In this document: positions 1-64,000 of the stretch, one piece after another
Position numbering within the stretch: position 1 is the stretch's first letter
Layout: each line of letters begins with the position of its first letter
NCBI RefSeq assembly: GCF_011947195.1
Contig: NZ_JAATVY010000007.1
Location: 186,001-250,000 of the forward strand
Source of the DNA: Planosporangium thailandense
GTDB lineage: Bacteria > Actinomycetota > Actinomycetes > Mycobacteriales > Micromonosporaceae
Direction: 5' to 3'
Length of the DNA: 64,000 nucleotides
The notes under the pieces: model-generated
Told to the model about the DNA's origin: nothing
What the model saw: the letters and a program-made list of their open reading frames with translations, nothing else
Database searches by the model: none
Position numbers and translations under genes: made by a program

Positions 1-1181
1 GGCATTGTTGCCGCCGAAGGCGAGCCCGTTGTTCTGAACAATGCGCACATCAGCCTCGATCGCATTGTTGGGCACGCAGTCGACATCGCATTCGGGGTCG
101 GTTTTCACGTGATTGATGGTCGGCGGGATCATGCGATTCACGATGGCGAGCGCGCAGGCGATGGCCCCGAGTCCGCTCGCCGCGCCCATCGTGTGCCCGA
201 GCATCGACTTGATGGAGATCGTGCGTGGCGTGTGGTCGCCGAAAACCCGCCGGATGGCGCGAGCCTCGGTGACGTCGTTGGCCTTCGTACCGGTGCCGTG
301 CGCCGAAATGAAGTCGACCTCATGCGGCTGCACGCCGGCGTTTTCCAGGGCCAGCCGCATCGCCTCGGCCACGCTGCCCTCGTTCGGGGCGACCTGATGA
401 AACGCGTCGCAGTTGAGCCCGTACCCGAGCAGTTCGGCATAGATCCGCGCACCTCGGGCCAGCGCGGACTCCAGGCTTTCCAGCAGTAGGATGCCGGCGC
501 CCTCGCCGGTCAGTATTCCCTTCCGGTCGGAGTCGAACGGCTGGCAGCGATCGGGCGCGATGGTGCCGACCCGGTAGAACCCGGCGAAGGTCTTGCGGCA
601 CATCGCGTCCGCTCCGCCGCAGAACGCGAAATCCACCTCACCGGCCCGGACGGCGTCGAACCCGTAACCGATGGCGTAGTTGCCCGCCGCGCAGGCGGTC
701 GGAATCGTCACCGCCTCCACGTCGACGAGCCCCAGTTCCCTGGCGATGCCGGCCGACAGGCGGCCGGCCGGGACCCGGGCGGCCAGGACCGGGTCGAAGT
801 GTTCCGGCCCCTGCGCGATGTCCGTCTGAACGAGCCGGTCGAGGTCGTGGGACTCACCGTCGGTGGTGCCGACCGAGACGAGGGTGCGGCTGCGCTGTAG
901 CACCTCGACGTCGAGCCCCGCGTCCTCGACGGCCATCCGGGCCGCCGCCACCGCGAACTGGCTCGCCCGGCCCAGCTCGCGCAGCGGCTGGTTGCGCACC
1001 CACCGCGCCGGATCGAACCCGACCACCTCGCACCCGTTGGTGCGCTCGAACCCTTCGGTGGCGAAGGCGGTGATGGGCCGGGCGCCGCTGCGGCCCGCGC
1101 GGAGCGCGGCACCGAACTCCTCAGCCCCGGTGCCGATGCTCGAAACCACACCGCAGCCGGTGAGAACGACTCGTTGCGACA
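1..1181 (-). CDS. Beta-ketoacyl-ACP synthase (KAS II/FabF-like), C-terminus cut by the window edge
   Basis: This condensing enzyme extends an acyl chain on an acyl carrier protein by decarboxylative Claisen condensation. The frame is open from an ATG at 1181 to the left edge and gives about 393 residues. The family is usually 400-415 residues, so only a short tail is missing. The thiolase-fold triad is visible: the nucleophile Cys164 in PTACAAG, His295 in SAHGTGTK and His330 in the GHTMGAASG block. The GGNN near the edge matches the family's final glycine-rich loop. An AAAGG-like ribosome site precedes the ATG. The ACP gene lies 69 bases upstream on the same strand. The active-site cysteine rules out a chain-length-factor partner. 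Whether it is a fatty acid, polyketide or polyene-type enzyme cannot be settled from here. Confidence 0.9.
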
Positions 1182-1250
1182 TCTTGTCAGACCTTTGCTT
1201 CACTGCTGCGCACATGAACCCACCAGCTTTCGGACTGCGGGGCGCGACGA

Positions 1251-1505
1251 CTATCGGGCGGCGGCCGCGTCCTGAACGACGTCGTAGACACCCTTGAGGT
1301 TGACCATCCGCGAAAGCTCAGCCTGATCGATGACCAGTCCGAACTCCTTTTCCAGCGCCGCGAGAATTTCGATGCTCCGCAGGGAGTCCGCACCGTGATC
1401 GTCGGCGAACAGGCTTTCTTCGGTGAGCTCCGCCTCGTCGATCTCTAGGATCTCGCACACGATCTCTTTGATTTTCTCGGCCTGGTCGGCGGTAATTGTC
1501 GACAC
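1251..1505 (-). CDS. Acyl carrier protein
   Basis: This small acidic protein of 84 residues carries acyl intermediates on a phosphopantetheine arm. The attachment serine is in the HGADSLRS motif, the standard DSL site at the start of helix II. I chose the GTG at 1505 because AGGAG sits eight bases before it and the protein then has normal ACP length. The longer open frame running up to 1661 would add a non-ACP extension. It lies directly upstream of the ketosynthase on the same strand, so the pair very likely work together. A dedicated secondary-metabolism ACP is more likely than the housekeeping one because no other fab genes are beside it. Confidence 0.9.
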   Translation of the reverse strand: MSTITADQAEKIKEIVCEILEIDEAELTEESLFADDHGADSLRSIEILAALEKEFGLVIDQAELSRMVNLKGVYDVVQDAAAAR

Positions 1506-1899
1506 GCGGTCCACTCCTTTTGGTCGCACGAATGAACCCGGAACACCAACCACGAAGGAATGTTCCGGACCGGACAGGATGTCGGTTTGCCCCAGGGATT
1601 TCGGCGGGGCAACCAGAACGGTACTGATCAGCGCCGGCACGGTGCAACACACCGCGTACAAGAAATCAACAGCGGCATTGGCCCGCCCCCATTAACAATT
1701 GTCTACTGCCGCGACAACCGCATATCAAAAGCTTTGATGTAGCGCGCCGGATCGATCAGCACTCGTGCCCGGGTGGCGGGAAAAGCGGCCGGCACGAAAT
1801 CCGACCCCGGCCACGACGCCCAGCTAGCCGGATTTGCACGATTGCAATATTTCTATCGGCGGTCCGCTCGCTCACCCGCGCACGACCGGTACCGTCACC
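1506..1899. other. Non-coding stretch between ACP and carboxyltransferase genes
   Basis: No convincing gene was found. The part near 1660-1735 is noticeably less GC-rich (contains TTAACAATTG) and is the likely promoter region for the ACP-ketosynthase pair. The open frames here are GC-driven shadows. Confidence 0.5.
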
Positions 1900-3342
1900 T
1901 CAGAGCGGAATGTTCGTGTGCGCGCCCCGGCCGGCCGGCAGGCTCGCCAGAGCCTGCGCCACGCGGCGCGGCGTCTGTGCCGGTTCGATCACCTCGTCGA
2001 CGGCGCCGAACTCGACCACTCGGTGCAGCCCTCCGACGGTCCGCTCGTGCTCGGCGACGAGCCGCTCACGCAGCGCCTCACGCTCGTGCGCAGGCGCCGC
2101 CGCCAACGCGCGCCGGTGCAGGATGTCCACGGCGGCTGCGGCGCCCATCACCGCGACCTGTGCGCCCGGCCAGGCGAAAACGGCGTCGGCGCCGAGCGCC
2201 CGCGAGTTCATCGCGATGTAGGCGCCGCCATAGCTCTTGCGCATCACCACGGTCACCCGGGGCACCGTGGCCTCGGCGAACGCGTGGAGCAGCTTCGCGC
2301 CCCGCCGCACCACACCGTCCCGCTCCTGGTCCAGACCCGGAAGGTAGCCGGGGACATCGACCAGGACCGCCAGCGGGATGCCGTAGGCGTCGCACATCCG
2401 CACGAACCGAGCGGCCTTCTCCGCGCTCAGCGAGTCCAGACAGCCGCCCTTGCGCAGCGGGTTGTTCGCGATGACGCCCACGGTGCCGCCGCCCAGCCGG
2501 CCCAACCCGACCACGATGTTCGGCGCCCAACCGGCCTGCAGCTCCTGGAACAGGGGCGCGCCCGTGGGCGTGGAGTCGACCAGCGCGCGTACGACCGGCC
2601 GCACGTCATAGGCCCGACGATGGTCGGTGGGCAACAGCGTGTCCATCTCCCCGCCCTGCCGCACAGCGTCGGGATCCGGCCGACCCGGCCGCGCCAGCAA
2701 CGCGGTGAGCGTCCGCGCGTGGGCGAAAGCCGCGGCCTCGTCGCGAGCCACCACGTGGGCGACCCCCGAGTGCTTGCCGTGCACCTGTGGACCGCCCAGG
2801 GACTCCATATCGGCCTGTTCGCCGGTGACGCTGCGCACCACGTCGGGGCCGGTGACGAAGATCCGTCCTGCCGGCGCCATGATCACGAGATCGGTCAGCG
2901 CCGGTCCATACGCGCCTCCCCCCGCGGCCGGCCCCAGCACGACCGACAGGTGTGGTATCCGACCCGAGGCCTGGACCATCGCGCGGAAGACCCGACCTAC
3001 GCCGTCCAGCGCGACCACGCCCTCGGCCAGCTGGGCACCGCCGGAGTGCCACAGGCCGACCACCGGCGCCCCCTCGGCGAGCGCGAGGAGGATCGCATCC
3101 GCGATGCGCTGGCAGCCCCGCCGACCCAGCGCGCCGCCCATCCGGGTCGCGTCGGTGCAGTACGCGATCGTGGGCACGCCGTCGATCCGGCCGCGGGCGG
3201 TCACGACCCCCGAGGAGTCGGCTGACGTCAACAGCTCCATCGTCGCCTGGTCGAACAGCCGACTCATCCGGGCGACGGGATCCCGCTCGTCCGCGACGCC
3301 GACCGGCGACGCCGCCAAGCGGTCGGAGGCGAGCAGAGTCAT
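1900..3342 (-). CDS. Acyl-CoA carboxylase carboxyltransferase (PccB/AccD-like beta subunit)
   Basis: This subunit transfers the carboxyl group from carboxybiotin to an acyl-CoA, giving malonyl- or methylmalonyl-CoA. The 480-residue protein has both halves of the carboxyltransferase fold. The N-terminal half has GPAAGGGAYGPALTD, and the C-terminal half has GGGTVGVIANNP, VDVPGYLPG and KSYGGAYIAMNSRALGAD. The start is the ATG at 3342, with GGGGTGA just upstream. The frame continues to 3489, but the extra residues look unlike the family. No biotinylated alpha subunit lies nearby, so it must borrow one. Its position by the ketosynthase and ACP suggests extender-unit supply for the same pathway; that is inference, because it could also serve propionate metabolism. 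Confidence 0.9.
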   Translation of the reverse strand: MTLLASDRLAASPVGVADERDPVARMSRLFDQATMELLTSADSSGVVTARGRIDGVPTIAYCTDATRMGGALGRRGCQRIADAILLALAEGAPVVGLWHSGGAQLAEGVVALDGVGRVFRAMVQASGRIPHLSVVLGPAAGGGAYGPALTDLVIMAPAGRIFVTGPDVVRSVTGEQADMESLGGPQVHGKHSGVAHVVARDEAAAFAHARTLTALLARPGRPDPDAVRQGGEMDTLLPTDHRRAYDVRPVVRALVDSTPTGAPLFQELQAGWAPNIVVGLGRLGGGTVGVIANNPLRKGGCLDSLSAEKAARFVRMCDAYGIPLAVLVDVPGYLPGLDQERDGVVRRGAKLLHAFAEATVPRVTVVMRKSYGGAYIAMNSRALGADAVFAWPGAQVAVMGAAAAVDILHRRALAAAPAHEREALRERLVAEHERTVGGLHRVVEFGAVDEVIEPAQTPRRVAQALASLPAGRGAHTNIPL

Positions 3343-3500
3343 GGCGTCACCCCGCAAAACTGCGATGACGACCCGCGAAGAGCGGGCACCGGTGCGGCGC
3401 CGAATTGTCCTCTTCTTACTGTCCTCATTAGGCGATTGAAACAACAGCGGTGTGACGGGCGTGACAGCGTATCCAAAACTCGAATCCACCCCGCGCCCGT

Positions 3501-3541
3501 CCGGCGAAGGCCGCGCCCCTGCGGGGCACGGCCTTCGCCGG
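3501..3541 (-). terminator. Long hairpin terminator after the NitT/TauT ABC operon
   Basis: Two 19-base arms (3501-3519 and 3523-3541) pair with one mismatch around a TGC loop. The hairpin starts 12 bases past the stop of the substrate-binding protein gene (3553) on the minus strand, so it probably ends that operon. Confidence 0.75.
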
Positions 3542-3552
3542 TGGGAGGTGCG

Positions 3553-4623
3553 CTACGACGCGTCTGCGGACTTCGGCGCTTTCGACACGAACTCCGTGGT
3601 GTACGTCTTGGCCAGGTCGATCGTGTCGGCCTTCGGCTTCACGTTCGGCGAGAACGCCTTCAGCACGTTGAGCACCGTCTTGGGCCCGTCGGCGGGCATG
3701 ACCCCATCCGCGGTGAACATGGTCATCGAGTCCTTGACCGACTGCGTGTACAGCTGCGGGTTGCCGGCGGCGTAGTCGGCGGGCATCTTGGCCGCGATCT
3801 CGTCCGCACTGTGGGCCGAGATCCAGCGCATCGTACGGACGAAAGCGTTCACGACCTTCTGGACCGTCTGCTTGTGTGCGGCGACGTAGGCGCAGTCCAT
3901 GTAGAGCGAGCTGGCCGGGTAGAGGCCACCGAGCGCCGCCTTGGTGCCCTCCTCGGTACGCATGTCGATCATGACCTTCGCCTTGCCGGTGGAGGTCAGC
4001 TGCGCCACGGTGGGGTCGGTGGTCATGCCCGCGTCGATGCCGCCGTTGTCGATGGCGGCGATGAAGGTCTGGCCGGCGCCCGCCTTGACGGTGCTGTACG
4101 CGCCCGGGTCCACGCCGTTCACGGTCGCCAGGTAGCGGGTGAGGAAGTCGGTGGACGAGCCGGGGCTGGTCACGCCGAGCTTCTTGCCGGCGAAGTCCTT
4201 GGGCGAGGTGATCTGGCCGGCCTTTGCGGTGGCGACCACCTCGACCTCACCGGGTACCTTGGCCAGCTGCGCGACGCTCTCGATGCACTTGCCCTTGGCC
4301 TGCAGGTCGACGGTGTGGTCGTAGAACCCGACGACCCCCTGCACGTCGCCGCTGATGAGCACGTTCTCGGCCTGTGCACCGGCGGGCTCGGTGAGCAGCT
4401 GAACGTTGACGCCCTCCTTCTTGAAATACCCGAGCTGCTCGGTGAGCTTGGCCGGCAGGTAGATCACCTTGTCGATGCCGCCGACCATGATCTTGACGGT
4501 CTCGTTGCTGCTGGCGCTGTCGCTGCCGCCGGCCGCCTGCGTACGCGAGTCGCGGCAGCCGGCTACCAGGCCGAGGCCGAGCACCGGCACGGCGAGCAGC
4601 GCGACGCTCCGGGTGAAGCGCAT
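3553..4623 (-). CDS. NitT/TauT-type ABC transporter substrate-binding lipoprotein
   Basis: This lipoprotein captures the solute outside the membrane for the permease and ATPase encoded just upstream. The 356-residue product starts with a lipoprotein signal whose lipobox ends LVAGC near residue 23. The mature part has the features of the SsuA/TauA/NMT1-like family: a YLPAKLTEQLGYFKKEG opening, a GVVGFYDHTVDLQAKGK segment, and GKKLGVTSPGSSTDFLTRYL. Substrates of this family include sulfonates, taurine, nitrate, riboflavin and thiamine precursors. The sequence alone does not decide. It is the last gene of a three-gene minus-strand operon and is followed by a strong hairpin. Confidence 0.88.
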   Translation of the reverse strand: MRFTRSVALLAVPVLGLGLVAGCRDSRTQAAGGSDSASSNETVKIMVGGIDKVIYLPAKLTEQLGYFKKEGVNVQLLTEPAGAQAENVLISGDVQGVVGFYDHTVDLQAKGKCIESVAQLAKVPGEVEVVATAKAGQITSPKDFAGKKLGVTSPGSSTDFLTRYLATVNGVDPGAYSTVKAGAGQTFIAAIDNGGIDAGMTTDPTVAQLTSTGKAKVMIDMRTEEGTKAALGGLYPASSLYMDCAYVAAHKQTVQKVVNAFVRTMRWISAHSADEIAAKMPADYAAGNPQLYTQSVKDSMTMFTADGVMPADGPKTVLNVLKAFSPNVKPKADTIDLAKTYTTEFVSKAPKSADAS

Positions 4624-4698
4624 GGCGATTCCCTTCGATGGATCTGTGGTGGGTTGGTGGGAGGGTGAGGGGTACAGATAAGCGCGTCGTCCGGGCGG

Positions 4699-5568
4699 TC
4701 AGGTCGCCGCGCCGGAGGTCGCCTGTCGGGGCCGCCACGCCAGTAGCCGCTTCTCCAGCAGCCCCAGCAGCCACTCGGCGAGCAGGGCGATCACGGTCAC
4801 GATGATCATTCCGGCGTAGATGCCGGCGGAGTCGAACGTGCCCTGGGCGTTGTTGATGAGCAGACCGAGGCCCTTGTCGGCGCCGGTGAACTCGCCGACG
4901 ATCGCGCCGATCAGCGCGAACCCGAACGCGGTGTGCAGGCTGGCCAGGATCCAGGAGGTGGCCGACGGCAGCACGATCGTCGTCATCAGCTGCCAGCGGT
5001 TGGCGCCCAGGATCCGCGCGTTGTCGTTGACGACCTTGTCGACTTCGCGGGCACCCTGGAACGCGTTGAAGAAGACCGCGAAGAACACCAGCACTACGGC
5101 GGTGGCGATCTTCGAGGACATGCCGAGGCCGAACCAGATCACGAAGAGCGAGGCGAGCACGATCCGCGGGATCGCGTTCGCCGCCTTGATGAACGGGGCG
5201 CAGACGTCGGCGAGGAAGCGGCTGCGGCCGAGCGCGACGCCGAGCACGATGCCGGCGATCGCGCCGATCACGAAGCCGTACACCGCCTCGGCCAGCGTGT
5301 AGCCGATGTTGGTCCAGATTGAGCCGAACGAGGTGCCCTTGGTGAACCAGTCGACCAGGCGATGCCCGATCGCGGTCGGCTTGGAGTAGTAGAACGGGTC
5401 GATCCACCGGCTGGCGGCCAGCTCCCAGCTGCCGAGCCAGGCCACGACCAGCGCCAGCCGCACGAGCTGGACCTTCCAGCCGCGCCGGGCCCGGCGGGAC
5501 AGGCCGGCCGGGACCCGACGGGGCGGCGCGTCCGCTTCGACCGCCATGGCATCGGTGTCAAGCGACAC
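4699..5568 (-). CDS. NitT/TauT-type ABC transporter permease
   Basis: This is the inner-membrane channel subunit of the importer. The 289-residue protein has a charged N-terminus, about six hydrophobic helices, and the EAA-type cytoplasmic loop typical of SsuC/TauC permeases (around AFQGAREVDKVVNDNARILGANRWQLM). Its start overlaps the end of the ATPase gene by 11 bases, which supports translational coupling. The binding-protein gene follows 75 bases downstream. Confidence 0.9.
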   Translation of the reverse strand: MSLDTDAMAVEADAPPRRVPAGLSRRARRGWKVQLVRLALVVAWLGSWELAASRWIDPFYYSKPTAIGHRLVDWFTKGTSFGSIWTNIGYTLAEAVYGFVIGAIAGIVLGVALGRSRFLADVCAPFIKAANAIPRIVLASLFVIWFGLGMSSKIATAVVLVFFAVFFNAFQGAREVDKVVNDNARILGANRWQLMTTIVLPSATSWILASLHTAFGFALIGAIVGEFTGADKGLGLLINNAQGTFDSAGIYAGMIIVTVIALLAEWLLGLLEKRLLAWRPRQATSGAAT

Positions 5569-6412
5569 GGTTGGCTCCCCTCATCCTGGAGATCTCGACC
5601 TCTTCGCGCAGGGCGTCCCACACGTCGCGGTAGATGTCGAGGAACGCCGGCTCCAGGCGGATCTCCTCGACGCGGCGGGGGCGCGGGAGGTCGACCCGTA
5701 CGTCCGCTTTGACGGTGGCCGGCGCGGCGGTCATCACCACCACCCGGTCGGCGAGGGCGATCGCCTCGGTCAGGTCGTGGGTGACGAACACGACCGCCGC
5801 GCCACTGCCCGCCCACAGCCGCAACAGCTCGTCCTGCATCAGTTCGCGGGTCTGCACGTCGAGCGCGCCGAACGGCTCGTCCATCAGAATGATCGACGGC
5901 TCGGTGATGAGCATCTGGGCCATCGCGACCCGCTTGCGCATGCCGCCCGACAGCTGGTGGGGGTAGTACTTCTCGAAGCCCGCCAGCCCGACCCGCGCGA
6001 TCCAGTCGCGCGCCCGGGCCCGCGCCTCGGCGCGGCCGACACCGCGGTAGCGCAGCCCGAGCGCGACGTTGTCGAGCACCGTACGCCAGGGCAGGGCCGC
6101 GTCGGACTGGAACATGTAGCCGACCCCGGCGGGGATTCCCCGCACCGGCTGCCCGGCCACCTCGACACCGCCCGCGCTCGCCGGCTCCAGTCCCGAGACC
6201 AGGGCGAGGGTGGTGGACTTGCCGCAGCCGGTCGGCCCGACCACGGTGACGAATTCGCCGGGGTTCACGTCCAGCGTGACATTCCTCAGCGCGGTGAACT
6301 CACCGCCGGCGCTGGTCTCGAACGTCTTGGTCGCCCCGCTCAGCCGAATCACCGGCCCCGTTTGCGGCGGAGCGGACGCGACGCCCGCCGGCGGTTGTGT
6401 GCGTTGGGTCAT
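5558..6412 (-). CDS. NitT/TauT-type ABC transporter ATP-binding protein
   Basis: This is the ATPase that powers the importer. The 284-residue protein has Walker A (GPTGCGKST), the signature LSGGMRKRVAMAQ, Walker B (IILMDEPFGALD) and a switch histidine in VTHDLTEA. The layout is that of SsuB/TauB. It is the first gene of a minus-strand operon (ATPase, permease, binding protein). The operon diverges from the two-component system on the plus strand, so that system is a natural candidate regulator. Confidence 0.92.
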   Translation of the reverse strand: MTQRTQPPAGVASAPPQTGPVIRLSGATKTFETSAGGEFTALRNVTLDVNPGEFVTVVGPTGCGKSTTLALVSGLEPASAGGVEVAGQPVRGIPAGVGYMFQSDAALPWRTVLDNVALGLRYRGVGRAEARARARDWIARVGLAGFEKYYPHQLSGGMRKRVAMAQMLITEPSIILMDEPFGALDVQTRELMQDELLRLWAGSGAAVVFVTHDLTEAIALADRVVVMTAAPATVKADVRVDLPRPRRVEEIRLEPAFLDIYRDVWDALREEVEISRMRGANRVA

Positions 6413-6546
6413 AGCTCAGGGACGCTATGAGTGACGGCCGGGTGTGCGGCGTGTTAAGCGCGTTGCGGCGGCAACGATCACAAGCCGCGTTCTGCGCGTT
6501 TAGCTCACGGTCGATCATGGCGGATCGCGGCGGTACGGTGACCGGC

Positions 6547-8142
6547 GTGTCAAGGCGACTGAAGCTGGCCACCCAGACCATGGTGCTGCAGGTGGTCGTC
6601 ATCGCGGTACTGGCCGGCGTGGGGTTCCTGCTGGTCACCACGCTGCTACGGGCCGAACTGGAGCGGCAGTTCCAACACCGCGCGCTGGCCGTCGCGCAGA
6701 CCGTCGCCGCGCGTCCGGGCCTGGGCGACGAGGTCCGTACCGGCCGGCCCGACCCCGACGGCGCGATCCAGCGCTACGCCGAGCAGGTGCGCCACAACAC
6801 CCACGCGCTCTTCGTAGTGATCACCGACGACGCCGGCATCCGCTACTCACACACCGACACCGGTCAGATCGGGAAGCGGGTCAGCACCGACCCGTCCGCC
6901 GCGCTGGCCGGGCACAGCGTCACGAACATCGAACGGGGCACCCTCGGCCCGTCGGCCCGGGGCAAGGTGCCGCTGCGCGACGCGAGCGGACGGATCGTCG
7001 GCGAGGTCAGCGTCGGCATCGACACCGACGAGGTCACCCGCCGCCTGGACGACCTGCTCCCGATCGCCGAGCTGTCCACCGGCGTCGCGCTCGTCGTCGG
7101 CGTGCTGGGCGCGGCGCTGCTCGCCGCCCGCCTGAAGCGGCACACCCTGGGGCTGGAGCCGGCCGACCTCGCCGATCTGCTCCGCGAGCAGGTGGCGGTG
7201 TTGGAAGGCATCGGCGAAGGGGTGCTCGCCGTCGACCCCGCCGGTCGGGTGCGGGTGTGCAACGCCGAGGCCGTGCGCATCCTCGGCACCTCCCCCGGCC
7301 ACGTCGACGAGCTGCCCACCGAAGCGCGCGCCCTGCTCACGGACGAGGCCGCGGTGGTCGGCGCGCTGCGCGTGGTCGGCGACCGGGTCGTCCGGGTCAC
7401 CCGGCGACCGGTGCGCCGCGTCAACCGCGACCTCGGCCTGGTCCTCACCCTCCGCGACCGCACGGATCTGGACGGGCTCTCCCGGGAGCTGGAGGCCACC
7501 CGGGCGCTCACCGACGCCCTGCGGGCGCAGGCCCACGAGTACACCAACCGCCTGCACGCCCTCACCGGCATGCTGCAGCTCGGCCACACCGACGAGGCGC
7601 GCGCCTACCTCAGCGAGCTGGCCGGCGAGTCGATCAGCGGCGGCCAGCTGGCCGACCCGTACCTCGACGGCATGCTCACCGCCAAGGCCGCGGTCGCCTC
7701 CGAAAACGGCGTCACGCTCCGCCTGGGTGAAGACACCTGGGTGCCGGGACGGGTGACCGCTCCCCTGGACGCGGTGACCGTGGTCGGCAACCTCGTCGAC
7801 AACGCCATCCGCGCCGCTGCCGCCGGCCTCCGCCGACCGGCCTGGGTGGAGATCAGCCTGCTCGCCGAGCACGCCGACCTGCACATCTACGTCGCCGACA
7901 GCGGCTCCGGGGTTCCGGCCGAACATGCCGCCGACCTGTTCCGGTCCGGGTTCACCACCAGCGCCGACACCTCCCGCCCGCACGGCCTCGGGCTGTCGAT
8001 CGCCCGTCAGACCGCGCGCAACCACGGCGGCGACGTGACGCTGCGCAGCACCGGCGCCGACGCGCACGGCGCGGTGTTCACCGCCGTGCTGCCCGGTGTG
8101 CTCGAACCCGAGCACGGCCTGGCCTGGCAGGGCAGCCACTGA
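6547..8142 (+). CDS. CitA/DcuS-type sensor histidine kinase
   Basis: This membrane kinase senses an extracellular small molecule and phosphorylates the adjacent regulator. An N-terminal helix (about residues 10-35) is followed by an extracytoplasmic PAS-like domain of about 130 residues, a second helix, and a cytoplasmic PAS region. The H-box AQAHEYTNRLH carries the phospho-acceptor His330, and the ATPase has NLVDNAIRAA, DSGSGVP and GLGLSI. This is the SpoOB-like arrangement of citrate and dicarboxylate sensors. I chose the GTG at 6547 because longer starts at 6427 or 6517 leave little room for divergent promoters. It overlaps the response regulator gene by one base. Confidence 0.9.
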   Translation: MSRRLKLATQTMVLQVVVIAVLAGVGFLLVTTLLRAELERQFQHRALAVAQTVAARPGLGDEVRTGRPDPDGAIQRYAEQVRHNTHALFVVITDDAGIRYSHTDTGQIGKRVSTDPSAALAGHSVTNIERGTLGPSARGKVPLRDASGRIVGEVSVGIDTDEVTRRLDDLLPIAELSTGVALVVGVLGAALLAARLKRHTLGLEPADLADLLREQVAVLEGIGEGVLAVDPAGRVRVCNAEAVRILGTSPGHVDELPTEARALLTDEAAVVGALRVVGDRVVRVTRRPVRRVNRDLGLVLTLRDRTDLDGLSRELEATRALTDALRAQAHEYTNRLHALTGMLQLGHTDEARAYLSELAGESISGGQLADPYLDGMLTAKAAVASENGVTLRLGEDTWVPGRVTAPLDAVTVVGNLVDNAIRAAAAGLRRPAWVEISLLAEHADLHIYVADSGSGVPAEHAADLFRSGFTTSADTSRPHGLGLSIARQTARNHGGDVTLRSTGADAHGAVFTAVLPGVLEPEHGLAWQGSH

Positions 8143-8807
8143 TGCGGGTACTCGTCGTCGACGACGACTTCCGGGTCGCCAGGCTGCACGCCTCGTACGT
8201 CGCCGCGGCCGGCTACGAGGTCGTCGGGATCGCACACACCGCCGCCGCGGCGATCGCCACCTGCCAGCGGCTCCGACCCGATCTGGTGCTGCTCGACCAG
8301 TACCTGCCCGACCGGCTGGGCACCGACGTCCTGCGCGAACTCGGTACCGACGTCATCATGCTGACCGCGGCGGTGGACACCGAGACGGTACGCCGCGCCC
8401 TCGGCACCGGCGCGCTCAACTACCTGGTCAAGCCGTTCACCGCCGAGCAGCTCGCCGATCGGCTCGCGGCGTACGCCCGCTACCGGCAGCGGCTCGGCGC
8501 CGGGCGGGAACTCGACCAGTTCGAGGTCGACCGGGCGGTTGCCGCGCTCCACCAGTACGACACCACCGCCGCCGGGCTGTCGAAGGGCCGCTCGCCCATC
8601 ACCGCGCAGCGGGTGCTGGAGGCGATGCGGGAGTTCGGCCGTCCGGTCACCGCCGTCGAGATCGCCGACACGATCGGCGTGTCACGGGCGACAGCGCAGC
8701 GCTACCTGGCCGACCTGGCCCGGGCCGGGAAGGTCGAGCTCAACCTGCGATACGGCACGACCGGCCGGCCTGAACACCTCTACCGGTGGCTCGGTGGCGA
8801 ACAGTGA
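8142..8807 (+). CDS. CitB/DcuR-type response regulator
   Basis: This DNA-binding partner of the upstream kinase has 221 residues. The receiver domain has the acidic cluster DDD at residues 7-9, the phospho-acceptor Asp52 in LVLLDQYLP, and the conserved lysine in YLVKPF. The C-terminal part contains a helix-turn-helix (VTAVEIADTIGVSRATAQRYL) of the type seen in the CitB/DcuR group rather than an OmpR or NarL domain. Its ATG overlaps the kinase stop (TGATG). It probably controls the divergent ABC importer. Confidence 0.92.
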   Translation: MRVLVVDDDFRVARLHASYVAAAGYEVVGIAHTAAAAIATCQRLRPDLVLLDQYLPDRLGTDVLRELGTDVIMLTAAVDTETVRRALGTGALNYLVKPFTAEQLADRLAAYARYRQRLGAGRELDQFEVDRAVAALHQYDTTAAGLSKGRSPITAQRVLEAMREFGRPVTAVEIADTIGVSRATAQRYLADLARAGKVELNLRYGTTGRPEHLYRWLGGEQ

Positions 8808-8937
8808 CCTCGTCGTACGGGCCGCTCCGCCCGCGGCCGTCACCCGGACCAGCGCCGGTCGGCCGGCGGCTGTCGAACCCCGACCGGGGCCCGTCATCCC
8901 ACAACCGGGGCACGACGTCCCGGGTCACGGCCTGCGA

Positions 8938-9549
8938 TCAGCTTCCGGCAGCCGGGTCGCTGGCGGGGCGCCGTGGGCAGCCGAGCGCGGTGTACGCGGC
9001 GGCGCCGACCAGCGCCAGTGTCACCGCGACGGCGGTGGCGGGCCGCGAGCCGGAAGCCTGGAGCATCCAGGCGAGCCCCTGCTCGTACGCCTTCCCGCCG
9101 GGCTGGAGGAACGGCACCACGACCAGGGTCCAGCCGACCGGCGCGAACCAGCAGCGGTGCGCGCCCAGGAACGCCGCGCCGAGCGCGGTCAACCCGAGCA
9201 GGCCGGCGGCGTCGCGCAGCACCACGGTCGCCGGCCCGAACCGGGCGGCGGTGGCCTGCGTGGCCAGCAACAGCCCGGTCACCACGGCCAGCGCGGCGAG
9301 CAGGTGCGCGGCGCGCCGGGGTGGCCAGGGCAGTGAGGCGGTGCGTTCCAGGGCGTCGTCGGGCCCGGCCAGCGTGGTGGCCACCGGCACGACGGCGAGC
9401 ATGACGGCCAGGGCGACCAGCCTCATCCCGGCGTCACGATGGTGGGAGAACCCGAGGAACAGGCCCCAGACCACGGCCACGACGCACACGGAGACGGCCA
9501 GCGCCACCGGCACACCGCGCGAGCGGAGGTAGAGCCCGAGCCACCTCAT
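8938..9549 (-). CDS. Membrane protein, last gene of the sigma/ABC operon
   Basis: This 203-residue product is mostly hydrophobic, with about five to six membrane helices and no family motif that I recognise. It starts within the last four bases of the preceding permease gene (ATGA overlap), so it belongs to that operon and is probably an accessory membrane part of the ABC-2-type exporter. Confidence 0.75.
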   Translation of the reverse strand: MRWLGLYLRSRGVPVALAVSVCVVAVVWGLFLGFSHHRDAGMRLVALAVMLAVVPVATTLAGPDDALERTASLPWPPRRAAHLLAALAVVTGLLLATQATAARFGPATVVLRDAAGLLGLTALGAAFLGAHRCWFAPVGWTLVVVPFLQPGGKAYEQGLAWMLQASGSRPATAVAVTLALVGAAAYTALGCPRRPASDPAAGS

Positions 9550-10883
9550 CGTGCCCCCTCGGTCAGGACCTCGTACAGCTTTCCCTCGCAGGTCAGGGCC
9601 GCGCGGCGGGCCGCGGCGACCCGGGCCCGCTGCTCGGCCGGCGGCAGCGCGACCAGCTCCTGGTAGGCCCGCTTCGCCATCGCGTCCCCCGCACGGTCGT
9701 TGGGGTCCGGAGCGGGCGCCTTGCCGGTCAGCCAGGCGGCGACGACCCGGCGCGCGACGTAGCTGTGCTCGCCGTCGTCCGGGTCGGTCCGGTCACACGG
9801 GCGGATGAAGGCGTCGGTCAACAGGTCCTGCACGAACTCGTCGGCGGAGCGGAGCCTCACGCGCACGTCGAAGGTGGCGTAGAACTGCACGGTGTCGGCG
9901 GTGTACGGCTGGCTGGGCGCGCCGAAATACGAGGTACCGGCCTCCACGACGGCGGTGGGCGGCTCGGGCAGCTTCGCCAGCAACGCCAGCGCCTGTCGCG
10001 CCGGTGGCGTGACGTCCGGCAGGAGCCTGGCGTGCACCTTCCGCACGCACACCCGCGGGGCGCCCTCAGCGCACACCAGCTGCGCCGCCGCCGGGTCGAA
10101 CCGGAAGGCGGCCTCGTTGCCGCCGGTGGGCAGCATCGGCAACGCGACCGCCGCGCCGAGCAGGACGGGCGTCGCGGCCAGCGCGGCGCCCCGCCTGGTC
10201 GTGGCGACCAGCAGCCCGAACCCGGCCGCCGCCACGCAGACCAGCCAGACGGTGTGGGCGACGTGGATCCGGCCGGCGACGGTGACCAGATCGCCCAGCG
10301 GAGTTGACAGCACCGGGGACAGCAGCACGAACCGGGGGTCGTGGCCCTTCGGGTCCGTGAACACGATCGGTACGCCCAGCAGCCCCATGGCGGCGACGAC
10401 AGCGAGCGCCGGCGCGGTGACCAGATACGGCAACGCCCGCCCGACGGCCATGCCGATCCAGACGGCCGGGATCATCGACAGCGCGCCGACGGCCAGCACT
10501 AGCGGCGTCCCGGGCGGGTAGTAGCTGGCGGTGGGCGCCACCCGCACCGCGCCGGCCAGGAACGCCGCGAGGTACGCGACGACAGCCGTGAGCGCGACCG
10601 CCACCGCGGTCGGCGCGAGCCGCTGCCAGCGGGGCCGGGCCACGCTGGCGAACAGCTCGTCGACCCGGCTGCGCCGCTCCCGCCGGACCTGCCAGGCGCC
10701 GCCGGCCAGCGCGAGCGACCACAGCAGGATCAGGTCCATACGGTGGGTCACAGCCAGGCCCATCCAGCTCCCGGCCCAGTTGCCGGGGGCGAGGTACAGC
10801 AGCCCCATCCCGATCACCAGGACGACCAGGCCGACGCCGAGCGCCGACGAGCGGCGCAGTTCGGTACGCAGGATGCGCCTCAT
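9546..10883 (-). CDS. ABC-2-type transporter membrane protein
   Basis: This is a large membrane subunit that should pair with the ATPase encoded upstream. The N-terminal half carries about six helices, followed by a long soluble region with cysteines (residues about 270-440) that may be extracytoplasmic. The start is the ATG at 10883, with GAGGTGA a few bases upstream. The frame runs to 10934, but the added residues belong to a micro-ORF in another frame. The spacing to the ATPase gene is filled exactly by that micro-ORF. The substrate is unknown. Confidence 0.8.
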   Translation of the reverse strand: MRRILRTELRRSSALGVGLVVLVIGMGLLYLAPGNWAGSWMGLAVTHRMDLILLWSLALAGGAWQVRRERRSRVDELFASVARPRWQRLAPTAVAVALTAVVAYLAAFLAGAVRVAPTASYYPPGTPLVLAVGALSMIPAVWIGMAVGRALPYLVTAPALAVVAAMGLLGVPIVFTDPKGHDPRFVLLSPVLSTPLGDLVTVAGRIHVAHTVWLVCVAAAGFGLLVATTRRGAALAATPVLLGAAVALPMLPTGGNEAAFRFDPAAAQLVCAEGAPRVCVRKVHARLLPDVTPPARQALALLAKLPEPPTAVVEAGTSYFGAPSQPYTADTVQFYATFDVRVRLRSADEFVQDLLTDAFIRPCDRTDPDDGEHSYVARRVVAAWLTGKAPAPDPNDRAGDAMAKRAYQELVALPPAEQRARVAAARRAALTCEGKLYEVLTEGAR

Positions 10884-10960
10884 CGCGTCACCTCGCTGCG
10901 CTCGGCGACGCGCTTCGCCCCAGCACTGAGCCACTGGATTCGCTCGCTACGCTCGCTCAT
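10880..10960 (-). CDS. 26-residue bridging micro-ORF between ABC ATPase and permease genes
   Basis: An ATG at 10960 overlaps the stop of the ATPase gene (ATGA), and its own stop overlaps the ATG of the permease gene (ATGA again). The frame thus joins the two genes without a gap. The peptide begins MSERSERIQW and ends VAERSEVTR; the DNA carries a repeated AGCGAGCG unit. The ribosome site of the permease (GAGGTGA) lies inside it. It may act as a translational-coupling linker rather than a functional peptide. No protein family is recognised. Confidence 0.5.
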   Translation of the reverse strand: MSERSERIQWLSAGAKRVAERSEVTR

Positions 10961-11757
10961 CGCGTACCCGCCCGGTGGGTACGCAGCAGCGCCGAGTAGC
11001 CGCGCTCCGCCGGGCTGTCCCCGGCGTCACCGGCCGCGCCCCAGCGGGCGAGCTCCTGCGGCGTGCCCTGCCAGACCAGGCGCCCGGTGTCGACCAGCAC
11101 CACGTCGGTGCAGGCGGCCACGACGTCCTCCACCAGGTGCGTGGAGACCAGCACGCACGTGTCCGCGCCCAGCTCGCGCAGCAGGTCCCGGAACGTCATC
11201 CGCTGCTCGGGGTCGAGCCCGACGGTCGGCTCGTCCAGCAGCAGGATCTGCGGGTCGTTGACGATCGCCTGGGCGATCCCGACGCGGCGCAGCATGCCGC
11301 CGGAGAGCGTCTTCATCTTCTTGTCGGCACGGTCGGCCAGCCCCACCCGCTCGATCGCGCGCTGTACCGCGCCCGGCACGTCGCCCGCCGGCATCTCCTT
11401 GAGCCAGGCCATGTACTCGACGAACTCACGCACGGTGAAGCGCGGGTAGAACCCGAAGTGCTGCGGCAGGTACCCGAGCGCGCGCCGGACCCCGCGCAGG
11501 TCGGCCCGCGTGTGTACGGGCTGGCCCAGCAGCTCCAGTCGCCCGTCGGCCGGCCGGACCACGGTGGCCAGCGCCCGCATCATCGTCGTCTTGCCGGCGC
11601 CGTTCGGGCCGAGCAGCCCGTGCACCCCCGTGCCGAGGGCCAGGTCCAGTCCGTTGACCGCCAGGTGCCGGCCGGCCTGTACCCGTAAGCCCTCGGCTTT
11701 GACGGGCCACGCGTACGTCTGGGGGGCCGTCTCCGCGGCGCTCACCGTGCGTACCAT
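10957..11757 (-). CDS. ABC transporter ATP-binding protein (ABC-2 exporter type)
   Basis: This 266-residue ATPase has Walker A (GLLGPNGAGKTTMMRA), a Q-loop, the signature LSGGMLRRVGIAQ, Walker B (ILLLDEPTVGLDP) and the switch histidine in VSTHLVEDV. AAGGAG sits five bases before the ATG. It follows the anti-sigma gene by 39 bases and precedes two membrane proteins. The exporter is therefore under control of the sigma factor at the head of the operon. Drug or envelope-stress export is the usual role for such sets, but the substrate is not shown. Confidence 0.92.
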   Translation of the reverse strand: MVRTVSAAETAPQTYAWPVKAEGLRVQAGRHLAVNGLDLALGTGVHGLLGPNGAGKTTMMRALATVVRPADGRLELLGQPVHTRADLRGVRRALGYLPQHFGFYPRFTVREFVEYMAWLKEMPAGDVPGAVQRAIERVGLADRADKKMKTLSGGMLRRVGIAQAIVNDPQILLLDEPTVGLDPEQRMTFRDLLRELGADTCVLVSTHLVEDVVAACTDVVLVDTGRLVWQGTPQELARWGAAGDAGDSPAERGYSALLRTHRAGTR

Positions 11758-11796
11758 TCGTTCTCCTTCGATTGCCCGAGTCGGTCTCGGATCGGT

Positions 11797-12600
11797 TCAG
11801 TTGCGGCTCGTCAGCCGGCGGTAGTCGGCGCGCCGGAGCAGGGCGATCGCCCCCACCACGGCAAGGGCCAGCGCCCAGCCCGGCTGACTGCCGGGCTGCA
11901 GGAGCGCGGACGGTTCCCGCTCGGCCACGGTCGGCACCATCACCCCCGCGGCCCAGGCAGCGGTCAGCACGTACGCGGCCCGCTGGACGCCGATCCGGCC
12001 GCCGAGAGCGAGGGTGGCCGCGGTGAACACCAGGCAGGGCAGCAGCCACCGCGCCGGCGACTGCCCGGCGCGCCAGCCGGCCAGCATCAGCAACGGGATC
12101 AACACGGCGAGCACCGCGAGGGTCCGGCGCAGCAGCAGCCACAACCCGGCACGGGGGGTCGCGGTGAGCAGCTCCCAGGCCGGGTCCGCGCGTCGCGACC
12201 AGGCAGCCGCCACGCTGAACAGCGGCGCCACCGGCGCGACCAGTAGCACCATTGACGGGTACTGCGGGTACGCCCGGTCGAACAGCAGCGCGGTGGCCAG
12301 CATCCCCACGGTCACCGCCAGCCAGGGCAGCACCGACCAGGCGACCGTCCATCGGCGACCGAAGGACCACCACCGCCGCCGCCGGTACGGTGCCGGTCCG
12401 GCAGCGATCCGCTGACCAAGCTCCCGGTGCACCCGGTCGAGCAGCGCCACCGTTCCGCCGTCCATCGTGGTACCCAGTCGGGCCCGGCAGGCGCGGCACG
12501 ACTCGAGATGGGTCTCCAGCGACCAGAGGGTGGCGTCGTCCAACCCCGGATCGCCCGCGACGTACCGGGCGAGCAGGTCCGCATTCGCGTGGGTGTTCAT
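11797..12600 (-). CDS. Membrane anti-sigma factor with zinc-finger domain
   Basis: The N-terminal 45 residues form a zinc-binding anti-sigma domain, with His31, Cys35 and Cys38 in an HX3CX2C arrangement. The remaining part has about six hydrophobic helices, so the protein is membrane-anchored. It should hold the ECF sigma factor encoded immediately upstream until a signal releases it. The start codon overlaps the sigma stop by four bases (12597-12600). The multi-helix membrane part is larger than the single helix of simple anti-sigma factors and may sense a membrane-level signal. Confidence 0.85.
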   Translation of the reverse strand: MNTHANADLLARYVAGDPGLDDATLWSLETHLESCRACRARLGTTMDGGTVALLDRVHRELGQRIAAGPAPYRRRRWWSFGRRWTVAWSVLPWLAVTVGMLATALLFDRAYPQYPSMVLLVAPVAPLFSVAAAWSRRADPAWELLTATPRAGLWLLLRRTLAVLAVLIPLLMLAGWRAGQSPARWLLPCLVFTAATLALGGRIGVQRAAYVLTAAWAAGVMVPTVAEREPSALLQPGSQPGWALALAVVGAIALLRRADYRRLTSRN

Positions 12601-13133
12601 GACAGCGCCTCCCGCAAGGCGATCCTGGCCCGCCGAGCACGGGTCTTCACGGTTCCCTCAGGCACGCCGAGCAGCAGCGACGTCTCCCGTACCGACAGGC
12701 CGTCAAGCACCATGGCCTGCAATACCTGCCGCAGCTCCGCGGGAAGCGCGAGCAGCGCGTCGCCGAGGTCGTCGCCGATCGTGCGGGCCAGCGCCTCGTC
12801 TTCGGCCCCCGGCACGGTGGGCGAAGCGGCGGCGGCCGGCGGCACCTGCTCCAGCCGCGCCCGCCGGCGGAAAGCGTCGACCAGGCGGCGCGCGGCGATC
12901 GTCCACAGCCAACCGACCGCGCTGCCGCCGCCGGCAGCGCCGACGAACGCGCCCGCCGCCCGCCACACCGCCAGGTACGTATCCTGCATGACTTCGGCCA
13001 CGAGGTCCTCGTCCGCGCAGCGCCGACGCAGGCGTACCGCGAGCCAGGGCGCCGTCCGACGGTACAGTTCGTCGAAGGCCTCCCGGTCGCCGCGGGCGGT
13101 GCGGCGAAGGAGCCTCTCCTCATCCACCGCCAT
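12597..13133 (-). CDS. ECF RNA polymerase sigma factor
   Basis: This 178-residue alternative sigma factor has region 2 (FDELYRRTAPWLAVRLRRRC through MQDTYLAVWRAAG) and region 4 (LPAELRQVLQAMVLDGLSVRETSLLLGVPEGTVKTR). I chose the ATG at 13133, which begins MAVDEERLL; the frame reaches 13157. It heads an operon with its anti-sigma factor and an ABC exporter. A possible self-recognised promoter lies just upstream (see the promoter entry). Confidence 0.92.
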   Translation of the reverse strand: MAVDEERLLRRTARGDREAFDELYRRTAPWLAVRLRRRCADEDLVAEVMQDTYLAVWRAAGAFVGAAGGGSAVGWLWTIAARRLVDAFRRRARLEQVPPAAAASPTVPGAEDEALARTIGDDLGDALLALPAELRQVLQAMVLDGLSVRETSLLLGVPEGTVKTRARRARIALREALS

Positions 13134-13157
13134 GACGCTATGTCTCACACCAGGCAA

Positions 13158-13182
13158 GACGTCGGCCGCGCCCGATGGGTTC
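13158..13182 (-). promoter_or_regulatory. Candidate ECF-type autoregulated promoter
   Basis: On the minus strand, GAACC (13178-13182) and CGTC (13158-13161) are separated by 16 bases, which matches the usual ECF -35/-10 pattern. It ends about 24 bases before the sigma start codon. The region also carries a nine-base inverted repeat, CACACCAGG (13146-13154) with CCTGGTGTG (13187-13195), which brackets it. Confidence 0.45.
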
Positions 13183-13415
13183 TCATCCTGGTGTGTCCTA
13201 CGTCACGTGCGGTACGGCGCCGTCGTCGCCGCCGTGCCGGGCGCTTCCCCACCTTCGCGCCCCTGGTGAAGAGCGTGGCCGCGACGGTCACCTGGACCAC
13301 GGCCCGCCACCGGGGCGCGGTGGGAGGGACACCGCGCCGTCCACCGACAGGCGCATCATGGAGGCAGTGTTGACGGGCGCCGGGCCGACGTTCGCTGTCC
13401 CAGCCGTCGCGGCGC

Positions 13416-14291
13416 ATGACGGCGGGAGGAACGGTCGTGGCATCTGCCGGGGTGAACCCATCGTCGCCACAGCGTCGCCCCACCGAAGCGCCGCAACGGC
13501 GCGCGATTCCCGAGCCGGTCGAGCGGTATCTGCGGGAGACGGTGGGACTGCTTGTCGAGGTCTTCACCGACACCCTCGTCGGCGTCTATCCGACGGGATC
13601 GTTGGCGCTCGGCGACTTCACGCCAGGCCGAAGTGACATCGACCTGATGGTGGTGGTTCGGGATGGCGTCACACGTGACGTCCTGCTCCGTGTCGCGGAC
13701 GAACTCGACGGCTCGCGCCGACCCGTCCCGGCCGCCGGGCTCGAGCTCGTGGTCTACCCGGAGTCGACGGTTACGGCGCCGACGACCGAGGCGGCGTACG
13801 CGCTGAATCTCAACACCGGCCTCGAGCTACCCCCGCAGCGGAGTCTTGACCCCGCAGCCGGGCCGGCGTTCTGGTACGTGATCGACCGTGCCATCACGTA
13901 CCAGGCCGGACAGGTCCTGCTGGGCCCCTCCCCACGGCTGCTGTTCCGCCCGGTCCCGGAGCCGGTGCTGCTCCGAATCGTGCTGGCGTCCGCCGAGGCG
14001 CACGCCGAACCGGACGCCGGGCACCTGCTCGACAACGCGGTGCTCAATGGCGCTCGGGCACTGCGTTTCGCCGTCGAACGCCGGTGGCACAGCAAGCCGG
14101 CGTCGGCGACGTGGGCGGCAGCGACGCGCCCCGAACACGCCGAACTGCTGGCCGCCGCCGTGGAAACCTACCGGCAGGGCCGGACTGCCGGGGACGACCT
14201 GCCGCCCGCGGAGGTACGCCGATTCCTCGCCCACGTGGTGGACGAGCTGCGCCGTGCCAGCGGCGCCGGTAGCACAGCCGATCCGGCCTGA
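13416..14291 (+). CDS. AadA-like nucleotidyltransferase (aminoglycoside adenylyltransferase family)
   Basis: The 291-residue protein has the nucleotidyltransferase core GSLALGDFTPGRSDIDLMVVV, with the two metal-binding aspartates in SDIDL. A C-terminal helical domain resembling the DUF4111 region of AadA-type enzymes follows. These enzymes transfer AMP to a hydroxyl of streptomycin or spectinomycin. In actinomycete chromosomes many members have unknown substrates. The start at 13416 is uncertain, and the first 30 residues are low-complexity. It stands alone, divergent from the sigma operon. Confidence 0.7.
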   Translation: MTAGGTVVASAGVNPSSPQRRPTEAPQRRAIPEPVERYLRETVGLLVEVFTDTLVGVYPTGSLALGDFTPGRSDIDLMVVVRDGVTRDVLLRVADELDGSRRPVPAAGLELVVYPESTVTAPTTEAAYALNLNTGLELPPQRSLDPAAGPAFWYVIDRAITYQAGQVLLGPSPRLLFRPVPEPVLLRIVLASAEAHAEPDAGHLLDNAVLNGARALRFAVERRWHSKPASATWAAATRPEHAELLAAAVETYRQGRTAGDDLPPAEVRRFLAHVVDELRRASGAGSTADPA

Positions 14292-14673
14292 AAGACCGAC
14301 GCGGTCGCAGCCCGGACCTCGACGCGACGGCTCCGTGCGCGCCGACGACGTCCGAGCGTCCGCCGGGGCGCCTCACGACGCGGTCCAGCAGAAACCCCCG
14401 GACCGTACATTCCGTTCAGCCGCCTCGCGTTCGACCCGATGCGACGCCGGCACCGGGCTCCGCCGGTCGTGCTGTCGGGCCACCAGGTGGGCGCGCCTGT
14501 GGTGACGCTCCCCGTGCCGCCGACACCTCCAGCGGACCCACCACACTCGGGCAACAGGGGCCGATCCTGACGATGTGACACGAACTGGGCCTTCGACGCC
14601 TATATCAGCGGTGGGCGCCTACCGCACCCGCCGCTGAGACCCCGCCTCTCTTCCCCTCCGAGGAGCAGTTCCG
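14292..14673. other. Intergenic region with a hairpin ahead of the STAS gene
   Basis: No gene is supported here. An imperfect hairpin lies at 14605-14637, with arms TCAGCGG and CCGCTGA. It sits just ahead of the GAGGAG ribosome site of the STAS gene and could affect its translation. The rest shows nothing clear. Confidence 0.4.
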
Positions 14674-15156
14674 ATGAGTACCGGACGTCACCGCGCACCC
14701 TTGCCACCGCTGGATCTGACCCTGGCCGAGGCCGACGACACGGCGCTCACGCTGACCGCGCACGGCCGCCTGGACACGGCAACCGTCGACGACCTGAACG
14801 ACGCACTCGAGGTCCTCCTCGCCCAACCCGGTCTCACCCACCTGCTGCTGGACTTCGGCCAGCTGACGTCCATCGATCCCGCCGGCGTCTCGGCGCTCGT
14901 CGGCGCCCACCAGGACGCCCAGCGGCGCGGCATCACCCTCACCGTCGTGAACTGCAGCAGCGCCGTGCAACGCACACTCGAGGTCACCGGCCTGTACGGT
15001 CACCTGACCCGGGCGGAGGCGGACGGCCGGCGGGGACAGGCGACCAGCCCTGCGCCGTCCCCCGTGCCCGAGCCCCGTCGGAACGACGATCTCGCGCGCG
15101 ACCGGGAACGCCCCACCTCGGGCCGCACGGCCGCGACAGCCGGCTCGCACGCGTGA
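14674..15156 (+). CDS. STAS-domain protein (anti-sigma factor antagonist-like)
   Basis: The first 115 residues form a STAS domain, the fold of SpoIIAA-type proteins that bind anti-sigma kinases. The strand-loop LLLDFGQLTSIDPAGVSAL aligns with the phospho-serine loop, normally DSSG. Here the loop reads DPAG (residues 68-71), so the usual phosphorylation serine is absent. The last 45 residues are disordered and rich in proline and arginine. GAGGAG precedes the ATG. No partner kinase or sigma gene is adjacent. Confidence 0.82.
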   Translation: MSTGRHRAPLPPLDLTLAEADDTALTLTAHGRLDTATVDDLNDALEVLLAQPGLTHLLLDFGQLTSIDPAGVSALVGAHQDAQRRGITLTVVNCSSAVQRTLEVTGLYGHLTRAEADGRRGQATSPAPSPVPEPRRNDDLARDRERPTSGRTAATAGSHA

Positions 15157-15233
15157 GACGGTCGCGCGGCGCCGCCACTTCGTGGCGACGTCCGCGGGGA
15201 CCGGGCGGCGCGGCCCCGGCGGACCGTGGGTGC

Positions 15234-16358
15234 TCAGGCACGACCGGTCTTGTTGTGCAACATCGCGAGAGCCTCCTCGATCGGGAATCCCCACAGGCGG
15301 TGTCCGTCTCTCCCGTCGACGGTGTCGGCTTGGCAGAGGGCGTTGAGGGCCGCCTCTTCGGCCGCTTCCGCAACCGCGTCGAAGACGACGTCGAACGGGG
15401 AGCCATGGGTCCAGAACTGGCCCTCGATCATGACCTCGATGGGCATGATGCCGTCCGGTGCTTCGCGAGGAATCCGATGGGCGGTGGAGAACGCCATGAA
15501 GATCTCACCGGAACCGTCGTTACCGACGCTGCCCGTCCGCCCGAGCCCGATGTCGACGCGCCTGGCCAGGCGGCGTAGCTGCTTCGGATGCAGTGGCAGA
15601 TCCGTCGCGACGACCGCGATGCAGGAGCCTTCCTTGTGCCGCACGGGCATGCGGTCGACAAGCTTCCGTCCGACGGGATGCCCGGCGACCTGCAACTGGT
15701 GTCGACTGCCATAGTTGGTGTTGAGCAGCACGCCTACCGTGAAGCTGCGTGAGCCGATCTCGACCCGCCGTGACGCCGTCCCGATACCGCCCTTGAAGTC
15801 GAACAACTGCATACCGGTTCCGGCACCGACAACCCCCTCCGCGACGGGCCCGCTCGCCGCGCAGTCGAGCGCCGCGGTCACGTCCTCCGTCGTGAGGGTG
15901 AAGGCGCGGTTGTCGTTGAGAAATCCGTCATCGCACTCCGCGACGACCGGCATCAACACGTCGTCGTCACCGACGGCGGGGTCGCGGGCCGTCATGTAGC
16001 GGACCGTAGCGTCGTAGGCGAGGCCCAGATTGGCCGTATCGCACAGGACTATGGGCGATCCCATGAGGCCCCACTCGTCCATGACGATGTCGCTGGTCAT
16101 GATGCCGTAACCGTTGAACACACTGGTCGCGGCGTACACCCGTTCCCGGAACGGGTTGCCCTCGTGCGGCCAGATCGCGGTCACGCCGGTCCGGGCCACC
16201 GGTCCGGACTCGCCCGGGCCGCCGCGCCAGACCGTCCGATGCCCGACGCGGACCCCGGGCACGTCAGTGATGGCATTGAACTGTCCGGGCGGCAGGTGCC
16301 CGACCGGGAACCCGAGATCGCGTGCTCGGCCACGGGGTGCCGGGGGTTGCGCCGTCAT
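15234..16358 (-). CDS. DmpA/BapA-type P1 family aminopeptidase
   Basis: This Ntn-type hydrolase of the P1 family (L-aminopeptidase/D-esterase or beta-peptidyl aminopeptidase) is made as a precursor and cut into two chains, so that the new N-terminal serine is the nucleophile. The 374-residue protein shows the family opening ITDVPGVRVGH, the substrate loop NGYGIMTSD, and the processing region LLNTNYGSRHQL, with the candidate nucleophile at Ser218. The C-terminal block has GRTGSVGNDGSGEIFMAFSTAHRIP. It is a cytoplasmic enzyme that cleaves small peptides or amides. It is convergent with the STAS gene and has no operon partners. Confidence 0.88.
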   Translation of the reverse strand: MTAQPPAPRGRARDLGFPVGHLPPGQFNAITDVPGVRVGHRTVWRGGPGESGPVARTGVTAIWPHEGNPFRERVYAATSVFNGYGIMTSDIVMDEWGLMGSPIVLCDTANLGLAYDATVRYMTARDPAVGDDDVLMPVVAECDDGFLNDNRAFTLTTEDVTAALDCAASGPVAEGVVGAGTGMQLFDFKGGIGTASRRVEIGSRSFTVGVLLNTNYGSRHQLQVAGHPVGRKLVDRMPVRHKEGSCIAVVATDLPLHPKQLRRLARRVDIGLGRTGSVGNDGSGEIFMAFSTAHRIPREAPDGIMPIEVMIEGQFWTHGSPFDVVFDAVAEAAEEAALNALCQADTVDGRDGHRLWGFPIEEALAMLHNKTGRA

Positions 16359-16723
16359 CAGTTGACCTCCACCGTCCTCCCTCGCGGGATAGGCGCTGCA
16401 CCGGACGTCACCGGCCGACGTCAGGCAACCATCTACGTCCCCGTAGTAGAAAGATCGATTCTCAACGCGTCAATAGCAGGAAAGTCGTTTTACGATCTGT
16501 TACATTCCGGGCGCGATCGACTCCAGCACAGTCCGGTCCGGATCCGGTGTCGGGTTACGCCCGATCTCCTCGAGCGCTGCCGCGTCACCGGCTGGCTGGC
16601 CCTCCTCACCGGACCGCTGCGGCCAACGAGGTCGAAACCCGCATCCGGCACCGCAACGGTTCGGCGTACTACCAGCGCCGGGCCCACTCCGGAAAATCCG
16701 TGGTTCGGGGGCGACGGTGTGGT
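16359..16723. other. Intergenic region upstream of the P1 peptidase
   Basis: No gene is supported. The stretch at about 16430-16515 is AT-richer than its surroundings and probably holds the promoter of the peptidase gene. The rest shows no clear hairpin or repeat. Confidence 0.4.
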
Positions 16724-17824
16724 TCAGGGGCTTGTGGCAAGGAACAGGTACGCGGCGAGCAGAATCAGATGAACGCCGGCCTGCAAGAGAGTCGCGCGCC
16801 CCGGAACCACGGTGAGGACGGCGACGACGACCGTGAGCGCGAGCAGGACAATCTGGGTGCCGCCCAGGCCGAGCAGCAACGGTGTGTCGAGCCAGATCGA
16901 GGCGGCCGCGATCGCCGGGATGGTCAGCCCGATGCTCGCCATCGCTGATCCGAGGGCGAGATTGAGGCTGACCTGCACCCGGTCGCGAAGAGCGGCCCGT
17001 GCGGCGGCCAGCGTCTCGGGCAGTAGGACGAGCAGGGCGATGACGACACCGACCACGGACTGCGGCAGGTCCGCGGCTGCGACGCCGGCCTCGATCGCCG
17101 GGGACACGATCTTCGCGTCGCCGACGACCGCCACCAGCGCCACCACCAACAGCGCCAGGCTGGTCAACGCAATGCCGGTCGGCGGCGGCTTGGCGCGTTC
17201 CTCAATGTTGATTATGTCGCCCTCCATCGCGACCGGCAGGAAGTAGTCACGGTGGCGGCTCGTCTGCACCACGACGAACAGTGCGTACAGCGCGAGAGAT
17301 GCGACGGCAGCGAAGGTCAGCTGTGCCGGAGAGAACTGTGGGCCGGGCCGACTGGTGGTGAACTTGGGCACCACCAGACTCAGGGTGGCAAGCGTGGCCA
17401 CGGTGGCGAGGGCTGCGCCAGTGCCTTCCGGGTTGAACACAGCCACTCGTCGGCGCAGCACGCCGATCAGCAACGACAGGCCGAGGATCCCGTTGCAGGT
17501 GATCATGACGGCCGCGAAGACCGTATCGCGCGCGAGCGTCATGGTCTTGGCTCCGCCGCTGACCATGAGCGTGACGATCATCGCCACCTCGATCACCGTG
17601 ACCGCGACCGCGAGGATCAGAGAGCCGAACAGTTCGCCCACCTTGTCGGCGACCACCTCCGCGTGGTGAACCGCCGCCTGGACCGCGGCGGCCAGGACTC
17701 CGACAACGAGCACGATGACGAGACCGGGCAGGCTACGACCCCAGGCCAGGATCAACACCACGACCGCGAGCACAGGAACAGCGACGGCCCAGTGCAACAG
17801 GCGCGCGCGAACGAACGAGCCCAT
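16724..17824 (-). CDS. ChaA-like calcium/sodium:proton antiporter
   Basis: This 366-residue membrane protein has about eleven helices and the two inverted alpha repeats of the cation/Ca exchanger superfamily. The first repeat is around AVAVTVIEVAMIVTLMVSGG, and the second is around LVLLPETLAAARAALRDRVQVSLNLALGSAMAS. The acidic residues in each (Glu in VIEVAM, Glu in LPETLA) are the expected cation ligands. The hydrophilic loop near residues 205-220 matches ChaA. I chose the ATG at 17824, since the longer frame to 18109 has a non-family leader. Likely role: cation and pH homeostasis. Confidence 0.88.
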   Translation of the reverse strand: MGSFVRARLLHWAVAVPVLAVVVLILAWGRSLPGLVIVLVVGVLAAAVQAAVHHAEVVADKVGELFGSLILAVAVTVIEVAMIVTLMVSGGAKTMTLARDTVFAAVMITCNGILGLSLLIGVLRRRVAVFNPEGTGAALATVATLATLSLVVPKFTTSRPGPQFSPAQLTFAAVASLALYALFVVVQTSRHRDYFLPVAMEGDIINIEERAKPPPTGIALTSLALLVVALVAVVGDAKIVSPAIEAGVAAADLPQSVVGVVIALLVLLPETLAAARAALRDRVQVSLNLALGSAMASIGLTIPAIAAASIWLDTPLLLGLGGTQIVLLALTVVVAVLTVVPGRATLLQAGVHLILLAAYLFLATSP

Positions 17825-17970
17825 GGTGCCAACCTTGCCAGGAATGCCACCCGCACGCCCCGCCGCCGGGGTCCGCACTCCATGCCGGCCGGCACGATCC
17901 GAGTTGCCGGGTGAGTGGGCGTCGCCGGGCCTGCGGCGCGGGCCAGGCCGACCCGCGCCGCTCCACGCCG

Positions 17971-18387
17971 TCACACGGGCTGCGGCGCGCCGATGTTGAC
18001 CATCCAGGGGATGCCGAACTTGTCGACGCAGGCGCCGAACTCGTCGCCCCACATCTGCTTCTCCAGGGGAACGGTCACCGTGGCGCCGTCGGACAGCTTG
18101 TCCCAGCACCCGCGCAGCAGATCGCCGTCGTCGCCGCTGAGGCTGACCGTGATGTTGGTACCCGGATTGTGCTCCATCCCGGGTGGGGTGTCCGAGGCCA
18201 TGAGCGTGAAGCCCTGGTCCGTGACGAGCATGGCGTGCATGACCTGGTCAGCTATCGCAGGGTCGGGCACACCGGACTCACCGAAGGTGTTCACGGTCAG
18301 AGTGCCGCCCAGAATCTGGTGGTAGAACTCCATGGCCTGCCGCGCGTTGCCAGCGAAGCTGATGTACGGGTTGAGCCGAGACGCCAT
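17971..18387 (-). CDS. VOC family protein (PhnB-like)
   Basis: This is a small 138-residue glyoxalase-fold protein. It opens with LNPYISFAGNARQAMEFYHQ and ends with WGDEFGACVDKFGIPWMVN, both hallmarks of the PhnB-like branch of the VOC superfamily. Members of this branch often lack proven enzyme activity. It is transcribed toward the antiporter gene but lies 146 bases from it. The specific substrate is unknown. Confidence 0.88.
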   Translation of the reverse strand: MASRLNPYISFAGNARQAMEFYHQILGGTLTVNTFGESGVPDPAIADQVMHAMLVTDQGFTLMASDTPPGMEHNPGTNITVSLSGDDGDLLRGCWDKLSDGATVTVPLEKQMWGDEFGACVDKFGIPWMVNIGAPQPV

Positions 18388-18521
18388 CGATCCTCCTTCA
18401 TCGCATGGGATTCTGACCGGCGCAGGCTATCGAGGCCCCCCGACAGAAACCGGCCGGTTCCCCGGCTTCACTCTGCGGGAGCGTGCGGCAGCGGTACGCG
18501 TGGGGCGGCGGACCGGCCCGG

Positions 18522-19229
18522 TTACCCGGGCGTACTGGCGGTGAGCGTCGCGTACACGACGATGTTGCTCCGGTACTGGCGGTTGATGGGGTCGAAGGTG
18601 CCGCCGCACGTGATCAACCGCAGTGCGGGGCGATCGACCGCGCCGTAGACCGCTTCCGTCGGGAACGCGAGTTTCGAATATTGAGCGGTCCTGGTGACGG
18701 TGAAGACAGCCGTGCTGCCGTCGAGCCGGCGGACCGTCACGGTGTCGCCGGAGCGCAGGTCGCGCAACCGGTAGAAGACGGCCGGTCCGTCACGCGCCGT
18801 ATCCACGTGGCCGAGGATCACGGCGGGACCGACCTCGCCCGGTGTCGCCAGGTACCGATACCACCCGGCCGGTGCGTCGTGACGCAACGGGGGGACGGCG
18901 ATGGTGCCGTCGGCGTTGCGCCCGAGGGCCATCAACGGCGTGCTCAGTCCGATCGCCGGAATGTCGAGACGTACCGGAACGGAAGGGCCGAGCGGAGCGG
19001 GTCCCGCACTCGCGGAGACCGCCGCAGCGCGGCCGACGGCCCCACCTGCGGCCGGACGCGTTGCGGCGCCGGCCGGTGGTCCGGGCGGACCGAGACGGGC
19101 GGCGGCATCCGCTGTACCGCGCCACTGATCGGCCGGTGGGCGGCCGCCGACAACCACGAGGATCACGCCGCCCACCGCGAGCAGGGCGGCCAGCGTATCG
19201 AGTGTCAGCCGCCGGCTACCCGACACCAT
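18522..19229 (-). CDS. Class E/F-type sortase
   Basis: This 235-residue transpeptidase joins surface proteins to the cell wall. It has an N-terminal membrane helix (about residues 8-28), a proline/alanine linker, and a catalytic domain with His141 (ILGHVDT), Cys208 (LITCGG) and Arg220 (YRSN). These are the three sortase active-site residues. The ATG at 19229 lies inside the end of the preceding gene (14-base overlap), so the two are co-translated. Class assignment is by its small size and the LGHVDT context. Confidence 0.9.
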   Translation of the reverse strand: MVSGSRRLTLDTLAALLAVGGVILVVVGGRPPADQWRGTADAAARLGPPGPPAGAATRPAAGGAVGRAAAVSASAGPAPLGPSVPVRLDIPAIGLSTPLMALGRNADGTIAVPPLRHDAPAGWYRYLATPGEVGPAVILGHVDTARDGPAVFYRLRDLRSGDTVTVRRLDGSTAVFTVTRTAQYSKLAFPTEAVYGAVDRPALRLITCGGTFDPINRQYRSNIVVYATLTASTPG

Positions 19230-19785
19230 CGTCGTCCGGGTCCCATGTCGACGGCCGGGCGCGGAACAGTACCAACGCGGCACCGACGAACAGCAGCAAG
19301 ATCCCAACGACAACGAGGACCGGGTTGCGCATCCCCTGGCCGCCGCCGCCACCGGTTCGCGGTGCGCCGCTCGGGGCCGGGCCGGCGCCGGGCCGCGCTG
19401 ACCCGTAGCCGGTGGGAACCGACACGGGGGTACCGGCTGCGCCGGAAGCGGCGGCGCTCGGAACCGCGGACCGCCCACCCACCCCGGCGCTCGCCGTGCC
19501 GGCCGGGCTGGCGGATCCTCCGCCGACCGGACCGGCGGAGGATCCCGAGTCGACCGACGGCGAGGACGTTCGGCTCGCCGGCGACGAGCCGCCGGGCACC
19601 GCCGGCCTTGCCGGAGTCGAACGCCCCGAGCCGGGCGCCGCGGCACCGTCGCCATCGCGGCTCGAGGCGCAGCGCGACACGAGCAGTTGAAGCAGGATCG
19701 CGAGAATGAGTACGCCGACCACAGCGGCTACGAGGATCTCGGCTGCGGGGCGCCTGTCGCTCGTACGGCTCGACGGTTCGGACAT
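19216..19785 (-). CDS. Two-helix membrane protein with Ser/Gly/Pro-rich ectodomain, sortase partner
   Basis: This 189-residue protein has a cytoplasmic N-terminus, a membrane helix at residues about 17-37, and a low-complexity Ser/Gly/Ala/Pro-rich ectodomain. A C-terminal helix (about residues 155-175) is followed by an RAR charged stretch and an acidic tail. The C-terminal end resembles a sorting signal, but no LPXTG or LAXTG motif precedes the helix. AGGGAG lies seven bases before the ATG at 19785. It is co-translated with the sortase. Function unknown. Confidence 0.7.
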   Translation of the reverse strand: MSEPSSRTSDRRPAAEILVAAVVGVLILAILLQLLVSRCASSRDGDGAAAPGSGRSTPARPAVPGGSSPASRTSSPSVDSGSSAGPVGGGSASPAGTASAGVGGRSAVPSAAASGAAGTPVSVPTGYGSARPGAGPAPSGAPRTGGGGGQGMRNPVLVVVGILLLFVGAALVLFRARPSTWDPDDDGVG

Positions 19786-20095
19786 CGGCAAACTCTCCCT
19801 GTTGGGCTGTTTGCGGCGGTTCCTTTCGTGTCGGCGTGCACCCGGCCAGTACCCCGATGCACAACTTTCCATACTCGCCGATGCCCGGATGGTCGGATGG
19901 CCAATGAGCAGATCGACGGTGACGCACGATCCGAGCAACGCAGCGTCCTCGTACAATGACACCGCCGCCGGCCGCCCATGACAAGCAGATGGCCGCCGCG
20001 AAGGCGTCCGTCCCGCCGCTGCCGGTCGCGTCGCCACCCCGGTTCGCACAGGTCACGCAGGCTCTGCCGCACTCGACGCGCCCGCGGCCCTCCGG

Positions 20096-21769
20096 TTACG
20101 GGCTGGTCGATTCCAAGGGTCGACCGGCGGGGTCGGCGACGACGCGATTGCGGCCGGCGCGCTTTGCCGCGTAGAGGTTCCGGTCGGCCTGCGCGAGCAG
20201 CGCGGCGGCGCTGCCCCGCCCATCAAGGACGGTCGCGACGCCGATACTGGCGGTCACCGGGAGATCTCCGGTGACCGCTTGCCAGCCGTGGTCCGCGATC
20301 GCCCGGCGCAGTCGCTGGCAGCGGCGCGCCGCCTCACCGACATCGGTATCCGGGAGGACCAGCACGAACTCCTCGCCGCCGAGCCGGGCGGCGATCGCTG
20401 GGCCGGCCACGGCATCGGCCAGCAGACCGGCGACACCCTTGAGCACGGCGTCGCCCGTGGCGTGCGACAACGTGTCGTTGATGCGCTTGAAGTGGTCGAG
20501 GTCGACCAGCGCCACCGACAGCGGGGCGCCGCGCTCGGCGGCCTGCTCCAGCACCAGCGGCAGCCGCTCGTCGAGGAAACGGCGGTTGTACAGGCCGGTC
20601 AACGGGTCGCGCCGGGCCATCTCCCGGAACCGGCGACTCTCCCGACGCGCCTCCTCCGTCTCGAACACCGCCAACAGGGTGCGGGCCCGGGCCTCCCGAT
20701 GAGCCGACTGCAACGCCTGCGTCTCGGTGTGGAACAGCCGGTACTCCTCGTACGCCTCCGCATGCCGGCCGGTCGCCGCGTACACCTGCGCCTGCTCCTC
20801 GCGTACCCGCGCCCTGGCCGATCCCAGGTTCCGCTCCTCACACACCTCGACCGCCCGGTCCAGGCTGGCCTGGGCGGCCTCGATGTCGCCGCTGAGCCGC
20901 TGCGCCTCGGCCACCGTCAGCAGGCACTCGGCCAGCGCGTTCCGCTCGATGAGCAGATGCCCGGCCGACCCGTCCAGGAACGGGCGCAGGGTCTCCACGG
21001 CCTCGACGTACCTGCCGTGCGTCATCTCGATCCGGGCGACCGTGTCGAGGACGCCGGCGTCCAGCGGGAGACCGTAGCGGGCGCTGACGGCCCGGATCTG
21101 CGGAATGAGGTGCTCGGCCCGCTCGGGATCACCGTCCTGGTATGCGTAGTAGGCCAGATTGTTGAGGATCTGCAGCGACAGTTCCCCGTCGCCGAGCGCG
21201 ACGGCGATCTCGAGCGCCTCCTCGTTGCGGCGACGGGCGTCCTCCGGCGAACCACTGTCGTGGAGCACCATCGCCAGGACCGACAGGTGGTTCGCGCGCA
21301 GGCGGGCCGGCACGTCCTCGCCGGTGTGCGCCACGCACTGGACGGCGTGCGCCAGCGCGTCGGACATGTCCCCCACCAGGTAGAAGAACAGCGCCAACTG
21401 CCGATGGCTGCGTGCCAACAGATAGCTGTCGTCGCGCTCGGTGGCCCACGCGATCGCCTGCCGGGCGATCCGGCCCGCCTCGACCGCGTCGCCGTCACGC
21501 AGCAGCACGTCGGCCCGTACCAGCCGGGCCCGCATCCGCAGGTCCGGCAGGTCCCACTCGGTTGCGAGCCGTTCCGCGTGTCCGGCCGGCGCCACGACTT
21601 TCCGGTACTGCCCGATGGGTACCGTCTCCATCGCCTGGAGCGCCGCCACCAACCTGGCCTCAGCCTCCGCCGTCCGCACGAAAAGGTCGGACAGGTCGTC
21701 GATCACGACGACTACCGGCTCCGTGGCTCCGTCGTCACTCGGGGCAGCCGTGCGCAATGCCGAGTCCAT
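20096..21769 (-). CDS. TPR-repeat diguanylate cyclase (GGDEF domain)
   Basis: The C-terminal 165 residues form a GGDEF domain: DPLTGLYNRRFLDERLP, then DLDHFKRINDTLSHATGDAVL, and the catalytic loop RLGGEEFVLVLPD. This should make cyclic di-GMP from two GTP. The preceding 380 residues are helical repeats of TPR type, likely a protein-protein input domain; no membrane helix is seen. I chose the ATG at 21769, with AAGGTGG upstream; in-frame TTG (21799) and ATG (21781) are alternatives. It is a single gene. Confidence 0.88.
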   Translation of the reverse strand: MDSALRTAAPSDDGATEPVVVVIDDLSDLFVRTAEAEARLVAALQAMETVPIGQYRKVVAPAGHAERLATEWDLPDLRMRARLVRADVLLRDGDAVEAGRIARQAIAWATERDDSYLLARSHRQLALFFYLVGDMSDALAHAVQCVAHTGEDVPARLRANHLSVLAMVLHDSGSPEDARRRNEEALEIAVALGDGELSLQILNNLAYYAYQDGDPERAEHLIPQIRAVSARYGLPLDAGVLDTVARIEMTHGRYVEAVETLRPFLDGSAGHLLIERNALAECLLTVAEAQRLSGDIEAAQASLDRAVEVCEERNLGSARARVREEQAQVYAATGRHAEAYEEYRLFHTETQALQSAHREARARTLLAVFETEEARRESRRFREMARRDPLTGLYNRRFLDERLPLVLEQAAERGAPLSVALVDLDHFKRINDTLSHATGDAVLKGVAGLLADAVAGPAIAARLGGEEFVLVLPDTDVGEAARRCQRLRRAIADHGWQAVTGDLPVTASIGVATVLDGRGSAAALLAQADRNLYAAKRAGRNRVVADPAGRPLESTSP

Positions 21770-22150
21770 GGCCGCTCGCATCCACCTTCGCTTCGCCAAG
21801 GGTGAGAGTCGACGTTACGGCGGATCAGTTGCGACGAGCAGGACCAACGGTTGCGATGCGGGTGCACATGACGAAACCGCCGTCTCGTGCCCCCGGCGAC
21901 ACGCCGCTGACCGACCCACGTGCCGTCCGCGAGACGTGGACACGGTTGACCGGAGGGACGCTCAGGCGCCGAGAAGTTTGCGCACCCGATCCGCCCCGAC
22001 CGCGAGGAGCAGCGTCGGAAGCACGCAGGAGCGGCGGCTCCATGATGGCCAGCGCGTCTGCCGGGGTCGGCACGTCAGGCCAGATCAGTCGCACCCCGGG
22101 GCGGGCGGTCCTTCACCCACGACGTGCGGACGGTGCGGGTCGTGACAGCC
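21770..22150. other. Intergenic region between diguanylate cyclase and monooxygenase genes
   Basis: No convincing gene. A minus-strand open frame of 89 codons at 21825-22094 has no recognisable domain and no ribosome site. This stretch is taken as the left edge of the biosynthetic cluster. Confidence 0.4.
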
Positions 22151-23338
22151 TCACCCCCTCGCACCGACCCACGACGAGTCCGGGCAGTACAGCCAGTCCA
22201 GCATGCCGTACAGGTCGTCCTCGGTGAGCGCGCCGAGCTGGGCGTTGCGCCGCCGTGCGGCATCGTCGCGAGGGTGGTATACCTCGTCCCCGAGGCGCCG
22301 CGAGATCACCTGGACGCGCGCCGTGCGGTCCTGCCGGAGCGCGGCGAACCGGGCGAACGCCTCGGCGACGTCGACCGGCCGCGCCAGTTGCTCGCCGAGG
22401 CACACCGCGTCCTCCAGCGCCATCGCGGCACCCTGAGCGGCGTACTGGAGCATCGGATGGGCGGCGTCGCCGAGCAGGACCACCCGGCCCTGGGCCCAGG
22501 CGGTCACGGGATCCCGATCGCACAGCACCCACCGGCGCCAGTCCCGGCCGCGCTCCAGCAGCCGCCGCGGGGAGTCGACCACGCCGGCGAAGGCGGCGAG
22601 GACCTGATCTCCGTCGACCGGCTCGCCGGAGACCGCCTCCTGGGCTCCGTCGTCGACCGTGGCGGCGAGGTTGTACGAACGCCACCCGTTGATCGGATAG
22701 TGCACGATGTGCAGATCGGGGCCGCCCCACAAGGTCGCGGCGTTCCAGCGCAGGTCCTCGGGCACCTCGGCGATCGGGATCACCGACCGGTAGATGGTGT
22801 GCCCGGAGATGCGGGGTGGCCCGTCGCCGACCAGCGCCGCCCGCACCGTCGAGCGCAGTCCGTCGGCACCGACGAGCGCGTCGCCGGTGACCGACTCGCC
22901 GGAGTCGAGGTGGACAGCGACCCGTACGTCGTCGGCGTCGTAGCCGACCACTGTCGCGTCGGCCCGTAGCCGCACCGCCGACCGCGCGCGACAGGCCCGC
23001 AGCAGGTGCTCGTACAGGTCGCCCCGGTGCACGACGGCGTACGGGTTGCCGAACCGGTGCCGGAATGCCGTGCCGAGCGGCAGCCGGACGATGGCCTCCC
23101 CGGAGACGGCGTCCATGAGGCGTAGCTCGTCGATGAAGTTCGCCCGCTCCCGCACCGCCGCGCCGACCCCGAGCCGGTCCAGTGCCCGGAACGCGTTCGG
23201 TGCGAGCTGGATGCCGGCGCCGAGTTCGGCGAAGCGCGACTGGCGTTCCAGGACGACCGCCTCGTGGCCGGCATCGGTCACGGCCAGCGCGGTGGCCAGG
23301 CCACCGATGCCGCCGCCGGCGATGACTATCGTTGACAT
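22151..23338 (-). CDS. FAD-dependent aromatic monooxygenase
   Basis: This 395-residue flavoprotein hydroxylates an aromatic ring using NAD(P)H and oxygen. It has the dinucleotide motif GGGIGGLATALA at the N-terminus, the DG motif around VGADGLRSTVR, and the second FAD motif GRVVLLGDAAHPM. The overall layout is that of salicylate and 3-hydroxybenzoate hydroxylases. GGGGAGA lies four bases before the ATG at 23338. It is the third gene of a minus-strand operon with phzE-like and BBE-like genes. It probably acts on the 3-hydroxyanthranilate unit, by ring hydroxylation or oxidative decarboxylation; that is inference. Confidence 0.9.
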   Translation of the reverse strand: MSTIVIAGGGIGGLATALAVTDAGHEAVVLERQSRFAELGAGIQLAPNAFRALDRLGVGAAVRERANFIDELRLMDAVSGEAIVRLPLGTAFRHRFGNPYAVVHRGDLYEHLLRACRARSAVRLRADATVVGYDADDVRVAVHLDSGESVTGDALVGADGLRSTVRAALVGDGPPRISGHTIYRSVIPIAEVPEDLRWNAATLWGGPDLHIVHYPINGWRSYNLAATVDDGAQEAVSGEPVDGDQVLAAFAGVVDSPRRLLERGRDWRRWVLCDRDPVTAWAQGRVVLLGDAAHPMLQYAAQGAAMALEDAVCLGEQLARPVDVAEAFARFAALRQDRTARVQVISRRLGDEVYHPRDDAARRRNAQLGALTEDDLYGMLDWLYCPDSSWVGARG

Positions 23339-23378
23339 CCGTTCTCCCCGTATCCGTTCCCCGGTCCCCGGTTGCGCC

Positions 23379-24998
23379 TCACCGCGGCAGGCGCGGGGAG
23401 AGCGCGTGACGGAAGACGTTCCGCGGGTCGAAGCGGGCTTTGACCGCCTGCAGCCGCGGGTAGTTGTCCTTGTAGTACAGCCGCTCCCACCCCACGCCCG
23501 AGGTGTTGTACGCCGGGTCCGCCAGGTCGACGTCGGCGTAGTTGATGAACGTGCCGTCGGTGATGGAGTTCGGCACCGGGACGCCGCCGCTATCGGCGTA
23601 GACGTCCCGGTAGAACTCCCGGATCCAGGCCAGATGCTTGGGATCCTCGGCTTCGTCGGTCCAGAAGCTGACGTAGTGCAGCTTGATGATCGAGTCGCGC
23701 TGGGCAACCGCGGTCGCGTCCGGCGCCACCGTATTGATCTTTCCGCCGTACGCGGTGATCATCACGAGGGATACCGGGTGGTCGTAGTCACCGCGGGTGA
23801 GGTGCCGGTGGAAGGCCGCGATCTGCGGTTCGGTGAAGGCCCGGCGCATGTACGCCGACTTGGCCTTGAACCGGGTCGACACGTCCGTCGCGGTGAAACC
23901 GGGCCACTGCGTGGCGGAGTGCAGCCAGCTCATCCGGCGCGCCTCCAGCGTGGCCGGTGTGGGTTTCACGCCGTCACTGACCGCTGCGACGTAGTCGTCC
24001 AGCAACCGCTGCGCGTTCGGCACCGCGGCGTCGATCTGGCTGGTCATGGCGAACGAACCCGCGGCCTTGTGCTGCGGTTTGAGCTGGCTGAACAGCGTCG
24101 CGTACGGCGAGTCCGGTCCGCTGTTGCGCTCGTAGAACGCGCCGAAGTTGCGCAGCAGTCGGCTGAACCCGGCCTGATCGAGCGAGGCCCAGGACCAGCC
24201 GACGGTGCGGACCAGGACCTCCGAGGGCGGCCTGGGCAGCAGGTTGCGCGGGTCGGCGGTGGCCGCGTCCGGGCTTCGGAACCAGTACTTCGTGACGACG
24301 CCGAAGTTGCCTCCGCCCCCACCGGTGTGCGCCCACCACAGGTCCCGGTTCGGGTCGTCCTTCTCCCTGGTGGCGACGATCTTGCGGGCGGTCCCGGAGT
24401 CGTCGACGACCACCACCTCCACCGCGTACAGGTGATCCACGGTGAGCCCGTGCCGGCGCGACAGCGGGCCGTACCCACCGCCGGCGATGTGCCCGCCGAT
24501 GCCGACGGTTGGGCAGGAGCCGCCGGGGATCGTCACGCCCCAGCCCTTGTAGAGGGTCTTGTACACGTCGCCGAGCAGCGCGCCGGGCTCCACCGCGAAC
24601 GCGCGGCGGCCCGGGTCGTAGTAGACCGCGTTGAGCTGGGAGAGGTCGATGACGACCCGGATGTCCGGGGCGCTGACGAAGTTTTCGTAGCAGTGCCCAC
24701 CGCTACGCACCGCCACCCGCCGGCCGGCGGCGACGGCGTCCTGGACGGCACGCACGACCTGGTCGGCCGAGCCGACGAGGACCACGTGGTCGGGGGTGCC
24801 GACCCAGCGGCGGTTGGTTCCCCAGACCAGGTCCGCGTAGCGGGCGTCGGCCGGCGTGACGTCGACCGGTCCGAAGACCGGTGCCGCGCCGCCGGTCGGC
24901 GCGGCGGTGGAGGGTGTGTCGAGCAGGCCGGTGGCGGCGGCTGCGGCGCCGGCGGTCACGGCGCCGGCGAACAAGGTACGGCGGGACAGGCTGGGCAT
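23379..24998 (-). CDS. Berberine-bridge-enzyme-like FAD oxidase, Tat-exported
   Basis: This flavin oxidase carries a twin-arginine signal (SRRTLFAG), so it is predicted to be exported folded. The FAD-binding domain has RSGGHCYEN with His102 and GGSCPTVGIGGH with Cys162, the pair that makes the bicovalent flavin link in BBE-like oxidases. The C-terminal BBE segment ends PRLQAVKARFDPRNVF. I chose the ATG at 24998 because GAGGAG is upstream. An ATG at 25028 overlaps the phzE-like stop and is also possible. It may oxidise a late intermediate outside the cytoplasm. Confidence 0.9.
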   Translation of the reverse strand: MPSLSRRTLFAGAVTAGAAAAATGLLDTPSTAAPTGGAAPVFGPVDVTPADARYADLVWGTNRRWVGTPDHVVLVGSADQVVRAVQDAVAAGRRVAVRSGGHCYENFVSAPDIRVVIDLSQLNAVYYDPGRRAFAVEPGALLGDVYKTLYKGWGVTIPGGSCPTVGIGGHIAGGGYGPLSRRHGLTVDHLYAVEVVVVDDSGTARKIVATREKDDPNRDLWWAHTGGGGGNFGVVTKYWFRSPDAATADPRNLLPRPPSEVLVRTVGWSWASLDQAGFSRLLRNFGAFYERNSGPDSPYATLFSQLKPQHKAAGSFAMTSQIDAAVPNAQRLLDDYVAAVSDGVKPTPATLEARRMSWLHSATQWPGFTATDVSTRFKAKSAYMRRAFTEPQIAAFHRHLTRGDYDHPVSLVMITAYGGKINTVAPDATAVAQRDSIIKLHYVSFWTDEAEDPKHLAWIREFYRDVYADSGGVPVPNSITDGTFINYADVDLADPAYNTSGVGWERLYYKDNYPRLQAVKARFDPRNVFRHALSPRLPR

Positions 24999-25024
24999 CG
25001 GTGCGGGTACTCCTCGTAGGCTGG

Positions 25025-26950
25025 TCATCGGGTGGCGCCGGTGGTGGCGGGCAGCAGCCCGGCCAGTACGTCGCCGAGGATCGTCACGCCGTCCTCCGTG
25101 AGGACGGACTCCGGGTGGAACTGCATGGAACGGAAGGTCGGCCCGCGCAGGGCGTGCACCTCACCGGTGCCCGGGTCGGCACACACGCTGAGGTCGCCGA
25201 GTTCGATCGCGGCCGCGCCGGGCGGCACGGTCGCGGCGAAGCTGTTGTAGAAGCCGACCCGCTGTGGGCTGCCGAACAGGTCGATCTCGCGCTGGACGCC
25301 CTGGTTGGGGCGCTCCCGACGGACGAGCGCAAAGCCCAGGACCGAGCTGAGGATCTGGTGGCCCAGGCACACCGCGAGACACGGCCGGCCGTCGCCGAGC
25401 AGGCGGGCGGCGAGCGCACGGATCGCAGTGATCTTCTGGTCACCGGCTTCCCGCGGGTCACCGGGGCCGGGCCCGAGCACCACCAGGTCGGCGCCGTCCA
25501 GCTCGTACGCCTCGTCGAAGCGGCGGACCGTCACGGTGAGGCCGAACGCGGCGATGAGCCGGCTCAGCATCGCGGTGAAGGTGTCCTCCGCGTCGACGAT
25601 CAACACGTGCTGCCCGGCGAACTCGGGCCGCGGTCGGGCCCGAATGTCCGGGTCGGCCAACCAGAACCGGCTCAGGTGCCGGTTGCGCCGACCTAGCGCC
25701 TCGGACACGGCCAGGTCGGCGCTCAGTCGGCCGTACCCGGGGTCGGTCGCCTCGACTCCGCCCGGCTCCCCGCACACGGCGGCCAGCAGCGCGGCCGCCT
25801 TGGTCCGGGTCTCGTCGATCTCGGATTGCGGGTCCGACTCACGTACCAGCGTCGCGCCGACGCCGATCCGCAGCCGCCGGTCGGCGTCGATCTCGGCGGT
25901 GCGGATGAGGATGGATGAGTCGAGGACGGGTGCGCCGGAGGCGTCCCGGCCGACGACGGCGACCACCCCGCTGTAGTAGCCGCGGCCGTGCGGCTCATAG
26001 CGGGCGACCACCCGGCACGCGCTCTCCACGGGGCTGCCGATGACGGTCGGGGCGAACATGGTCTCGCGTAGCACGTCGCGCACGTCGAGCCCGCTGCGCC
26101 CCGTGAGCAGGTACTCGGTGTGCGCGAGTCGGGCCATCTCCTTGAGGTACGGGCCGTGGACACGGCCGCCTTCGTCGCACATGCGCGCCATCATCTTCAG
26201 TTCCTCGTCGACGACCATGTACAGCTCGTCGGCCTCCTTGGTGTCGGCGAGAAACCGCAGCACACCGTGAACGTCCGGGCCTTGGGCCGGGTAGCGGTAG
26301 GTGCCGCTGATCGGGTTCATCACCACCGTCCCGGCGGTCAGGCTGACGTGCCGCTCGGGGCTGGCGCCCACGAACGTGCGATCCCCGGTGTGCACCAGGA
26401 ATGTCCAGTACGCGCTGGACTCGGTGGCCAGCAACCGGCGGAACAGGATCAGGGCGGCCTCGACCGGGTGCCGGTCGAGGGTGGCGGTGTAGGAGCGTTT
26501 GACGACGAAGTTCGACCCGACACCGTTGCCGATCTCGTCGGTGAGGACCTGCCGCACGATCCGGCCGTACTCCTCGTCGTCGATGTCGAAACCGGCGTCG
26601 GTGAGGCTGATCGCGGCGTCGGGCAACTGGCGTAGCGCCTCCGCGACAGGTACCGAGGACTGGTCCTGGACCGACATGACGAGCAGCGGCGCTCCGTCGT
26701 CCGGGCAGTCGAAGCCGCGTTCGGCGAGCTGGCGGTAGGGCACCAGCGCGACCAGGTCGTGCCGGGCAACGCCGGCCGGGCGGTCCGAAGGAATCGGCAG
26801 ATCCGCAAGTTTATCTACTGTGGACATCGTGCCGGTGAGCACCTCTACCCGGTCGGCGCCGGCGGCGCCGGGTCGGTGCAGCAGCGCGAAGGCGGGTGCC
26901 CGGCCGGCCAGCACCGCCGACAGCTCCGCCCGTGGGACGGGTGGTTGCAT
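25025..26950 (-). CDS. phzE: PhzE-like 2-amino-2-desoxyisochorismate (ADIC) synthase
   Basis: This enzyme converts chorismate and glutamine to ADIC, the first committed step toward dihydrohydroxyanthranilate. The 641-residue protein fuses a chorismate-binding domain (to about residue 400; motifs SFVGASPERHVSL-like core, TVIGSPVESA, GYYSGVVAVVG) to a class I glutamine amidotransferase (about 445-640). The amidotransferase has its triad in CLAVCLGHQ and MQFHPES. This order and length match PhzE rather than TrpE/TrpG. GGGGGA precedes the ATG. It is the first gene of the minus-strand operon and is divergent from the phzC-like operon. Confidence 0.9.
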   Translation of the reverse strand: MQPPVPRAELSAVLAGRAPAFALLHRPGAAGADRVEVLTGTMSTVDKLADLPIPSDRPAGVARHDLVALVPYRQLAERGFDCPDDGAPLLVMSVQDQSSVPVAEALRQLPDAAISLTDAGFDIDDEEYGRIVRQVLTDEIGNGVGSNFVVKRSYTATLDRHPVEAALILFRRLLATESSAYWTFLVHTGDRTFVGASPERHVSLTAGTVVMNPISGTYRYPAQGPDVHGVLRFLADTKEADELYMVVDEELKMMARMCDEGGRVHGPYLKEMARLAHTEYLLTGRSGLDVRDVLRETMFAPTVIGSPVESACRVVARYEPHGRGYYSGVVAVVGRDASGAPVLDSSILIRTAEIDADRRLRIGVGATLVRESDPQSEIDETRTKAAALLAAVCGEPGGVEATDPGYGRLSADLAVSEALGRRNRHLSRFWLADPDIRARPRPEFAGQHVLIVDAEDTFTAMLSRLIAAFGLTVTVRRFDEAYELDGADLVVLGPGPGDPREAGDQKITAIRALAARLLGDGRPCLAVCLGHQILSSVLGFALVRRERPNQGVQREIDLFGSPQRVGFYNSFAATVPPGAAAIELGDLSVCADPGTGEVHALRGPTFRSMQFHPESVLTEDGVTILGDVLAGLLPATTGATR

Positions 26951-27163
26951 GCGAGTCCCCCGTTCAGCTCAGGTCACAGGACGCGCCGTCCACACGCGCA
27001 CGGCACCGTCCACCGCAGCCTGCCAACTTTCGTCCACTGTCGACAACTGCCAGTCCATGTAGTGATGGACGTCGCTTTCTACTACTCGGCCGAGCAGTTC
27101 CAGCCATCTTCGGAGCGTGCTTAGGTTGAGCGTCGAACCAGCTCTACGGGGGACTGACTTGCG
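26951..27163. promoter_or_regulatory. Divergent promoter region of the 3-hydroxyanthranilate cluster
   Basis: This 213-base gap separates the leftward phzE operon from the rightward phzC operon and must hold both promoters. A dyad GTCCAT (27053-27058) with ATGGAC (27065-27070) lies near its middle, a good candidate binding site for the LuxR- or TetR-family regulator of the cluster. Confidence 0.5.
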
Positions 27164-27649
27164 ATGATCACAATGTCGTGGACCACGCCGCTCACCGACC
27201 CGTCGTCGCCCGACGCGACGCCGGTCGACCGGCACCGCCTGTGGCGGTCGCTGCTGGCGAAGGCGGAGGCACCCACCAACTACGTACCGGCAATCACGGC
27301 GTGCCGCATCCTGGAGCGTTACGACGACGGCTTTCTGCGCGAGATCGTCCGTAACGGTGAACGGCTGGTGCAGCGGGTACGACCGGAGCCCGAGCGCCGC
27401 ATCCTGTTCGAGCACATCGGCGATCCCGATGTCGCCAGCATCGCGAACGTGATCGGTACCGACGCTTCGGGCGCGACCACCTTCACCATCGAGATCGTCC
27501 TCGCGGCCGGCGGCGCCGCACGCGCCCTGCAGGAGAGCGACTTCCTGCGAACCACCGACGAGTACTTCGCCGACACCATCGAGGCCATCGTCCGCGCGCT
27601 GCGGCCGCTGTCGGTCGCCACACTCGACCAGGAAGGCGCTCAGCGATGA
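27164..27649 (+). CDS. DUF1857 / AtaL-like SRPBCC protein
   Basis: This 161-residue protein resembles the small SRPBCC-fold family DUF1857 (AtaL-like), found in some fungal and actinomycete biosynthetic clusters. The segment ACRILERYDDGFLREIVRNG, followed by ERRILFEHIGDPDVASIANVIG, supports this. The function is not known; a ligand-binding or cyclase/chaperone role would fit the fold. It starts the plus-strand operon and overlaps the phzC-like gene by four bases. An alternative ATG lies nine bases downstream. Confidence 0.65.
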   Translation: MITMSWTTPLTDPSSPDATPVDRHRLWRSLLAKAEAPTNYVPAITACRILERYDDGFLREIVRNGERLVQRVRPEPERRILFEHIGDPDVASIANVIGTDASGATTFTIEIVLAAGGAARALQESDFLRTTDEYFADTIEAIVRALRPLSVATLDQEGAQR

Positions 27650-28830
27650 CCCTCCGTCTCAGCGCCGCCCCGTCCGCCCTGCCGGACCTGGCGGCCCAGT
27701 GGCGGGTACTGCCGGCCCACCAGCAGCCGGACTGGGATGACGAGTGGCTGGTTGACAAGATCCGGCAGGACCTCACCGCGCTGCCCGGGCTCGTCGAGTG
27801 GGACGAGGTCCGGCGGCTGCGTGAACAGCTCGCCGAGGTCGCCGCCGGCCGGGCACAGGTGGTACAGCTCGGTGACTGCGCCGAGGATCCGGCCGAGTGC
27901 AGGCCCAGCCCGCTCATCCGCAAGGCACAGCTTCTGGACTCCCTGGCCGACGTCATGCGGCAGGCGTCCAGCCTGCCCGTCGTGCGGGTCGGTCGGATCG
28001 CCGGGCAGTTCGCCAAGCCCCGCTCACGCCCCACCGATCGGTACGGTGACGTGGAGCTGCCCGCCTTCCGCGGTCATCTGGTCAACGGGCCGGAACCGAC
28101 GATGGCGGCGCGCCGGCCCGACCCGCTGCGACTGATCAGCGGCTACCAGGCAGCGCGCACGGCCACCGACTTCCTGCGCCGTCACCTCGGCCCGGACCTG
28201 TGGACCAGTCACGAAGCCCTCATCCTCGACTACGAGGTACCCCTGGTCCGCTCCGATCTCGACGGCCGGCTGCTGCTCACCTCCACCCACTGGCCCTGGA
28301 TCGGCGACCGGACCCGCCAGCCGGACGGCGCGCACCTCGCACTGCTGGCGGAGATCTCCAACCCGGTCGCCTGCAAGGTGGGTCCGTCCACCACGGTCGC
28401 GGACCTGTTGGCCATCTGCGAGCGGCTCGACCCCGACCGGGAGCCCGGCCGGCTGACGCTCATCTCGCGGATCGGCGCCGACCACGTGGCCGAGCGACTG
28501 CCCGCGCTGGTCGCCGCTGTCCGCGACGCCGGCCACCCGGCGATCTGGCTGTGCGATCCGATGCACGGCAACACGGTCTCGGTCGGTGGCTACAAGACGC
28601 GCTACCTCACCACGATCCAGCGCGAGGTGCGCGATTTCGTCTCCGCCGTGACCGCGGCCGGCGGCGTGCCTGGCGGGCTGCACCTGGAAACGACCCCGGA
28701 CCTGGTGACGGAGTGCGTCGAGGACCCGTCGGTCGCCGACGTCGTCGGCGCGCGCTACACCAGCCTCTGCGATCCCCGGCTCAACCCGGTACAGGCGCTG
28801 CGCGTAGCGCGGGTGTGGTGTTCGCGGTGA
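27646..28830 (+). CDS. phzC: PhzC-like class II DAHP synthase
   Basis: This enzyme condenses phosphoenolpyruvate and erythrose 4-phosphate to DAHP, the entry to the shikimate pathway. The 394-residue length and motifs (GDCAEDPAE, VRVGRIAGQFAKPRS, GLHLETTPDLVTEC, RYTSLCDPRLNP) are those of plant-like class II DAHP synthases. The shortened N-terminus matches the secondary-metabolism PhzC type, which usually escapes feedback inhibition. It overlaps the upstream and downstream genes by four bases each, so translation is coupled. Its role here is to boost chorismate supply for the cluster. Confidence 0.92.
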   Translation: MTLRLSAAPSALPDLAAQWRVLPAHQQPDWDDEWLVDKIRQDLTALPGLVEWDEVRRLREQLAEVAAGRAQVVQLGDCAEDPAECRPSPLIRKAQLLDSLADVMRQASSLPVVRVGRIAGQFAKPRSRPTDRYGDVELPAFRGHLVNGPEPTMAARRPDPLRLISGYQAARTATDFLRRHLGPDLWTSHEALILDYEVPLVRSDLDGRLLLTSTHWPWIGDRTRQPDGAHLALLAEISNPVACKVGPSTTVADLLAICERLDPDREPGRLTLISRIGADHVAERLPALVAAVRDAGHPAIWLCDPMHGNTVSVGGYKTRYLTTIQREVRDFVSAVTAAGGVPGGLHLETTPDLVTECVEDPSVADVVGARYTSLCDPRLNPVQALRVARVWCSR

Positions 28831-29612
28831 CGGCCGAGGAGTTCACCGGGCGGGTCGCCCTCGTCACCGGTGCCGCCGGCGGTATCGGCGCCGCTGTGGT
28901 CCGCACGCTCGCGGAACGGGGTTCCCGGGTCGCCGCCGTCGACCTCGATGCCGAGCGCCTGACCGGCGAGGCGCAGCGGATGCGCGGCAAGGGCTGGGAC
29001 GTCACCGCGCTGCCGGCCGACGTCAGCTCCGGTGCGGCGGTCACCGCGCTCGTGCGTACGGTGGAGAACCGCCTGGGCCCGATCGACCTGCTGGTCAACG
29101 CGGCCGGGATCCTGCGACCGGCATCGGCGCTCGCCGTGCTGGACGAAGACTGGGCGGCCACCTTCGCCGTGAACGCCACCGGCGTGCTGCAGGTGTCGCG
29201 GGCGGTGGCGGCCGGGATGGTGGAGCGACGCGCCGGCTCGATCGTCACGGTGGCGTCCAACGCCGCGGGGGTGCCGAGATCCGGAATGGCCGCCTATGCG
29301 GCGTCAAAAGCGGCCGCGGTCATGTACACCAAGTGCCTCGGCCTGGAGGTTGCCCGGTACGGCGTGCGGTGCAACGTGGTGGCGCCGGGGTCGACCGACA
29401 CCGCAATGCTGCGCGCGCTGTGGGCGGCGGGCGGCGACGCCCGCCAGACCATCGCGGGCAGCCTGAGCCAGTTCCGGGTCGGCATCCCGCTCGGGAAGCT
29501 CGCCACGCCGAACGACGTGGCCGAGACGGTGGCGTTTCTCCTGTCCGATCGGGCCGGCCACATAACCATGCAGGAGCTGTACGTCGACGGTGGCGCCGCG
29601 CTCGGCGTGTGA
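28827..29612 (+). CDS. EntA-like 2,3-dihydro-2,3-dihydroxybenzoate/DHHA dehydrogenase
   Basis: This 261-residue short-chain dehydrogenase has the NAD motif TGAAGGIG near residue 15 and the catalytic serine and YxxxK in [18 protein letters not shown] and AASK. The C-terminal block [21 protein letters not shown] is close to E. coli EntA. In EntA the enzyme aromatises 2,3-dihydro-dihydroxybenzoate. In this context the likely substrate is trans-2,3-dihydro-3-hydroxyanthranilate, giving 3-hydroxyanthranilate. The GTG at 28827 overlaps the phzC-like stop by four bases. Confidence 0.88.
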
Positions 29613-29688
29613 CCGCGCCGACAGGTCATTGAACGGGCGGCCGTCCAGCGGGCGGCCGCCCACACCTTTTCAAGAGGAGTTGAGGAGC

Positions 29689-30351
29689 ATGGCGATTCCC
29701 CAGATCAGCCCCTACCCGATGCCGAACGGGGCGACGCTGCCGCCGAACAAGGCGACGTGGCGCGTCGACCCGGCCCGGGCTGTGCTGCTCATCCATGACA
29801 TGCAGAAATACTTCCTGGCCCCGTTCCCGGCCGACACGCAACCCACGGTCGACCTGCTGCGAAACGTCACGGCGCTGCGCGAGGGCGCGGTGCGAGCCGG
29901 CGTGCCGGTGGTCTACACCGCCCAGCCAGGCGGTATGACCGAACAGCAACGGGGGCTGCTGCGCGACTTCTGGGGTCCCGGAATGGCGGTCTCCCCGGCG
30001 CACCGCGAGATCGTCGACTGCGTCCGGCCCGCCGACGGGGACACCGTACTCACCAAATGGCGCTACAGCGCCTTCCACCGCAGCGGGCTCCGCGACCTCC
30101 TCCGTGACCGGGGTCGCGACCAGCTCATCGTCTGCGGGGTGTACGCGCACGTCGGCGTCCTGATGACGGCGTGCGACGCCTTTACCAACGACATCCAAAC
30201 CTTCATGGTGGCCGACGCGGTCGCTGACTTCACCGCCGACTACCACCGGCTCGCCCTGACCTACGCCGCCGAGCGGTGCGCGGTCACTCCGACGACCGCC
30301 GCCGTCCTGGGCTGGCTGGCCGCCGAGGTGGCGGTCGGGGCCGCCGGCTGA
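29689..30351 (+). CDS. phzD: PhzD-like isochorismatase
   Basis: This enzyme removes pyruvate from ADIC to give trans-2,3-dihydro-3-hydroxyanthranilate (DHHA). The 220-residue protein has the catalytic Asp37 (LIHDMQKYF) and Lys123 ([10 protein letters not shown]), matching Asp38 and Lys122 of the known PhzD. The loop GVYAHVGVL replaces the nucleophile cysteine of other hydrolases in the family, as expected for PhzD and EntB. GAGGAG precedes the ATG. It is the last gene of the plus-strand operon and is followed by a long perfect palindrome. Confidence 0.92.
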
Positions 30352-30362
30352 CGTCGTATCCC

Positions 30363-30412
30363 GGTAAACGCGAGGAGCCCGACGACCGGTCGTCGGGCTC
30401 CTCGCGTTTACC
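30363..30412. terminator. Perfect 50-base palindrome, bidirectional terminator
   Basis: The sequence is an uninterrupted inverted repeat of two 25-base arms (GGTAAACGCGAGG... and its exact complement) with no loop bases. It sits in the 66-base gap between two convergent genes, the phzD-like gene ending at 30351 and the SDR gene ending at 30418, so it can stop transcription from both sides. Confidence 0.85.
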
Positions 30413-30417
30413 GACCC

Positions 30418-31179
30418 TCAGGCTGTCGCGCCGCCGTCCACCACGAGGTCGTGCCCGACGGCGAAGGCCGCTTCCGGGGAAGCCAACCACAGCACCGCGG
30501 CGGCCACCTCCTCGGTGGTACCGACGCGCCCGAGCGGAACGGCCGCGGCGATCCGCGCGTCCCGGTCGGCATCGCTCTCCCCCGGCCGGCGGGACATCGC
30601 GGTATCGGTGGCACCGGGGCTCACCGCGTTGATCCGCACATTCTCCCCGATGTACTCCCTGGCTACCGTGCGGGTGAGCACGCTGACCGCGGCCTTCGTG
30701 GCGGCATAGGCGCCGAGGCCGGGCCGACGTCCGTGCGCGCCGATGTTCGACGCCATGTTGACGATCGCGCCGCCACCGTGGGCCCGCATGTGGGCGATCT
30801 CGTACTTCAGCGCCAGGTACAGGCCGGTGAGGTTGGTCGCGACGACGGTGTCCCAGACTTCCTCGTCCAGGTCGGCGAGCGGTGCGGGCCGTCCGATGAT
30901 GCCCGCGTTGTTGAATGCCACGTGCAGGCCGCCGTGCCGCTGGACGGTGGTGGCGACCAGGTTGGCGACCTCGTCGCTGCGGGTCACGTCGGCGACGACC
31001 GCGCTGGCCAGTCCTCCCTCGGAGGTGATGAGCTTGACCGTCTGGTTGAGGCTGTCGGCGCTGCGCCCGGCCACCACGACGGTGGCGCCCTCCCGGGCGA
31101 ACGCCTTGGCGGTGGCCCGGCCGATGCCGGATCCGCCGCCGGTGACGAGGGCGACCTTGCCGGTGAACCGGTTGCTCAT
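30418..31179 (-). CDS. SDR family oxidoreductase
   Basis: This 253-residue classical short-chain dehydrogenase has the cofactor motif TGGGSGIG, NNAG, the active-site YAATK and a PG motif (VSPGATDTAM). The family covers glucose 1-dehydrogenase-like and 3-oxoacyl-ACP-reductase-like enzymes, and the substrate cannot be inferred. Its start overlaps the MFS gene end by four bases, so the two are a coupled pair transcribed toward the phenazine-type genes. Confidence 0.88.
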   Translation of the reverse strand: MSNRFTGKVALVTGGGSGIGRATAKAFAREGATVVVAGRSADSLNQTVKLITSEGGLASAVVADVTRSDEVANLVATTVQRHGGLHVAFNNAGIIGRPAPLADLDEEVWDTVVATNLTGLYLALKYEIAHMRAHGGGAIVNMASNIGAHGRRPGLGAYAATKAAVSVLTRTVAREYIGENVRINAVSPGATDTAMSRRPGESDADRDARIAAAVPLGRVGTTEEVAAAVLWLASPEAAFAVGHDLVVDGGATA

Positions 31180-32615
31180 GAGCTCTCCTTCGGTTGTCGG
31201 TTACGTGGACGCAGCGCCAGGGCGGCGTAGCACGCGCACAGCGCCAACGGCGCGGCGGCGACGGTGAACGCGAAGCCGTACCCCCGGGCGACGGCGGCCG
31301 GCATGTCTACTGTGGGCAGTTGGGCAGTGGCCGTGCCTGCGACGGACACGAGCAGCGCGAGCCCCACCGTGGGGCCGATCTCCATCGCCGTGTTGACCGC
31401 GCCGGCGGCCAATCCCGCCCGGTCGGCCGGGGCGCCCTCGACGGCGGCGACGGTGGCGCCGGAGAAGGTCAGGCCGGCACCCACGGGGAAGACGACGAGA
31501 CCCACCAGGAGGAACCCGCTGTGCGTGCCGCCGGCGTCAAGGCGACCCAGCAGCACCAGCCCCACGGCGGCCAGCGCCAGGCCCGCAACGGTGGCCGTGC
31601 GGGCGCCTACCCCGGCGATCAGGCGCCCGGCCAACGCACCGGTGACCAGTAACGCAGCACTGAACGGTACGAACGCGCCACTGGTCGCCAGTGGACTCAG
31701 GCCTCGTATCTGCTGGAAGTACAGGGCGAGGAAGAAGAACACCCCGGACATCGCGCCGGCGGCGAGCAGCACCGCGAGCAGCGCGGCACCGCGCCGGGCG
31801 GAGGCGAGAAACGCCAGCGGCACGAGCGGTGCCGCCGCCTTGGCCTCAACCAGAAGGAACACCGCCAGCAGCAGCACACCTGCCATCAACGGAACGAACA
31901 CCGCCGGACTGGCCAGGCCGTGATCGGCGCCGGCGACAAGCGCGTAGCTGACGGCGGACAGCCCCGCAGTGATCAAGGTAGCCCCGAGGTAGTCCACCTC
32001 TGCCCGTACCGGGGTGGGCCCGGCCGGCAGCAGGCGGGTGCCGCCCACCCAGGCCATGAGGCCGACCGCGGCCGGCAGCACCATCGTCCAGCGCCAGGAC
32101 GCCCAGGTGAGCACGACGCCGGAGAGCAGGGTGCCGGCGGTAGCGCCGATGCTGGCCACAGTGCCCCAGACGGCGGTCATCCGCCGGTGGGTGACCGGGT
32201 CCGGGAAGACCACCCCGAGTAGCGCCATCGCGGCCGGCGCGGCCAGCGCGGCGCCGACGCCTTGGCCGAACCGTGCCGCCAGCAGCACCGCGTACCCGGA
32301 GGCCAGCGCGGCCGCGACGGATGCCGTGGTGAACAGCGCGACTCCGATGATGAAGACGCGCCGCCGACCGAGCAGGTCGGTCAGGCGACCGCCGAGCATG
32401 AGCAGGCCGCTGAACGACAGTCCGTAGGCGGCGCTCACGAACGCCAGGTCGCCGGCGCTCAGCCCGAACTCACGCTGGATGCCCGGCAGCGCCACCGACA
32501 GCACGGTGATCGCCGCGATGAGGACGAACTGAACGGCAGCCAGCAGGAGGAACGCGGCCACCGGCCGGACAGCCGCACGGCCGGCGCCCGTGGATGTCAC
32601 AACGGTCTGGTGCAT
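31176..32615 (-). CDS. MFS exporter (DHA2-like, 14 helices)
   Basis: This 479-residue membrane protein has about 14 hydrophobic segments. The helix 2-3 loop GGRLTDLLGRRRVF is the MFS signature, and the gene looks like a drug:proton antiporter of the DHA2 (EmrB/QacA) group. AGGGAG lies five bases before the ATG at 32615; the longer frame to 32702 has no ribosome site. It most likely exports the cluster product or gives self-resistance. It is co-translated with the SDR gene. Confidence 0.88.
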   Translation of the reverse strand: MHQTVVTSTGAGRAAVRPVAAFLLLAAVQFVLIAAITVLSVALPGIQREFGLSAGDLAFVSAAYGLSFSGLLMLGGRLTDLLGRRRVFIIGVALFTTASVAAALASGYAVLLAARFGQGVGAALAAPAAMALLGVVFPDPVTHRRMTAVWGTVASIGATAGTLLSGVVLTWASWRWTMVLPAAVGLMAWVGGTRLLPAGPTPVRAEVDYLGATLITAGLSAVSYALVAGADHGLASPAVFVPLMAGVLLLAVFLLVEAKAAAPLVPLAFLASARRGAALLAVLLAAGAMSGVFFFLALYFQQIRGLSPLATSGAFVPFSAALLVTGALAGRLIAGVGARTATVAGLALAAVGLVLLGRLDAGGTHSGFLLVGLVVFPVGAGLTFSGATVAAVEGAPADRAGLAAGAVNTAMEIGPTVGLALLVSVAGTATAQLPTVDMPAAVARGYGFAFTVAAAPLALCACYAALALRPRNRQPKESS

Positions 32616-32900
32616 GTGGACTCCCTGGTCGGTCCGAGCCAGCACGGTGCCACGATAGGTTTTCTGGAACGATCGGTCAATATCGATCAGCATCTCGATC
32701 ATGCGTGAGCGCGGCCGCGCCGCCGGGACCGGCCGGAGGGGAATCGACGAACGCTCACCGCACGCGGTGTCGGCTACGCGTCACGACGGCGACTGCTCGA
32801 CATGCGACTCCGGCAATCCGGCGGAGGGTGCGCCCGACGGACGCCGGTGCGGTGGTCGCCAACCAACGACTGCGGCGTCCGTCACCCTGTCCGGGTACCG

Positions 32901-33992
32901 CTATCCGGCCCGCCCGATCCCGTACGCGGCCAACTGCACACGTGAATTGATTCCGAGCTTGCGGTAAATGCGACGCAGATAGTAATTGACGGTGTGTGGC
33001 GACAGGTGCATCCGACCGGCGATCTGCCGGTTCGTCAGACCTTGGTTGGCCAGCCTTGCGACGTCACGCTCTCGCTCGTTCAGCCCGCTCCAGGGATCCT
33101 CGGAGCGCGACCTCCCGGCGAGTGCGAGCGGACGGCACGTTCCCTCGGTGGCCTCGGTGCCCCCGGTGGTCCGGCACGGCCCGCCGACGACGAGATCGAG
33201 GGTCGGGCGGCAGCCCTCGTCAGCCTCGCCGCCCGCCCGCGGTTCGCCGCCGGGCATGGCGGACGGCGCCGCGTCCCGGCGTCGCTCGTCAACCTCGTGC
33301 CGCAGCGCTGCCAGCACCGGGGACGGGATGGACTCGATCGCCACCCGGCGGACCAGCTCCTGCCGGAACGCCAATCGCTCCGCCACCGGTTCCAGCACGC
33401 CACCCTCGTGCAGTTCCTGCAGCACCGGCAGCAGCTCCGCGGTGGTACGTCCGAGCAGCACGGTGAGGTCACTGACGAGAAAGGACTTCCCCACCACGGC
33501 GGCGACCGCGGCGACGTGCCGGGCCGCCGGGCTCAACCTCGCGAGCCACCGCTCGACCATCTCCCGCACCCGCCAGGGCAGCTCCGGCGAGGTCAACGAG
33601 ACGCCGTCCGGCCCGTACGCCAGCGCCGACTGCTCCCACAGTCCACCCAACAGCGCAAGCACCAGGCTCGAGTCACCGGCCGCCGCGCCGAGCAGGTCTC
33701 GTAGGTCGCGCGCCGGTGGCGCACCCAGCAGGCCGGTGGCCAATCGCTGGACAGAGTCTTCGTCGACCCGCCTGTCCGGCTCGGTTGACCACAAGGCCGA
33801 CGGTCGCCGGTCGCCGGCGACGGCACGACGCCGCTCCCCGCCGCGGGCGGTGCCCGCCGAAGCGGCCCCGCCACCCGCCAGGGGCGTCAACCGCGTCGCC
33901 GCGCCGGCATCCGTACCGACGGTACGTAGAACGCTCGGCGCCTCGTCGTCCCAATCGTTTCCGAGATCCTCGGTACCGACCCCAACCAACAC
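32901..33992 (-). CDS. LuxR-family regulator, shortened LAL-type
   Basis: The C-terminal 65 residues are a LuxR helix-turn-helix (LNERERDVARLANQGLTNRQIAGRMHLSPHTVNYYLRRIYRKLG). The preceding part contains a segment similar to the winged-helix region after the ATPase of LAL regulators (AARHVAAVAAVVGKSFLVSDLTVLLG). The ATPase domain with Walker motifs, normally about 300 residues, and the TPR part are missing, so the protein is 363 residues instead of 850-1000. The GTG at 33992 has GGAGG six bases upstream. It is a likely pathway regulator that lost its ATP sensor. Confidence 0.78.
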   Translation of the reverse strand: MLVGVGTEDLGNDWDDEAPSVLRTVGTDAGAATRLTPLAGGGAASAGTARGGERRRAVAGDRRPSALWSTEPDRRVDEDSVQRLATGLLGAPPARDLRDLLGAAAGDSSLVLALLGGLWEQSALAYGPDGVSLTSPELPWRVREMVERWLARLSPAARHVAAVAAVVGKSFLVSDLTVLLGRTTAELLPVLQELHEGGVLEPVAERLAFRQELVRRVAIESIPSPVLAALRHEVDERRRDAAPSAMPGGEPRAGGEADEGCRPTLDLVVGGPCRTTGGTEATEGTCRPLALAGRSRSEDPWSGLNERERDVARLANQGLTNRQIAGRMHLSPHTVNYYLRRIYRKLGINSRVQLAAYGIGRAG

Positions 33993-34266
33993 TGTTCGCC
34001 TCCGTCAATTGCAGTTCCACGGCGTCGACTGAGGCGAGCTGCCCCCCCGTGTTGACGCGTGGCGGTTCCAATCCCCGGCCTCGAAGCCGGGGTCATCAAT
34101 AGAACGGGACGTGATGGATATTGTCGTCAGGTTCTTTAAATCGCTGCTCCGGGGCTCCACGACGATCTTCGGTCCAACGCCAGCAATTCCGGCCAAAGGT
34201 GCTGCCGATCAGGGCGTTGGCACGCCATTCACGGCCGATTGACGCGACCCATACTAGAACGAGGGG
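33993..34266. other. Intergenic region with a GC hairpin
   Basis: No gene is supported. A hairpin lies at 34073-34092, with CCCCGGC and GCCGGGG arms around a six-base loop. Since the TetR gene ends at 34267 and the LuxR gene starts at 33992, both on the minus strand, it may end TetR transcription or act as a leader element for the LuxR gene. Confidence 0.45.
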
Positions 34267-34854
34267 TCAATTATATTGCCCGACGAGCACTGCGAGTGCC
34301 TGCCGGGCCGCGTCGCGCCCCCGGTGGCGATCGGCGCCCTTACCCACCACCCGCAGCCCCTGCAGGACCACGACCAGGAATCGCGCGAGTGACAGGGGGT
34401 CGGCGTCGGGGCGCAGATCGCCCTCAACGCGCGCCCTGGACAGCGCCGTGGCGAGCGCCACCTCCAGCGTGCGCCAACTGGCCTCGACCCGGCGGGCCAC
34501 CGCCTCGTTCGCGGGAAGCAGCTCCACGGCGGCGTTGACCACAAGGCAGCCTCGGCCGTCGTCCCGCTCCGTCTCCTCGACGTACCACTCGACGAGTTCA
34601 CGCACGGCGGACAGGGCACGGCCCGGCCGGGACAGCCGCTCGATCACCCGGGCGTCCGTCTCGCTGACGTAGCGATCGAGCGCCTGCAGGAACAGCTCCT
34701 GCTTACTGCCGAAAGTCCCGTAGATGCTCGCCCGTCCGATGCCGAGGCGCTCCACCAGGTCGGACATCGAGGTCGCCTCGTAACCCCTCTCCCAGAACAG
34801 GTCGAGGGCGGCACGCAGCGCCTCCTGCGGTTCGAACTCCTTCGAACGGCCCAT
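34267..34854 (-). CDS. TetR/AcrR-family repressor
   Basis: This 195-residue repressor has an N-terminal helix-turn-helix (MSDLVERLGIGRASIYGTFGSKQELF) and a ligand-binding domain resembling the TetR_C family. I chose the ATG at 34854 because the usual family opening (MGRSKEF) begins there. Its position beside the MFS/LuxR genes suggests control of export or of the cluster. The longer frame to 35103 is not TetR-like. Confidence 0.9.
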   Translation of the reverse strand: MGRSKEFEPQEALRAALDLFWERGYEATSMSDLVERLGIGRASIYGTFGSKQELFLQALDRYVSETDARVIERLSRPGRALSAVRELVEWYVEETERDDGRGCLVVNAAVELLPANEAVARRVEASWRTLEVALATALSRARVEGDLRPDADPLSLARFLVVVLQGLRVVGKGADRHRGRDAARQALAVLVGQYN

Positions 34855-35142
34855 GCGATCGATGCTACTCCGATTCTGGAACGCCCGTACCAAGTATCCA
34901 CGCGCGTCCGAGGCGAATCCACGACACCGCGGCGTCCGGTCGGGCGCGGTCCGAGCGCCGTGCCGGCTGCCCCGAATCCGCGTTCGTCGCTCATTGCCGC
35001 ACCAGCCTCTCTCATCGGCCCGGTCGAACCACCTCTGCCGTTCGACCGGCAGCAACGAGACGGCCTCGGCGTTGCACCGGAGACCGAGCCACCCGCAACG
35101 CACCTCATCCCCCGCCGAATGGCAAACCGGCCACCCGCCCGG

Positions 35143-35931
35143 TCACCCGCACCGCTGACCCGCCTGCGCGAGGCGGAGGCGACGATGGTGCGGGCAGGTA
35201 CCCGGCAGTGGATCCGCGGCGCGGATGCGGTCGCCCCCGGCGAGCTTCGCGTCCCGCAACGCGGCGTCGGCGCGCCGCAGCAGATCGACCATGTCGACTC
35301 CGGGAAGGAGGGCACCGCCGGCCACACCGATCGATGCCGTGCAACCGGTGACGCCAGCCCCCGAGCCGTCGTCGACGCCGACCCGGACCCGTATGCGGCT
35401 GATACCGTCGCGAATGCGCTCCGCCACCGCCAGCGCCGCGGCAGGGTACACACCAGGCAGCAGGCCCAGGAACTCATCGCCGCCGAACCGGCCGGCGAGA
35501 TCCCCATCGCGGATCGAGGCACGAAGAACGCCCGCCGATGCTTGCAGAACCGCATCGCCGACCAGGTGACCGAACTCGTCGTTGACCCGCTTGAAGCAAT
35601 CCAGGTCGATGATGAGCAACGCCACCGGGTGCCCCCGCCCGCGTGCGCGATCAAGCGTGTCCTGCGCGGCGTCGTCCCAACCCCACCGGTTCAACAAGCC
35701 GGTCAGCTTGTCGGTGGACCAGTAGCCCACGGGTTGCCCACACGATCGACATCGCTCGCCTCCCCCGCCCCCTCCTGGCCAACCGGTGGGTCTACGGGCC
35801 GGCTCTTCACGCGCCGCCACCGGTCGAGACGCCGCCGGTCGCGTGAAGCCGGCGAGCGCCCGGGTCGGCACCGCCATCCCCGTCGCCGCCGATTTCACCC
35901 AGGCTGACACCGACCGTCGTTTGCCGCCCAT
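35143..35931 (-). CDS. GGDEF-domain diguanylate cyclase
   Basis: The C-terminal 170 residues of this 262-residue protein form a GGDEF domain: STDKLTGLLNRWGW, then DLDCFKRVNDEFGHLVGDAVL, and the catalytic loop GRFGGDEFLGLLPG. It should make cyclic di-GMP. The N-terminal 90 residues contain a CRSC motif but no recognised sensor domain. I chose the ATG at 35931 for its GGGGAGG site; the frame runs to 36108. Confidence 0.82.
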   Translation of the reverse strand: MGGKRRSVSAWVKSAATGMAVPTRALAGFTRPAASRPVAAREEPARRPTGWPGGGGGGERCRSCGQPVGYWSTDKLTGLLNRWGWDDAAQDTLDRARGRGHPVALLIIDLDCFKRVNDEFGHLVGDAVLQASAGVLRASIRDGDLAGRFGGDEFLGLLPGVYPAAALAVAERIRDGISRIRVRVGVDDGSGAGVTGCTASIGVAGGALLPGVDMVDLLRRADAALRDAKLAGGDRIRAADPLPGTCPHHRRLRLAQAGQRCG

Positions 35932-36594
35932 CCCGCCTCCCCGAACAAGACTCCCGCCGCCATCGCGACATGCGAAGCCACCGATGTGCGTGACGCCACA
36001 GCCGTGGCTGACACTCATTCCCCACGCGTCCCGCCCGTCACGCCGCGACGGAACCTGTGGTCCTCCGCACGTTGCTCCCGGACCGCCGCGTTGAGCCCGA
36101 CGCCGCAATCAGAGTCCGATGTCGACAGGCAGCGGACTCCCCCCGATCAGCGGCCGATCGCGCTCGGCGGGCGAGGTGACGAGCCAGGAAAGCGACAGCA
36201 CGTATCCAGCCTCCGCGTCGACTCGTCGAGCACGCAGGCACCGCGGCCGTCGATCCCGTAGCGGTCGATACGACGACCACGATCCCGTCGCCCCTTGCAA
36301 ACGCGCCACCGGGACGAAGACATGTGACCGTCACAGCGATGGTCCTTTGTAGATGATGTGAGGGGCGGCCACCTGCGGGGCCGTGCACCGGCCGTCAGTA
36401 ACCAAGACGCTGCTCCTCCACCTGCGCTCGGCTGCCGGCCATCCGCTGTAGCGGATAAGCCTGGCGACAAACGTACTCAGCGATACACAAGACGTCAACG
36501 TTGATCAATATGTTGCCGGTCGCAAACCAGAGCCCCATCCGCTAACATTGACGACTGGCGACTTCCGGACGACGTCGACCCTAAGGACGCCCCG
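35932..36594. other. Long intergenic region with a dyad at 36495-36504
   Basis: About 660 bases with no supported gene. Near its right end is a perfect ten-base palindrome TCAACGTTGA at 36495-36504, about 90 bases upstream of the XRE regulator gene, with AT-rich sequence around it. It is a candidate promoter/operator for that gene. Confidence 0.45.
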
Positions 36595-37065
36595 ATGGAT
36601 CCCGGCAAGCATGCAGCTGAACGCAGCGAGAGTGAGCTCGGGCAGAAGATCAATCGCTTGATCGCCGCAATGTACCCGGACGAGCGGAGCCGACCCGGTT
36701 TCGCGAAACTCTCACAACACATTCGCGAAGCCACCGGCACCGCGATCTCCAGCACCTACCTGTGGGAACTGACCACGGGTCGGAAGCAGAACGTCACGCG
36801 GAGCACGTTGACGACCCTCGCGAAATTCTTCGGAGTTCCGCCGGAGTACTTCCTCGACGATCGGGTGTCAGCGCGGGTCGACACCCAGTTGGAACTCGCG
36901 GTCGCCCTGCGCAATCGAAAGGTACGGTCGATAGCCTTGCGCGCTGACGGACTGTCGGAGGAGACGCTGAACTCGATCCTCGCCATTCTCAACCATGCTC
37001 GTGAGATTGAGAAACTGGACCCCCTTGATGAAGACAATCGTCAGCCGTCAGAGCCGTCTGCCTAG
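36595..37065 (+). CDS. XRE-family transcriptional regulator
   Basis: This 156-residue regulator has an N-terminal helix-turn-helix of Cro/CI type (FAKLSQHIREATGTAISSTYLWELTTGRKQNVT, then TLTTLAKFFGVPPEYFL). An alpha-helical C-terminus follows. Such regulators are often paired with an ImmA/IrrE metallopeptidase that cleaves them; that gene is 276 bases downstream (from its chosen start) on the same strand. Confidence 0.87.
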   Translation: MDPGKHAAERSESELGQKINRLIAAMYPDERSRPGFAKLSQHIREATGTAISSTYLWELTTGRKQNVTRSTLTTLAKFFGVPPEYFLDDRVSARVDTQLELAVALRNRKVRSIALRADGLSEETLNSILAILNHAREIEKLDPLDEDNRQPSEPSA

Positions 37066-37341
37066 TCGTCATCGAGGTGGAGCCATCCCGCCGGCCGCGC
37101 CCAACCCGGCCCACTCCTTGCGAAGCACCGGTCCGCCTTCCGTTGTCGCTCCAATTCTGCCGTCGGCCCGATGCGTGCCACCCGTACGGCCGCATCGCCG
37201 GCGCCGACCACGACGCTCACGCAGCACGCACAACCGGCATTCCCGAAGAGCCGAAGCGGCTCAGCGCAGCGAGCCGTTCACCTCGCGAAAGCGCATCGTT
37301 GAGCGCCTTGGGCTTCGCCGCTTAGAGGAATGGGCGACCAG

Positions 37342-37842
37342 ATGACAACACGGCACATGCTCCGGAACTGCCGAGCGATCGTCGATTCGCTCACCCTGCC
37401 GCGGCCGTTCTCCGTCGACGCCCTCCTCCGCGACCTCGCCGAGCAGCGAGGACGTCCGATCAAGCTGCATGTGCTGCCGAGCAGCATCATGACGAACGCC
37501 TGCGGCATATGGGTGTCGACAGCTACCGGTGACGAGATCTTCGTCGAAGAAGAGACAACGGCGTTTCACCGGGAACACATCATCCTGCACGAGGTGTGCC
37601 ACATACTGTGCGATCATCGCACGAACCACATGGACGACTCCGCCATGTTCTCCGACCTGCTCCCTGATCTCAATTCGGACCTGGTGAAGCGGCTCCTGGC
37701 ACGCACCAGCTACACGAGCCGACAGGAGCAGGAGGCCGAGCTTCTCGCCAGCCTCATCCATGCCACGGGGCGCAGCCGTTCCGGGCCGCCGTCACGCGGG
37801 GTACGTGGCGCACTGGAATTAGCTCTCGGAATTCGCGAGTAG
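37342..37842 (+). CDS. ImmA/IrrE-type metallopeptidase
   Basis: The protein of 166 residues has the zinc motif HEVCH (His83, Glu84, His87 from this start), with further acidic residues in SRQEQEAELLA. This is the core of COG2856 proteases that cleave XRE-type repressors. I chose the ATG at 37342 because GAGGA is 12 bases upstream; an ATG at 37330 abuts that site. It lies between the XRE gene and the membrane protein, so all three and the methyltransferase may form a signalling operon. Confidence 0.85.
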   Translation: MTTRHMLRNCRAIVDSLTLPRPFSVDALLRDLAEQRGRPIKLHVLPSSIMTNACGIWVSTATGDEIFVEEETTAFHREHIILHEVCHILCDHRTNHMDDSAMFSDLLPDLNSDLVKRLLARTSYTSRQEQEAELLASLIHATGRSRSGPPSRGVRGALELALGIRE

Positions 37843-37848
37843 GAGACG

Positions 37849-39057
37849 ATGAGCATCTCTTCGGTCTACAGGTTCGGCACCGATGTGGAACTGATCGGCG
37901 CGGCTGCGCTCTGGCTGGTGCTGATTTTGCGAATTCCCTCCGCCCGTCGCTCCCGCCAGCAACGGATGCTGTTGTTCGCCGCGGCGGGTCTCGCCGGGTC
38001 CATCACCGTCTACCTCGACCCCGTGTCCGCCGCGCTCAAGGGGACGTTCGTCTTCGCCGAGAGCTGCGGCCTGTTCATGAACATCTGGGGGGTACTCAGC
38101 TCGGCGCTGATTCTGGACTTCGTCCTGGCCGCGACCTCCGGCCGCCGGGCTCGATTGATCTACCTCCTCACGGCCGCGGTGACCGCGACACTGATCGTTC
38201 TGAACTTCACGATCGCGCCCCACTCCGGGTGCGTCACCTCGGTGGTCGTGCCGTGGTACAGCCCATTCTGGTGGCTGCTGATCTTCACGCACCTGGTCGC
38301 GACGGTGCCGTGCGCGGCCCTGTGCGCGCGCTACAGCTACCAGGCGCGGGAAGACCGCAGCCTCAGGACCGGACTCCTGCTGCTCGCAGCGGGCTTCGCC
38401 TCCTCGACGTTGTTCTGGTCGGTGGTCCTCGGGTTCCTACTCACCCGCCTGCCCTGGCTCGGCGCCATCTTCCCCCTCAACATCGGAGTCACGGCCTGGC
38501 TGATGACCGCAGGCGTGTCCCTCCCCCTGATGCTTTCGCTGTACCGCCAGACCTGGAACGCCATCGCGCTGTGGCGCCTCTGGCCGCTGTGGCGCGATCT
38601 CATCGAATCGGTTCCGCACGTCGCGCTGGACAAGCCGGGAGCGCGAATCCGCCAACTGCTCGGGCGGCCAGGCTCCGTCTACCTGCGCCTCTATCGGGTC
38701 GTGATCGAGATCCGGGACGCCATGCTGGTCTTGAGCGATTACACAGGCGCCGAGGACGTGGCCCGTGCCCGTGCCCACGTGGCCGGATGCGACCTGTCGG
38801 AAGACGAGGTCGACGCAGCGATCACCGCGTGCTGGTTGGAGCGCGCCAGGCAGAACCGGGCGAACGGCGTCGCCCGCGGGCACGGTGCGGCCGCTTTCAC
38901 CGCCCAGCAGGGCGACGACCTCCCCAGCGAGGTCCACTCGTTGGTCAAGGTCCAGCGCGCCCGCAGGTCGCCGCTGGTCCGCTCGTTCATATCACCCCAG
39001 GCCGACGCGAAAGACCAGCCGGCCGGGCGCGTCCAGCCCGAAACGACGAGGAGTTGA
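37849..39057 (+). CDS. MAB_1171c-like seven-helix membrane protein
   Basis: This 402-residue protein has about seven membrane helices in the first 240 residues and a hydrophilic cytoplasmic C-terminal region with helical segments. The seven-helix plus soluble tail layout matches the MAB_1171c/DUF6545 family, which in actinobacteria often follows XRE and ImmA genes; this family link is from recognition, not a search. It starts six bases past the peptidase stop and is followed by the methyltransferase ten bases on, so the three genes are probably one transcript. Function unknown. Confidence 0.78.
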   Translation: MSISSVYRFGTDVELIGAAALWLVLILRIPSARRSRQQRMLLFAAAGLAGSITVYLDPVSAALKGTFVFAESCGLFMNIWGVLSSALILDFVLAATSGRRARLIYLLTAAVTATLIVLNFTIAPHSGCVTSVVVPWYSPFWWLLIFTHLVATVPCAALCARYSYQAREDRSLRTGLLLLAAGFASSTLFWSVVLGFLLTRLPWLGAIFPLNIGVTAWLMTAGVSLPLMLSLYRQTWNAIALWRLWPLWRDLIESVPHVALDKPGARIRQLLGRPGSVYLRLYRVVIEIRDAMLVLSDYTGAEDVARARAHVAGCDLSEDEVDAAITACWLERARQNRANGVARGHGAAAFTAQQGDDLPSEVHSLVKVQRARRSPLVRSFISPQADAKDQPAGRVQPETTRS

Positions 39058-39067
39058 CGAGCCACCG

Positions 39068-39862
39068 ATGACAGACCAGTCCGTAGTTGACGGCGGGTAC
39101 AGCACCGGTATGCACAGCAAGGATTCGCCCGGCGAACGGGATCGGTTGGATGCCATACAGCGCAATGTCGACGGCTTCACCATGAAGATCATCGAAGAAC
39201 TGGGCGTCGAGCCGTCCTCCCACTGCCTGGAACTGGGCGCGGGAGCCGGGTCGATCGCGTACTGGCTGGCCGACAGGTGCGCGGACGGCCGTGTGGTCGC
39301 CGTTGACATCGACACCCGGTACCTGGACCCGCATCGTGCCCGCAACCTGGAGATTCAACAGGCCGACATCACCGCCGACACCTACGACCCGGGCCGGTTC
39401 GACCTGATCCACGCGCGTTACCTGCTATGCCACCTGCCCGAGCGCGATGCGGTTGTCGCGCGGGCCGCCACGTGGCTCAAGCCGGGCGGATGGCTGGTCC
39501 TCGAGGAGCCGTACCATCTCCCGGCAGACACGTCACCCTTCCCGCTGGTCCGCCACCTCATGGCGGCCTACCAGCAGAAGTACGCCTCGCACGGCGCCGA
39601 CCTGACCTGGGCGCGAAGTATCCCGGCCGCGCTGGCGAGGAACGGACTGACCGAGGTGTCCTTCACCGGCAACCTCGGTTGCATGGGCTGTCTCGGAAGG
39701 GACCGATGGGCTCCTCTCATCAAGCAGGCCGGCCCGTCTCTCGTCGCGGACAACCTCGTCACGGAAGCCGAACTCGCCCAGTTCTTCACGCTGCTCGAGG
39801 ATCCTGAGTTCGTCGACATCCCGCAGGTGACGATCTCGGGTTGGGGACGCCGGCCGACGTGA
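39068..39862 (+). CDS. SAM-dependent methyltransferase
   Basis: This 264-residue class I methyltransferase has the SAM motif LELGAGAGSIAYWLA, the acidic end of strand 2 (VAVDIDTRYL), and the post-motif FDLIHARYLLCHLPERDAVV. The substrate is not apparent. It is the last gene of the XRE-ImmA-membrane protein module and is followed by a strong hairpin. A small-molecule substrate seems likely from the fold. Confidence 0.88.
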   Translation: MTDQSVVDGGYSTGMHSKDSPGERDRLDAIQRNVDGFTMKIIEELGVEPSSHCLELGAGAGSIAYWLADRCADGRVVAVDIDTRYLDPHRARNLEIQQADITADTYDPGRFDLIHARYLLCHLPERDAVVARAATWLKPGGWLVLEEPYHLPADTSPFPLVRHLMAAYQQKYASHGADLTWARSIPAALARNGLTEVSFTGNLGCMGCLGRDRWAPLIKQAGPSLVADNLVTEAELAQFFTLLEDPEFVDIPQVTISGWGRRPT

Positions 39863-39908
39863 CCGTCCCAGTGAAGACTGAGCCTCCGCAACCCGCGCCC
39901 TGCCCGTC

Positions 39909-39938
39909 CACGGATGCGCCCAGGTCGGCGCATCCGTG
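39909..39938 (+). terminator. Hairpin terminator after the methyltransferase
   Basis: Arms CACGGATGCGCC (39909-39920) and GGCGCATCCGTG (39927-39938) pair perfectly around a six-base loop CAGGTC. It lies 46 bases past the methyltransferase stop and probably ends the XRE-ImmA module. Confidence 0.75.
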
Positions 39939-39979
39939 AACGGGCGCGCCCGCCTGTCGTACCCCACGATGGACGGGTG

Positions 39980-40384
39980 ATGTTGTGCTGGCCGACCCTA
40001 CGGCGGGAGATGAGTGTCTCGGGTCCGCGCACCGCCGATGACGTCTGGGACCGCTACGTCCGGCCCCGACGATGGCCGGAGTGGTCCCCGCAGATCCGCT
40101 CGGTCGACTACCCACGCGATCGGCTGGCGCCGGGAACGTGCGGCGTCGTGCACGGACCTGTGGGAATTCCGATCCACTTTCAGGTCATCGATGTCTCGGA
40201 CTCCGGGCCGGTGCGCGCCTGGTCGTGGACAGCCTCAGTGGCCGGGGTGAAGTTGACCCTGTGGCACACCGTCGAGGCCACCGCGACCGGTACGAGGACC
40301 GGTCTGACGATCGACGGCTTTGCTCCCGCAGTGGCCGCCTACCTGCCGGCCGCTTGGTGGGCGTTGCGCCGGCTCGTGCACTGA
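39980..40384 (+). CDS. SRPBCC-fold protein (polyketide cyclase/dehydrase-like)
   Basis: This 134-residue protein has the sequence pattern of small START/SRPBCC proteins: an opening VWDRYVRPRRWPEWSPQIRSVDYP, the strand DRLAPGTCGVVHGPVGIPIHFQV, and a C-terminal helix. The fold binds hydrophobic ligands; the ligand is unknown. The start is uncertain (ATG 39980, or ATG 40010). It follows the module terminator, so it probably has its own promoter. Confidence 0.72.
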   Translation: MLCWPTLRREMSVSGPRTADDVWDRYVRPRRWPEWSPQIRSVDYPRDRLAPGTCGVVHGPVGIPIHFQVIDVSDSGPVRAWSWTASVAGVKLTLWHTVEATATGTRTGLTIDGFAPAVAAYLPAAWWALRRLVH

Positions 40385-40767
40385 CCCTGAACGCGCGGGC
40401 GGCCGAGCGCGAGAAGCGAGGACGCCGAGTTCACGCCTGGCGGTACGGTGCACCCGGTGCCCGCGGGTGTCGTGGAAGACGTGATCTCCGCACACTCCTT
40501 CGAAGAGATCGTGGCCCTTATCCGCGGCACGCAGAGGGGCGGTTCATTAGCAACTTTGCAGATCGTCCCGGCCGACCGGATCGCCGCCAAGCTGCGGCTC
40601 GTGCGGCGCCCGAATCCCCAGCGTCCTCTGGTTTCTTCCATGTGCGTCGCACCGCGGACCGCGCCGAAACGACGACCGCCTCGACGACACGCCCGGCCCG
40701 CGCTGCCGTCAGCGCGCAACTCCGGCGATCACTACGCCCAGCCATCGACGACGGTTGCGATCTGCGG
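40385..40767. other. Intergenic region between convergent genes
   Basis: No convincing gene. The plus-strand frame at 40448-40840 runs into the end of the oxidoreductase gene, has no family I recognise and no ribosome site. No clear hairpin seen. Confidence 0.4.
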
Positions 40768-42387
40768 TCAACCGCTGCCGAGCAGGGCGCGCAGGCGTTC
40801 GAGTGGATTGCGGTGGAGCAGTCGCGTCGCGACGATGTGACCGGACGCGCCGGACAGTCCCGGACCGGGGTGGGTCGCGGCCCCGATGTGCCAGAGCGCC
40901 TCGACCGGTGTCTGATGGCCCGACGGAAGTGGCAGCGGCCGCCACAGCAGGAACTGGTCGAGCGTGCAGGCCCCGGAGTACGGGTCACCGTGCACCAGGT
41001 TGGGGTTCTCCCGTTCCAGGTCGGCGGGGCTGAGCACGGCGCGGGCCAGCACCGCCCGGTCGAGGTTGGTCACCTGCTCGCCGAGCTGGGCCAGCACCCG
41101 GTCGGCGTACGCCTCGACCAGCCGTTGCGTCCACGTGCCGTCGCCGACGTCCAGTTCGCCACCGGCGTCCGCGGTCGGCCGGTACGGGGTCTCCAGCAGC
41201 TGGATCCACAGCACCGCGCCGCCGTCGGGTGCCCGCGACGGATCGAGCACCGTCGGCTGCCCCGCCGCGATCGACGGCCGGGCCGGCAGCACACCGCGCC
41301 CCGCCTCGCCGACGGCCTTGCGCACCCCGTCGAGGCCCGGCGTCACGTGTACCAGGGGCACCCCATCGAGCCGGCTGTCGCGCCAGCGCAGCGGTTCGCG
41401 CAGCGCCGCGTGGATCTGCATGTCACCGCGTCCCCACCGGTAGCGCTTCGCGGCTTCCCGGACCGCCGACGGCAGCGCGACGTCACGTAGCAGCCCGAGG
41501 TACAGCGCCTGCGGCGTCGTGCTGGCCAGCACCGCCCGCCGCGCGCCGTAGCCGGTCGCGTCGGCGGTCACCACCGCCACCGCACGCCCGTCTCGCACCA
41601 CGATCCGGTCCACGGCGGCGCCGGTGTGCAGCTCGCCCCCGTTTTCGCGCACGACGGACGCCAGCGCCTCCACCAGGGTGACGCCTCCACCGACCGGTAC
41701 GGGCAGGCCGCCCTGGACCGTCGCCGAGACGATCACCTTGAGGATGAGCGCCGACCCGGTGTCGTCCGGACCCATACCGTTGTGGTTGATCCACGGCGCG
41801 AACAGCGCCCGCGCCGGCTCGCCGCGGAAGGTCCGCTGCAGCCAGGTGGTCGCCGGCTCGAGCGCCGACTGGACAAAGGCCAGCGACCCGCGGACCTTCA
41901 TCGACAACAGCGCCCGCAACCCGAGCCGCACCCCCGCCGTGGACCACAGCTCCGCGCCGAGCGCCCCGAAGGCGAGCCTCGACACGGCGGCGAACTCGCC
42001 CATCTCCCGCCGCCACGCCGCGCCGTCGCCGTCGGCGCACCGGTCCAGCTCGGCGACCAGGGCCGCCTCATCGGTACTCAGCACGGCCGCCGCACCGGTC
42101 GCAGTCGCGACGCCGGTCGGGGTGGCGGTGTTGCGGTAGACCAGACCTCGCCGGTCGAGTTCGTGCTTGAGGTCCGCGTACGCCGGCCCGCCGACGAACA
42201 GCGGATGCCAGCAGGAGAAGACCTCGTGCCGGTACCCGGGCGCGGTCAGCTCGGCTGTCCGGATCGCACCGCCGAGCACCGCGCTCGCCTCGAGCACCAC
42301 GACGTCCCAGCCGGCACGGCTGAGCATCGCCGCCGCAACGAGCCCGTTGATCCCGCTGCCGATGACGATCGCGTCGCAGACCCGCAT
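40768..42387 (-). CDS. CrtI/phytoene desaturase-like FAD oxidoreductase
   Basis: This 539-residue flavoprotein starts with the ADP-binding fingerprint AIVIGSGINGLVAAAMLSRAG and the VVVLEASAVLGGAIRT extension of carotenoid-desaturase-like enzymes. The C-terminal block WHIGAATHPGPGLSGASGHIVATRLL is the matching family end. Related enzymes include phytoene desaturases and retinol saturases; no other carotenoid gene is beside it, so the substrate is open. It is convergent with the SRPBCC gene. Confidence 0.9.
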   Translation of the reverse strand: MRVCDAIVIGSGINGLVAAAMLSRAGWDVVVLEASAVLGGAIRTAELTAPGYRHEVFSCWHPLFVGGPAYADLKHELDRRGLVYRNTATPTGVATATGAAAVLSTDEAALVAELDRCADGDGAAWRREMGEFAAVSRLAFGALGAELWSTAGVRLGLRALLSMKVRGSLAFVQSALEPATTWLQRTFRGEPARALFAPWINHNGMGPDDTGSALILKVIVSATVQGGLPVPVGGGVTLVEALASVVRENGGELHTGAAVDRIVVRDGRAVAVVTADATGYGARRAVLASTTPQALYLGLLRDVALPSAVREAAKRYRWGRGDMQIHAALREPLRWRDSRLDGVPLVHVTPGLDGVRKAVGEAGRGVLPARPSIAAGQPTVLDPSRAPDGGAVLWIQLLETPYRPTADAGGELDVGDGTWTQRLVEAYADRVLAQLGEQVTNLDRAVLARAVLSPADLERENPNLVHGDPYSGACTLDQFLLWRPLPLPSGHQTPVEALWHIGAATHPGPGLSGASGHIVATRLLHRNPLERLRALLGSG

Positions 42388-42735
42388 GACCAGGTCCTTC
42401 CCCTCGACAGCCGATCCACCCCCCGAACCCCGCTCGAGCCACCGACTTCCCGAGTGCGCGACCCGGTGGGCAAATGACCCAGGCCACGCCTGAACAGCGA
42501 TCGGCCTTCATGGCCGACCGACCGAGCGCCGAGGGACACGAACCAGCCGGCGGTACCGCCAAGGCGCACGCTGCGATGCTGAACTGCCTCAAGGCCGCCA
42601 CCGACGTACCGCGTAACGCGTACCGCTGTCGCCGTACGCGTCGGCGCCGAGGCCCGCCGCTCTTCCCCGTACGCGTCGGACAAGAGCGCCTCCCAGCCGA
42701 CCATCTGCCACTGGCCGCCGCGATGGCCGGTCGGT
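42388..42735. other. Intergenic region upstream of the CrtI-like gene
   Basis: This gap separates the end of the XRE transmembrane gene from the start of the CrtI-like gene, both on the minus strand. It likely contains the promoter of the CrtI-like gene. No gene or strong repeat was found. Confidence 0.4.
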
Positions 42736-43956
42736 TCAGCGGTTGGGGTACCGGCAGGCCGCCCGACCAGCCGCGTCGAGCTGCGGCGGAGGCTGCGTCG
42801 ATGGCGTCAGCTCGCCGGAGCCGCCACCCGTCGTCACCTTGACATCCATCGCCTTGGTCGGTCCTTCGCCGCCCAGGCAGGCTACGGCGGCCAGGGCGAC
42901 CTGTTCACCCGGGTGGAGCACCGCCCGCAGCGGGCCCGGTCGCCACGCCGCCTCGAAGGCCGGTGCGCCGGTGACGGCCAGCCCGACCTGGTGCCACTCT
43001 CGACGCTCCGGCTGGTCGGAGTCGGCCGCGTAGTAGGCGGCGAAGCCCACCAGATCGACGTGCCGGCCGGTGGCCTGCAGGCGTAGGCTGCCGGGCTCAC
43101 CGGGGTCGGGAGCGCCGGTGAGGCTGACGGCGTCGGGGGCCGGTCGCTCCCGGGGACAGTGCGACAGCCGCAGGTCTGCCGGCGGGTTGCCGTGGACCAC
43201 GGCAGACGCGATGACCCCGCCCCCGTCAACGGTGAACCACCGGACGTCCGGTATCCCGGCTGTCGGGTCGTTCGCCTTCTCACCGATGCAGAAGCCGGTG
43301 AATCCGACGGCGCACCCGGGCGGCACGGTCGACAGCACCGGCGCGTCGAGCGCGGCGCCGTTGCGGATCCGCGTCCCGCTGGCGTACGTGGTGCCGATGA
43401 ATCGTGCCGAGCGTCGTACCTCGGGGCAGCCCGGGGCTGGCGCGGCCGTCGGCGTGGCGGTGCGGGCTCGGGAGGTCACCGCGTGGATGACCACTGCGAT
43501 GGCGAGGGCCGCCAGCGCGCCCAGGGCCGCTACCAGGGCGACGACCCGCCCGGGCCAGCGCCGGCCCGCCCGGTCCGGTGACGGCGCGGCAGGCTCGGGG
43601 GGCACGGCGCGGCCCGCGTGCTCGGCAGGCTCGGGGGGCACGGCGCCGTCCGCGTGCTCGGGGGGCCCTGCGGGCGTGACGGGCTCCGGTCTCAGGGCGG
43701 CGTCGAGTTCGATCCACCGCTCCCGCCACAGGTCCGGATCGCCGCCGCAGGCGCCGACGAAGGCGAGCACGACGTCCAGGCTCGGCTTGCGCGTCCCACC
43801 CGCGGCCTCCGACAGTGTGGTCGCACTGTACCCGGCGGCCTTCGCCAGCGCCCGGTAGGTCGGATTTCCAGCTTCCACGCGTAGTTTGCGCAGCTCCTGC
43901 GCGAAGCGTGGCAGCGGCCCAGCGGTGGGATCGATCGGCCGTTCCTGGCGAGCCAC
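42736..43956 (-). CDS. Membrane-anchored XRE regulator with extracellular SH3-like domain
   Basis: This 406-residue protein has a cytoplasmic helix-turn-helix (FAQELRKLRVEAGNPTYRALAK, then GYSATTLSEAAGGTRKPSL) and a Pro/Glu linker containing a duplicated 12-residue unit. A membrane helix at about residues 140-160 follows, and then an outside domain of 230 residues. The segment IRNGAALDAPVLSTVPPGCAVGF resembles a bacterial SH3-like wall-binding domain. The GTG start at 43956 has AAAGGA six bases before it. An inverted repeat overlaps its promoter, which suggests self-control. It may sense the cell wall and control the adjacent exported-protein operon. Confidence 0.75.
   Translation of the reverse strand: MARQERPIDPTAGPLPRFAQELRKLRVEAGNPTYRALAKAAGYSATTLSEAAGGTRKPSLDVVLAFVGACGGDPDLWRERWIELDAALRPEPVTPAGPPEHADGAVPPEPAEHAGRAVPPEPAAPSPDRAGRRWPGRVVALVAALGALAALAIAVVIHAVTSRARTATPTAAPAPGCPEVRRSARFIGTTYASGTRIRNGAALDAPVLSTVPPGCAVGFTGFCIGEKANDPTAGIPDVRWFTVDGGGVIASAVVHGNPPADLRLSHCPRERPAPDAVSLTGAPDPGEPGSLRLQATGRHVDLVGFAAYYAADSDQPERREWHQVGLAVTGAPAFEAAWRPGPLRAVLHPGEQVALAAVACLGGEGPTKAMDVKVTTGGGSGELTPSTQPPPQLDAAGRAACRYPNR
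43591..43662 (-). repeat. Two tandem 36-base units in the regulator linker
   Basis: Two copies, 43591-43626 and 43627-43662, differ by about three bases. Each encodes a 12-residue linker unit resembling AVPPEPAEHAGR. The copy number may vary between strains, and in-frame changes would alter linker length only. Confidence 0.8.
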
Positions 43957-43987
43957 ATCGCGTCCTTTCCATGCCGTGCCGCTGCCG

Positions 43988-44025
43988 GTCAATCAACTCC
44001 GGCCGATTGTACGGAATTGATTGAC
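43988..44025 (-). promoter_or_regulatory. Inverted-repeat operator flanking a TACAAT -10 box of the XRE regulator
   Basis: Reading the minus strand, TGTCAATCAATTCCG lies before TACAAT (44006-44011) and CGGAGTTGATTGACC lies after it; the arms are near-perfect inverted repeats (one mismatch over 14 bases). A repressor bound here would cover the promoter. The half-site TCAATCAACTCCG (43989-44001) recurs upstream of the exported-protein operon. Confidence 0.6.
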
Positions 44026-44080
44026 AGTCGCCGATCACCTGTCGGCAACCGCACAGTCCACAGAGGAGGAGAGATGAGGT

Positions 44081-44112
44081 CGGGGTGCCGGTAGGGACGT
44101 ACCGGCACCCCG
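44081..44112 (-). terminator. Hairpin terminator after the I36-SpoIID gene
   Basis: A 13-base perfect stem (CGGGGTGCCGGTA with its complement) has a six-base loop GGGACG. It lies just after the stop of the I36-SpoIID gene (44151) on the minus strand and ends the exported-protein operon. Confidence 0.8.
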
Positions 44113-44150
44113 AGATGAACGGCGGACCCACCCGGTGGGGCAGGTGACCG

Positions 44151-45083
44151 TCAGGAGAGGGCGATGTCCCGGTAGTAGTGGTGCAGGATCGTCCGGAAGT
44201 CCTTGCCCGCGGCCGCGAGGTCACGCGAGCCGTACTGCGACATCCAGTTCCCCTCCACCCAGCCACCGCAGGCGGTCGTCGTCGAGCAGTAGTGCGCCGC
44301 CAGGATGTTGCCGCTGCGCGTCATCCGGGTCGACCAGGTGCGGTCGACGGCAGACGACGTCGACGCCAGGGCCGACGACGGCTTGTACACCTGGTCGGCG
44401 GTGTCGTCCCGGACGTCGTAGCACTGCCCGCCCGGGGTCTTCCGGGTCGAGTGCAGCGCCCAGTACCAGGCGTAGCTCTTGACGGCGACGGCTCCGGCGT
44501 CCAACGAGGCGTTCGGCCAGCTCGGCACCCACTCATTCGGGAGGACGTTCTTGACGTACGTCTTGAAATCGACCCGGTCCACCTTCCCCAGACTGACCCG
44601 GTAGACCAGGATCGAGGTCGGCGGCGTGGTGTTGGTGCCGTCGGTCCTGCATCCCGTCGGCGGCGCCCCGCCCAGCAGCTCGTGCGAGGCGTTGTTGTTC
44701 TTCAGCGTGGCGTTCAGGTTGCCCTTCGCACCGGGCGCGAAGTCCTGGTAACTTCCGGCGAAGTTGCTGTTGAAGTAGACCCGCACCGTCTTGCTGGTGC
44801 GGTTCCACACCGACGCCGCGTTGTTCTTCACGCACAGGCCCTGGCCGTTGCCGGCGCCCTTGAACTCGTAGCAGGACGGCTGGGTGGTCCCGTAGTCGTC
44901 CTGGGAGTCGGTGAAGTCGGAGACCGAACCGGCCTGGTTGCTGTTGAAGTAGTAGCAGAACTCGCCGCTGTCGCAACTGCCGTCGCGGTCGGCGGCGAAT
45001 GCCACGCCGGGCACCACCGTGACGCCCGCGAGCGCCGCCACGACCACGGCGAGGATGCCGAATACCTTCCTGCGGATGTTCAT
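44151..45083 (-). CDS. Exported protein with I36-type domain and SpoIID-like domain
   Basis: This 310-residue protein starts with a Sec signal ending near AFA. The first module (DGSCDSGEFCYYFNSNQAGS to KGNLNATLKNNNASH) is a peptidase-inhibitor I36/crystallin-like domain. The second module is SpoIID-like: VDRVDFKTYVKNVLPNEWVPSW carries the expected acidic residue, then SLDAGAVAVKSYAWYWA and WMSQYGSRDLA. SpoIID cleaves glycan strands lacking peptides, so this is likely a wall hydrolase. The I36 module is about 85 percent identical to that of the next upstream gene. It is last in the operon. Confidence 0.82.
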   Translation of the reverse strand: MNIRRKVFGILAVVVAALAGVTVVPGVAFAADRDGSCDSGEFCYYFNSNQAGSVSDFTDSQDDYGTTQPSCYEFKGAGNGQGLCVKNNAASVWNRTSKTVRVYFNSNFAGSYQDFAPGAKGNLNATLKNNNASHELLGGAPPTGCRTDGTNTTPPTSILVYRVSLGKVDRVDFKTYVKNVLPNEWVPSWPNASLDAGAVAVKSYAWYWALHSTRKTPGGQCYDVRDDTADQVYKPSSALASTSSAVDRTWSTRMTRSGNILAAHYCSTTTACGGWVEGNWMSQYGSRDLAAAGKDFRTILHHYYRDIALS

Positions 45084-45097
45084 CTCTGCAACGCCCT

Positions 45098-45922
45098 TCA
45101 GAAGTGGAGCATCCACTGGAAGTCACGCTCGGCCTGGCTGACATGTACGTGCGAGCGCGTGCCGTACGCGTGCACGTTGTTCCAGTTGTATTCCTCGACA
45201 TCGAAGGAGCCGTCGCTGTAGACCTTGTTCACGTACGCGACGTGGCCGTACTGGCCGTGAGTGTCGTTGACCGCGATCGCGCCGACCTTCGGTGTCTTGT
45301 TGACCGTCACGCCGATGGCCCGGGCGGCGTTGTCCCAGTGCTCGGCGTTGCCCCAGGTGACTCCCCCGTAGGAGTTGCTGAAGTTCGGGACGCCGAGCCG
45401 GCTCGCGATCCGGTACGCGGCGAAGGCGGTGCAGTTGTTCTGCGCGAAGCCGCGCGGGTTGCCGTCGTAGTCGTTGCGCGGGGTCTGCGCGCCGCCGCCC
45501 CCGTTGCTGCCGATCATGTGCGAGGCGTTGTTGTTCTTCAGCGTGGCGTTGAGGTTGCCCTTGGCGCCGGCCGCGAACGACTGGCTCGCCCCGCCGTAGT
45601 TGCTGTTGAAGTACACGGTCACCGTCTTGCTGGTGCGGTTCCACACCGACGCCGCGGTGTTCTTCACGCACAGGCCCTGGCCGTTGCCGGCGCCCTTGAA
45701 CTCGTAGCAGGACGGCTGGGTCGCCCCGTAGTCGTCGACCGATCCGGTGAAGTCGGAGACCGAACCGGCCTGGTCGCTGTTGTAGTACAGGCAGAACTCA
45801 CCGCTGTCACAGACCCCGTCGCGGGACGCCGCGAGCGCGGGCGAACCGGTGGCCAGGAGGGAGGAGGTGGTGACGGCCAGCGCGGCGCCGGCGACGGTGA
45901 GAGCCTTGCGAAAGTTCAACAT
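45098..45922 (-). CDS. Exported protein with I36-type domain and CHAP amidase domain
   Basis: This 274-residue protein has a Sec signal (cut near ALAAS), an I36-type module, then a CHAP domain with the catalytic Cys164 (QNNCTAFAAYRI) and His227 (YGHVAYV). CHAP proteins cut peptide cross-links in peptidoglycan. I chose the ATG at 45922, where GAGGAAC sits just upstream; the frame runs to 45946. The next gene begins 14 bases after its stop, so the operon is tight. Confidence 0.88.
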   Translation of the reverse strand: MLNFRKALTVAGAALAVTTSSLLATGSPALAASRDGVCDSGEFCLYYNSDQAGSVSDFTGSVDDYGATQPSCYEFKGAGNGQGLCVKNTAASVWNRTSKTVTVYFNSNYGGASQSFAAGAKGNLNATLKNNNASHMIGSNGGGGAQTPRNDYDGNPRGFAQNNCTAFAAYRIASRLGVPNFSNSYGGVTWGNAEHWDNAARAIGVTVNKTPKVGAIAVNDTHGQYGHVAYVNKVYSDGSFDVEEYNWNNVHAYGTRSHVHVSQAERDFQWMLHF

Positions 45923-45982
45923 GGGGTTCCTCTTACGTAAGGTCATGAATGATCGGTGGTTCGGTGTGCCTCGGGCGCCGGA

Positions 45983-46882
45983 TCAGTGCATGCGCTGGTA
46001 CTCCTCCCAGGTGTGGATCGGGACCCGTGGCCCGTCGTCCGGGCCCCGGTTCGCCAGGCCGTTCAGGCCGAGGTAGTAGTCACCGGTCTGGTGTTGGGCC
46101 TGGCTGGACAGGTCGGTGTCATTGATCGCCGCGGCATGGATGTGCCACGGCCAGTCGCCCTGGCTCGGGTCGCGGACCCAGGCGGCGAAGCCGACCTGCC
46201 GCAGAGCGCGGGCGACCGCGGTGCGGGTAGCGGCGGACATCCCGGTGACGGCGACGTCGACGACGCCGCCGCCGTCGTGGGTGCCGGCCGAGGTCGGGTC
46301 GCCGCCAGGGTTGTACGAGCCCTGCTGGAGCACGAGGCGGAAGCCGAGCAGACGCTCGGCCTCGGTGAGCATCGCCTGGGTACGGGCGTCGACGACGTAC
46401 CCGTCGCGCTGGACCCGCGCGCCCGCGCTGATCGTGTGGGTGACCGTGAACCGGTTCTGCCCGAGCTTGGTCAGCGACGCCGCGCCGGGCAGTCCGTTGG
46501 CGGCCAGCCCCGTGTACCCGAGCGAGCGCTGGTAGGCCGCGTACGCCGAGACGGTCTCGGTGCCGAAGTACCCGTCGACCCAGCGGGCGTCCAGGAGGTG
46601 CCGGGACTGGAGCGCCTGCTCGACGGCCAGGACGGCGGCCTTCGCGCCCGGGGTCAGCGTGTGGTCGGCGCGCCTGGGGTCGATCTGGGCAGCCAGGACG
46701 GTCGCTTCCATGTCGACGGTGGGCAGTGCAGCGGCGGGCGTGGCCGGCCGTGCTGTGGCATCGGACGACGCCGCTCCGCGGGTCGCGGCGGACGCCGATG
46801 CCGCGCTCAACGCCACGCCACCTACCACCGTGAAGGCCGCGAGCAGCCCCGTTGCGGTGGCCCGGATCCTTGTCACCTTCAT
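45983..46882 (-). CDS. Exported peptidoglycan-binding, M15-like zinc peptidase
   Basis: This 299-residue protein has a Sec signal and a peptidoglycan-binding-like helical domain (about residues 75-140; WVDGYFGTETVSAYAAYQRSLG). The C-terminal domain has a possible metal site: His202 and Asp209 in GTHDGGGVVDVAV, and His247 and His249 in WPWHIHAA. This is the HxxxxxxD...HxH pattern of M15-type D,D-/L,D-carboxypeptidases. It is the second gene of the exported-protein operon, 60 bases from each neighbour. Confidence 0.8.
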   Translation of the reverse strand: MKVTRIRATATGLLAAFTVVGGVALSAASASAATRGAASSDATARPATPAAALPTVDMEATVLAAQIDPRRADHTLTPGAKAAVLAVEQALQSRHLLDARWVDGYFGTETVSAYAAYQRSLGYTGLAANGLPGAASLTKLGQNRFTVTHTISAGARVQRDGYVVDARTQAMLTEAERLLGFRLVLQQGSYNPGGDPTSAGTHDGGGVVDVAVTGMSAATRTAVARALRQVGFAAWVRDPSQGDWPWHIHAAAINDTDLSSQAQHQTGDYYLGLNGLANRGPDDGPRVPIHTWEEYQRMH

Positions 46883-46943
46883 GCCTTACTTCCTCCTACG
46901 TCGTGTGGTTGAACGTCTGCCGCGACCCGGTCCCGGTCGGGGG

Positions 46944-47366
46944 TCAGCACCGGGTATCGGTCTCGGCCTTGGCCACGTCGGGGAAGAAGCCGACGGCGCG
47001 GGTGCACGCGGACAGCGTGTTGGTGCCCGAGGACCACACCTCACTGCCGCCCCCGCAGCGCAGGCCGTTGAGCGTCATGTCGTTGCGATTGGCGATGGCG
47101 GCGCACACGGTCCAGCCACCGTGCGTGCTGCGGTACGACTGCCAGACGTAGGTGTAGCCGTAGTTCTTGCCGCACCCCTTGAACTGCTTCACCGACGCCG
47201 CGGTCTGGCCACCGACCTTCACGTATGCCGTACTGCCGATCTGGACCGCACCCGGACAGCCGGGTGCCGACTCGGCCGGCGCCGCCCACCCCGTCGTACC
47301 GGCCGTCGCCAGTGCCATGACCGGACCTGCCATCAGAGCCGCCAGGTACCCGCTCGTTCGCTTCAT
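46944..47366 (-). CDS. Small exported protein of unknown function
   Basis: This 140-residue protein has a Sec signal and a mature part of about 105 residues with five cysteines. No domain is recognised with confidence. The pattern QSYRSTHGGWTVCAAI, then RNDMTLNGLRCGGG, is reminiscent of small lectin-like or wall-binding modules. It is the first gene of the operon and sits after the shared dyad element. The start is the ATG at 47366, chosen because the signal peptide begins there. Confidence 0.65.
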   Translation of the reverse strand: MKRTSGYLAALMAGPVMALATAGTTGWAAPAESAPGCPGAVQIGSTAYVKVGGQTAASVKQFKGCGKNYGYTYVWQSYRSTHGGWTVCAAIANRNDMTLNGLRCGGGSEVWSSGTNTLSACTRAVGFFPDVAKAETDTRC

Positions 47367-47470
47367 CTCGTTCGGCCCTCTCTGCCGTCGGGTGCGTGCG
47401 GCGTACCGCCATCCCCGCAACGGGGACCAGCGGGTCGACCGCGTGTCGGCCCCTATTGCTACGGGCCGCA

Positions 47471-47513
47471 TTGATTGATCGACACCACTGCGACGGTGGA
47501 TCAATCAACTCCG
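47471..47513 (-). promoter_or_regulatory. Dyad operator upstream of the exported-protein operon
   Basis: TTGATTGATC (47471-47480) and GATCAATCAA (47499-47508) are exact inverted repeats 18 bases apart. The right arm extends to TCAATCAACTCCG (47501-47513), identical to the half-site at 43989-44001 by the XRE regulator. The stretch between here and 47664 holds no gene. Confidence 0.6.
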
Positions 47514-47663
47514 CACACGGGTGACGGGCGGGCGGGTCCGTGATCGATGCGACCGCGCGGCATCCGGGCCGGTCCGAGGCCTGTCGACGGGATGAACTCA
47601 AGCGATCGCGACCGACGGGGAGCGTCAGTGTCCTCGATGCGGTCTTCGATGACCCTCGAGGCT

Positions 47664-48869
47664 TCAACGTCCACGCGTGTGCCGGGCAAGAAGACACGCC
47701 ACGCCCGCGGCGAGCGCCCCGATCGCGTAGCTGGCGGGCACGCCGAGGACGTCCACCACCACGCCGCCGACCGGGGTACCGGCTGAGGAGCCCACAAGCG
47801 TGGCGGTGGCGAGCCACGCCTGGGCCTCCGACAGGCGTCCGTCGGGCGCCGCGCGGTCGACCTGGCCCATGACGACGATCAGGGACGGGGCGATGCAGAG
47901 CCCGGTGAGATGCAACAGGAGCAGGACGACGAGCAGGGGCGCGCCCGCCCGCAGCGCCAGCGGTACGGCCAGCAGCCCGATGGTCACCACCCCGAGCAGG
48001 ACCGGCAGCGCCCGCCGCTCAGCCGAAGGCGTCAGGTGGCGGGTGCCGAAAAGCACGCCGCCCAGCGCGCTGCCGCCGGCGATCGCGGTGAAAAGCAGCC
48101 CCACCCGGCTGGCATCGTGGAGAACCTCGCGGGCGGTGGCCGCGAGGGCGGTGTCAGTGATGCCGAAGGCCACCGCCAGCGCGGTGCCGACCGCGAGCGG
48201 TCCGATCAGGCCCTCGAACCGGGGCCGGTCCGGGTCGACGGCACGCACCACGGCGGTCGGCCGAACGGCCCGCGCGGCGTCCGTGGCGGCGTAACCGATA
48301 CCGCCGACGACCTGCAGTAGCGCCGCCAACAGGACGGGAGCCGCCGGGCTGAAGCGGGCGAGGACGAGCCCGACTATCACCGGGCCACCGACGAACAGCA
48401 CCTCGACAGCGGCGGCGTCCAGGGCCAGCGCGGACCGCAGAGCCGCTCCCTCGCCGAGCATGCTCCGCCAGACCGCCCGGGCGGCTGGGGTCACCGGTGG
48501 CAGCGCACCCCCGGCGAACAGCGCGACGACCGCGAGCACGGCGAGCGGCACCGTGGTACCCGGAAGCAGCGCGAGGGCGGCGACCAGCACGGCGCAGACC
48601 GCCGAGCCGACCGAGACGAGCCTGGACTGCCCACGCGCGTCGATGGCGCGACCCCACACCGGGGAGCCGACCGCCGTCCCGACGGCGAAGGTTCCGGCGA
48701 CGATCCCGGCCGCGGCGAAGGAGCCGCGTTCGGCCCGCACCAGCAGTACCAGCCCGATCGGGACCATGGACACCGGAAGGCGCGCCACCAGCGAGAGCAG
48801 CAGCACGGACGCCGCGCCTGGCCGGCGCAGCAGCCGCCGGTACCCGGCCAGCCCGGGATGCGGGCTCAC
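47664..48869 (-). CDS. MFS transporter
   Basis: This 401-residue protein has 12 predicted hydrophobic segments and an MFS-type loop (AIDARGQSRLVSVG). No family closer than general drug/sugar MFS is recognised. It lies 99 bases downstream of the sugar ABC operon on the same strand; it may be co-transcribed or separate. Confidence 0.85.
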   Translation of the reverse strand: MSPHPGLAGYRRLLRRPGAASVLLLSLVARLPVSMVPIGLVLLVRAERGSFAAAGIVAGTFAVGTAVGSPVWGRAIDARGQSRLVSVGSAVCAVLVAALALLPGTTVPLAVLAVVALFAGGALPPVTPAARAVWRSMLGEGAALRSALALDAAAVEVLFVGGPVIVGLVLARFSPAAPVLLAALLQVVGGIGYAATDAARAVRPTAVVRAVDPDRPRFEGLIGPLAVGTALAVAFGITDTALAATAREVLHDASRVGLLFTAIAGGSALGGVLFGTRHLTPSAERRALPVLLGVVTIGLLAVPLALRAGAPLLVVLLLLHLTGLCIAPSLIVVMGQVDRAAPDGRLSEAQAWLATATLVGSSAGTPVGGVVVDVLGVPASYAIGALAAGVACLLARHTRGR

Positions 48870-48968
48870 GCTGCCACCACCCCGGCGTTCACTGTCAGCC
48901 GCCGGTGCGGGTCAGGGACGATGGCGCGGGGCGTACGTACCCGCACCACCACGACCTCCTCGCGACGC

Positions 48969-49904
48969 CTACTTGCCCATGCCCTCGGTGAGGCCACGCA
49001 GGAACTGCCGCTGGCCGATGAGGAACAGCACGATCATCGGTACCGCCGCGATGGTCAGTCCGGCCAGCTGCACCGGCCAGTCGGTGAGTAGCCGGCTCTG
49101 CATGTCCACCAGGCCGACCGGCAGCGTCTTCAACGAGTCGCGGCTGATGAAGACCAACGCGAACGCGTACTCGTTCCACGCGAACAGCGCCTGCAGGAGG
49201 GCCGCCGAGACCAGGATCGGTCGGCACATCGGCAGGGTGATGCGCCAGAACGCCTGGTTCTGCGTGGCACCGTCCATGAGGGCCGCCTCATCCACCTCCC
49301 TCGGCAGGTCGATCATGTAGGCCCGGACGAGGAAGGTGGTGAATGGGATCCGGAACGCCGTGTAAAGGACGATCAGGGCCCAGTAGGTGTCGAAGATGTG
49401 GATCGCCTGCAGCAGGCGGAACAGCGGGATGATCGCCACGGTGGGCGCCAGCATCAACCCGCCGGTGACCAGCAACAGCACGGGTTGGGAGAAGGGCATT
49501 CGGACCCGGGTGAGCCCGTAAGCGGCCCAGGCCGAGATCAGCGTCGTGGTGATGATCGAGATGCCCGTGACGACGATGCTGTTGCGGAAGTAGTGCAGTA
49601 CCCCGGCGTGCCAGGCCTTGACGAAGTTGTGCCAGCGCAGCTGGCTCGGCAGCCCCCATGGGTGGCCGAAGACCTCGGCGTTGTCCTTGAAGCTGCTGAG
49701 CACCATCCAGATCAGGGGGTACACCACGACCACCACGAGGGCGACGAGGACGGCCCAGCCGAGGATCCGGACGAGCAGGCGCAGCGGGGTACGGGCGTCC
49801 CACCGGCGGGCGGCGGCGGTCCCGGTCGTCGTGGCGGTCTCCCGTCCGGTACGGGAGCCGGCCCGGGTGGGCGCCGACGGGGCGCTCGGCGTCAGGTTCA
49901 CCAT
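48969..49904 (-). CDS. Sugar ABC transporter permease (MalG-like)
   Basis: This 311-residue permease has six main helices and the EAA motif (EVDEAALMDGATQNQAFWRITLP) of carbohydrate importer permeases. I chose the ATG at 49904, with GGAGG five bases before it. It overlaps the first permease gene by seven bases. With the binding protein and other permease it forms a sugar importer without a local ATPase, as is usual for actinomycetes that share MsiK; that is inference. Confidence 0.92.
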   Translation of the reverse strand: MVNLTPSAPSAPTRAGSRTGRETATTTGTAAARRWDARTPLRLLVRILGWAVLVALVVVVVYPLIWMVLSSFKDNAEVFGHPWGLPSQLRWHNFVKAWHAGVLHYFRNSIVVTGISIITTTLISAWAAYGLTRVRMPFSQPVLLLVTGGLMLAPTVAIIPLFRLLQAIHIFDTYWALIVLYTAFRIPFTTFLVRAYMIDLPREVDEAALMDGATQNQAFWRITLPMCRPILVSAALLQALFAWNEYAFALVFISRDSLKTLPVGLVDMQSRLLTDWPVQLAGLTIAAVPMIVLFLIGQRQFLRGLTEGMGK

Positions 49905-50785
49905 TCGACCCTCCTGCGCCTGGTCACCGCGAGCTGCACGACCGCGACGACGAAGGTGATGACGAAGATTACGGTGGCGATCGTGGCCGCGTAGCCCATG
50001 TCGTCGGCGAAGAAGGCACTGCGGTACAGCAAGGTGTTGAGCACGTGGCTGGAGTTGTCCGGCCCACCGGCGGTCATGACCATCACTTCGTTGAAGACGA
50101 GGAAGGCGCCCGAGACGGTGATGATGACCAGCAGCGTCGTCATTTCGCGGACCATCGGCACCGTGATCGTGAAGAACGACCGCACCGGTCCGGCGCCGTC
50201 GACCCGTACGGCCTCGTAGAACTCGCGCGGGATGCGCTGGATCGCCACGACGAACAGCACGGCGGTGTATCCGATGGACTGCCACTGGCTCATCGCGATG
50301 ATGCTCCAGATGGCGGTGGACTTCTCGCCCAGCCAGGCGTGGCTCCAGGAGCCGAGGCCGACCGCGCTCAGCGCGCGGTTCACGAGGCCGAACTGCGGGT
50401 TGTACAGGAACGAGAACAGGATGCCCGCGACGGTGATCGAGATGGTCGCGGGGATGAAGTAGACGGTACGCAGGAAGCCGCGCAGCCGCTGGTGCACGAA
50501 CTCCTCGAGCACCGCTGCCAGGACGAGGGCGAAGCCGACCTGGACGATCAGCGAGACCACCGCGTACATCGTGTTGTTCCACAGCGCGGTCCAGAACACG
50601 TGGTCATGGAACGCGGTCGTGTAGTTGTCGAGCCCCACGAAGACGGGATGGGGCGAGAACGCGTTCCAGGAGAAGAAGCTCAGTCGGACGTTCTCGACGA
50701 TGGGGTAATAGACGAACACCAGCAGAAGGGCAACGGCGGGCGCCACCCACACCAGGGTCCGCCAGCGGTTGAGCAGTGCTGTCAC
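49898..50785 (-). CDS. Sugar ABC transporter permease (MalF-like)
   Basis: This 295-residue permease has six helices and the EAA motif (EFYEAVRVDGAGPVRSFFTITVP) typical of carbohydrate uptake systems. It lies downstream of the binding protein gene after a strong hairpin and overlaps the second permease gene. It forms the channel of the importer. Confidence 0.92.
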   Translation of the reverse strand: MTALLNRWRTLVWVAPAVALLLVFVYYPIVENVRLSFFSWNAFSPHPVFVGLDNYTTAFHDHVFWTALWNNTMYAVVSLIVQVGFALVLAAVLEEFVHQRLRGFLRTVYFIPATISITVAGILFSFLYNPQFGLVNRALSAVGLGSWSHAWLGEKSTAIWSIIAMSQWQSIGYTAVLFVVAIQRIPREFYEAVRVDGAGPVRSFFTITVPMVREMTTLLVIITVSGAFLVFNEVMVMTAGGPDNSSHVLNTLLYRSAFFADDMGYAATIATVIFVITFVVAVVQLAVTRRRRVEW

Positions 50786-50859
50786 GTCTTGCGCACCTGC
50801 CTAACTGGACCGTACGGGGGCGGGATCCGGGCCTCCCGCGCCATGCAACCGTGGGTGGT

Positions 50860-50894
50860 GCCGGGCGGGGTCGGGTTGACCGTCCCCGCCCGGC
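50860..50894 (-). promoter_or_regulatory. Stem-loop between binding-protein and permease genes
   Basis: The 11-base perfect arms GCCGGGCGGGG (50860-50870) and CCCCGCCCGGC (50884-50894) have a 13-base loop. It sits after the binding-protein stop. Such stem-loops commonly protect the upstream mRNA so more binding protein than permease is made. Confidence 0.65.
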
Positions 50895-50907
50895 TCGCCG
50901 GCCGTGG

Positions 50908-52254
50908 TTAGCCGACCTGCTTCTTGGCCTTGGCGGCCGCGTCCTGCACGCCCTTCATGACCTGCTCGGGCGTCTTGTCGCCGCTGAGCATGCCTTCGAC
51001 CCCGGACAGGTAGGCGTCGGCGACCGTGGCCTGGGTGACGGTGTCGAGCCAGATCGCGAACTGGCTGGCCTCGTTCATGTCCTTGAGGGTGTCGACCAGT
51101 TGCGGGAAGGCGTTGTCGTTGGTGACCGAACCGGAGACCGGGCTGAGCCAGCCCAGCTCCTTGACCATCTTCGAGGCGTTCTCCTGGTTGCTGAAGAACT
51201 TCAGGAAGTCCACGGCCAGGGCGGCCTGCTTGCTCTTGGCGTTGACCATGAAGCCGTCCGGGGCGCCGGTCAGGGCCTTGGTGTCACCGGCCGCCGACGA
51301 CGACGGGGGCAGGCGCATGAACGACCAGTTGTCGGCGGTCTCCTTGGGTGCGCCGCCGGCCACCGTCATGACCTTGAATTCGAGCGACTCCATGTACTGC
51401 ATCGCGGCCTTGCCGGAGACCAGGTTGGCCTGCGCGGCCTCGTGGGCCAGGCCGTTGGCTCCGGAGTTGCTGCACGTGTCGGCGAGCGACTTGAACTGCT
51501 GCAGCGCGGTGACGTAGCGCTGGTCGGTGAAGGCGCCCGTCTTCGGGTTGTAGTCCTTGGCGAGCTGGTCGCCCGGCACGTCGTACGCGTTGAGCTGGGT
51601 GATGAAGTGGATCGCCGGCCAGCCGTACTGGTTGCCGAAGGCGATCGGGGTGTAGCCGGCGGCCTTGAGCTTGCCGCAGTCGGTCAGCAGGTCCTCGAAG
51701 GTCGCGGGCGGGTTGTCGATGCCGGCCTTGGCGAAGGCGGTCTTGTTGTAGACCAGGTACTTGCCGTCGAGGTCGATCGGCATCCCGTAGTACTTGCCGC
51801 TGTCGGAGAAGGCCTTCAGCGACGCCGGGGCGAAGGTCTTGCCCCAGGCCGTGTCGGGTCCGATGACCGAGCTCAGGTCGGCGGCGAGGCCGGCCCGGAC
51901 GAACTTGTTGGCGAAGTCGCCGGCCCAGCTGAAGTAGATGTCGGGCAGCTGGTTCGCGGCCGACAGTACCCGGATCTTGTCCTTGTACGGCTGGTCGCCG
52001 ACCTGCTGGAGGTCGATCGTCACCTTCGGGTTGGCGGCCTGGTACGCCTTGGTGATCTCCACGAAGTACGGGGCGTACTGCGGGTCGGCGAACTTGGTCA
52101 CGATGGTGAGCTTGCCGCTCTTCTCACCGGTCAGGTTCAGCTGCGGGGCGGGGGCGGAGCCGCTGCCGTTGCCGCCGCCACCTCCGCATCCAGCCAGCGC
52201 GAGTAAGGCGGCCGCGGCGGCGGCTACACCACCGCGCAGCAGGCGTGTACTCAT
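50908..52254 (-). CDS. Sugar ABC transporter substrate-binding lipoprotein
   Basis: This 448-residue family 1 extracellular binding protein begins with a lipoprotein signal (LALAGC near residue 22). The mature part opens with the GKLTIVTKFADPQYAPYFVEITKAYQ-type strand, and WLDTVTQATVADAYLSGVEGM lies near the end. The ATG at 52254 has GGAGG four bases before it. It lies after the kinase gene in the same operon. A glycated amino acid is a likely ligand from context. Confidence 0.9.
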   Translation of the reverse strand: MSTRLLRGGVAAAAAALLALAGCGGGGGNGSGSAPAPQLNLTGEKSGKLTIVTKFADPQYAPYFVEITKAYQAANPKVTIDLQQVGDQPYKDKIRVLSAANQLPDIYFSWAGDFANKFVRAGLAADLSSVIGPDTAWGKTFAPASLKAFSDSGKYYGMPIDLDGKYLVYNKTAFAKAGIDNPPATFEDLLTDCGKLKAAGYTPIAFGNQYGWPAIHFITQLNAYDVPGDQLAKDYNPKTGAFTDQRYVTALQQFKSLADTCSNSGANGLAHEAAQANLVSGKAAMQYMESLEFKVMTVAGGAPKETADNWSFMRLPPSSSAAGDTKALTGAPDGFMVNAKSKQAALAVDFLKFFSNQENASKMVKELGWLSPVSGSVTNDNAFPQLVDTLKDMNEASQFAIWLDTVTQATVADAYLSGVEGMLSGDKTPEQVMKGVQDAAAKAKKQVG

Positions 52255-52311
52255 GGGTCCTCCGATGGGCTGCATGTGGTCGTGGTCGGGTGGGTTGCGG
52301 GTGGTGCGGTG

Positions 52312-53154
52312 TCACGCCCGTACGGGAGAGGGTTCTCCGTCCGCGTCGAGCGCTGTCTCGTAGCCGAAAGCGCCGTGCTGGGCGCAGGTGGCGGTGGCGT
52401 AGGTGGTCGCCGCGCGCAGCGCGGCGTGGTCGGGCTCGCCGCCCGCGAGGCCGACGAGCAGGCGGGCGATGAGGGCGTCGCCCGCCCCGAGGGTGTCCAC
52501 GACCGGTCCGGTGCCGGCCGGTGCCACGGCCAGACCGTCGGGCCCGAGGAGTACCGCGCCTTGGGCGCCCCGGGTGACGACGGCGCGGGCCGGGCCGAGG
52601 GCGCGGACGCGGCGGGCCAGCTCGACCGCCTCGGCCTGCTCGCCCTCGGGCCGGGACATGATCGCGATATCGACGTGTAGAGCCAGTTCGGCGATGTAGT
52701 CCCAGGGACGCTCGGAGAAGTCGAAGGAGAGCAGCCGGCTGGCGCGCGCCAGGAGGGGAAGGTCCTCCTCCGTCATGGAGCATTCACCGGTGTGGACGAC
52801 ATCCGCGACGGCGGCCGTGGCGAGGTCGGCCTCCCGCACCCGGAACCGGGACACGCCCAGTTCGCCACTTCCGAACACGCGGTTGCCGTCGACGATGTGG
52901 ACCACCGCGTAGGCGTTGGGTCCGTCCACGACCCGAACGAGGTCGAGGTCCACGCCCTCCGTGCCGAGCGCACGGTACAGCAGCCGGCCGGCGCGGTCGG
53001 TGCCCAGTGCGCCCACATAGCCGACGCGGGCGCCGCAGCGCACCGCGTTGACGGCGACGTTGACCGCGTTCCCGCCCGGGAACATCACGCCCAGGTCGGG
53101 GTAGCAGTCGACGACGTTGTCGCCGACGGTCAGCAGGTGCACGGAGGGGGTCAC
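52312..53154 (-). CDS. PfkB-family kinase, FrlD (fructoselysine 6-kinase)-like
   Basis: This kinase phosphorylates a glycated amine at the sugar's position 6. The 280-residue protein opens VGDNVVDCYPDLGVMFPGGN, close to E. coli FrlD, and has the catalytic aspartate in TLGAGDALIARLL. The match over the N-terminal half is stronger than to general ribokinases. GAGGAGAGG precedes the GTG at 53154. It heads the operon with the sugar importer. A TGAGAAGGTTCTCA dyad is 30 bases upstream. Confidence 0.87.
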   Translation of the reverse strand: MTPSVHLLTVGDNVVDCYPDLGVMFPGGNAVNVAVNAVRCGARVGYVGALGTDRAGRLLYRALGTEGVDLDLVRVVDGPNAYAVVHIVDGNRVFGSGELGVSRFRVREADLATAAVADVVHTGECSMTEEDLPLLARASRLLSFDFSERPWDYIAELALHVDIAIMSRPEGEQAEAVELARRVRALGPARAVVTRGAQGAVLLGPDGLAVAPAGTGPVVDTLGAGDALIARLLVGLAGGEPDHAALRAATTYATATCAQHGAFGYETALDADGEPSPVRA

Positions 53155-53184
53155 GGGCCTCTCCTCGGGTCGGTGCCGCAAGTA

Positions 53185-53198
53185 TGAGAAGGTTCTCA
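53185..53198. promoter_or_regulatory. LacI-type operator upstream of the kinase operon
   Basis: TGAGAAGGTTCTCA is a 14-base inverted repeat with one central mismatch. It is nearly identical to the dyads at 54959-54972 and 54983-54996 between the SIS gene and the LacI gene, so the same repressor is probably bound here. Confidence 0.65.
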
Positions 53199-53240
53199 AC
53201 TTCGGCGTGGACGGACGGTACACAGGAACCGAGCGGTTCC

Positions 53241-53939
53241 TCAAGGGACTGTTGGGTAGCAATTGCCGGGTGTTGACCGGGTGGACAGCAGGTGCCGTTC
53301 CAACAGCGGCACGAGGTCGACCAGTTCGTCGAGGGCGGGTACGCCCGGACGGGCCAGCCGGGCGCGCGGATGCACCCCGCCGGTGAAGGCGAAGGTGCGC
53401 ATGCCGGCCGCGACGCCGGCCTCCACCCCGAACGGGCTGTCCTCGACCACCCAGCACTCGCCGGGGTCGACCCCGGCAGCGGCCGCCGCGGCCAGGTAGA
53501 CGTCCGGCGCCGGCTTTCCCCGCGCCACGTCGTGCGCGCTGTGCACCCGGCCGGTGAACCGATCGGCGAGGCCGGTCAGCTCGAGGGTTCTGGCGATGTG
53601 CGCCCGGTCGCTGTTGGAGGCCAGCCGGTACGGCACGCCGAGACCGTCGAGGGCGTCGAGGACCTCCACCGCCCCGGGCACCGGCCGGAGCTGCTCGAGG
53701 GCGACCGCGAAGAGCTCGTCGTGGCGGCGCGACCAGTCGGCGGGGGGCGGGCCGCCCACCACGCGGGCGACCTCGTCGGTCCAGTGCTGCTTGCTGCAGC
53801 CCACGAACCGCTCGACGAACTCCGCTTCGGTGAGGGTGACGCCCAGGTCGGCCAGCATCCGACGACCCACCTGGACGCCGATCCGCTCACTGTCGACGAG
53901 GGTCCCGTCGCAGTCGAACACGATCAGCCGTGGCGGCAT
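53241..53939 (-). CDS. HAD-superfamily phosphatase
   Basis: This 232-residue phosphatase has motif I DCDGTLVDS, motif II (ASNS), the motif III lysine (GKPAPDVYL) and motif IV (VVEDSPFGVEAG), in the cap-domain style of beta-phosphoglucomutase/sugar-phosphate phosphatases. It is six bases after the SIS gene stop, so the two are co-transcribed. A sugar-phosphate detoxification role fits. Confidence 0.9.
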   Translation of the reverse strand: MPPRLIVFDCDGTLVDSERIGVQVGRRMLADLGVTLTEAEFVERFVGCSKQHWTDEVARVVGGPPPADWSRRHDELFAVALEQLRPVPGAVEVLDALDGLGVPYRLASNSDRAHIARTLELTGLADRFTGRVHSAHDVARGKPAPDVYLAAAAAAGVDPGECWVVEDSPFGVEAGVAAGMRTFAFTGGVHPRARLARPGVPALDELVDLVPLLERHLLSTRSTPGNCYPTVP

Positions 53940-53945
53940 GACGCC

Positions 53946-54947
53946 TCAGTACTCCACTTTGAACATGTATCGGCGGGTCTCCAGGTCGTGCCCCCGCACC
54001 GACTCGTAGTGCTGCGCGAGCCGGCTGGCGAGCGCACCCACGACCAGCGGGGACAGGTCGGGGCGCAGGGAGTCGGGCACGCCCGGCAGGTCGAGGCCCT
54101 TGACGTCGATCACCTGATGCTTGGGGGCGTAGGTCTCGAGGAACGTGCGGGCCCGCTCCCCCATGGGTCGGCTGGCGTCCTCACCCAGCCAGAGGATGAC
54201 GGCCGAGTCCTGGTCCACGGTCTCGAAGGCGCCCTGGAAGAACTCGCCGCTGTTGAATCCCGCGGCCAGCTTCCACTGCATCTCCTGCAGGTAGCACATG
54301 GCGAAGCCGTACGCCCAGGCGAAGCTCGGGCCCGACCCCAGCACGTAGGTGAAGGGGGCGTCCTTGTACGCCTCGGCGACCGCGGCGAGGTGCTCCTCGC
54401 TCTGCTCCACGGCGGACACCAGCGCCTTCGGCAGCGCCTGCAGGCCCGCGTCGACCGCGTCCGCGTTGCTCAGCTCGCCGGTCACCTCGAGGACGGCGTA
54501 CGCGAGGAGCAGCTCGAAGACGTCGCTCTTTCCCTTGAAGGCGACGTCGACGGCCGCCGCGAGGGGCGAGCCCTCCTTGGCGATGGCGATCACGGTGGCG
54601 CCGGTCGCCTTCGCCGTCTTCGCCGCCGCGACGGTCTCCTTGGTGGTGCCGGTGTAGGACGCGAGGACCACGAGGCTGCCTTCGCCCATCAGGCGCGGTA
54701 CCTGGCAGTTGAGCTCGTCGCTCTGCACCTGGAAGACCGGCACGGACGACCGGGCCTGCAGTACGTAGTGCGCCGGGTAGCTGCAGATGATCGAGCCGCC
54801 GGCGCCGACGAAGTAGACGTTCTTCAGGCCCCTGGCGGCGAGGCCGCGAACGACCTCCACGATGGCGGCGCGCTGCTCGATGGTCTCCTGCAGCTTCTCG
54901 GTGAAGTCCGCCTCGATCGGCTTCAGCGGGAGGGTGGCGGCAGTCAT
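53946..54947 (-). CDS. SIS-domain deglycase, FrlB-like
   Basis: This enzyme likely splits a 6-phosphorylated Amadori compound into glucose 6-phosphate and the free amine. The 333-residue protein has two SIS domains: GAGGSIICSYPA and VVLASYTGTTKET in the first, GSGPSFAWAYGFAMCYLQEMQW and NSGEFFQGAFETV in the second. Its C-terminal end DLETRRYMFKVEY matches the FrlB/GlmS-like deglycase style. AAGGAG is six bases before the ATG. Paired with the FrlD-like kinase, it fits fructoselysine-type catabolism. Its promoter region holds two operators. Confidence 0.85.
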   Translation of the reverse strand: MTAATLPLKPIEADFTEKLQETIEQRAAIVEVVRGLAARGLKNVYFVGAGGSIICSYPAHYVLQARSSVPVFQVQSDELNCQVPRLMGEGSLVVLASYTGTTKETVAAAKTAKATGATVIAIAKEGSPLAAAVDVAFKGKSDVFELLLAYAVLEVTGELSNADAVDAGLQALPKALVSAVEQSEEHLAAVAEAYKDAPFTYVLGSGPSFAWAYGFAMCYLQEMQWKLAAGFNSGEFFQGAFETVDQDSAVILWLGEDASRPMGERARTFLETYAPKHQVIDVKGLDLPGVPDSLRPDLSPLVVGALASRLAQHYESVRGHDLETRRYMFKVEY

Positions 54948-54958
54948 GCGCGACTCCT

Positions 54959-54996
54959 TGATAACGTTCTCAACAACGGGTTTGAGAACGTTCTCA
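54959..54996. promoter_or_regulatory. Two LacI-type operators between the divergent SIS and LacI genes
   Basis: TGATAACGTTCTCA (54959-54972, one mismatch) and the perfect palindrome TGAGAACGTTCTCA (54983-54996) are 24 bases apart centre to centre, about two helical turns. They lie in the gap between the leftward SIS gene and the rightward LacI gene. A -35/-10-like pair for the LacI gene (TTGTCG, then TACCTT with a 17-base spacer) follows. Confidence 0.75.
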
Positions 54997-55036
54997 TCTA
55001 TTTGTCGATGAGTCAATACCCTGCTACCTTCCGGGC

Positions 55037-56107
55037 ATGTCCAGCTCGCCGCGACCGGGCGCCACCCGCAGCACGCTCGCCGAGGTGGCAGCGGCCGCCG
55101 GTGTCTCCGTGGCAACCGCGGCCCGGGCCCTCGGCAGCTACGGCTCCGTACGCCCGGAAACGGCCGACCGAGTGGTGGAGGCCGCCAGGAGGCTGCGCTA
55201 CAGCCGTAACGGCCTGGCGCGCTCCATGGTCACCGGTCGCACGCACACCCTCGGCGCCGTCGTCGCCGACATCGAAAACCCCTTCTTCGCCCGGGCGATG
55301 CGCGCCTTCTCCGACGTCGCGGGCCAGGCCGGATGCCAGGTGCTGCTGAGCAACACCGACGAAGACGTGGGAAGCGAGTGCGCCGCCGTCGAGGTCCTGC
55401 AGCGTCGGCGCGTCGACGGGATGCTCGTCGCCCCGGCGTCACCGGTGGAGGTCGCGCACCTGCACCGGGTGCACCGCAGCGGCACCCCCCTCGTCCTGCT
55501 GGACCGCGCCCTGCCGGGGCTGACCGCCGACAGCGTCGTGATCGACAACGTGCTGGCCGGACGCCTGGCGACCGAACCGCTGCTGGCCGCAGGCCACCGG
55601 CGGATCGCGATGGTGACCAGCGCCGACCTCGACGGACCGGACGACCCCCGGGCCACCCCGGGCCTCGGCCGCGTGGTCGGCTACCGGCAGGCGCTGCGCG
55701 TGGCGGGGGTCGACGTCGACGACGCGCTGGTCAGTACGGGCGACTTCCGCACCGCGTCGGCGGAGCAACGTACCCACGCCCTGCTGGCCGGGCCGCATCC
55801 ACCGACCGCCCTGGTGACGACCGACAGCAGCATGACCCTGGGCGCACTGCGGGCCGTGCACGCGCGTGGCCTGCGCATCCCCGACGACGTCTCACTGGTC
55901 GGCATCGACGACGCCGACTGGCTTCCGGTACTTGATCCGCCGGTTTCCGTGGTGGACCAGCCGGCGGCCCAGCTCGGCGCCCTGGCTGCCGGGTTGCTGC
56001 TGCGCCGGCTCGCCGAGCCCGGCGCTCCCCCCGTAATCCGTACACTGCCGGTGACCCTGATCTCCCGCGGGTCCGTCGGGCCGCCCGGTCTGCCAGGAGA
56101 TCATTAG
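55037..56107 (+). CDS. LacI-family repressor (first of two paralogues)
   Basis: The 356-residue regulator has an N-terminal helix-turn-helix (TLAEVAAAAGVSVATAARAL) and a hinge helix, followed by a periplasmic-binding-fold sugar domain (ADIENPFFARAM, IDNVLAGRLAT). It is the likely binder of the TGAGAACGTTCTCA dyads. A close paralogue follows 44 bases downstream. Confidence 0.9.
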   Translation: MSSSPRPGATRSTLAEVAAAAGVSVATAARALGSYGSVRPETADRVVEAARRLRYSRNGLARSMVTGRTHTLGAVVADIENPFFARAMRAFSDVAGQAGCQVLLSNTDEDVGSECAAVEVLQRRRVDGMLVAPASPVEVAHLHRVHRSGTPLVLLDRALPGLTADSVVIDNVLAGRLATEPLLAAGHRRIAMVTSADLDGPDDPRATPGLGRVVGYRQALRVAGVDVDDALVSTGDFRTASAEQRTHALLAGPHPPTALVTTDSSMTLGALRAVHARGLRIPDDVSLVGIDDADWLPVLDPPVSVVDQPAAQLGALAAGLLLRRLAEPGAPPVIRTLPVTLISRGSVGPPGLPGDH

Positions 56108-56151
56108 TCTGAACCGCATTTCACCCGCCCGAATGACGAGGAGACGACAGC

Positions 56152-57264
56152 GTGCCCCGTACCGCGGAAGGCCGGTCCACGCCCACGCTCCCCGACGTCG
56201 CACGGGCCGCGGGCGTCTCCACCGCCACAGCGGCACGCGCCCTGGGCGGGTACGGCTCGGTGCGCCCGGAGACCCGGCGCAAGGTGCAGGCCGCCGCCGC
56301 CGACCTCGGATACCGGGCCAATGGTCTTGCCCGCAGCCTCATCACCGGCAGTACCGACACGATCGGCGTGGTCCTGGCCGACATCGAGAACTCGTTCTTC
56401 GCCCGCGCCCTGCGCGGGATCGCCGACACCGCGCACGCCGCCGGCTTCGAGGTCGTGCTCGTCAACAGCGACGAGGACCTCGACAACGAGCGCAACGCGG
56501 TCCGCGTGCTGACCGAGAAGCGGGTGGACGGTCTGGTCGTCTGCCCCGCGGACGCCCGCGACATCTCGCACCTGCGCACGGTGCACGACGCCGGAATCCC
56601 GCTGGTGCTGCTCGACCGCCGCGTCCCCCGGCTGGCCGCCGACGTGGTCGGCATCGACAACCATGCCGCGGCCCAGGAGGCGACGGCGCACCTGATCGCC
56701 GCCGGACACACCCGCGTGGCCCTGTTGACCGGCGGCGACCCATCGCTCGCCGCCGCGCTCCAGGTACCCGACCTCGTCGGCGTCGAGCGGCTGGCCGCCA
56801 CCACGGTCGGCACCCGCGCGGCCGGGTACCGTGACGCCCTGCTGGCCGCGGGGCTGCCCGTCGATCCGGTGCTGGTCAGCGTCGAAGGCTTCCACCGCGC
56901 CGACGCGGCGGCCGCCACGCACCGCCTGCTCGGTCTACCCGAGCCGCCGACCGCGATCCTGGCCCTGGACAGCCTGTTGGCCCTCGGCGTCCTGCAGGCC
57001 CTGCGCGAGCGCGGGCTGACCTGCCCCGACGACCTCTCCGTCATCGGCTTCGACGACGCCGAGTGGGCACTGGTGTCCTCTCCCCCGCTGACGGTCGTGG
57101 CGCAGCCGGTGTACGAGATCGGCGCCGAGGCCTGCCGCCTGCTGCTGCGACGCATGCACGGGGGCGCCCACCGGGCCGTGCGCAAGGTCCTGCCGACCTC
57201 GCTGATCGTGCGTGGCTCGGTCGGCGCGCCCGCCCGCACGCGGCGCTCACCCGCCTCCGGGTAG
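56152..57264 (+). CDS. LacI-family repressor (second paralogue)
   Basis: This 370-residue protein is similar to the preceding LacI protein along its length, with near-identical helix-turn-helix sequence (GVSTATAARALGGYGSVRPET). The duplication suggests that the two may recognise the same or related operators and respond to different inducers. The start is a GTG at 56152. Confidence 0.9.
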   Translation: MPRTAEGRSTPTLPDVARAAGVSTATAARALGGYGSVRPETRRKVQAAAADLGYRANGLARSLITGSTDTIGVVLADIENSFFARALRGIADTAHAAGFEVVLVNSDEDLDNERNAVRVLTEKRVDGLVVCPADARDISHLRTVHDAGIPLVLLDRRVPRLAADVVGIDNHAAAQEATAHLIAAGHTRVALLTGGDPSLAAALQVPDLVGVERLAATTVGTRAAGYRDALLAAGLPVDPVLVSVEGFHRADAAAATHRLLGLPEPPTAILALDSLLALGVLQALRERGLTCPDDLSVIGFDDAEWALVSSPPLTVVAQPVYEIGAEACRLLLRRMHGGAHRAVRKVLPTSLIVRGSVGAPARTRRSPASG

Positions 57265-57339
57265 GCAACCCTGACGGCACCTCACCGGGAGCCGTGGTGA
57301 ATCGGGCACCATCGGCTGCGGCCCTTGCGTTCAACTAAC

Positions 57340-57370
57340 TTGTCTGACAACCTGTCGAAGTCATCAGACA
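57340..57370 (+). promoter_or_regulatory. Candidate GntR operator upstream of the second SIS gene
   Basis: TTGTCTGACAA (57340-57350) is a five-base inverted repeat around a central T. TGTCTGA (57341-57347) recurs as its complement TCAGACA at 57364-57370. The pair lies just before the second SIS gene (57414). The GntR gene is downstream in the same direction. Confidence 0.55.
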
Positions 57371-57413
57371 TCCATTCTTGTCGCCGAAAGGCGGCCCGAA
57401 CCACGGAGATCTC

Positions 57414-58427
57414 GTGCTCAACTTCGACGAGGACCGCTTCGTACGCATCCAGTCCGGCGCCATAGCACAGGCCCACGGCCTGCGCGCCGTCGTGGCCCAG
57501 GCCCTGGAGGCCGGCGCGACCAACCTGTTCCTGCTCGGTTCAGGCGGCGCCGGAATCCTCATGGAGCCCACCGCCCGCCTGCTGCGCGCCCGCTCCACCT
57601 TCCCGGTGTTCCACGAGATCCCGGCCGAGGTGCTGGCACAGGGCCACGCGCACCTCGGCGCCGCGTCGCTCGTGGTCATCCCATCGCTCAGCGGAACCAC
57701 CAAGGAGAGCCTCGAGGTCCTCGACCTCTGCCAGGCTCGCGGCGCCACCACCGTCGCCCTGACCGCCCACGGAGACAGCCCGCTCGCGCAGCGCGCCGAC
57801 CACGTCTTCGTGAACTTCGCCGCGGACGACACCTCGTGCGAGTCGTTCTACCTGCAATCCCTCGCCCTCGCTCTGGCGGTGATGCAGGAGCGCAAGGAGA
57901 TCGACTCGTTCGACTCCGTACTGGCCGAACTGGCGCTGCTGCCCACGCTGCTACTGGAGGCCAAGCGCGCTTTCGAGCCCCGGGCCAAGGCCTGGGCGGA
58001 GCAGATCCAGGACGAGCCGTACCACATCTTCACCGGCGCTGGCGCCACCTGGGCCCAGGCCTGGTACTACGCCATGTGCATTCTCGAAGAGATGCAGTGG
58101 ATCCGGACCCGCCCGGTGCACGCGAACGACTTCTTCCACGGCACGCTCGAACTCGTCGAACCCGGCGTCAGCGTCGTCGTGCTGACCGGCGAGGACTCCT
58201 CCCGACCGCTGTCACAACGGGTCGCCGCGTTCGCCGCCGAGCGCACCGACAAGCTCACCGTCTTCGACACGACCGAGATAGCGACCCCGGGCATCTCCCC
58301 CGACGTCCGCGCCCTCATCAGCCCGGTCCTGCTGGCGACAGTGCTGGAACGGGTCAGCGCCCACCTCGAGGTCCTGCGCGACCACCCGCTCACGACCCGC
58401 CGCTACTACCGGCGGGTGCGGTACTGA
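57414..58427 (+). CDS. Second SIS-domain FrlB-like deglycase
   Basis: This 337-residue protein has two SIS domains (LLGSGGAGILMEPTA, VVIPSLSGTTKES, then TGAGATWAQAWYYAMCILEEMQW and HANDFFHGTLELV) and the closing LTTRRYYRRVRY, similar to the FrlB style. It resembles but is clearly diverged from the SIS protein at 53946. I chose the GTG at 57414 because GGAG lies five bases upstream and the family opening VLNFDEDRF follows; the frame starts earlier at 57378. It may serve a different glycated substrate. Confidence 0.83.
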   Translation: MLNFDEDRFVRIQSGAIAQAHGLRAVVAQALEAGATNLFLLGSGGAGILMEPTARLLRARSTFPVFHEIPAEVLAQGHAHLGAASLVVIPSLSGTTKESLEVLDLCQARGATTVALTAHGDSPLAQRADHVFVNFAADDTSCESFYLQSLALALAVMQERKEIDSFDSVLAELALLPTLLLEAKRAFEPRAKAWAEQIQDEPYHIFTGAGATWAQAWYYAMCILEEMQWIRTRPVHANDFFHGTLELVEPGVSVVVLTGEDSSRPLSQRVAAFAAERTDKLTVFDTTEIATPGISPDVRALISPVLLATVLERVSAHLEVLRDHPLTTRRYYRRVRY

Positions 58428-58437
58428 CAGCCGAGCG

Positions 58438-58465
58438 CCCCGGCCGGGACGCGCCCCGGCCGGGG
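58438..58465 (+). terminator. GC-rich hairpin after the second SIS gene
   Basis: Arms of 11 bases (CCCCGGCCGGG and CCCGGCCGGGG) with a six-base loop begin 10 bases past the stop at 58427. No T-run follows, as is usual in high-GC genomes. Confidence 0.6.
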
Positions 58466-58524
58466 AACCGGCCACCCGGCGTCGCTTCTAGGATGGGCCC
58501 GCCCGGCCAAAGGAGGAGGACCGC

Positions 58525-59244
58525 ATGACCGACCGCCGGCCGATGTCGGCGCAGCTGCGTGACCACCTCATCGAGGACTTCACCCGCCGCGGGCTGACCC
58601 CCGGCGACCGGCTTCCCACCGAGGCCGAGATCGCAGAGCAGTTCGGAGTGGGCCGCAGCACCGCGCGCGAGGCCCTCAAGCTGCTCGAACAGGAAGGCCT
58701 GGTGGTCGCCGAGCAGGGCCGCGGCCGCTTCCTCTCCACGCTCAGCGTGCTCAAGGTCGAACGGCCGATCACCCGATTCGAATCGGTGACGGCGATGCTG
58801 GCGGCACTCGGGTACCACGCCCGTACGCTCGTGCTCTCCGTCGAGGAGGGGCCGCCCACGCCGGAGGAAAGACAGGCGCTGCGGCTACGCGGTCGCGCGC
58901 AGGTCGTACGGCTGGAGCGGCTGCGCTCGGACGGGGAGAACCCGCTCGTCTACACCGTCGAGGCCGTCCCCCGGGAGGTGCTGCCCGGCCCCCTGCGACA
59001 CGTCGACTGGACCGGATCGCTCACCGACCTGCTCGGGGCGCACGGGCACCTGCCGGTCTCCTCCACCGCCCGGCTCCAGGCCGTCGACCTGCCGGAGGTG
59101 GCGGCGACCCGCTACCACCTCGACAGCCTCGGCCCGTGGTTGCTGGTGACCGAGACCGCGGTGACCGCCAGTGGCCGACCGGTGCTGCACGCCTCGGACT
59201 ACCATCGCGGCGACGCCTTCGCCTTCCACGTCGTGCGCAGGTAG
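58525..59244 (+). CDS. GntR-family (HutC-type) regulator, FrlR-like position
   Basis: This 239-residue regulator has the winged helix-turn-helix of GntR proteins (LPTEAEIAEQFGVGRSTAREALKLLEQEGLVV) and a HutC/UTRA-type effector domain. FrlR and FraR regulators of Amadori loci belong to this group. GGAGGAGG precedes the ATG. It probably binds the TTGTCTGACAA element ahead of the SIS gene. Confidence 0.88.
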   Translation: MTDRRPMSAQLRDHLIEDFTRRGLTPGDRLPTEAEIAEQFGVGRSTAREALKLLEQEGLVVAEQGRGRFLSTLSVLKVERPITRFESVTAMLAALGYHARTLVLSVEEGPPTPEERQALRLRGRAQVVRLERLRSDGENPLVYTVEAVPREVLPGPLRHVDWTGSLTDLLGAHGHLPVSSTARLQAVDLPEVAATRYHLDSLGPWLLVTETAVTASGRPVLHASDYHRGDAFAFHVVRR

Positions 59245-59281
59245 AGCTTCCACCCGGGACGGCGTTGTGGGAGGAGACGCC

Positions 59282-59752
59282 ATGAGGTTCGGACCGAGGC
59301 GGCTCGCCGCGCTGATGCCCGCAGCCGCCCTGCTGCTGACCGTCGGCGCCGGCTGCGCCCAGCCTCCGGCACCGAGCGACGCGTCGGTGCTGCAGGCCGG
59401 CGAACGCCAACTGGACGCCGTCCACGTGCCGGCCGACTGGGAGATCGCGACCCTGCCCAACTCCGGCCGCCGCAACGGACGGCTCTACTGGGAGCGTGCC
59501 TACCGGGCACACCTGACGGTCGAGGACGCCACCCGCGTCTACGTCAAGGCGATGACGGATGCCGGCTGGACACGCGACACCAGTTGCCTTGGCCCGGGCG
59601 ATCGGCAGTGCTACACGTACGACAAGGATGGGCTGCACGTGTTCCCGTTGTTCACCTCGATACCGTGCCTGGACGGCTCCCACCCGTGCACGCGCGTCGC
59701 CATCGACGCATCGGTGACCAGCCTACGGAAGATCAAGACCGCCGGACCGTGA
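59282..59752 (+). CDS. Small lipoprotein of unknown function
   Basis: This 156-residue protein has a lipoprotein signal with lipobox VGAGC near residue 25. The mature part (AGERQLDAVHVPADW...) has four cysteines and no recognised domain. GGAGGAG lies close before the ATG. It follows the GntR gene by 37 bases. Confidence 0.75.
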   Translation: MRFGPRRLAALMPAAALLLTVGAGCAQPPAPSDASVLQAGERQLDAVHVPADWEIATLPNSGRRNGRLYWERAYRAHLTVEDATRVYVKAMTDAGWTRDTSCLGPGDRQCYTYDKDGLHVFPLFTSIPCLDGSHPCTRVAIDASVTSLRKIKTAGP

Positions 59753-59756
59753 CGCC

Positions 59757-59855
59757 GGGTACCGCATCGGTGCGTCCACCATCCGCCGCATCCTCCAGAA
59801 CCGCGGGGTACCACCGGCGTCGACGCGCCAACCATGCTCGGCAATCCTCGGCTGA
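59757..59855 (+). pseudogene. Transposase/integrase fragment
   Basis: Reading this frame gives GYRIGASTIRRILQNRGVPP followed by a short tail and a stop. This is typical of the helix-turn-helix linker ahead of the DDE core of IS481/IS3-type transposases (IGASTIRRIL...PP). About 30 residues remain of 300-400, with no catalytic core or terminal repeats found. It marks an old mobile-element insertion at the edge of the RiPP locus. Confidence 0.6.
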
Positions 59856-60251
59856 GCCCGCGCCGCTCGCACGCGACGGGCCACCAATATTCGCCCGGCC
59901 CGCAGCCGCCGCTTCTCCTGCGCCAAGCGGCGCCGGCGCGCTACCGCCGTGCCCATGGCGGCCGCCACGGACATCAACTCCATGATCCCGCGCGACGGCG
60001 GCATCCGTTGCCTACTCAAGAAGCGCTCGAGCGTCAAGCCACCACACAAAACCTCTATATAGAGCTACCGCTATTAGATTGCCCGCCTACGCTCGCAATG
60101 GCCCGTGCGTCGAGCGCGCAGGCGACCGCACCCGGGCGACGAGGATCGCGGGCGGGCGATCTTGATTGATAGCTTCAAATATAGAACTATTCAGACGGCA
60201 GCCGGACGCCGGCCGAAGCGATGACAGAGACCAACGACGCACGGGGGCGCG
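59856..60251. other. AT-rich leader ahead of the lantibiotic dehydratase gene
   Basis: No clear gene. The stretch at 60040-60210 is AT-rich, unlike its surroundings, and holds a perfect 12-base palindrome CTCTATATAGAG (60053-60064). A related ATATAGAACTATT element recurs at about 60179. A promoter or operator for the dehydratase gene is likely. A RiPP precursor gene was looked for and not found. Confidence 0.5.
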
Positions 60252-62750
60252 ATGAGTCACTGGCAGGTAGTACCTGTGGTCGCTCTGCGCCAGGCGGGCT
60301 TCCCGCTGGACCTGCTGGACACTCTCGTGACGCCGGACGCGGCGCAGGAGGCGGCGCAGGTGCGCGAGGCGGCCGACCGGACCCGCGCCCGGGCACGCGT
60401 TCTCCTGGACAAGCTGAGGGGTACGCCCGCCGCCTCGGCCCGTCCCCGGCTGGGCATGTTGGGCACACTGCCCGCCGACGTGCCGGGCGCCGATGCGTAC
60501 CGGCAGGAGCTGGCGGCGCTCACCGCGACCTGGCAGCGGTTCGAGCGGGCCCACCAGGCGCGCCTGGCGACAGCAGGCTCGGCGGTCACCGCGATGTTCC
60601 GGGAGACCCCCGCGCTGCGGGAGGTCCTGCTGCTGTCCAACGACGCCCACTTCCCACGGTTCGCGGCCTGGCTGGACCGGCCCGACGAACCGGGCGGTCG
60701 CAGTGGCCGCAGGATGACCGATATGTTGACCCGCTACCTGCAGCGGGTGGCGGCCAAGAACGAAACGACCGCCCATTTTGGACCGATCACCGCAGGGCGC
60801 CTCGAGTCCGGTCCCCCTGGCGTGCGGTGGACCGACGTCGGGCGGGGAGACCGTCGGGTCTTCTGTGCGCACTGGGCGGCCGAGGCTCTCGCCGACGCAC
60901 TCAGTCGCCGGCCCGGGTTGCGCGACGCGGTGCGGCCCCGACGGCGTCCGCTCGCCTTCCTCGATGGTGACCGGGTGCGTGTGTACTCCCCCGCCACCAC
61001 CACCGGGTTCCTCGCCGACTGGCGCTTCGAAAAGATCGCCGACGAGCCGGTAGCGGCCACAGCGGCCTGGCTGCTGTCCCGGTGTGACGGCGTGCGTACC
61101 GTCGGAGAGCTGCGCCGGGCCTGGCCCGGCGGTGATCCCGCCGGGCTCGAGGAGACGATGGCCGAGCTGGCCGCTCGCGATTGGCTGGTGGCCCGATTCG
61201 AGATTCCGGTCGGTGTGGCCGATCCCTTGGCGGCGCTGCGTGCGGCACTGCCCGACCCGACGGCGTCCGCCGCCGCGGCCGAGGGGCATCGGCTGGTGAG
61301 CGAGCTCGCTGACCTGCTGGCCGCGTTTGCCGCGGCGGCGCCGACCGAGCGACCGGCCGCGCTGGCCGCCGCGAAGGCGGCGTTCACGGCGGCCACCGGC
61401 TCCGCCGCCAATCGCAACGAGGGGCGGCACTACGCCGACCGGGCCATCTACTACGAGGAAGGGCACAGCCGGGTCCGCGACCTGACGCTCGGCGCCGACC
61501 TGGCCCGGCTGCTCAGCGAGGAGTTGGCCCCCGTCTACGACCTCGTACTCGCCGGACCACGGCTGCGTATCCGGCGTGAGCGGGAGATCCTCGCCCGTTG
61601 GATGACGGGCCGGTTCGGCACCGGGCGGCCGGTGCCGCTCGCTGAGTTCTTCGCTGGCTACCTCGACGACCGGGCCGCCCTGTCAGCCGAGTGCGATCCC
61701 GTCGACGCCGAGTTGGCGCGCCTCGACGACGACGTCACCGACGCCCTGCTGGCCGGAGCCGACCCGGATACGTCCGAGGTCACCGTGCCGGCCGAACGAC
61801 TGGCCGTCCTGATGGCCAGCTATCCGGCCGACCCGGCGGCGGTCTGCAACCCCGACCTGCTGCTGGCGGCCGGCAGCGCGGCGGACATCGCGGCGGGCCG
61901 GTACACGGCCGTCCTGGGCGAGTGCCACGCGGTACGCGAGCTGCTCTGCCACTCCAGTTACGCGCCGCTGCTGGCCGAACAGGCGCCGGAGCTGGCCAGC
62001 CTCGTGCACGAGGGCTACCGCGGCCTGCTGGCGCCGGACGAGATCCTGGTCGACCTGGTCCGGTCGCATCCGAACAAGACCGGCGCGCAGTTGAGATTTC
62101 CCATCCCCGATGTGGAGATCACCGGGCGCTCCGCCAAGGAGCGGGGCCGGCGGATCCCGATCGAGCGGCTGTACCTGATCGTGCATGGCGGCCGGGTGGA
62201 GCTGCGCGCCCATGGCATCGAACAGCGCCTGCGGCCGCTCTCCGTGCCCGCCGGCGGCCCCAGCATCCGTCAGGACCCGCTCTCCCCGCTGGGCTTTCCC
62301 CGGCATTTCGGCGGGGTGACGTTGCGCTCGCCGCACCGCAACCACGTGCCGCGAATCCGGTACGGCCGGGTGGTGCTGCGACGTGAGAGCTGGCGGTTGC
62401 CGGTCGACGCCCTGCGCGGGACCCCACCCATCCCGGGCACCGGCGCCACCGACGCCGCTGACTTCTACGCCGTCCAGGCGTTGCGGGCGCGACTCGGACT
62501 GCCACGACACCTGTTCGTCAAGGTACCCGGCGAGCCGAAGCCGTTCTTCGTCGACCTGGAAGCCCCGCTGTTGGTGCGTCAGCTCTGCCGCACCGCCCGT
62601 ACCCGGACCGGCGTCGTGGAGGTCTCTGAGATGCTGCCCGGCCCGGACCAGTTGTGGCTGACCGTCGACGGCCGCGGTCACACCAGCGAACTGCGCTACG
62701 CCGTCTTTTCCGGACCGGCGTCAGGTCCGGCTGGAGTTCCGGGCCGATGA
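60252..62750 (+). CDS. Lantibiotic dehydratase-family protein (LanB N-terminal type)
   Basis: This 832-residue protein belongs to the LanB family. In full-length members, the N-terminal domain transfers glutamate from glutamyl-tRNA to Ser/Thr of a precursor peptide. The family opening WQVVPVVALRQAGFPLDLLD, the signature RVAAKNETTAHFGP (residues about 165-178), and the C-terminal HLFVKVPGEPKPFFVDLEAPLLV support this. A separate elimination domain (SpaB_C, about 270 residues) is not present. It is therefore a split thiopeptide-type enzyme or a PEARL-like aminoacyl ligase. Its stop overlaps the ABC gene start by four bases. Confidence 0.88.
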   Translation: MSHWQVVPVVALRQAGFPLDLLDTLVTPDAAQEAAQVREAADRTRARARVLLDKLRGTPAASARPRLGMLGTLPADVPGADAYRQELAALTATWQRFERAHQARLATAGSAVTAMFRETPALREVLLLSNDAHFPRFAAWLDRPDEPGGRSGRRMTDMLTRYLQRVAAKNETTAHFGPITAGRLESGPPGVRWTDVGRGDRRVFCAHWAAEALADALSRRPGLRDAVRPRRRPLAFLDGDRVRVYSPATTTGFLADWRFEKIADEPVAATAAWLLSRCDGVRTVGELRRAWPGGDPAGLEETMAELAARDWLVARFEIPVGVADPLAALRAALPDPTASAAAAEGHRLVSELADLLAAFAAAAPTERPAALAAAKAAFTAATGSAANRNEGRHYADRAIYYEEGHSRVRDLTLGADLARLLSEELAPVYDLVLAGPRLRIRREREILARWMTGRFGTGRPVPLAEFFAGYLDDRAALSAECDPVDAELARLDDDVTDALLAGADPDTSEVTVPAERLAVLMASYPADPAAVCNPDLLLAAGSAADIAAGRYTAVLGECHAVRELLCHSSYAPLLAEQAPELASLVHEGYRGLLAPDEILVDLVRSHPNKTGAQLRFPIPDVEITGRSAKERGRRIPIERLYLIVHGGRVELRAHGIEQRLRPLSVPAGGPSIRQDPLSPLGFPRHFGGVTLRSPHRNHVPRIRYGRVVLRRESWRLPVDALRGTPPIPGTGATDAADFYAVQALRARLGLPRHLFVKVPGEPKPFFVDLEAPLLVRQLCRTARTRTGVVEVSEMLPGPDQLWLTVDGRGHTSELRYAVFSGPASGPAGVPGR

Positions 62751-64000
62751 CGGGAGAAGCGACAACCCGGCGGGTGGCGCGCTACCTGGTCCGCGACCGA
62801 CGGCAGATCGCCCTGCTCGCGGCGAGCGCGATGGCGATGGCGCTGGTCAGCGCGGCCGGCCCGGTGCTCATCGCCCAGGGGCCCGAGTTCGGACTGCGCT
62901 CCGGCCCCGTCGGCGCGGCGGCCCTGGCCGCCGGCGTGGTCGCTATCGGTGTGGTGGTGTGGCTGCTGAATCGGGGCAGGGCGCTGCTTACCCGGTCCCT
63001 CGTCGCCCGCACCGTTTTCGCCGTCCGGCTTGACGCGATGCGCGCCGCGCTCTCCCAGGACCTGCGCTTCTACGACCGGCACAGTCGGGCGGCGGTCGCC
63101 AGCCGGATCACCAACGACCTGGAGTCCTTCGGCGAGGCCGCCTTCGGGCTGCTCGAGCTGCTCCAGCAGCTCCTGGTCGTGGTGCTGCTGGTACCGCTGA
63201 TGTTCATCCTGGACTGGCGGCTCAGCCTGGTGATGCTGGCCGGTGGCGCCGCCATCGTGCTGACCACCCGCCAGTTCGGCAGGGCGACCCGCCGTCGGGC
63301 GGAGCGCGCTGCCGCCGCCGTGGCGGACCTTTCCGTGGCGATCGACGAGAGCGTCGCCGGCCTGGCCACCGTGCGGGCCTTCGACTGCGCGGAACCGGTC
63401 GCGGTGGCCGCCACAGCGCACAACGCCCGGCTGTACGACACCACGCGCCGCGCCGAGTTGTTCGCCGCCCTGCTGCAGCCTGCGCTGGCGGTGCTCACCG
63501 GTGTCCTCACGGCGGTGCTGGTGCTCGGAGGTGGACTCATGGTGCGAGCCGCCGTGTTGTCGGTGACCGGCTGGTACCTGTTCGTCCTGGCCACCGACCG
63601 GGTGGCCTGGCTGCTTGCCTCGACCGGTGCGCTCGACGGCCAGGCACAGACGGCGCTTGCAGCCGCCGGCCGGGTCTTCGATCTGATCGACGAGTCGACG
63701 GCGGGGTCGTCGCCGGGCCCGCCGGCACACCCGGCGCCGGGCGGCACTGCCGGGCCGGTCCGGCTACGGGCCGAGGGGCTGCGGCTGACGTACGCATCGG
63801 GTAACGAGGCCCTGCGCGGCGTGTCGCTGGACATTCAGCCCGGGCAGCAGGTGGGGCTGGTCGGGCCGTCCGGCTCCGGCAAGTCGACTCTGCTCAAGGT
63901 CCTGGCTCGGATGTACCCGCCCAACGACGGCCAGGTATGGCTCGGCGACGAGACCCTGTCCACGGTGCCCGAGGAGCGGCTGCGCCGGGAGGTGGCCTAC
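62747..64000 (+). CDS. ABC exporter (fused membrane and ATPase domains), cut by the window edge
   Basis: The first 418 residues of this protein are visible. It has an N-terminal six-helix membrane domain (from residue about 20) and the start of the nucleotide-binding domain with Walker A GPSGSGKST. The signature and Walker B are beyond the edge. Coupled by an ATGA overlap to the dehydratase gene, it is likely a peptide exporter of a RiPP locus. No peptidase (C39) domain is seen at the N-terminus. Confidence 0.88.
   Translation, partial: MTGEATTRRVARYLVRDRRQIALLAASAMAMALVSAAGPVLIAQGPEFGLRSGPVGAAALAAGVVAIGVVVWLLNRGRALLTRSLVARTVFAVRLDAMRAALSQDLRFYDRHSRAAVASRITNDLESFGEAAFGLLELLQQLLVVVLLVPLMFILDWRLSLVMLAGGAAIVLTTRQFGRATRRRAERAAAAVADLSVAIDESVAGLATVRAFDCAEPVAVAATAHNARLYDTTRRAELFAALLQPALAVLTGVLTAVLVLGGGLMVRAAVLSVTGWYLFVLATDRVAWLLASTGALDGQAQTALAAAGRVFDLIDESTAGSSPGPPAHPAPGGTAGPVRLRAEGLRLTYASGNEALRGVSLDIQPGQQVGLVGPSGSGKSTLLKVLARMYPPNDGQVWLGDETLSTVPEERLRREVAY

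Follow-up and report, generated by a model that had tools for sequence, protein, structure and literature searches.

The membrane-bound transcription regulators ToxR and CadC control promoters from the membrane, each linking a cytoplasmic DNA-binding domain of the winged helix-turn-helix (HTH) type through one transmembrane (TM) helix to an outer sensor. RodZ combines an XRE HTH and a TM segment with a RodZ C-terminal domain. We have analysed a window comprising 64,000 nucleotides of the genome of Planosporangium thailandense, within which one gene encodes a protein with the ToxR/CadC layout, having a DNA-binding domain, a single predicted TM helix and an outer part in one chain. It differs from ToxR and CadC in its XRE HTH_31 domain, its SH3-like and FN3-like ectodomain and its wall-associated exported cargo. 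It is not a member of the ToxR/CadC family proper, as it has no winged HTH and matches only the HTH_31 and HTH_3 profiles among HTH models. Nor is it RodZ, lacking the RodZ C-terminal domain in Pfam and having no NCBIfam match at all.

Two further groups of proteins share its DNA-binding domain. The HTH_31-DUF2690 proteins (L174 is an example) have the same type of HTH, a box directly upstream and a divergent exported gene, but their C-terminal part is DUF2690; the window regulator gives no match to the DUF2690 profile and is therefore excluded from that group. HTH-nSTAND1 and HTH-nSTAND1-WD40 proteins have an N-terminal HTH related to that of the regulator, but both kinds are large, and where the regulator has its TM helix and SH3/FN3 ectodomain they carry an nSTAND1 NTPase domain. 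In predicted structure the ectodomain comes closest to the SH3-like wall-binding domain of the GH24/GH184 muramidases (18-20% identity), which is part of an enzyme and not of a transcription regulator. The interpretation that we favour is a one-component regulator, anchored in the membrane, that would govern a small regulon of wall-associated exported proteins.

Architecture of the regulator

The regulator and its domains are placed as follows.

42736-43956, minus strand: membrane-anchored XRE regulator, 406 aa, GTG start (HTH_31 profile, full-length homologues, structure model)
43693-43917, minus strand: HTH DNA-binding domain, residues 14-88 (profile and structure model)
43468-43548, minus strand: predicted TM helix, residues 137-163 (model helix and hydrophobic sequence)
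43177-43410, minus strand: SH3-like extracytoplasmic domain, about residues 183-260 (best Foldseek match 8b2g)
42829-43128, minus strand: FN3/Ig-like extracytoplasmic domain, residues 277-376 (model strands, weak FN3 matches)

A preliminary description of this DNA had proposed a membrane-spanning XRE regulator with an SH3-like outer domain, and the HTH_31 profile, the model helix and the fold match all agree with this. The HTH_31 match (1.7e-9) scores 38.3 bits against a gathering score of 27, placing the protein in the XRE/HTH_31 class. Full-length homologues are 48-50% identical and place the start at the GTG at 43956, correcting an earlier reading, with GGAAAGGA at 43963-43970. In the structure model a single chain carries the HTH, one predicted TM helix and two beta domains, which is a one-component architecture. 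Searching the PDB by sequence gave no relative. Among 69 plasmid records none had 80% of the query covered in one place, and the 10 matches listed cover its N-terminal part only.

Comparison of the predicted structure gives the SH3-like fold of an SH3b-type wall-binding domain. The best match is 8b2g, a muramidase wall-binding domain of SH3-like fold, with an rmsd of 1.3 over 65 columns, a TMt of 0.74 and a probability of 1.00, at weak E-values of 8e-3 and 1.7e-2; every Foldseek E-value lies above 0.001. No SH3 profile matches the regulator sequence at E 0.1. In a reported crystal complex, a muramidase-type SH3-like domain holds triglycine (PMC10394673). The outer part of the regulator would most likely contact peptidoglycan or wall fragments. 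From the predicted fold and the cargo, a wall ligand is a tentative assignment for the ectodomain, with a chance a little short of even.

The exported-protein operon

Four genes lie together beside the regulator, given here from first to last in the operon, with export of the products judged by eye from their N-termini.

46944-47366, minus strand: small cysteine-rich protein, predicted exported, 140 aa (no family in profile searches)
45983-46882, minus strand: peptidoglycan (PG)-binding protein, endolysin-like, predicted exported (phrog_9589 3.8e-14; PG_binding_1 below cut-off)
45098-45922, minus strand: I36-CHAP protein, predicted exported (CHAP 1.3e-17, I36 4.8e-14)
44151-45083, minus strand: I36-SpoIID/LytB-domain protein, predicted exported (SpoIID 1.1e-13, I36 1.4e-11)
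44081-44112, minus strand: strong hairpin between operon and regulator, a possible terminator (no clear T-run after it)

The proposal of four exported proteins stands, as do the SpoIID and CHAP assignments, but neither profiles nor the PDB support an M15-type identity for the PG-binding protein, in which a His/Asp pattern can be made out by eye only. In the SpoIID protein the SpoIID_LytB score of 81 bits is slightly below the cut-off of 83.3. The I36 domains of both enzymes, which had been missed earlier, sit in a duplication of 300 nt that is 87% identical. The hairpin was likewise absent from the preliminary description.

Candidate operator boxes in the window

The elements upstream of the regulator and of the operon are listed below.

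43989-44024, minus strand: regulator-promoter dyad, arms 43989-43996 and 44017-44024 (sequence; extended consensus match)
44006-44011, minus strand: TACAAT within the dyad, inferred candidate -10 of the regulator
47500-47513, minus strand: first half-site CGGAGTTGATTGAT of the operon operator (box searches)
47472-47479, minus strand: second half-site ATCAATCA of the operon operator (sequence layout)
47455-47461, minus strand: TAGCAAT, candidate -10 of the operon (+47 from the box, common to other loci)

The 13-base box TCAATCAACTCCG is present exactly in both upstream regions, at 43989-44001 and 47501-47513, as had been described, with a one-mismatch copy at 44012-44024 on the minus strand forming the partner arm at the regulator. 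Had this box been common in the genome its significance would have been in doubt, yet the 7,010,250 bases (114 contigs) contain just two exact copies, both in the window. Two further sites differ by one base: the partner arm, and TCGATCAACTCCG, which lies on a different contig and resembles coding sequence by eye. A chance test within the window is less decisive, as 3 of 100 shuffles gave three matches at up to two mismatches.

Each box had been placed within a dyad, and both dyads are real, yet they are opposite in geometry. The CGG ends of the regulator dyad point inward, in the arrangement TCAATCAACTCCG-N10-CGGAATTGATTGA, and the arms surround TACAAT as previously noted; the extended consensus TTGTNCGGANTTGATTGAY matches exactly at 44007-44025 on the plus strand. 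In the operon dyad (47472-47508) TTGATTGA comes first, followed by ATCAATCA.

Conservation of regulator and box

Regulator loci with an XRE HTH, a TM helix and an SH3-like plus FN3-like ectodomain number 34, in 29 of 354 genomes of the Micromonosporaceae, the family to which the window belongs. In each genome the survey scored the top five candidates only, and a genome counted as lacking the regulator is one with no full-length match among those. The regulator of L096 has an internal stop and was excluded from the tree.

All 36 copies of the octamer TTGATTGA in the 34 loci lie less than 4 kb from the regulator, with none in the 232,161 bp beyond. The first-order Markov expectation is 0.94, calculated from regional composition and somewhat low for A/T-richer intergenic DNA, and among octamers with five or more A/T this is the most locus-skewed. 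The boxes are mostly upstream of exported genes. Among 20 non-redundant boxes, which include both arms of some dyads, CAA is found at +31 in 12 and a -10-like sequence at +47 in nine. The exact octamer is absent from five of the 34 loci: a variant differing by one base is present in L085 and L091, and neither form was found in L101, L107 (cut by a contig end) or L108. Could the boxes be functionless promoter fragments, arising by chance or recent duplication? Their occurrence in just two places of this genome would fit, but recurrence across genera with common spacing and absence of the octamer from the remainder of the fetched loci make this extremely improbable.

The extended box, at no more than one mismatch, is found in 18 of the 29 regulator-bearing genomes and three of the 325 others (Fisher 5e-20), a comparison that is partly circular as the pattern was derived from the former group. 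In Frankiaceae a box lies beside the regulator in the loci of three of five genomes, two of these loci being near-identical; the exact box is missing in the other two. Three regulator-bearing genomes also have boxes before unlinked exported genes (L143, L153, L156 and L232). That of L232 keeps the +31/+47 layout, which is not present in L153 and L156, and that of L143 is one turn shorter (+21/+37).

The bare 13-mer GGARTTGATTGAY matches 76 times in the 354 genomes, compared with four for the reversed pattern. Fifty-nine matches are not beside a full-length regulator, comprising 34 inside ORFs, 20 outside ORFs that lack the TTGTNC prefix and are unexplained, and five with the prefix (0-1 mismatch), all outside ORFs and four in regulator genomes. 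With so many matches in ORFs or prefix-less, the bare 13-mer is not a reliable operator everywhere.

A global regulator or a different HTH_31 paralogue might read the box instead, with the membrane protein a bystander or modulator. Related octamers lie within 200 bp upstream in four of 19 HTH paralogues, including the nSTAND1 protein L020 and the DUF2690 protein L018/L174, and were not seen there in the other 15, the WD40-bearing L012 among those without. The four also count in favour of the membrane protein as reader of the box, the 15 against it. Furthermore, the three genomes in which no full-length match to the regulator was found have four extended boxes at one mismatch; that of L235 is the only one clearly upstream of an exported gene, L233, L234 and L167 not being so placed. 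This alternative is nevertheless improbable given the strong co-occurrence of box and regulator across genera and into Frankiaceae, and the clustering of cargo classes on the regulator tree (6 changes compared with 19.3 in shuffles, near-copies contributing). Co-occurrence across genomes of many related soil bacteria and rarity of the box in its own genome strongly back the shared operator that had been suggested. These sequence comparisons make it probable that the membrane-bound regulator recognises the box and, from its place in the membrane, governs these exported genes.

Proposed control of transcription

We suggest that the cytoplasmic XRE-type HTH would bind the CGGARTTGATTGAY boxes, with the single TM helix connecting it to the SH3-like and FN3-like outer part. 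The two half-sites at the operon are separated by about three helical turns, and their centre falls near -42 of a candidate promoter with a TAGCAAT-type -10. Because of this position, the conserved -10 and the lack of a visible -35, it is rather likely that the regulator, when bound, would switch on the genes for the exported wall-associated proteins.

Alternatively, the same regulator and operator might serve membrane-bound repression of the operon, relieved upon loading of the ectodomain by wall damage. Many XRE proteins are repressors, and the second half-site covers the -35/spacer region, where bound protein can also block polymerase. Yet a box centre near -42 without a recognisable -35 suits an activator, and the half-sites of L143 are closer by 10 bp, with CAA still 16 bp from the -10, so that we consider repression unlikely. 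This alternative overlaps the core of the preferred reading, and our confidences do not sum to unity.

At the regulator, the dyad faces inward and covers the candidate -10, where it would most likely mediate autorepression. Self-regulation, as previously claimed, is plausible in the window, but as a general rule it is not supported. A box lies in the 400 bp preceding the start of the regulator itself in 10 of 27 loci, and 17 have none, the 27 being those where our script recognised the start motif, with seven further loci left out. Most of the 10 are divergent, with the same box facing the cargo.

Exported cargo

Wall hydrolases had been proposed as the targets. This holds in the window and in 10 of 34 loci (12 when L092 and L098 are counted), where SpoIID, CHAP, NlpC/P60, GH25 and M23 kinds are found, but cargo in general comprises several exported kinds. 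Small exported proteins are the alternative cargo, and two kinds of these, I36 and SapA-like, are also found fused to hydrolases. Cargo hydrolase repeats in L037 and L090 match the GsmA model below cut-off; the likeness to this sporangiospore hydrolase is in these repeats only, and not in the regulator. Comparing 14 regulator rows with seven repeats from four proteins by hhalign gave a probability of 0.8%, indicating no sequence relation, so that a single family of sensor SH3-like domain and cargo repeats is unsupported.

The circuit could be real and not sense the wall, operating in sporulation or competition, with lytic or coat proteins released outside and another ligand. The matches to GsmA and the SapA-like cargo, whose name we take to mean spore-associated, would fit such a role, but the SH3-like ectodomain has wall-binding neighbours in the PDB, and PG-binding or wall-lytic genes adjoin the closest relatives of the regulator (L090, L092 and L098). 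We regard this as possible, if doubtful; it too overlaps the core of our best reading, the membrane-anchored regulator of a wall-associated regulon.

Discussion

In titles and abstracts of the open-access PMC literature, subscription papers being mostly outside that scope, we found no description of this regulator circuit. Tentatively, Micromonosporaceae and Frankiaceae may possess an unreported family of wall-reading membrane transcription factors, with one operator code and interchangeable exported cargo. Some nSTAND1 and DUF2690 proteins would share the HTH-operator pair, giving one DNA address for several kinds of sensor, and the I36 and SapA-like small exported proteins would be wall-targeting modules, acting alone or fused to hydrolases. 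All of this taken together is perhaps a one-in-three proposition.

To our knowledge, wall sensing and the timing of wall hydrolysis in actinomycetes are poorly understood. In the present case the ectodomain of the regulator is predicted to bind the wall, the candidate operator is defined and the targets are named, and the system is conserved enough for direct tests of binding, direction of control and ligand. The circuit would also supply a context for the I36 and SapA-like exported proteins.

The regulator and its adjoining operon

The window locus comprises a membrane-anchored regulator and four exported-protein genes, arranged as follows.

47366 down to 44151, minus strand: four-gene operon with export-type N-termini (judged by eye), encoding a cysteine-rich 140-aa protein without family in profile searches, a peptidoglycan-binding protein with similarity to endolysin profiles, and two I36-containing proteins, I36-CHAP and I36-SpoIID
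44682-44981 and 45518-45817: 300-nt in-operon DNA duplication, 87% identical, within which the SpoIID and CHAP enzymes have their I36 domains
44081-44112: strong hairpin without a clear T-run, after the operon and before the regulator gene
43956 (GTG) to 42736, minus strand: regulator gene, with its own dyad

In the predicted regulator model (pLDDT 79.7 for the whole, 86.8 for the ectodomain modelled alone) the HTH is followed by a helix at 137-163 and then by two domains, one SH3-like and one FN3-like. In Foldseek searches with both models the best PDB match came from a fungal muramidase, namely its SH3-like domain (E 8e-3 and 1.7e-2; TM-score by target 0.74), with no match in either run below E 0.001. 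Third with the ectodomain alone was a related domain, crystallised with triglycine. The sensor domain has no detectable sequence similarity to the cargo repeats described below.

The box within and beyond the genome

The 13-mer box is not common, with just two exact matches in the 7.01 Mb genome, both at the window locus. Allowing one mismatch adds the partner arm of the regulator dyad and a site on another contig that by eye looks like coding sequence. The related form GGARTTGATTGAY has three matches, all at the window locus.

Matches to the regulator at E 1e-30 are found in 80 of 354 Micromonosporaceae genomes, mostly to the N-terminal HTH alone. Those that match the ectodomain as well form 34 loci in 29 genomes, chosen by hand from the match table with two-piece matches counted and five candidates scored per genome. 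Within them the octamer TTGATTGA occurs 36 times up to 4 kb from the regulator (308,788 bp; 0.94 expected under a first-order Markov model) and never in the remaining 232,161 bp, and no other octamer containing five A/T or more is as skewed toward the regulator. The exact octamer is present in 29 of the 34 loci, and two more (L085, L091) have a one-base variant adjoining their exported gene; neither was found in L101, L107 or L108. The preliminary description, of a regulator and exported operon that share a box, is confirmed, and the comparison takes it further than the sequence alone could show.

L079-L083 are close relatives, and boxes with flanks more than 60% identical were removed. The 20 remaining, which include both arms of some dyads, have CAA at +31 from the box in 12 cases and a -10-like hexamer at +47 in nine. 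The extended box TTGTNCGGANTTGATTGAY gives 97 matches at up to two mismatches, against 11 for the reversed pattern (pooled across mismatch levels). At 0-1 mismatch there are 28 matches in 21 genomes, being 18 of 29 regulator genomes and three of 325 others (Fisher 5e-20, partly circular as the pattern was derived from regulator loci).

Less circular evidence comes from boxes distant from the regulator that precede exported genes, four of which (L143, L153, L156, L232) lie in three regulator-bearing genomes. L232 repeats the +31/+47 layout. L143 (around 6007, minus strand) is a natural operator variant at +21/+37, its half-sites exactly 10 bp closer and the distance from CAA to -10 unchanged at 16 bp. 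In L153 and L156 no second half was seen at either pair of offsets. A further box, ahead of a truncated exported NlpC-type gene at a contig end (L160), may belong to the other half of locus L107. Three genomes have boxes and no full-length regulator match; in one, a one-mismatch extended box precedes a 121-aa exported protein (L235, around 5623, minus strand), and no clear exported gene follows the boxes of L233, L234 and L167.

In a class sample of 394 genomes, full-length regulator matches were confined to the source genome and five genomes of Frankiaceae. The box lies next to a SapA-like exported gene in three of these five loci, two of them near-identical, and the exact box is absent from two.

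The cargo is variable

By tblastn and neighbour inspection an exported gene adjoins the regulator in 33 of 34 loci, none being found in L097. Ten representatives were searched with profiles, and other loci were assigned by tblastn similarity. We take the label SapA-like, and the identity of the GsmA-model repeats as SH3, as assumptions.

L037, L103, L104, L107: NlpC/P60 with repeats matching the GsmA model
L090: CHAP with repeats matching the GsmA model
L093, L100: CHAP with SapA-like repeats
L101, L108: GH25 and M23, each with a SapA-like end
L092, L098: SapA-like cargo, with M23 and a relative of the window peptidoglycan-binding protein nearby
L091: exported protein of its own kind
Remaining loci: small exported proteins, I36-like (8), SapA-like (5) and L035-type (7)

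Ten of the 34 loci, the window's own and the nine in the first four rows above, count as wall-hydrolase loci, so that wall hydrolases as cargo, part of the original proposal, are right for these ten; the others mostly carry small exported proteins. The SapA-like domain is repeated after CHAP (L093, 7043-8701) and single after GH25 and M23 (L101, 8426-10387), and its position behind these catalytic domains suggests a wall-targeting role for the small SapA-like proteins as modules that stand alone. In a tree built from 33 regulators, omitting the broken L096, loci with like cargo tend to group (6 changes, against 19.3 when shuffled, near-copies contributing), and the window regulator groups with L090, L092 and L098 (99/96). 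The L096 copy has an internal stop, yet a box and SapA-like cargo adjoin it; relatives of the window I36-CHAP protein lie about 2 kb away.

Promoter geometry and control

With the -10 at +47, the operon start site would lie near +59, placing the two half-sites about three turns apart. Activation of the operon by the regulator is favoured over repression, because the half-sites would be centred near -42, a common seat of activators touching polymerase, at a promoter with no evident -35. At the regulator promoter, dyad arms on both sides of TACAAT suggest autorepression. Self-regulation, part of the original proposal, is plausible in the window; as a general rule it does not hold, since a box was found within 400 bp upstream of the regulator start in only 10 of the 27 loci with a recognised start motif.

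A related octamer lies within 200 bp upstream of four of 19 HTH paralogues tested, one of them an nSTAND1 protein and another a DUF2690 protein; the other 15 have none there. To some extent this backs the HTH as the putative reader of the box, and cross-talk may occur. Octamers of the TTGATTGT type stand upstream of HTH genes in L020 (the nSTAND1 protein), L008 and L034. In L174 (4982-6601) the same box lies immediately upstream of an HTH_31-DUF2690 paralogue, with an exported gene running divergently; this paralogue shares the DNA address of the window regulator and differs in its C-terminal domain.

We conclude that regulator and operator are conserved as a pair, with exported wall-associated cargo that varies between loci; the regulator would bind the box and respond to a wall signal, and may control its own gene.
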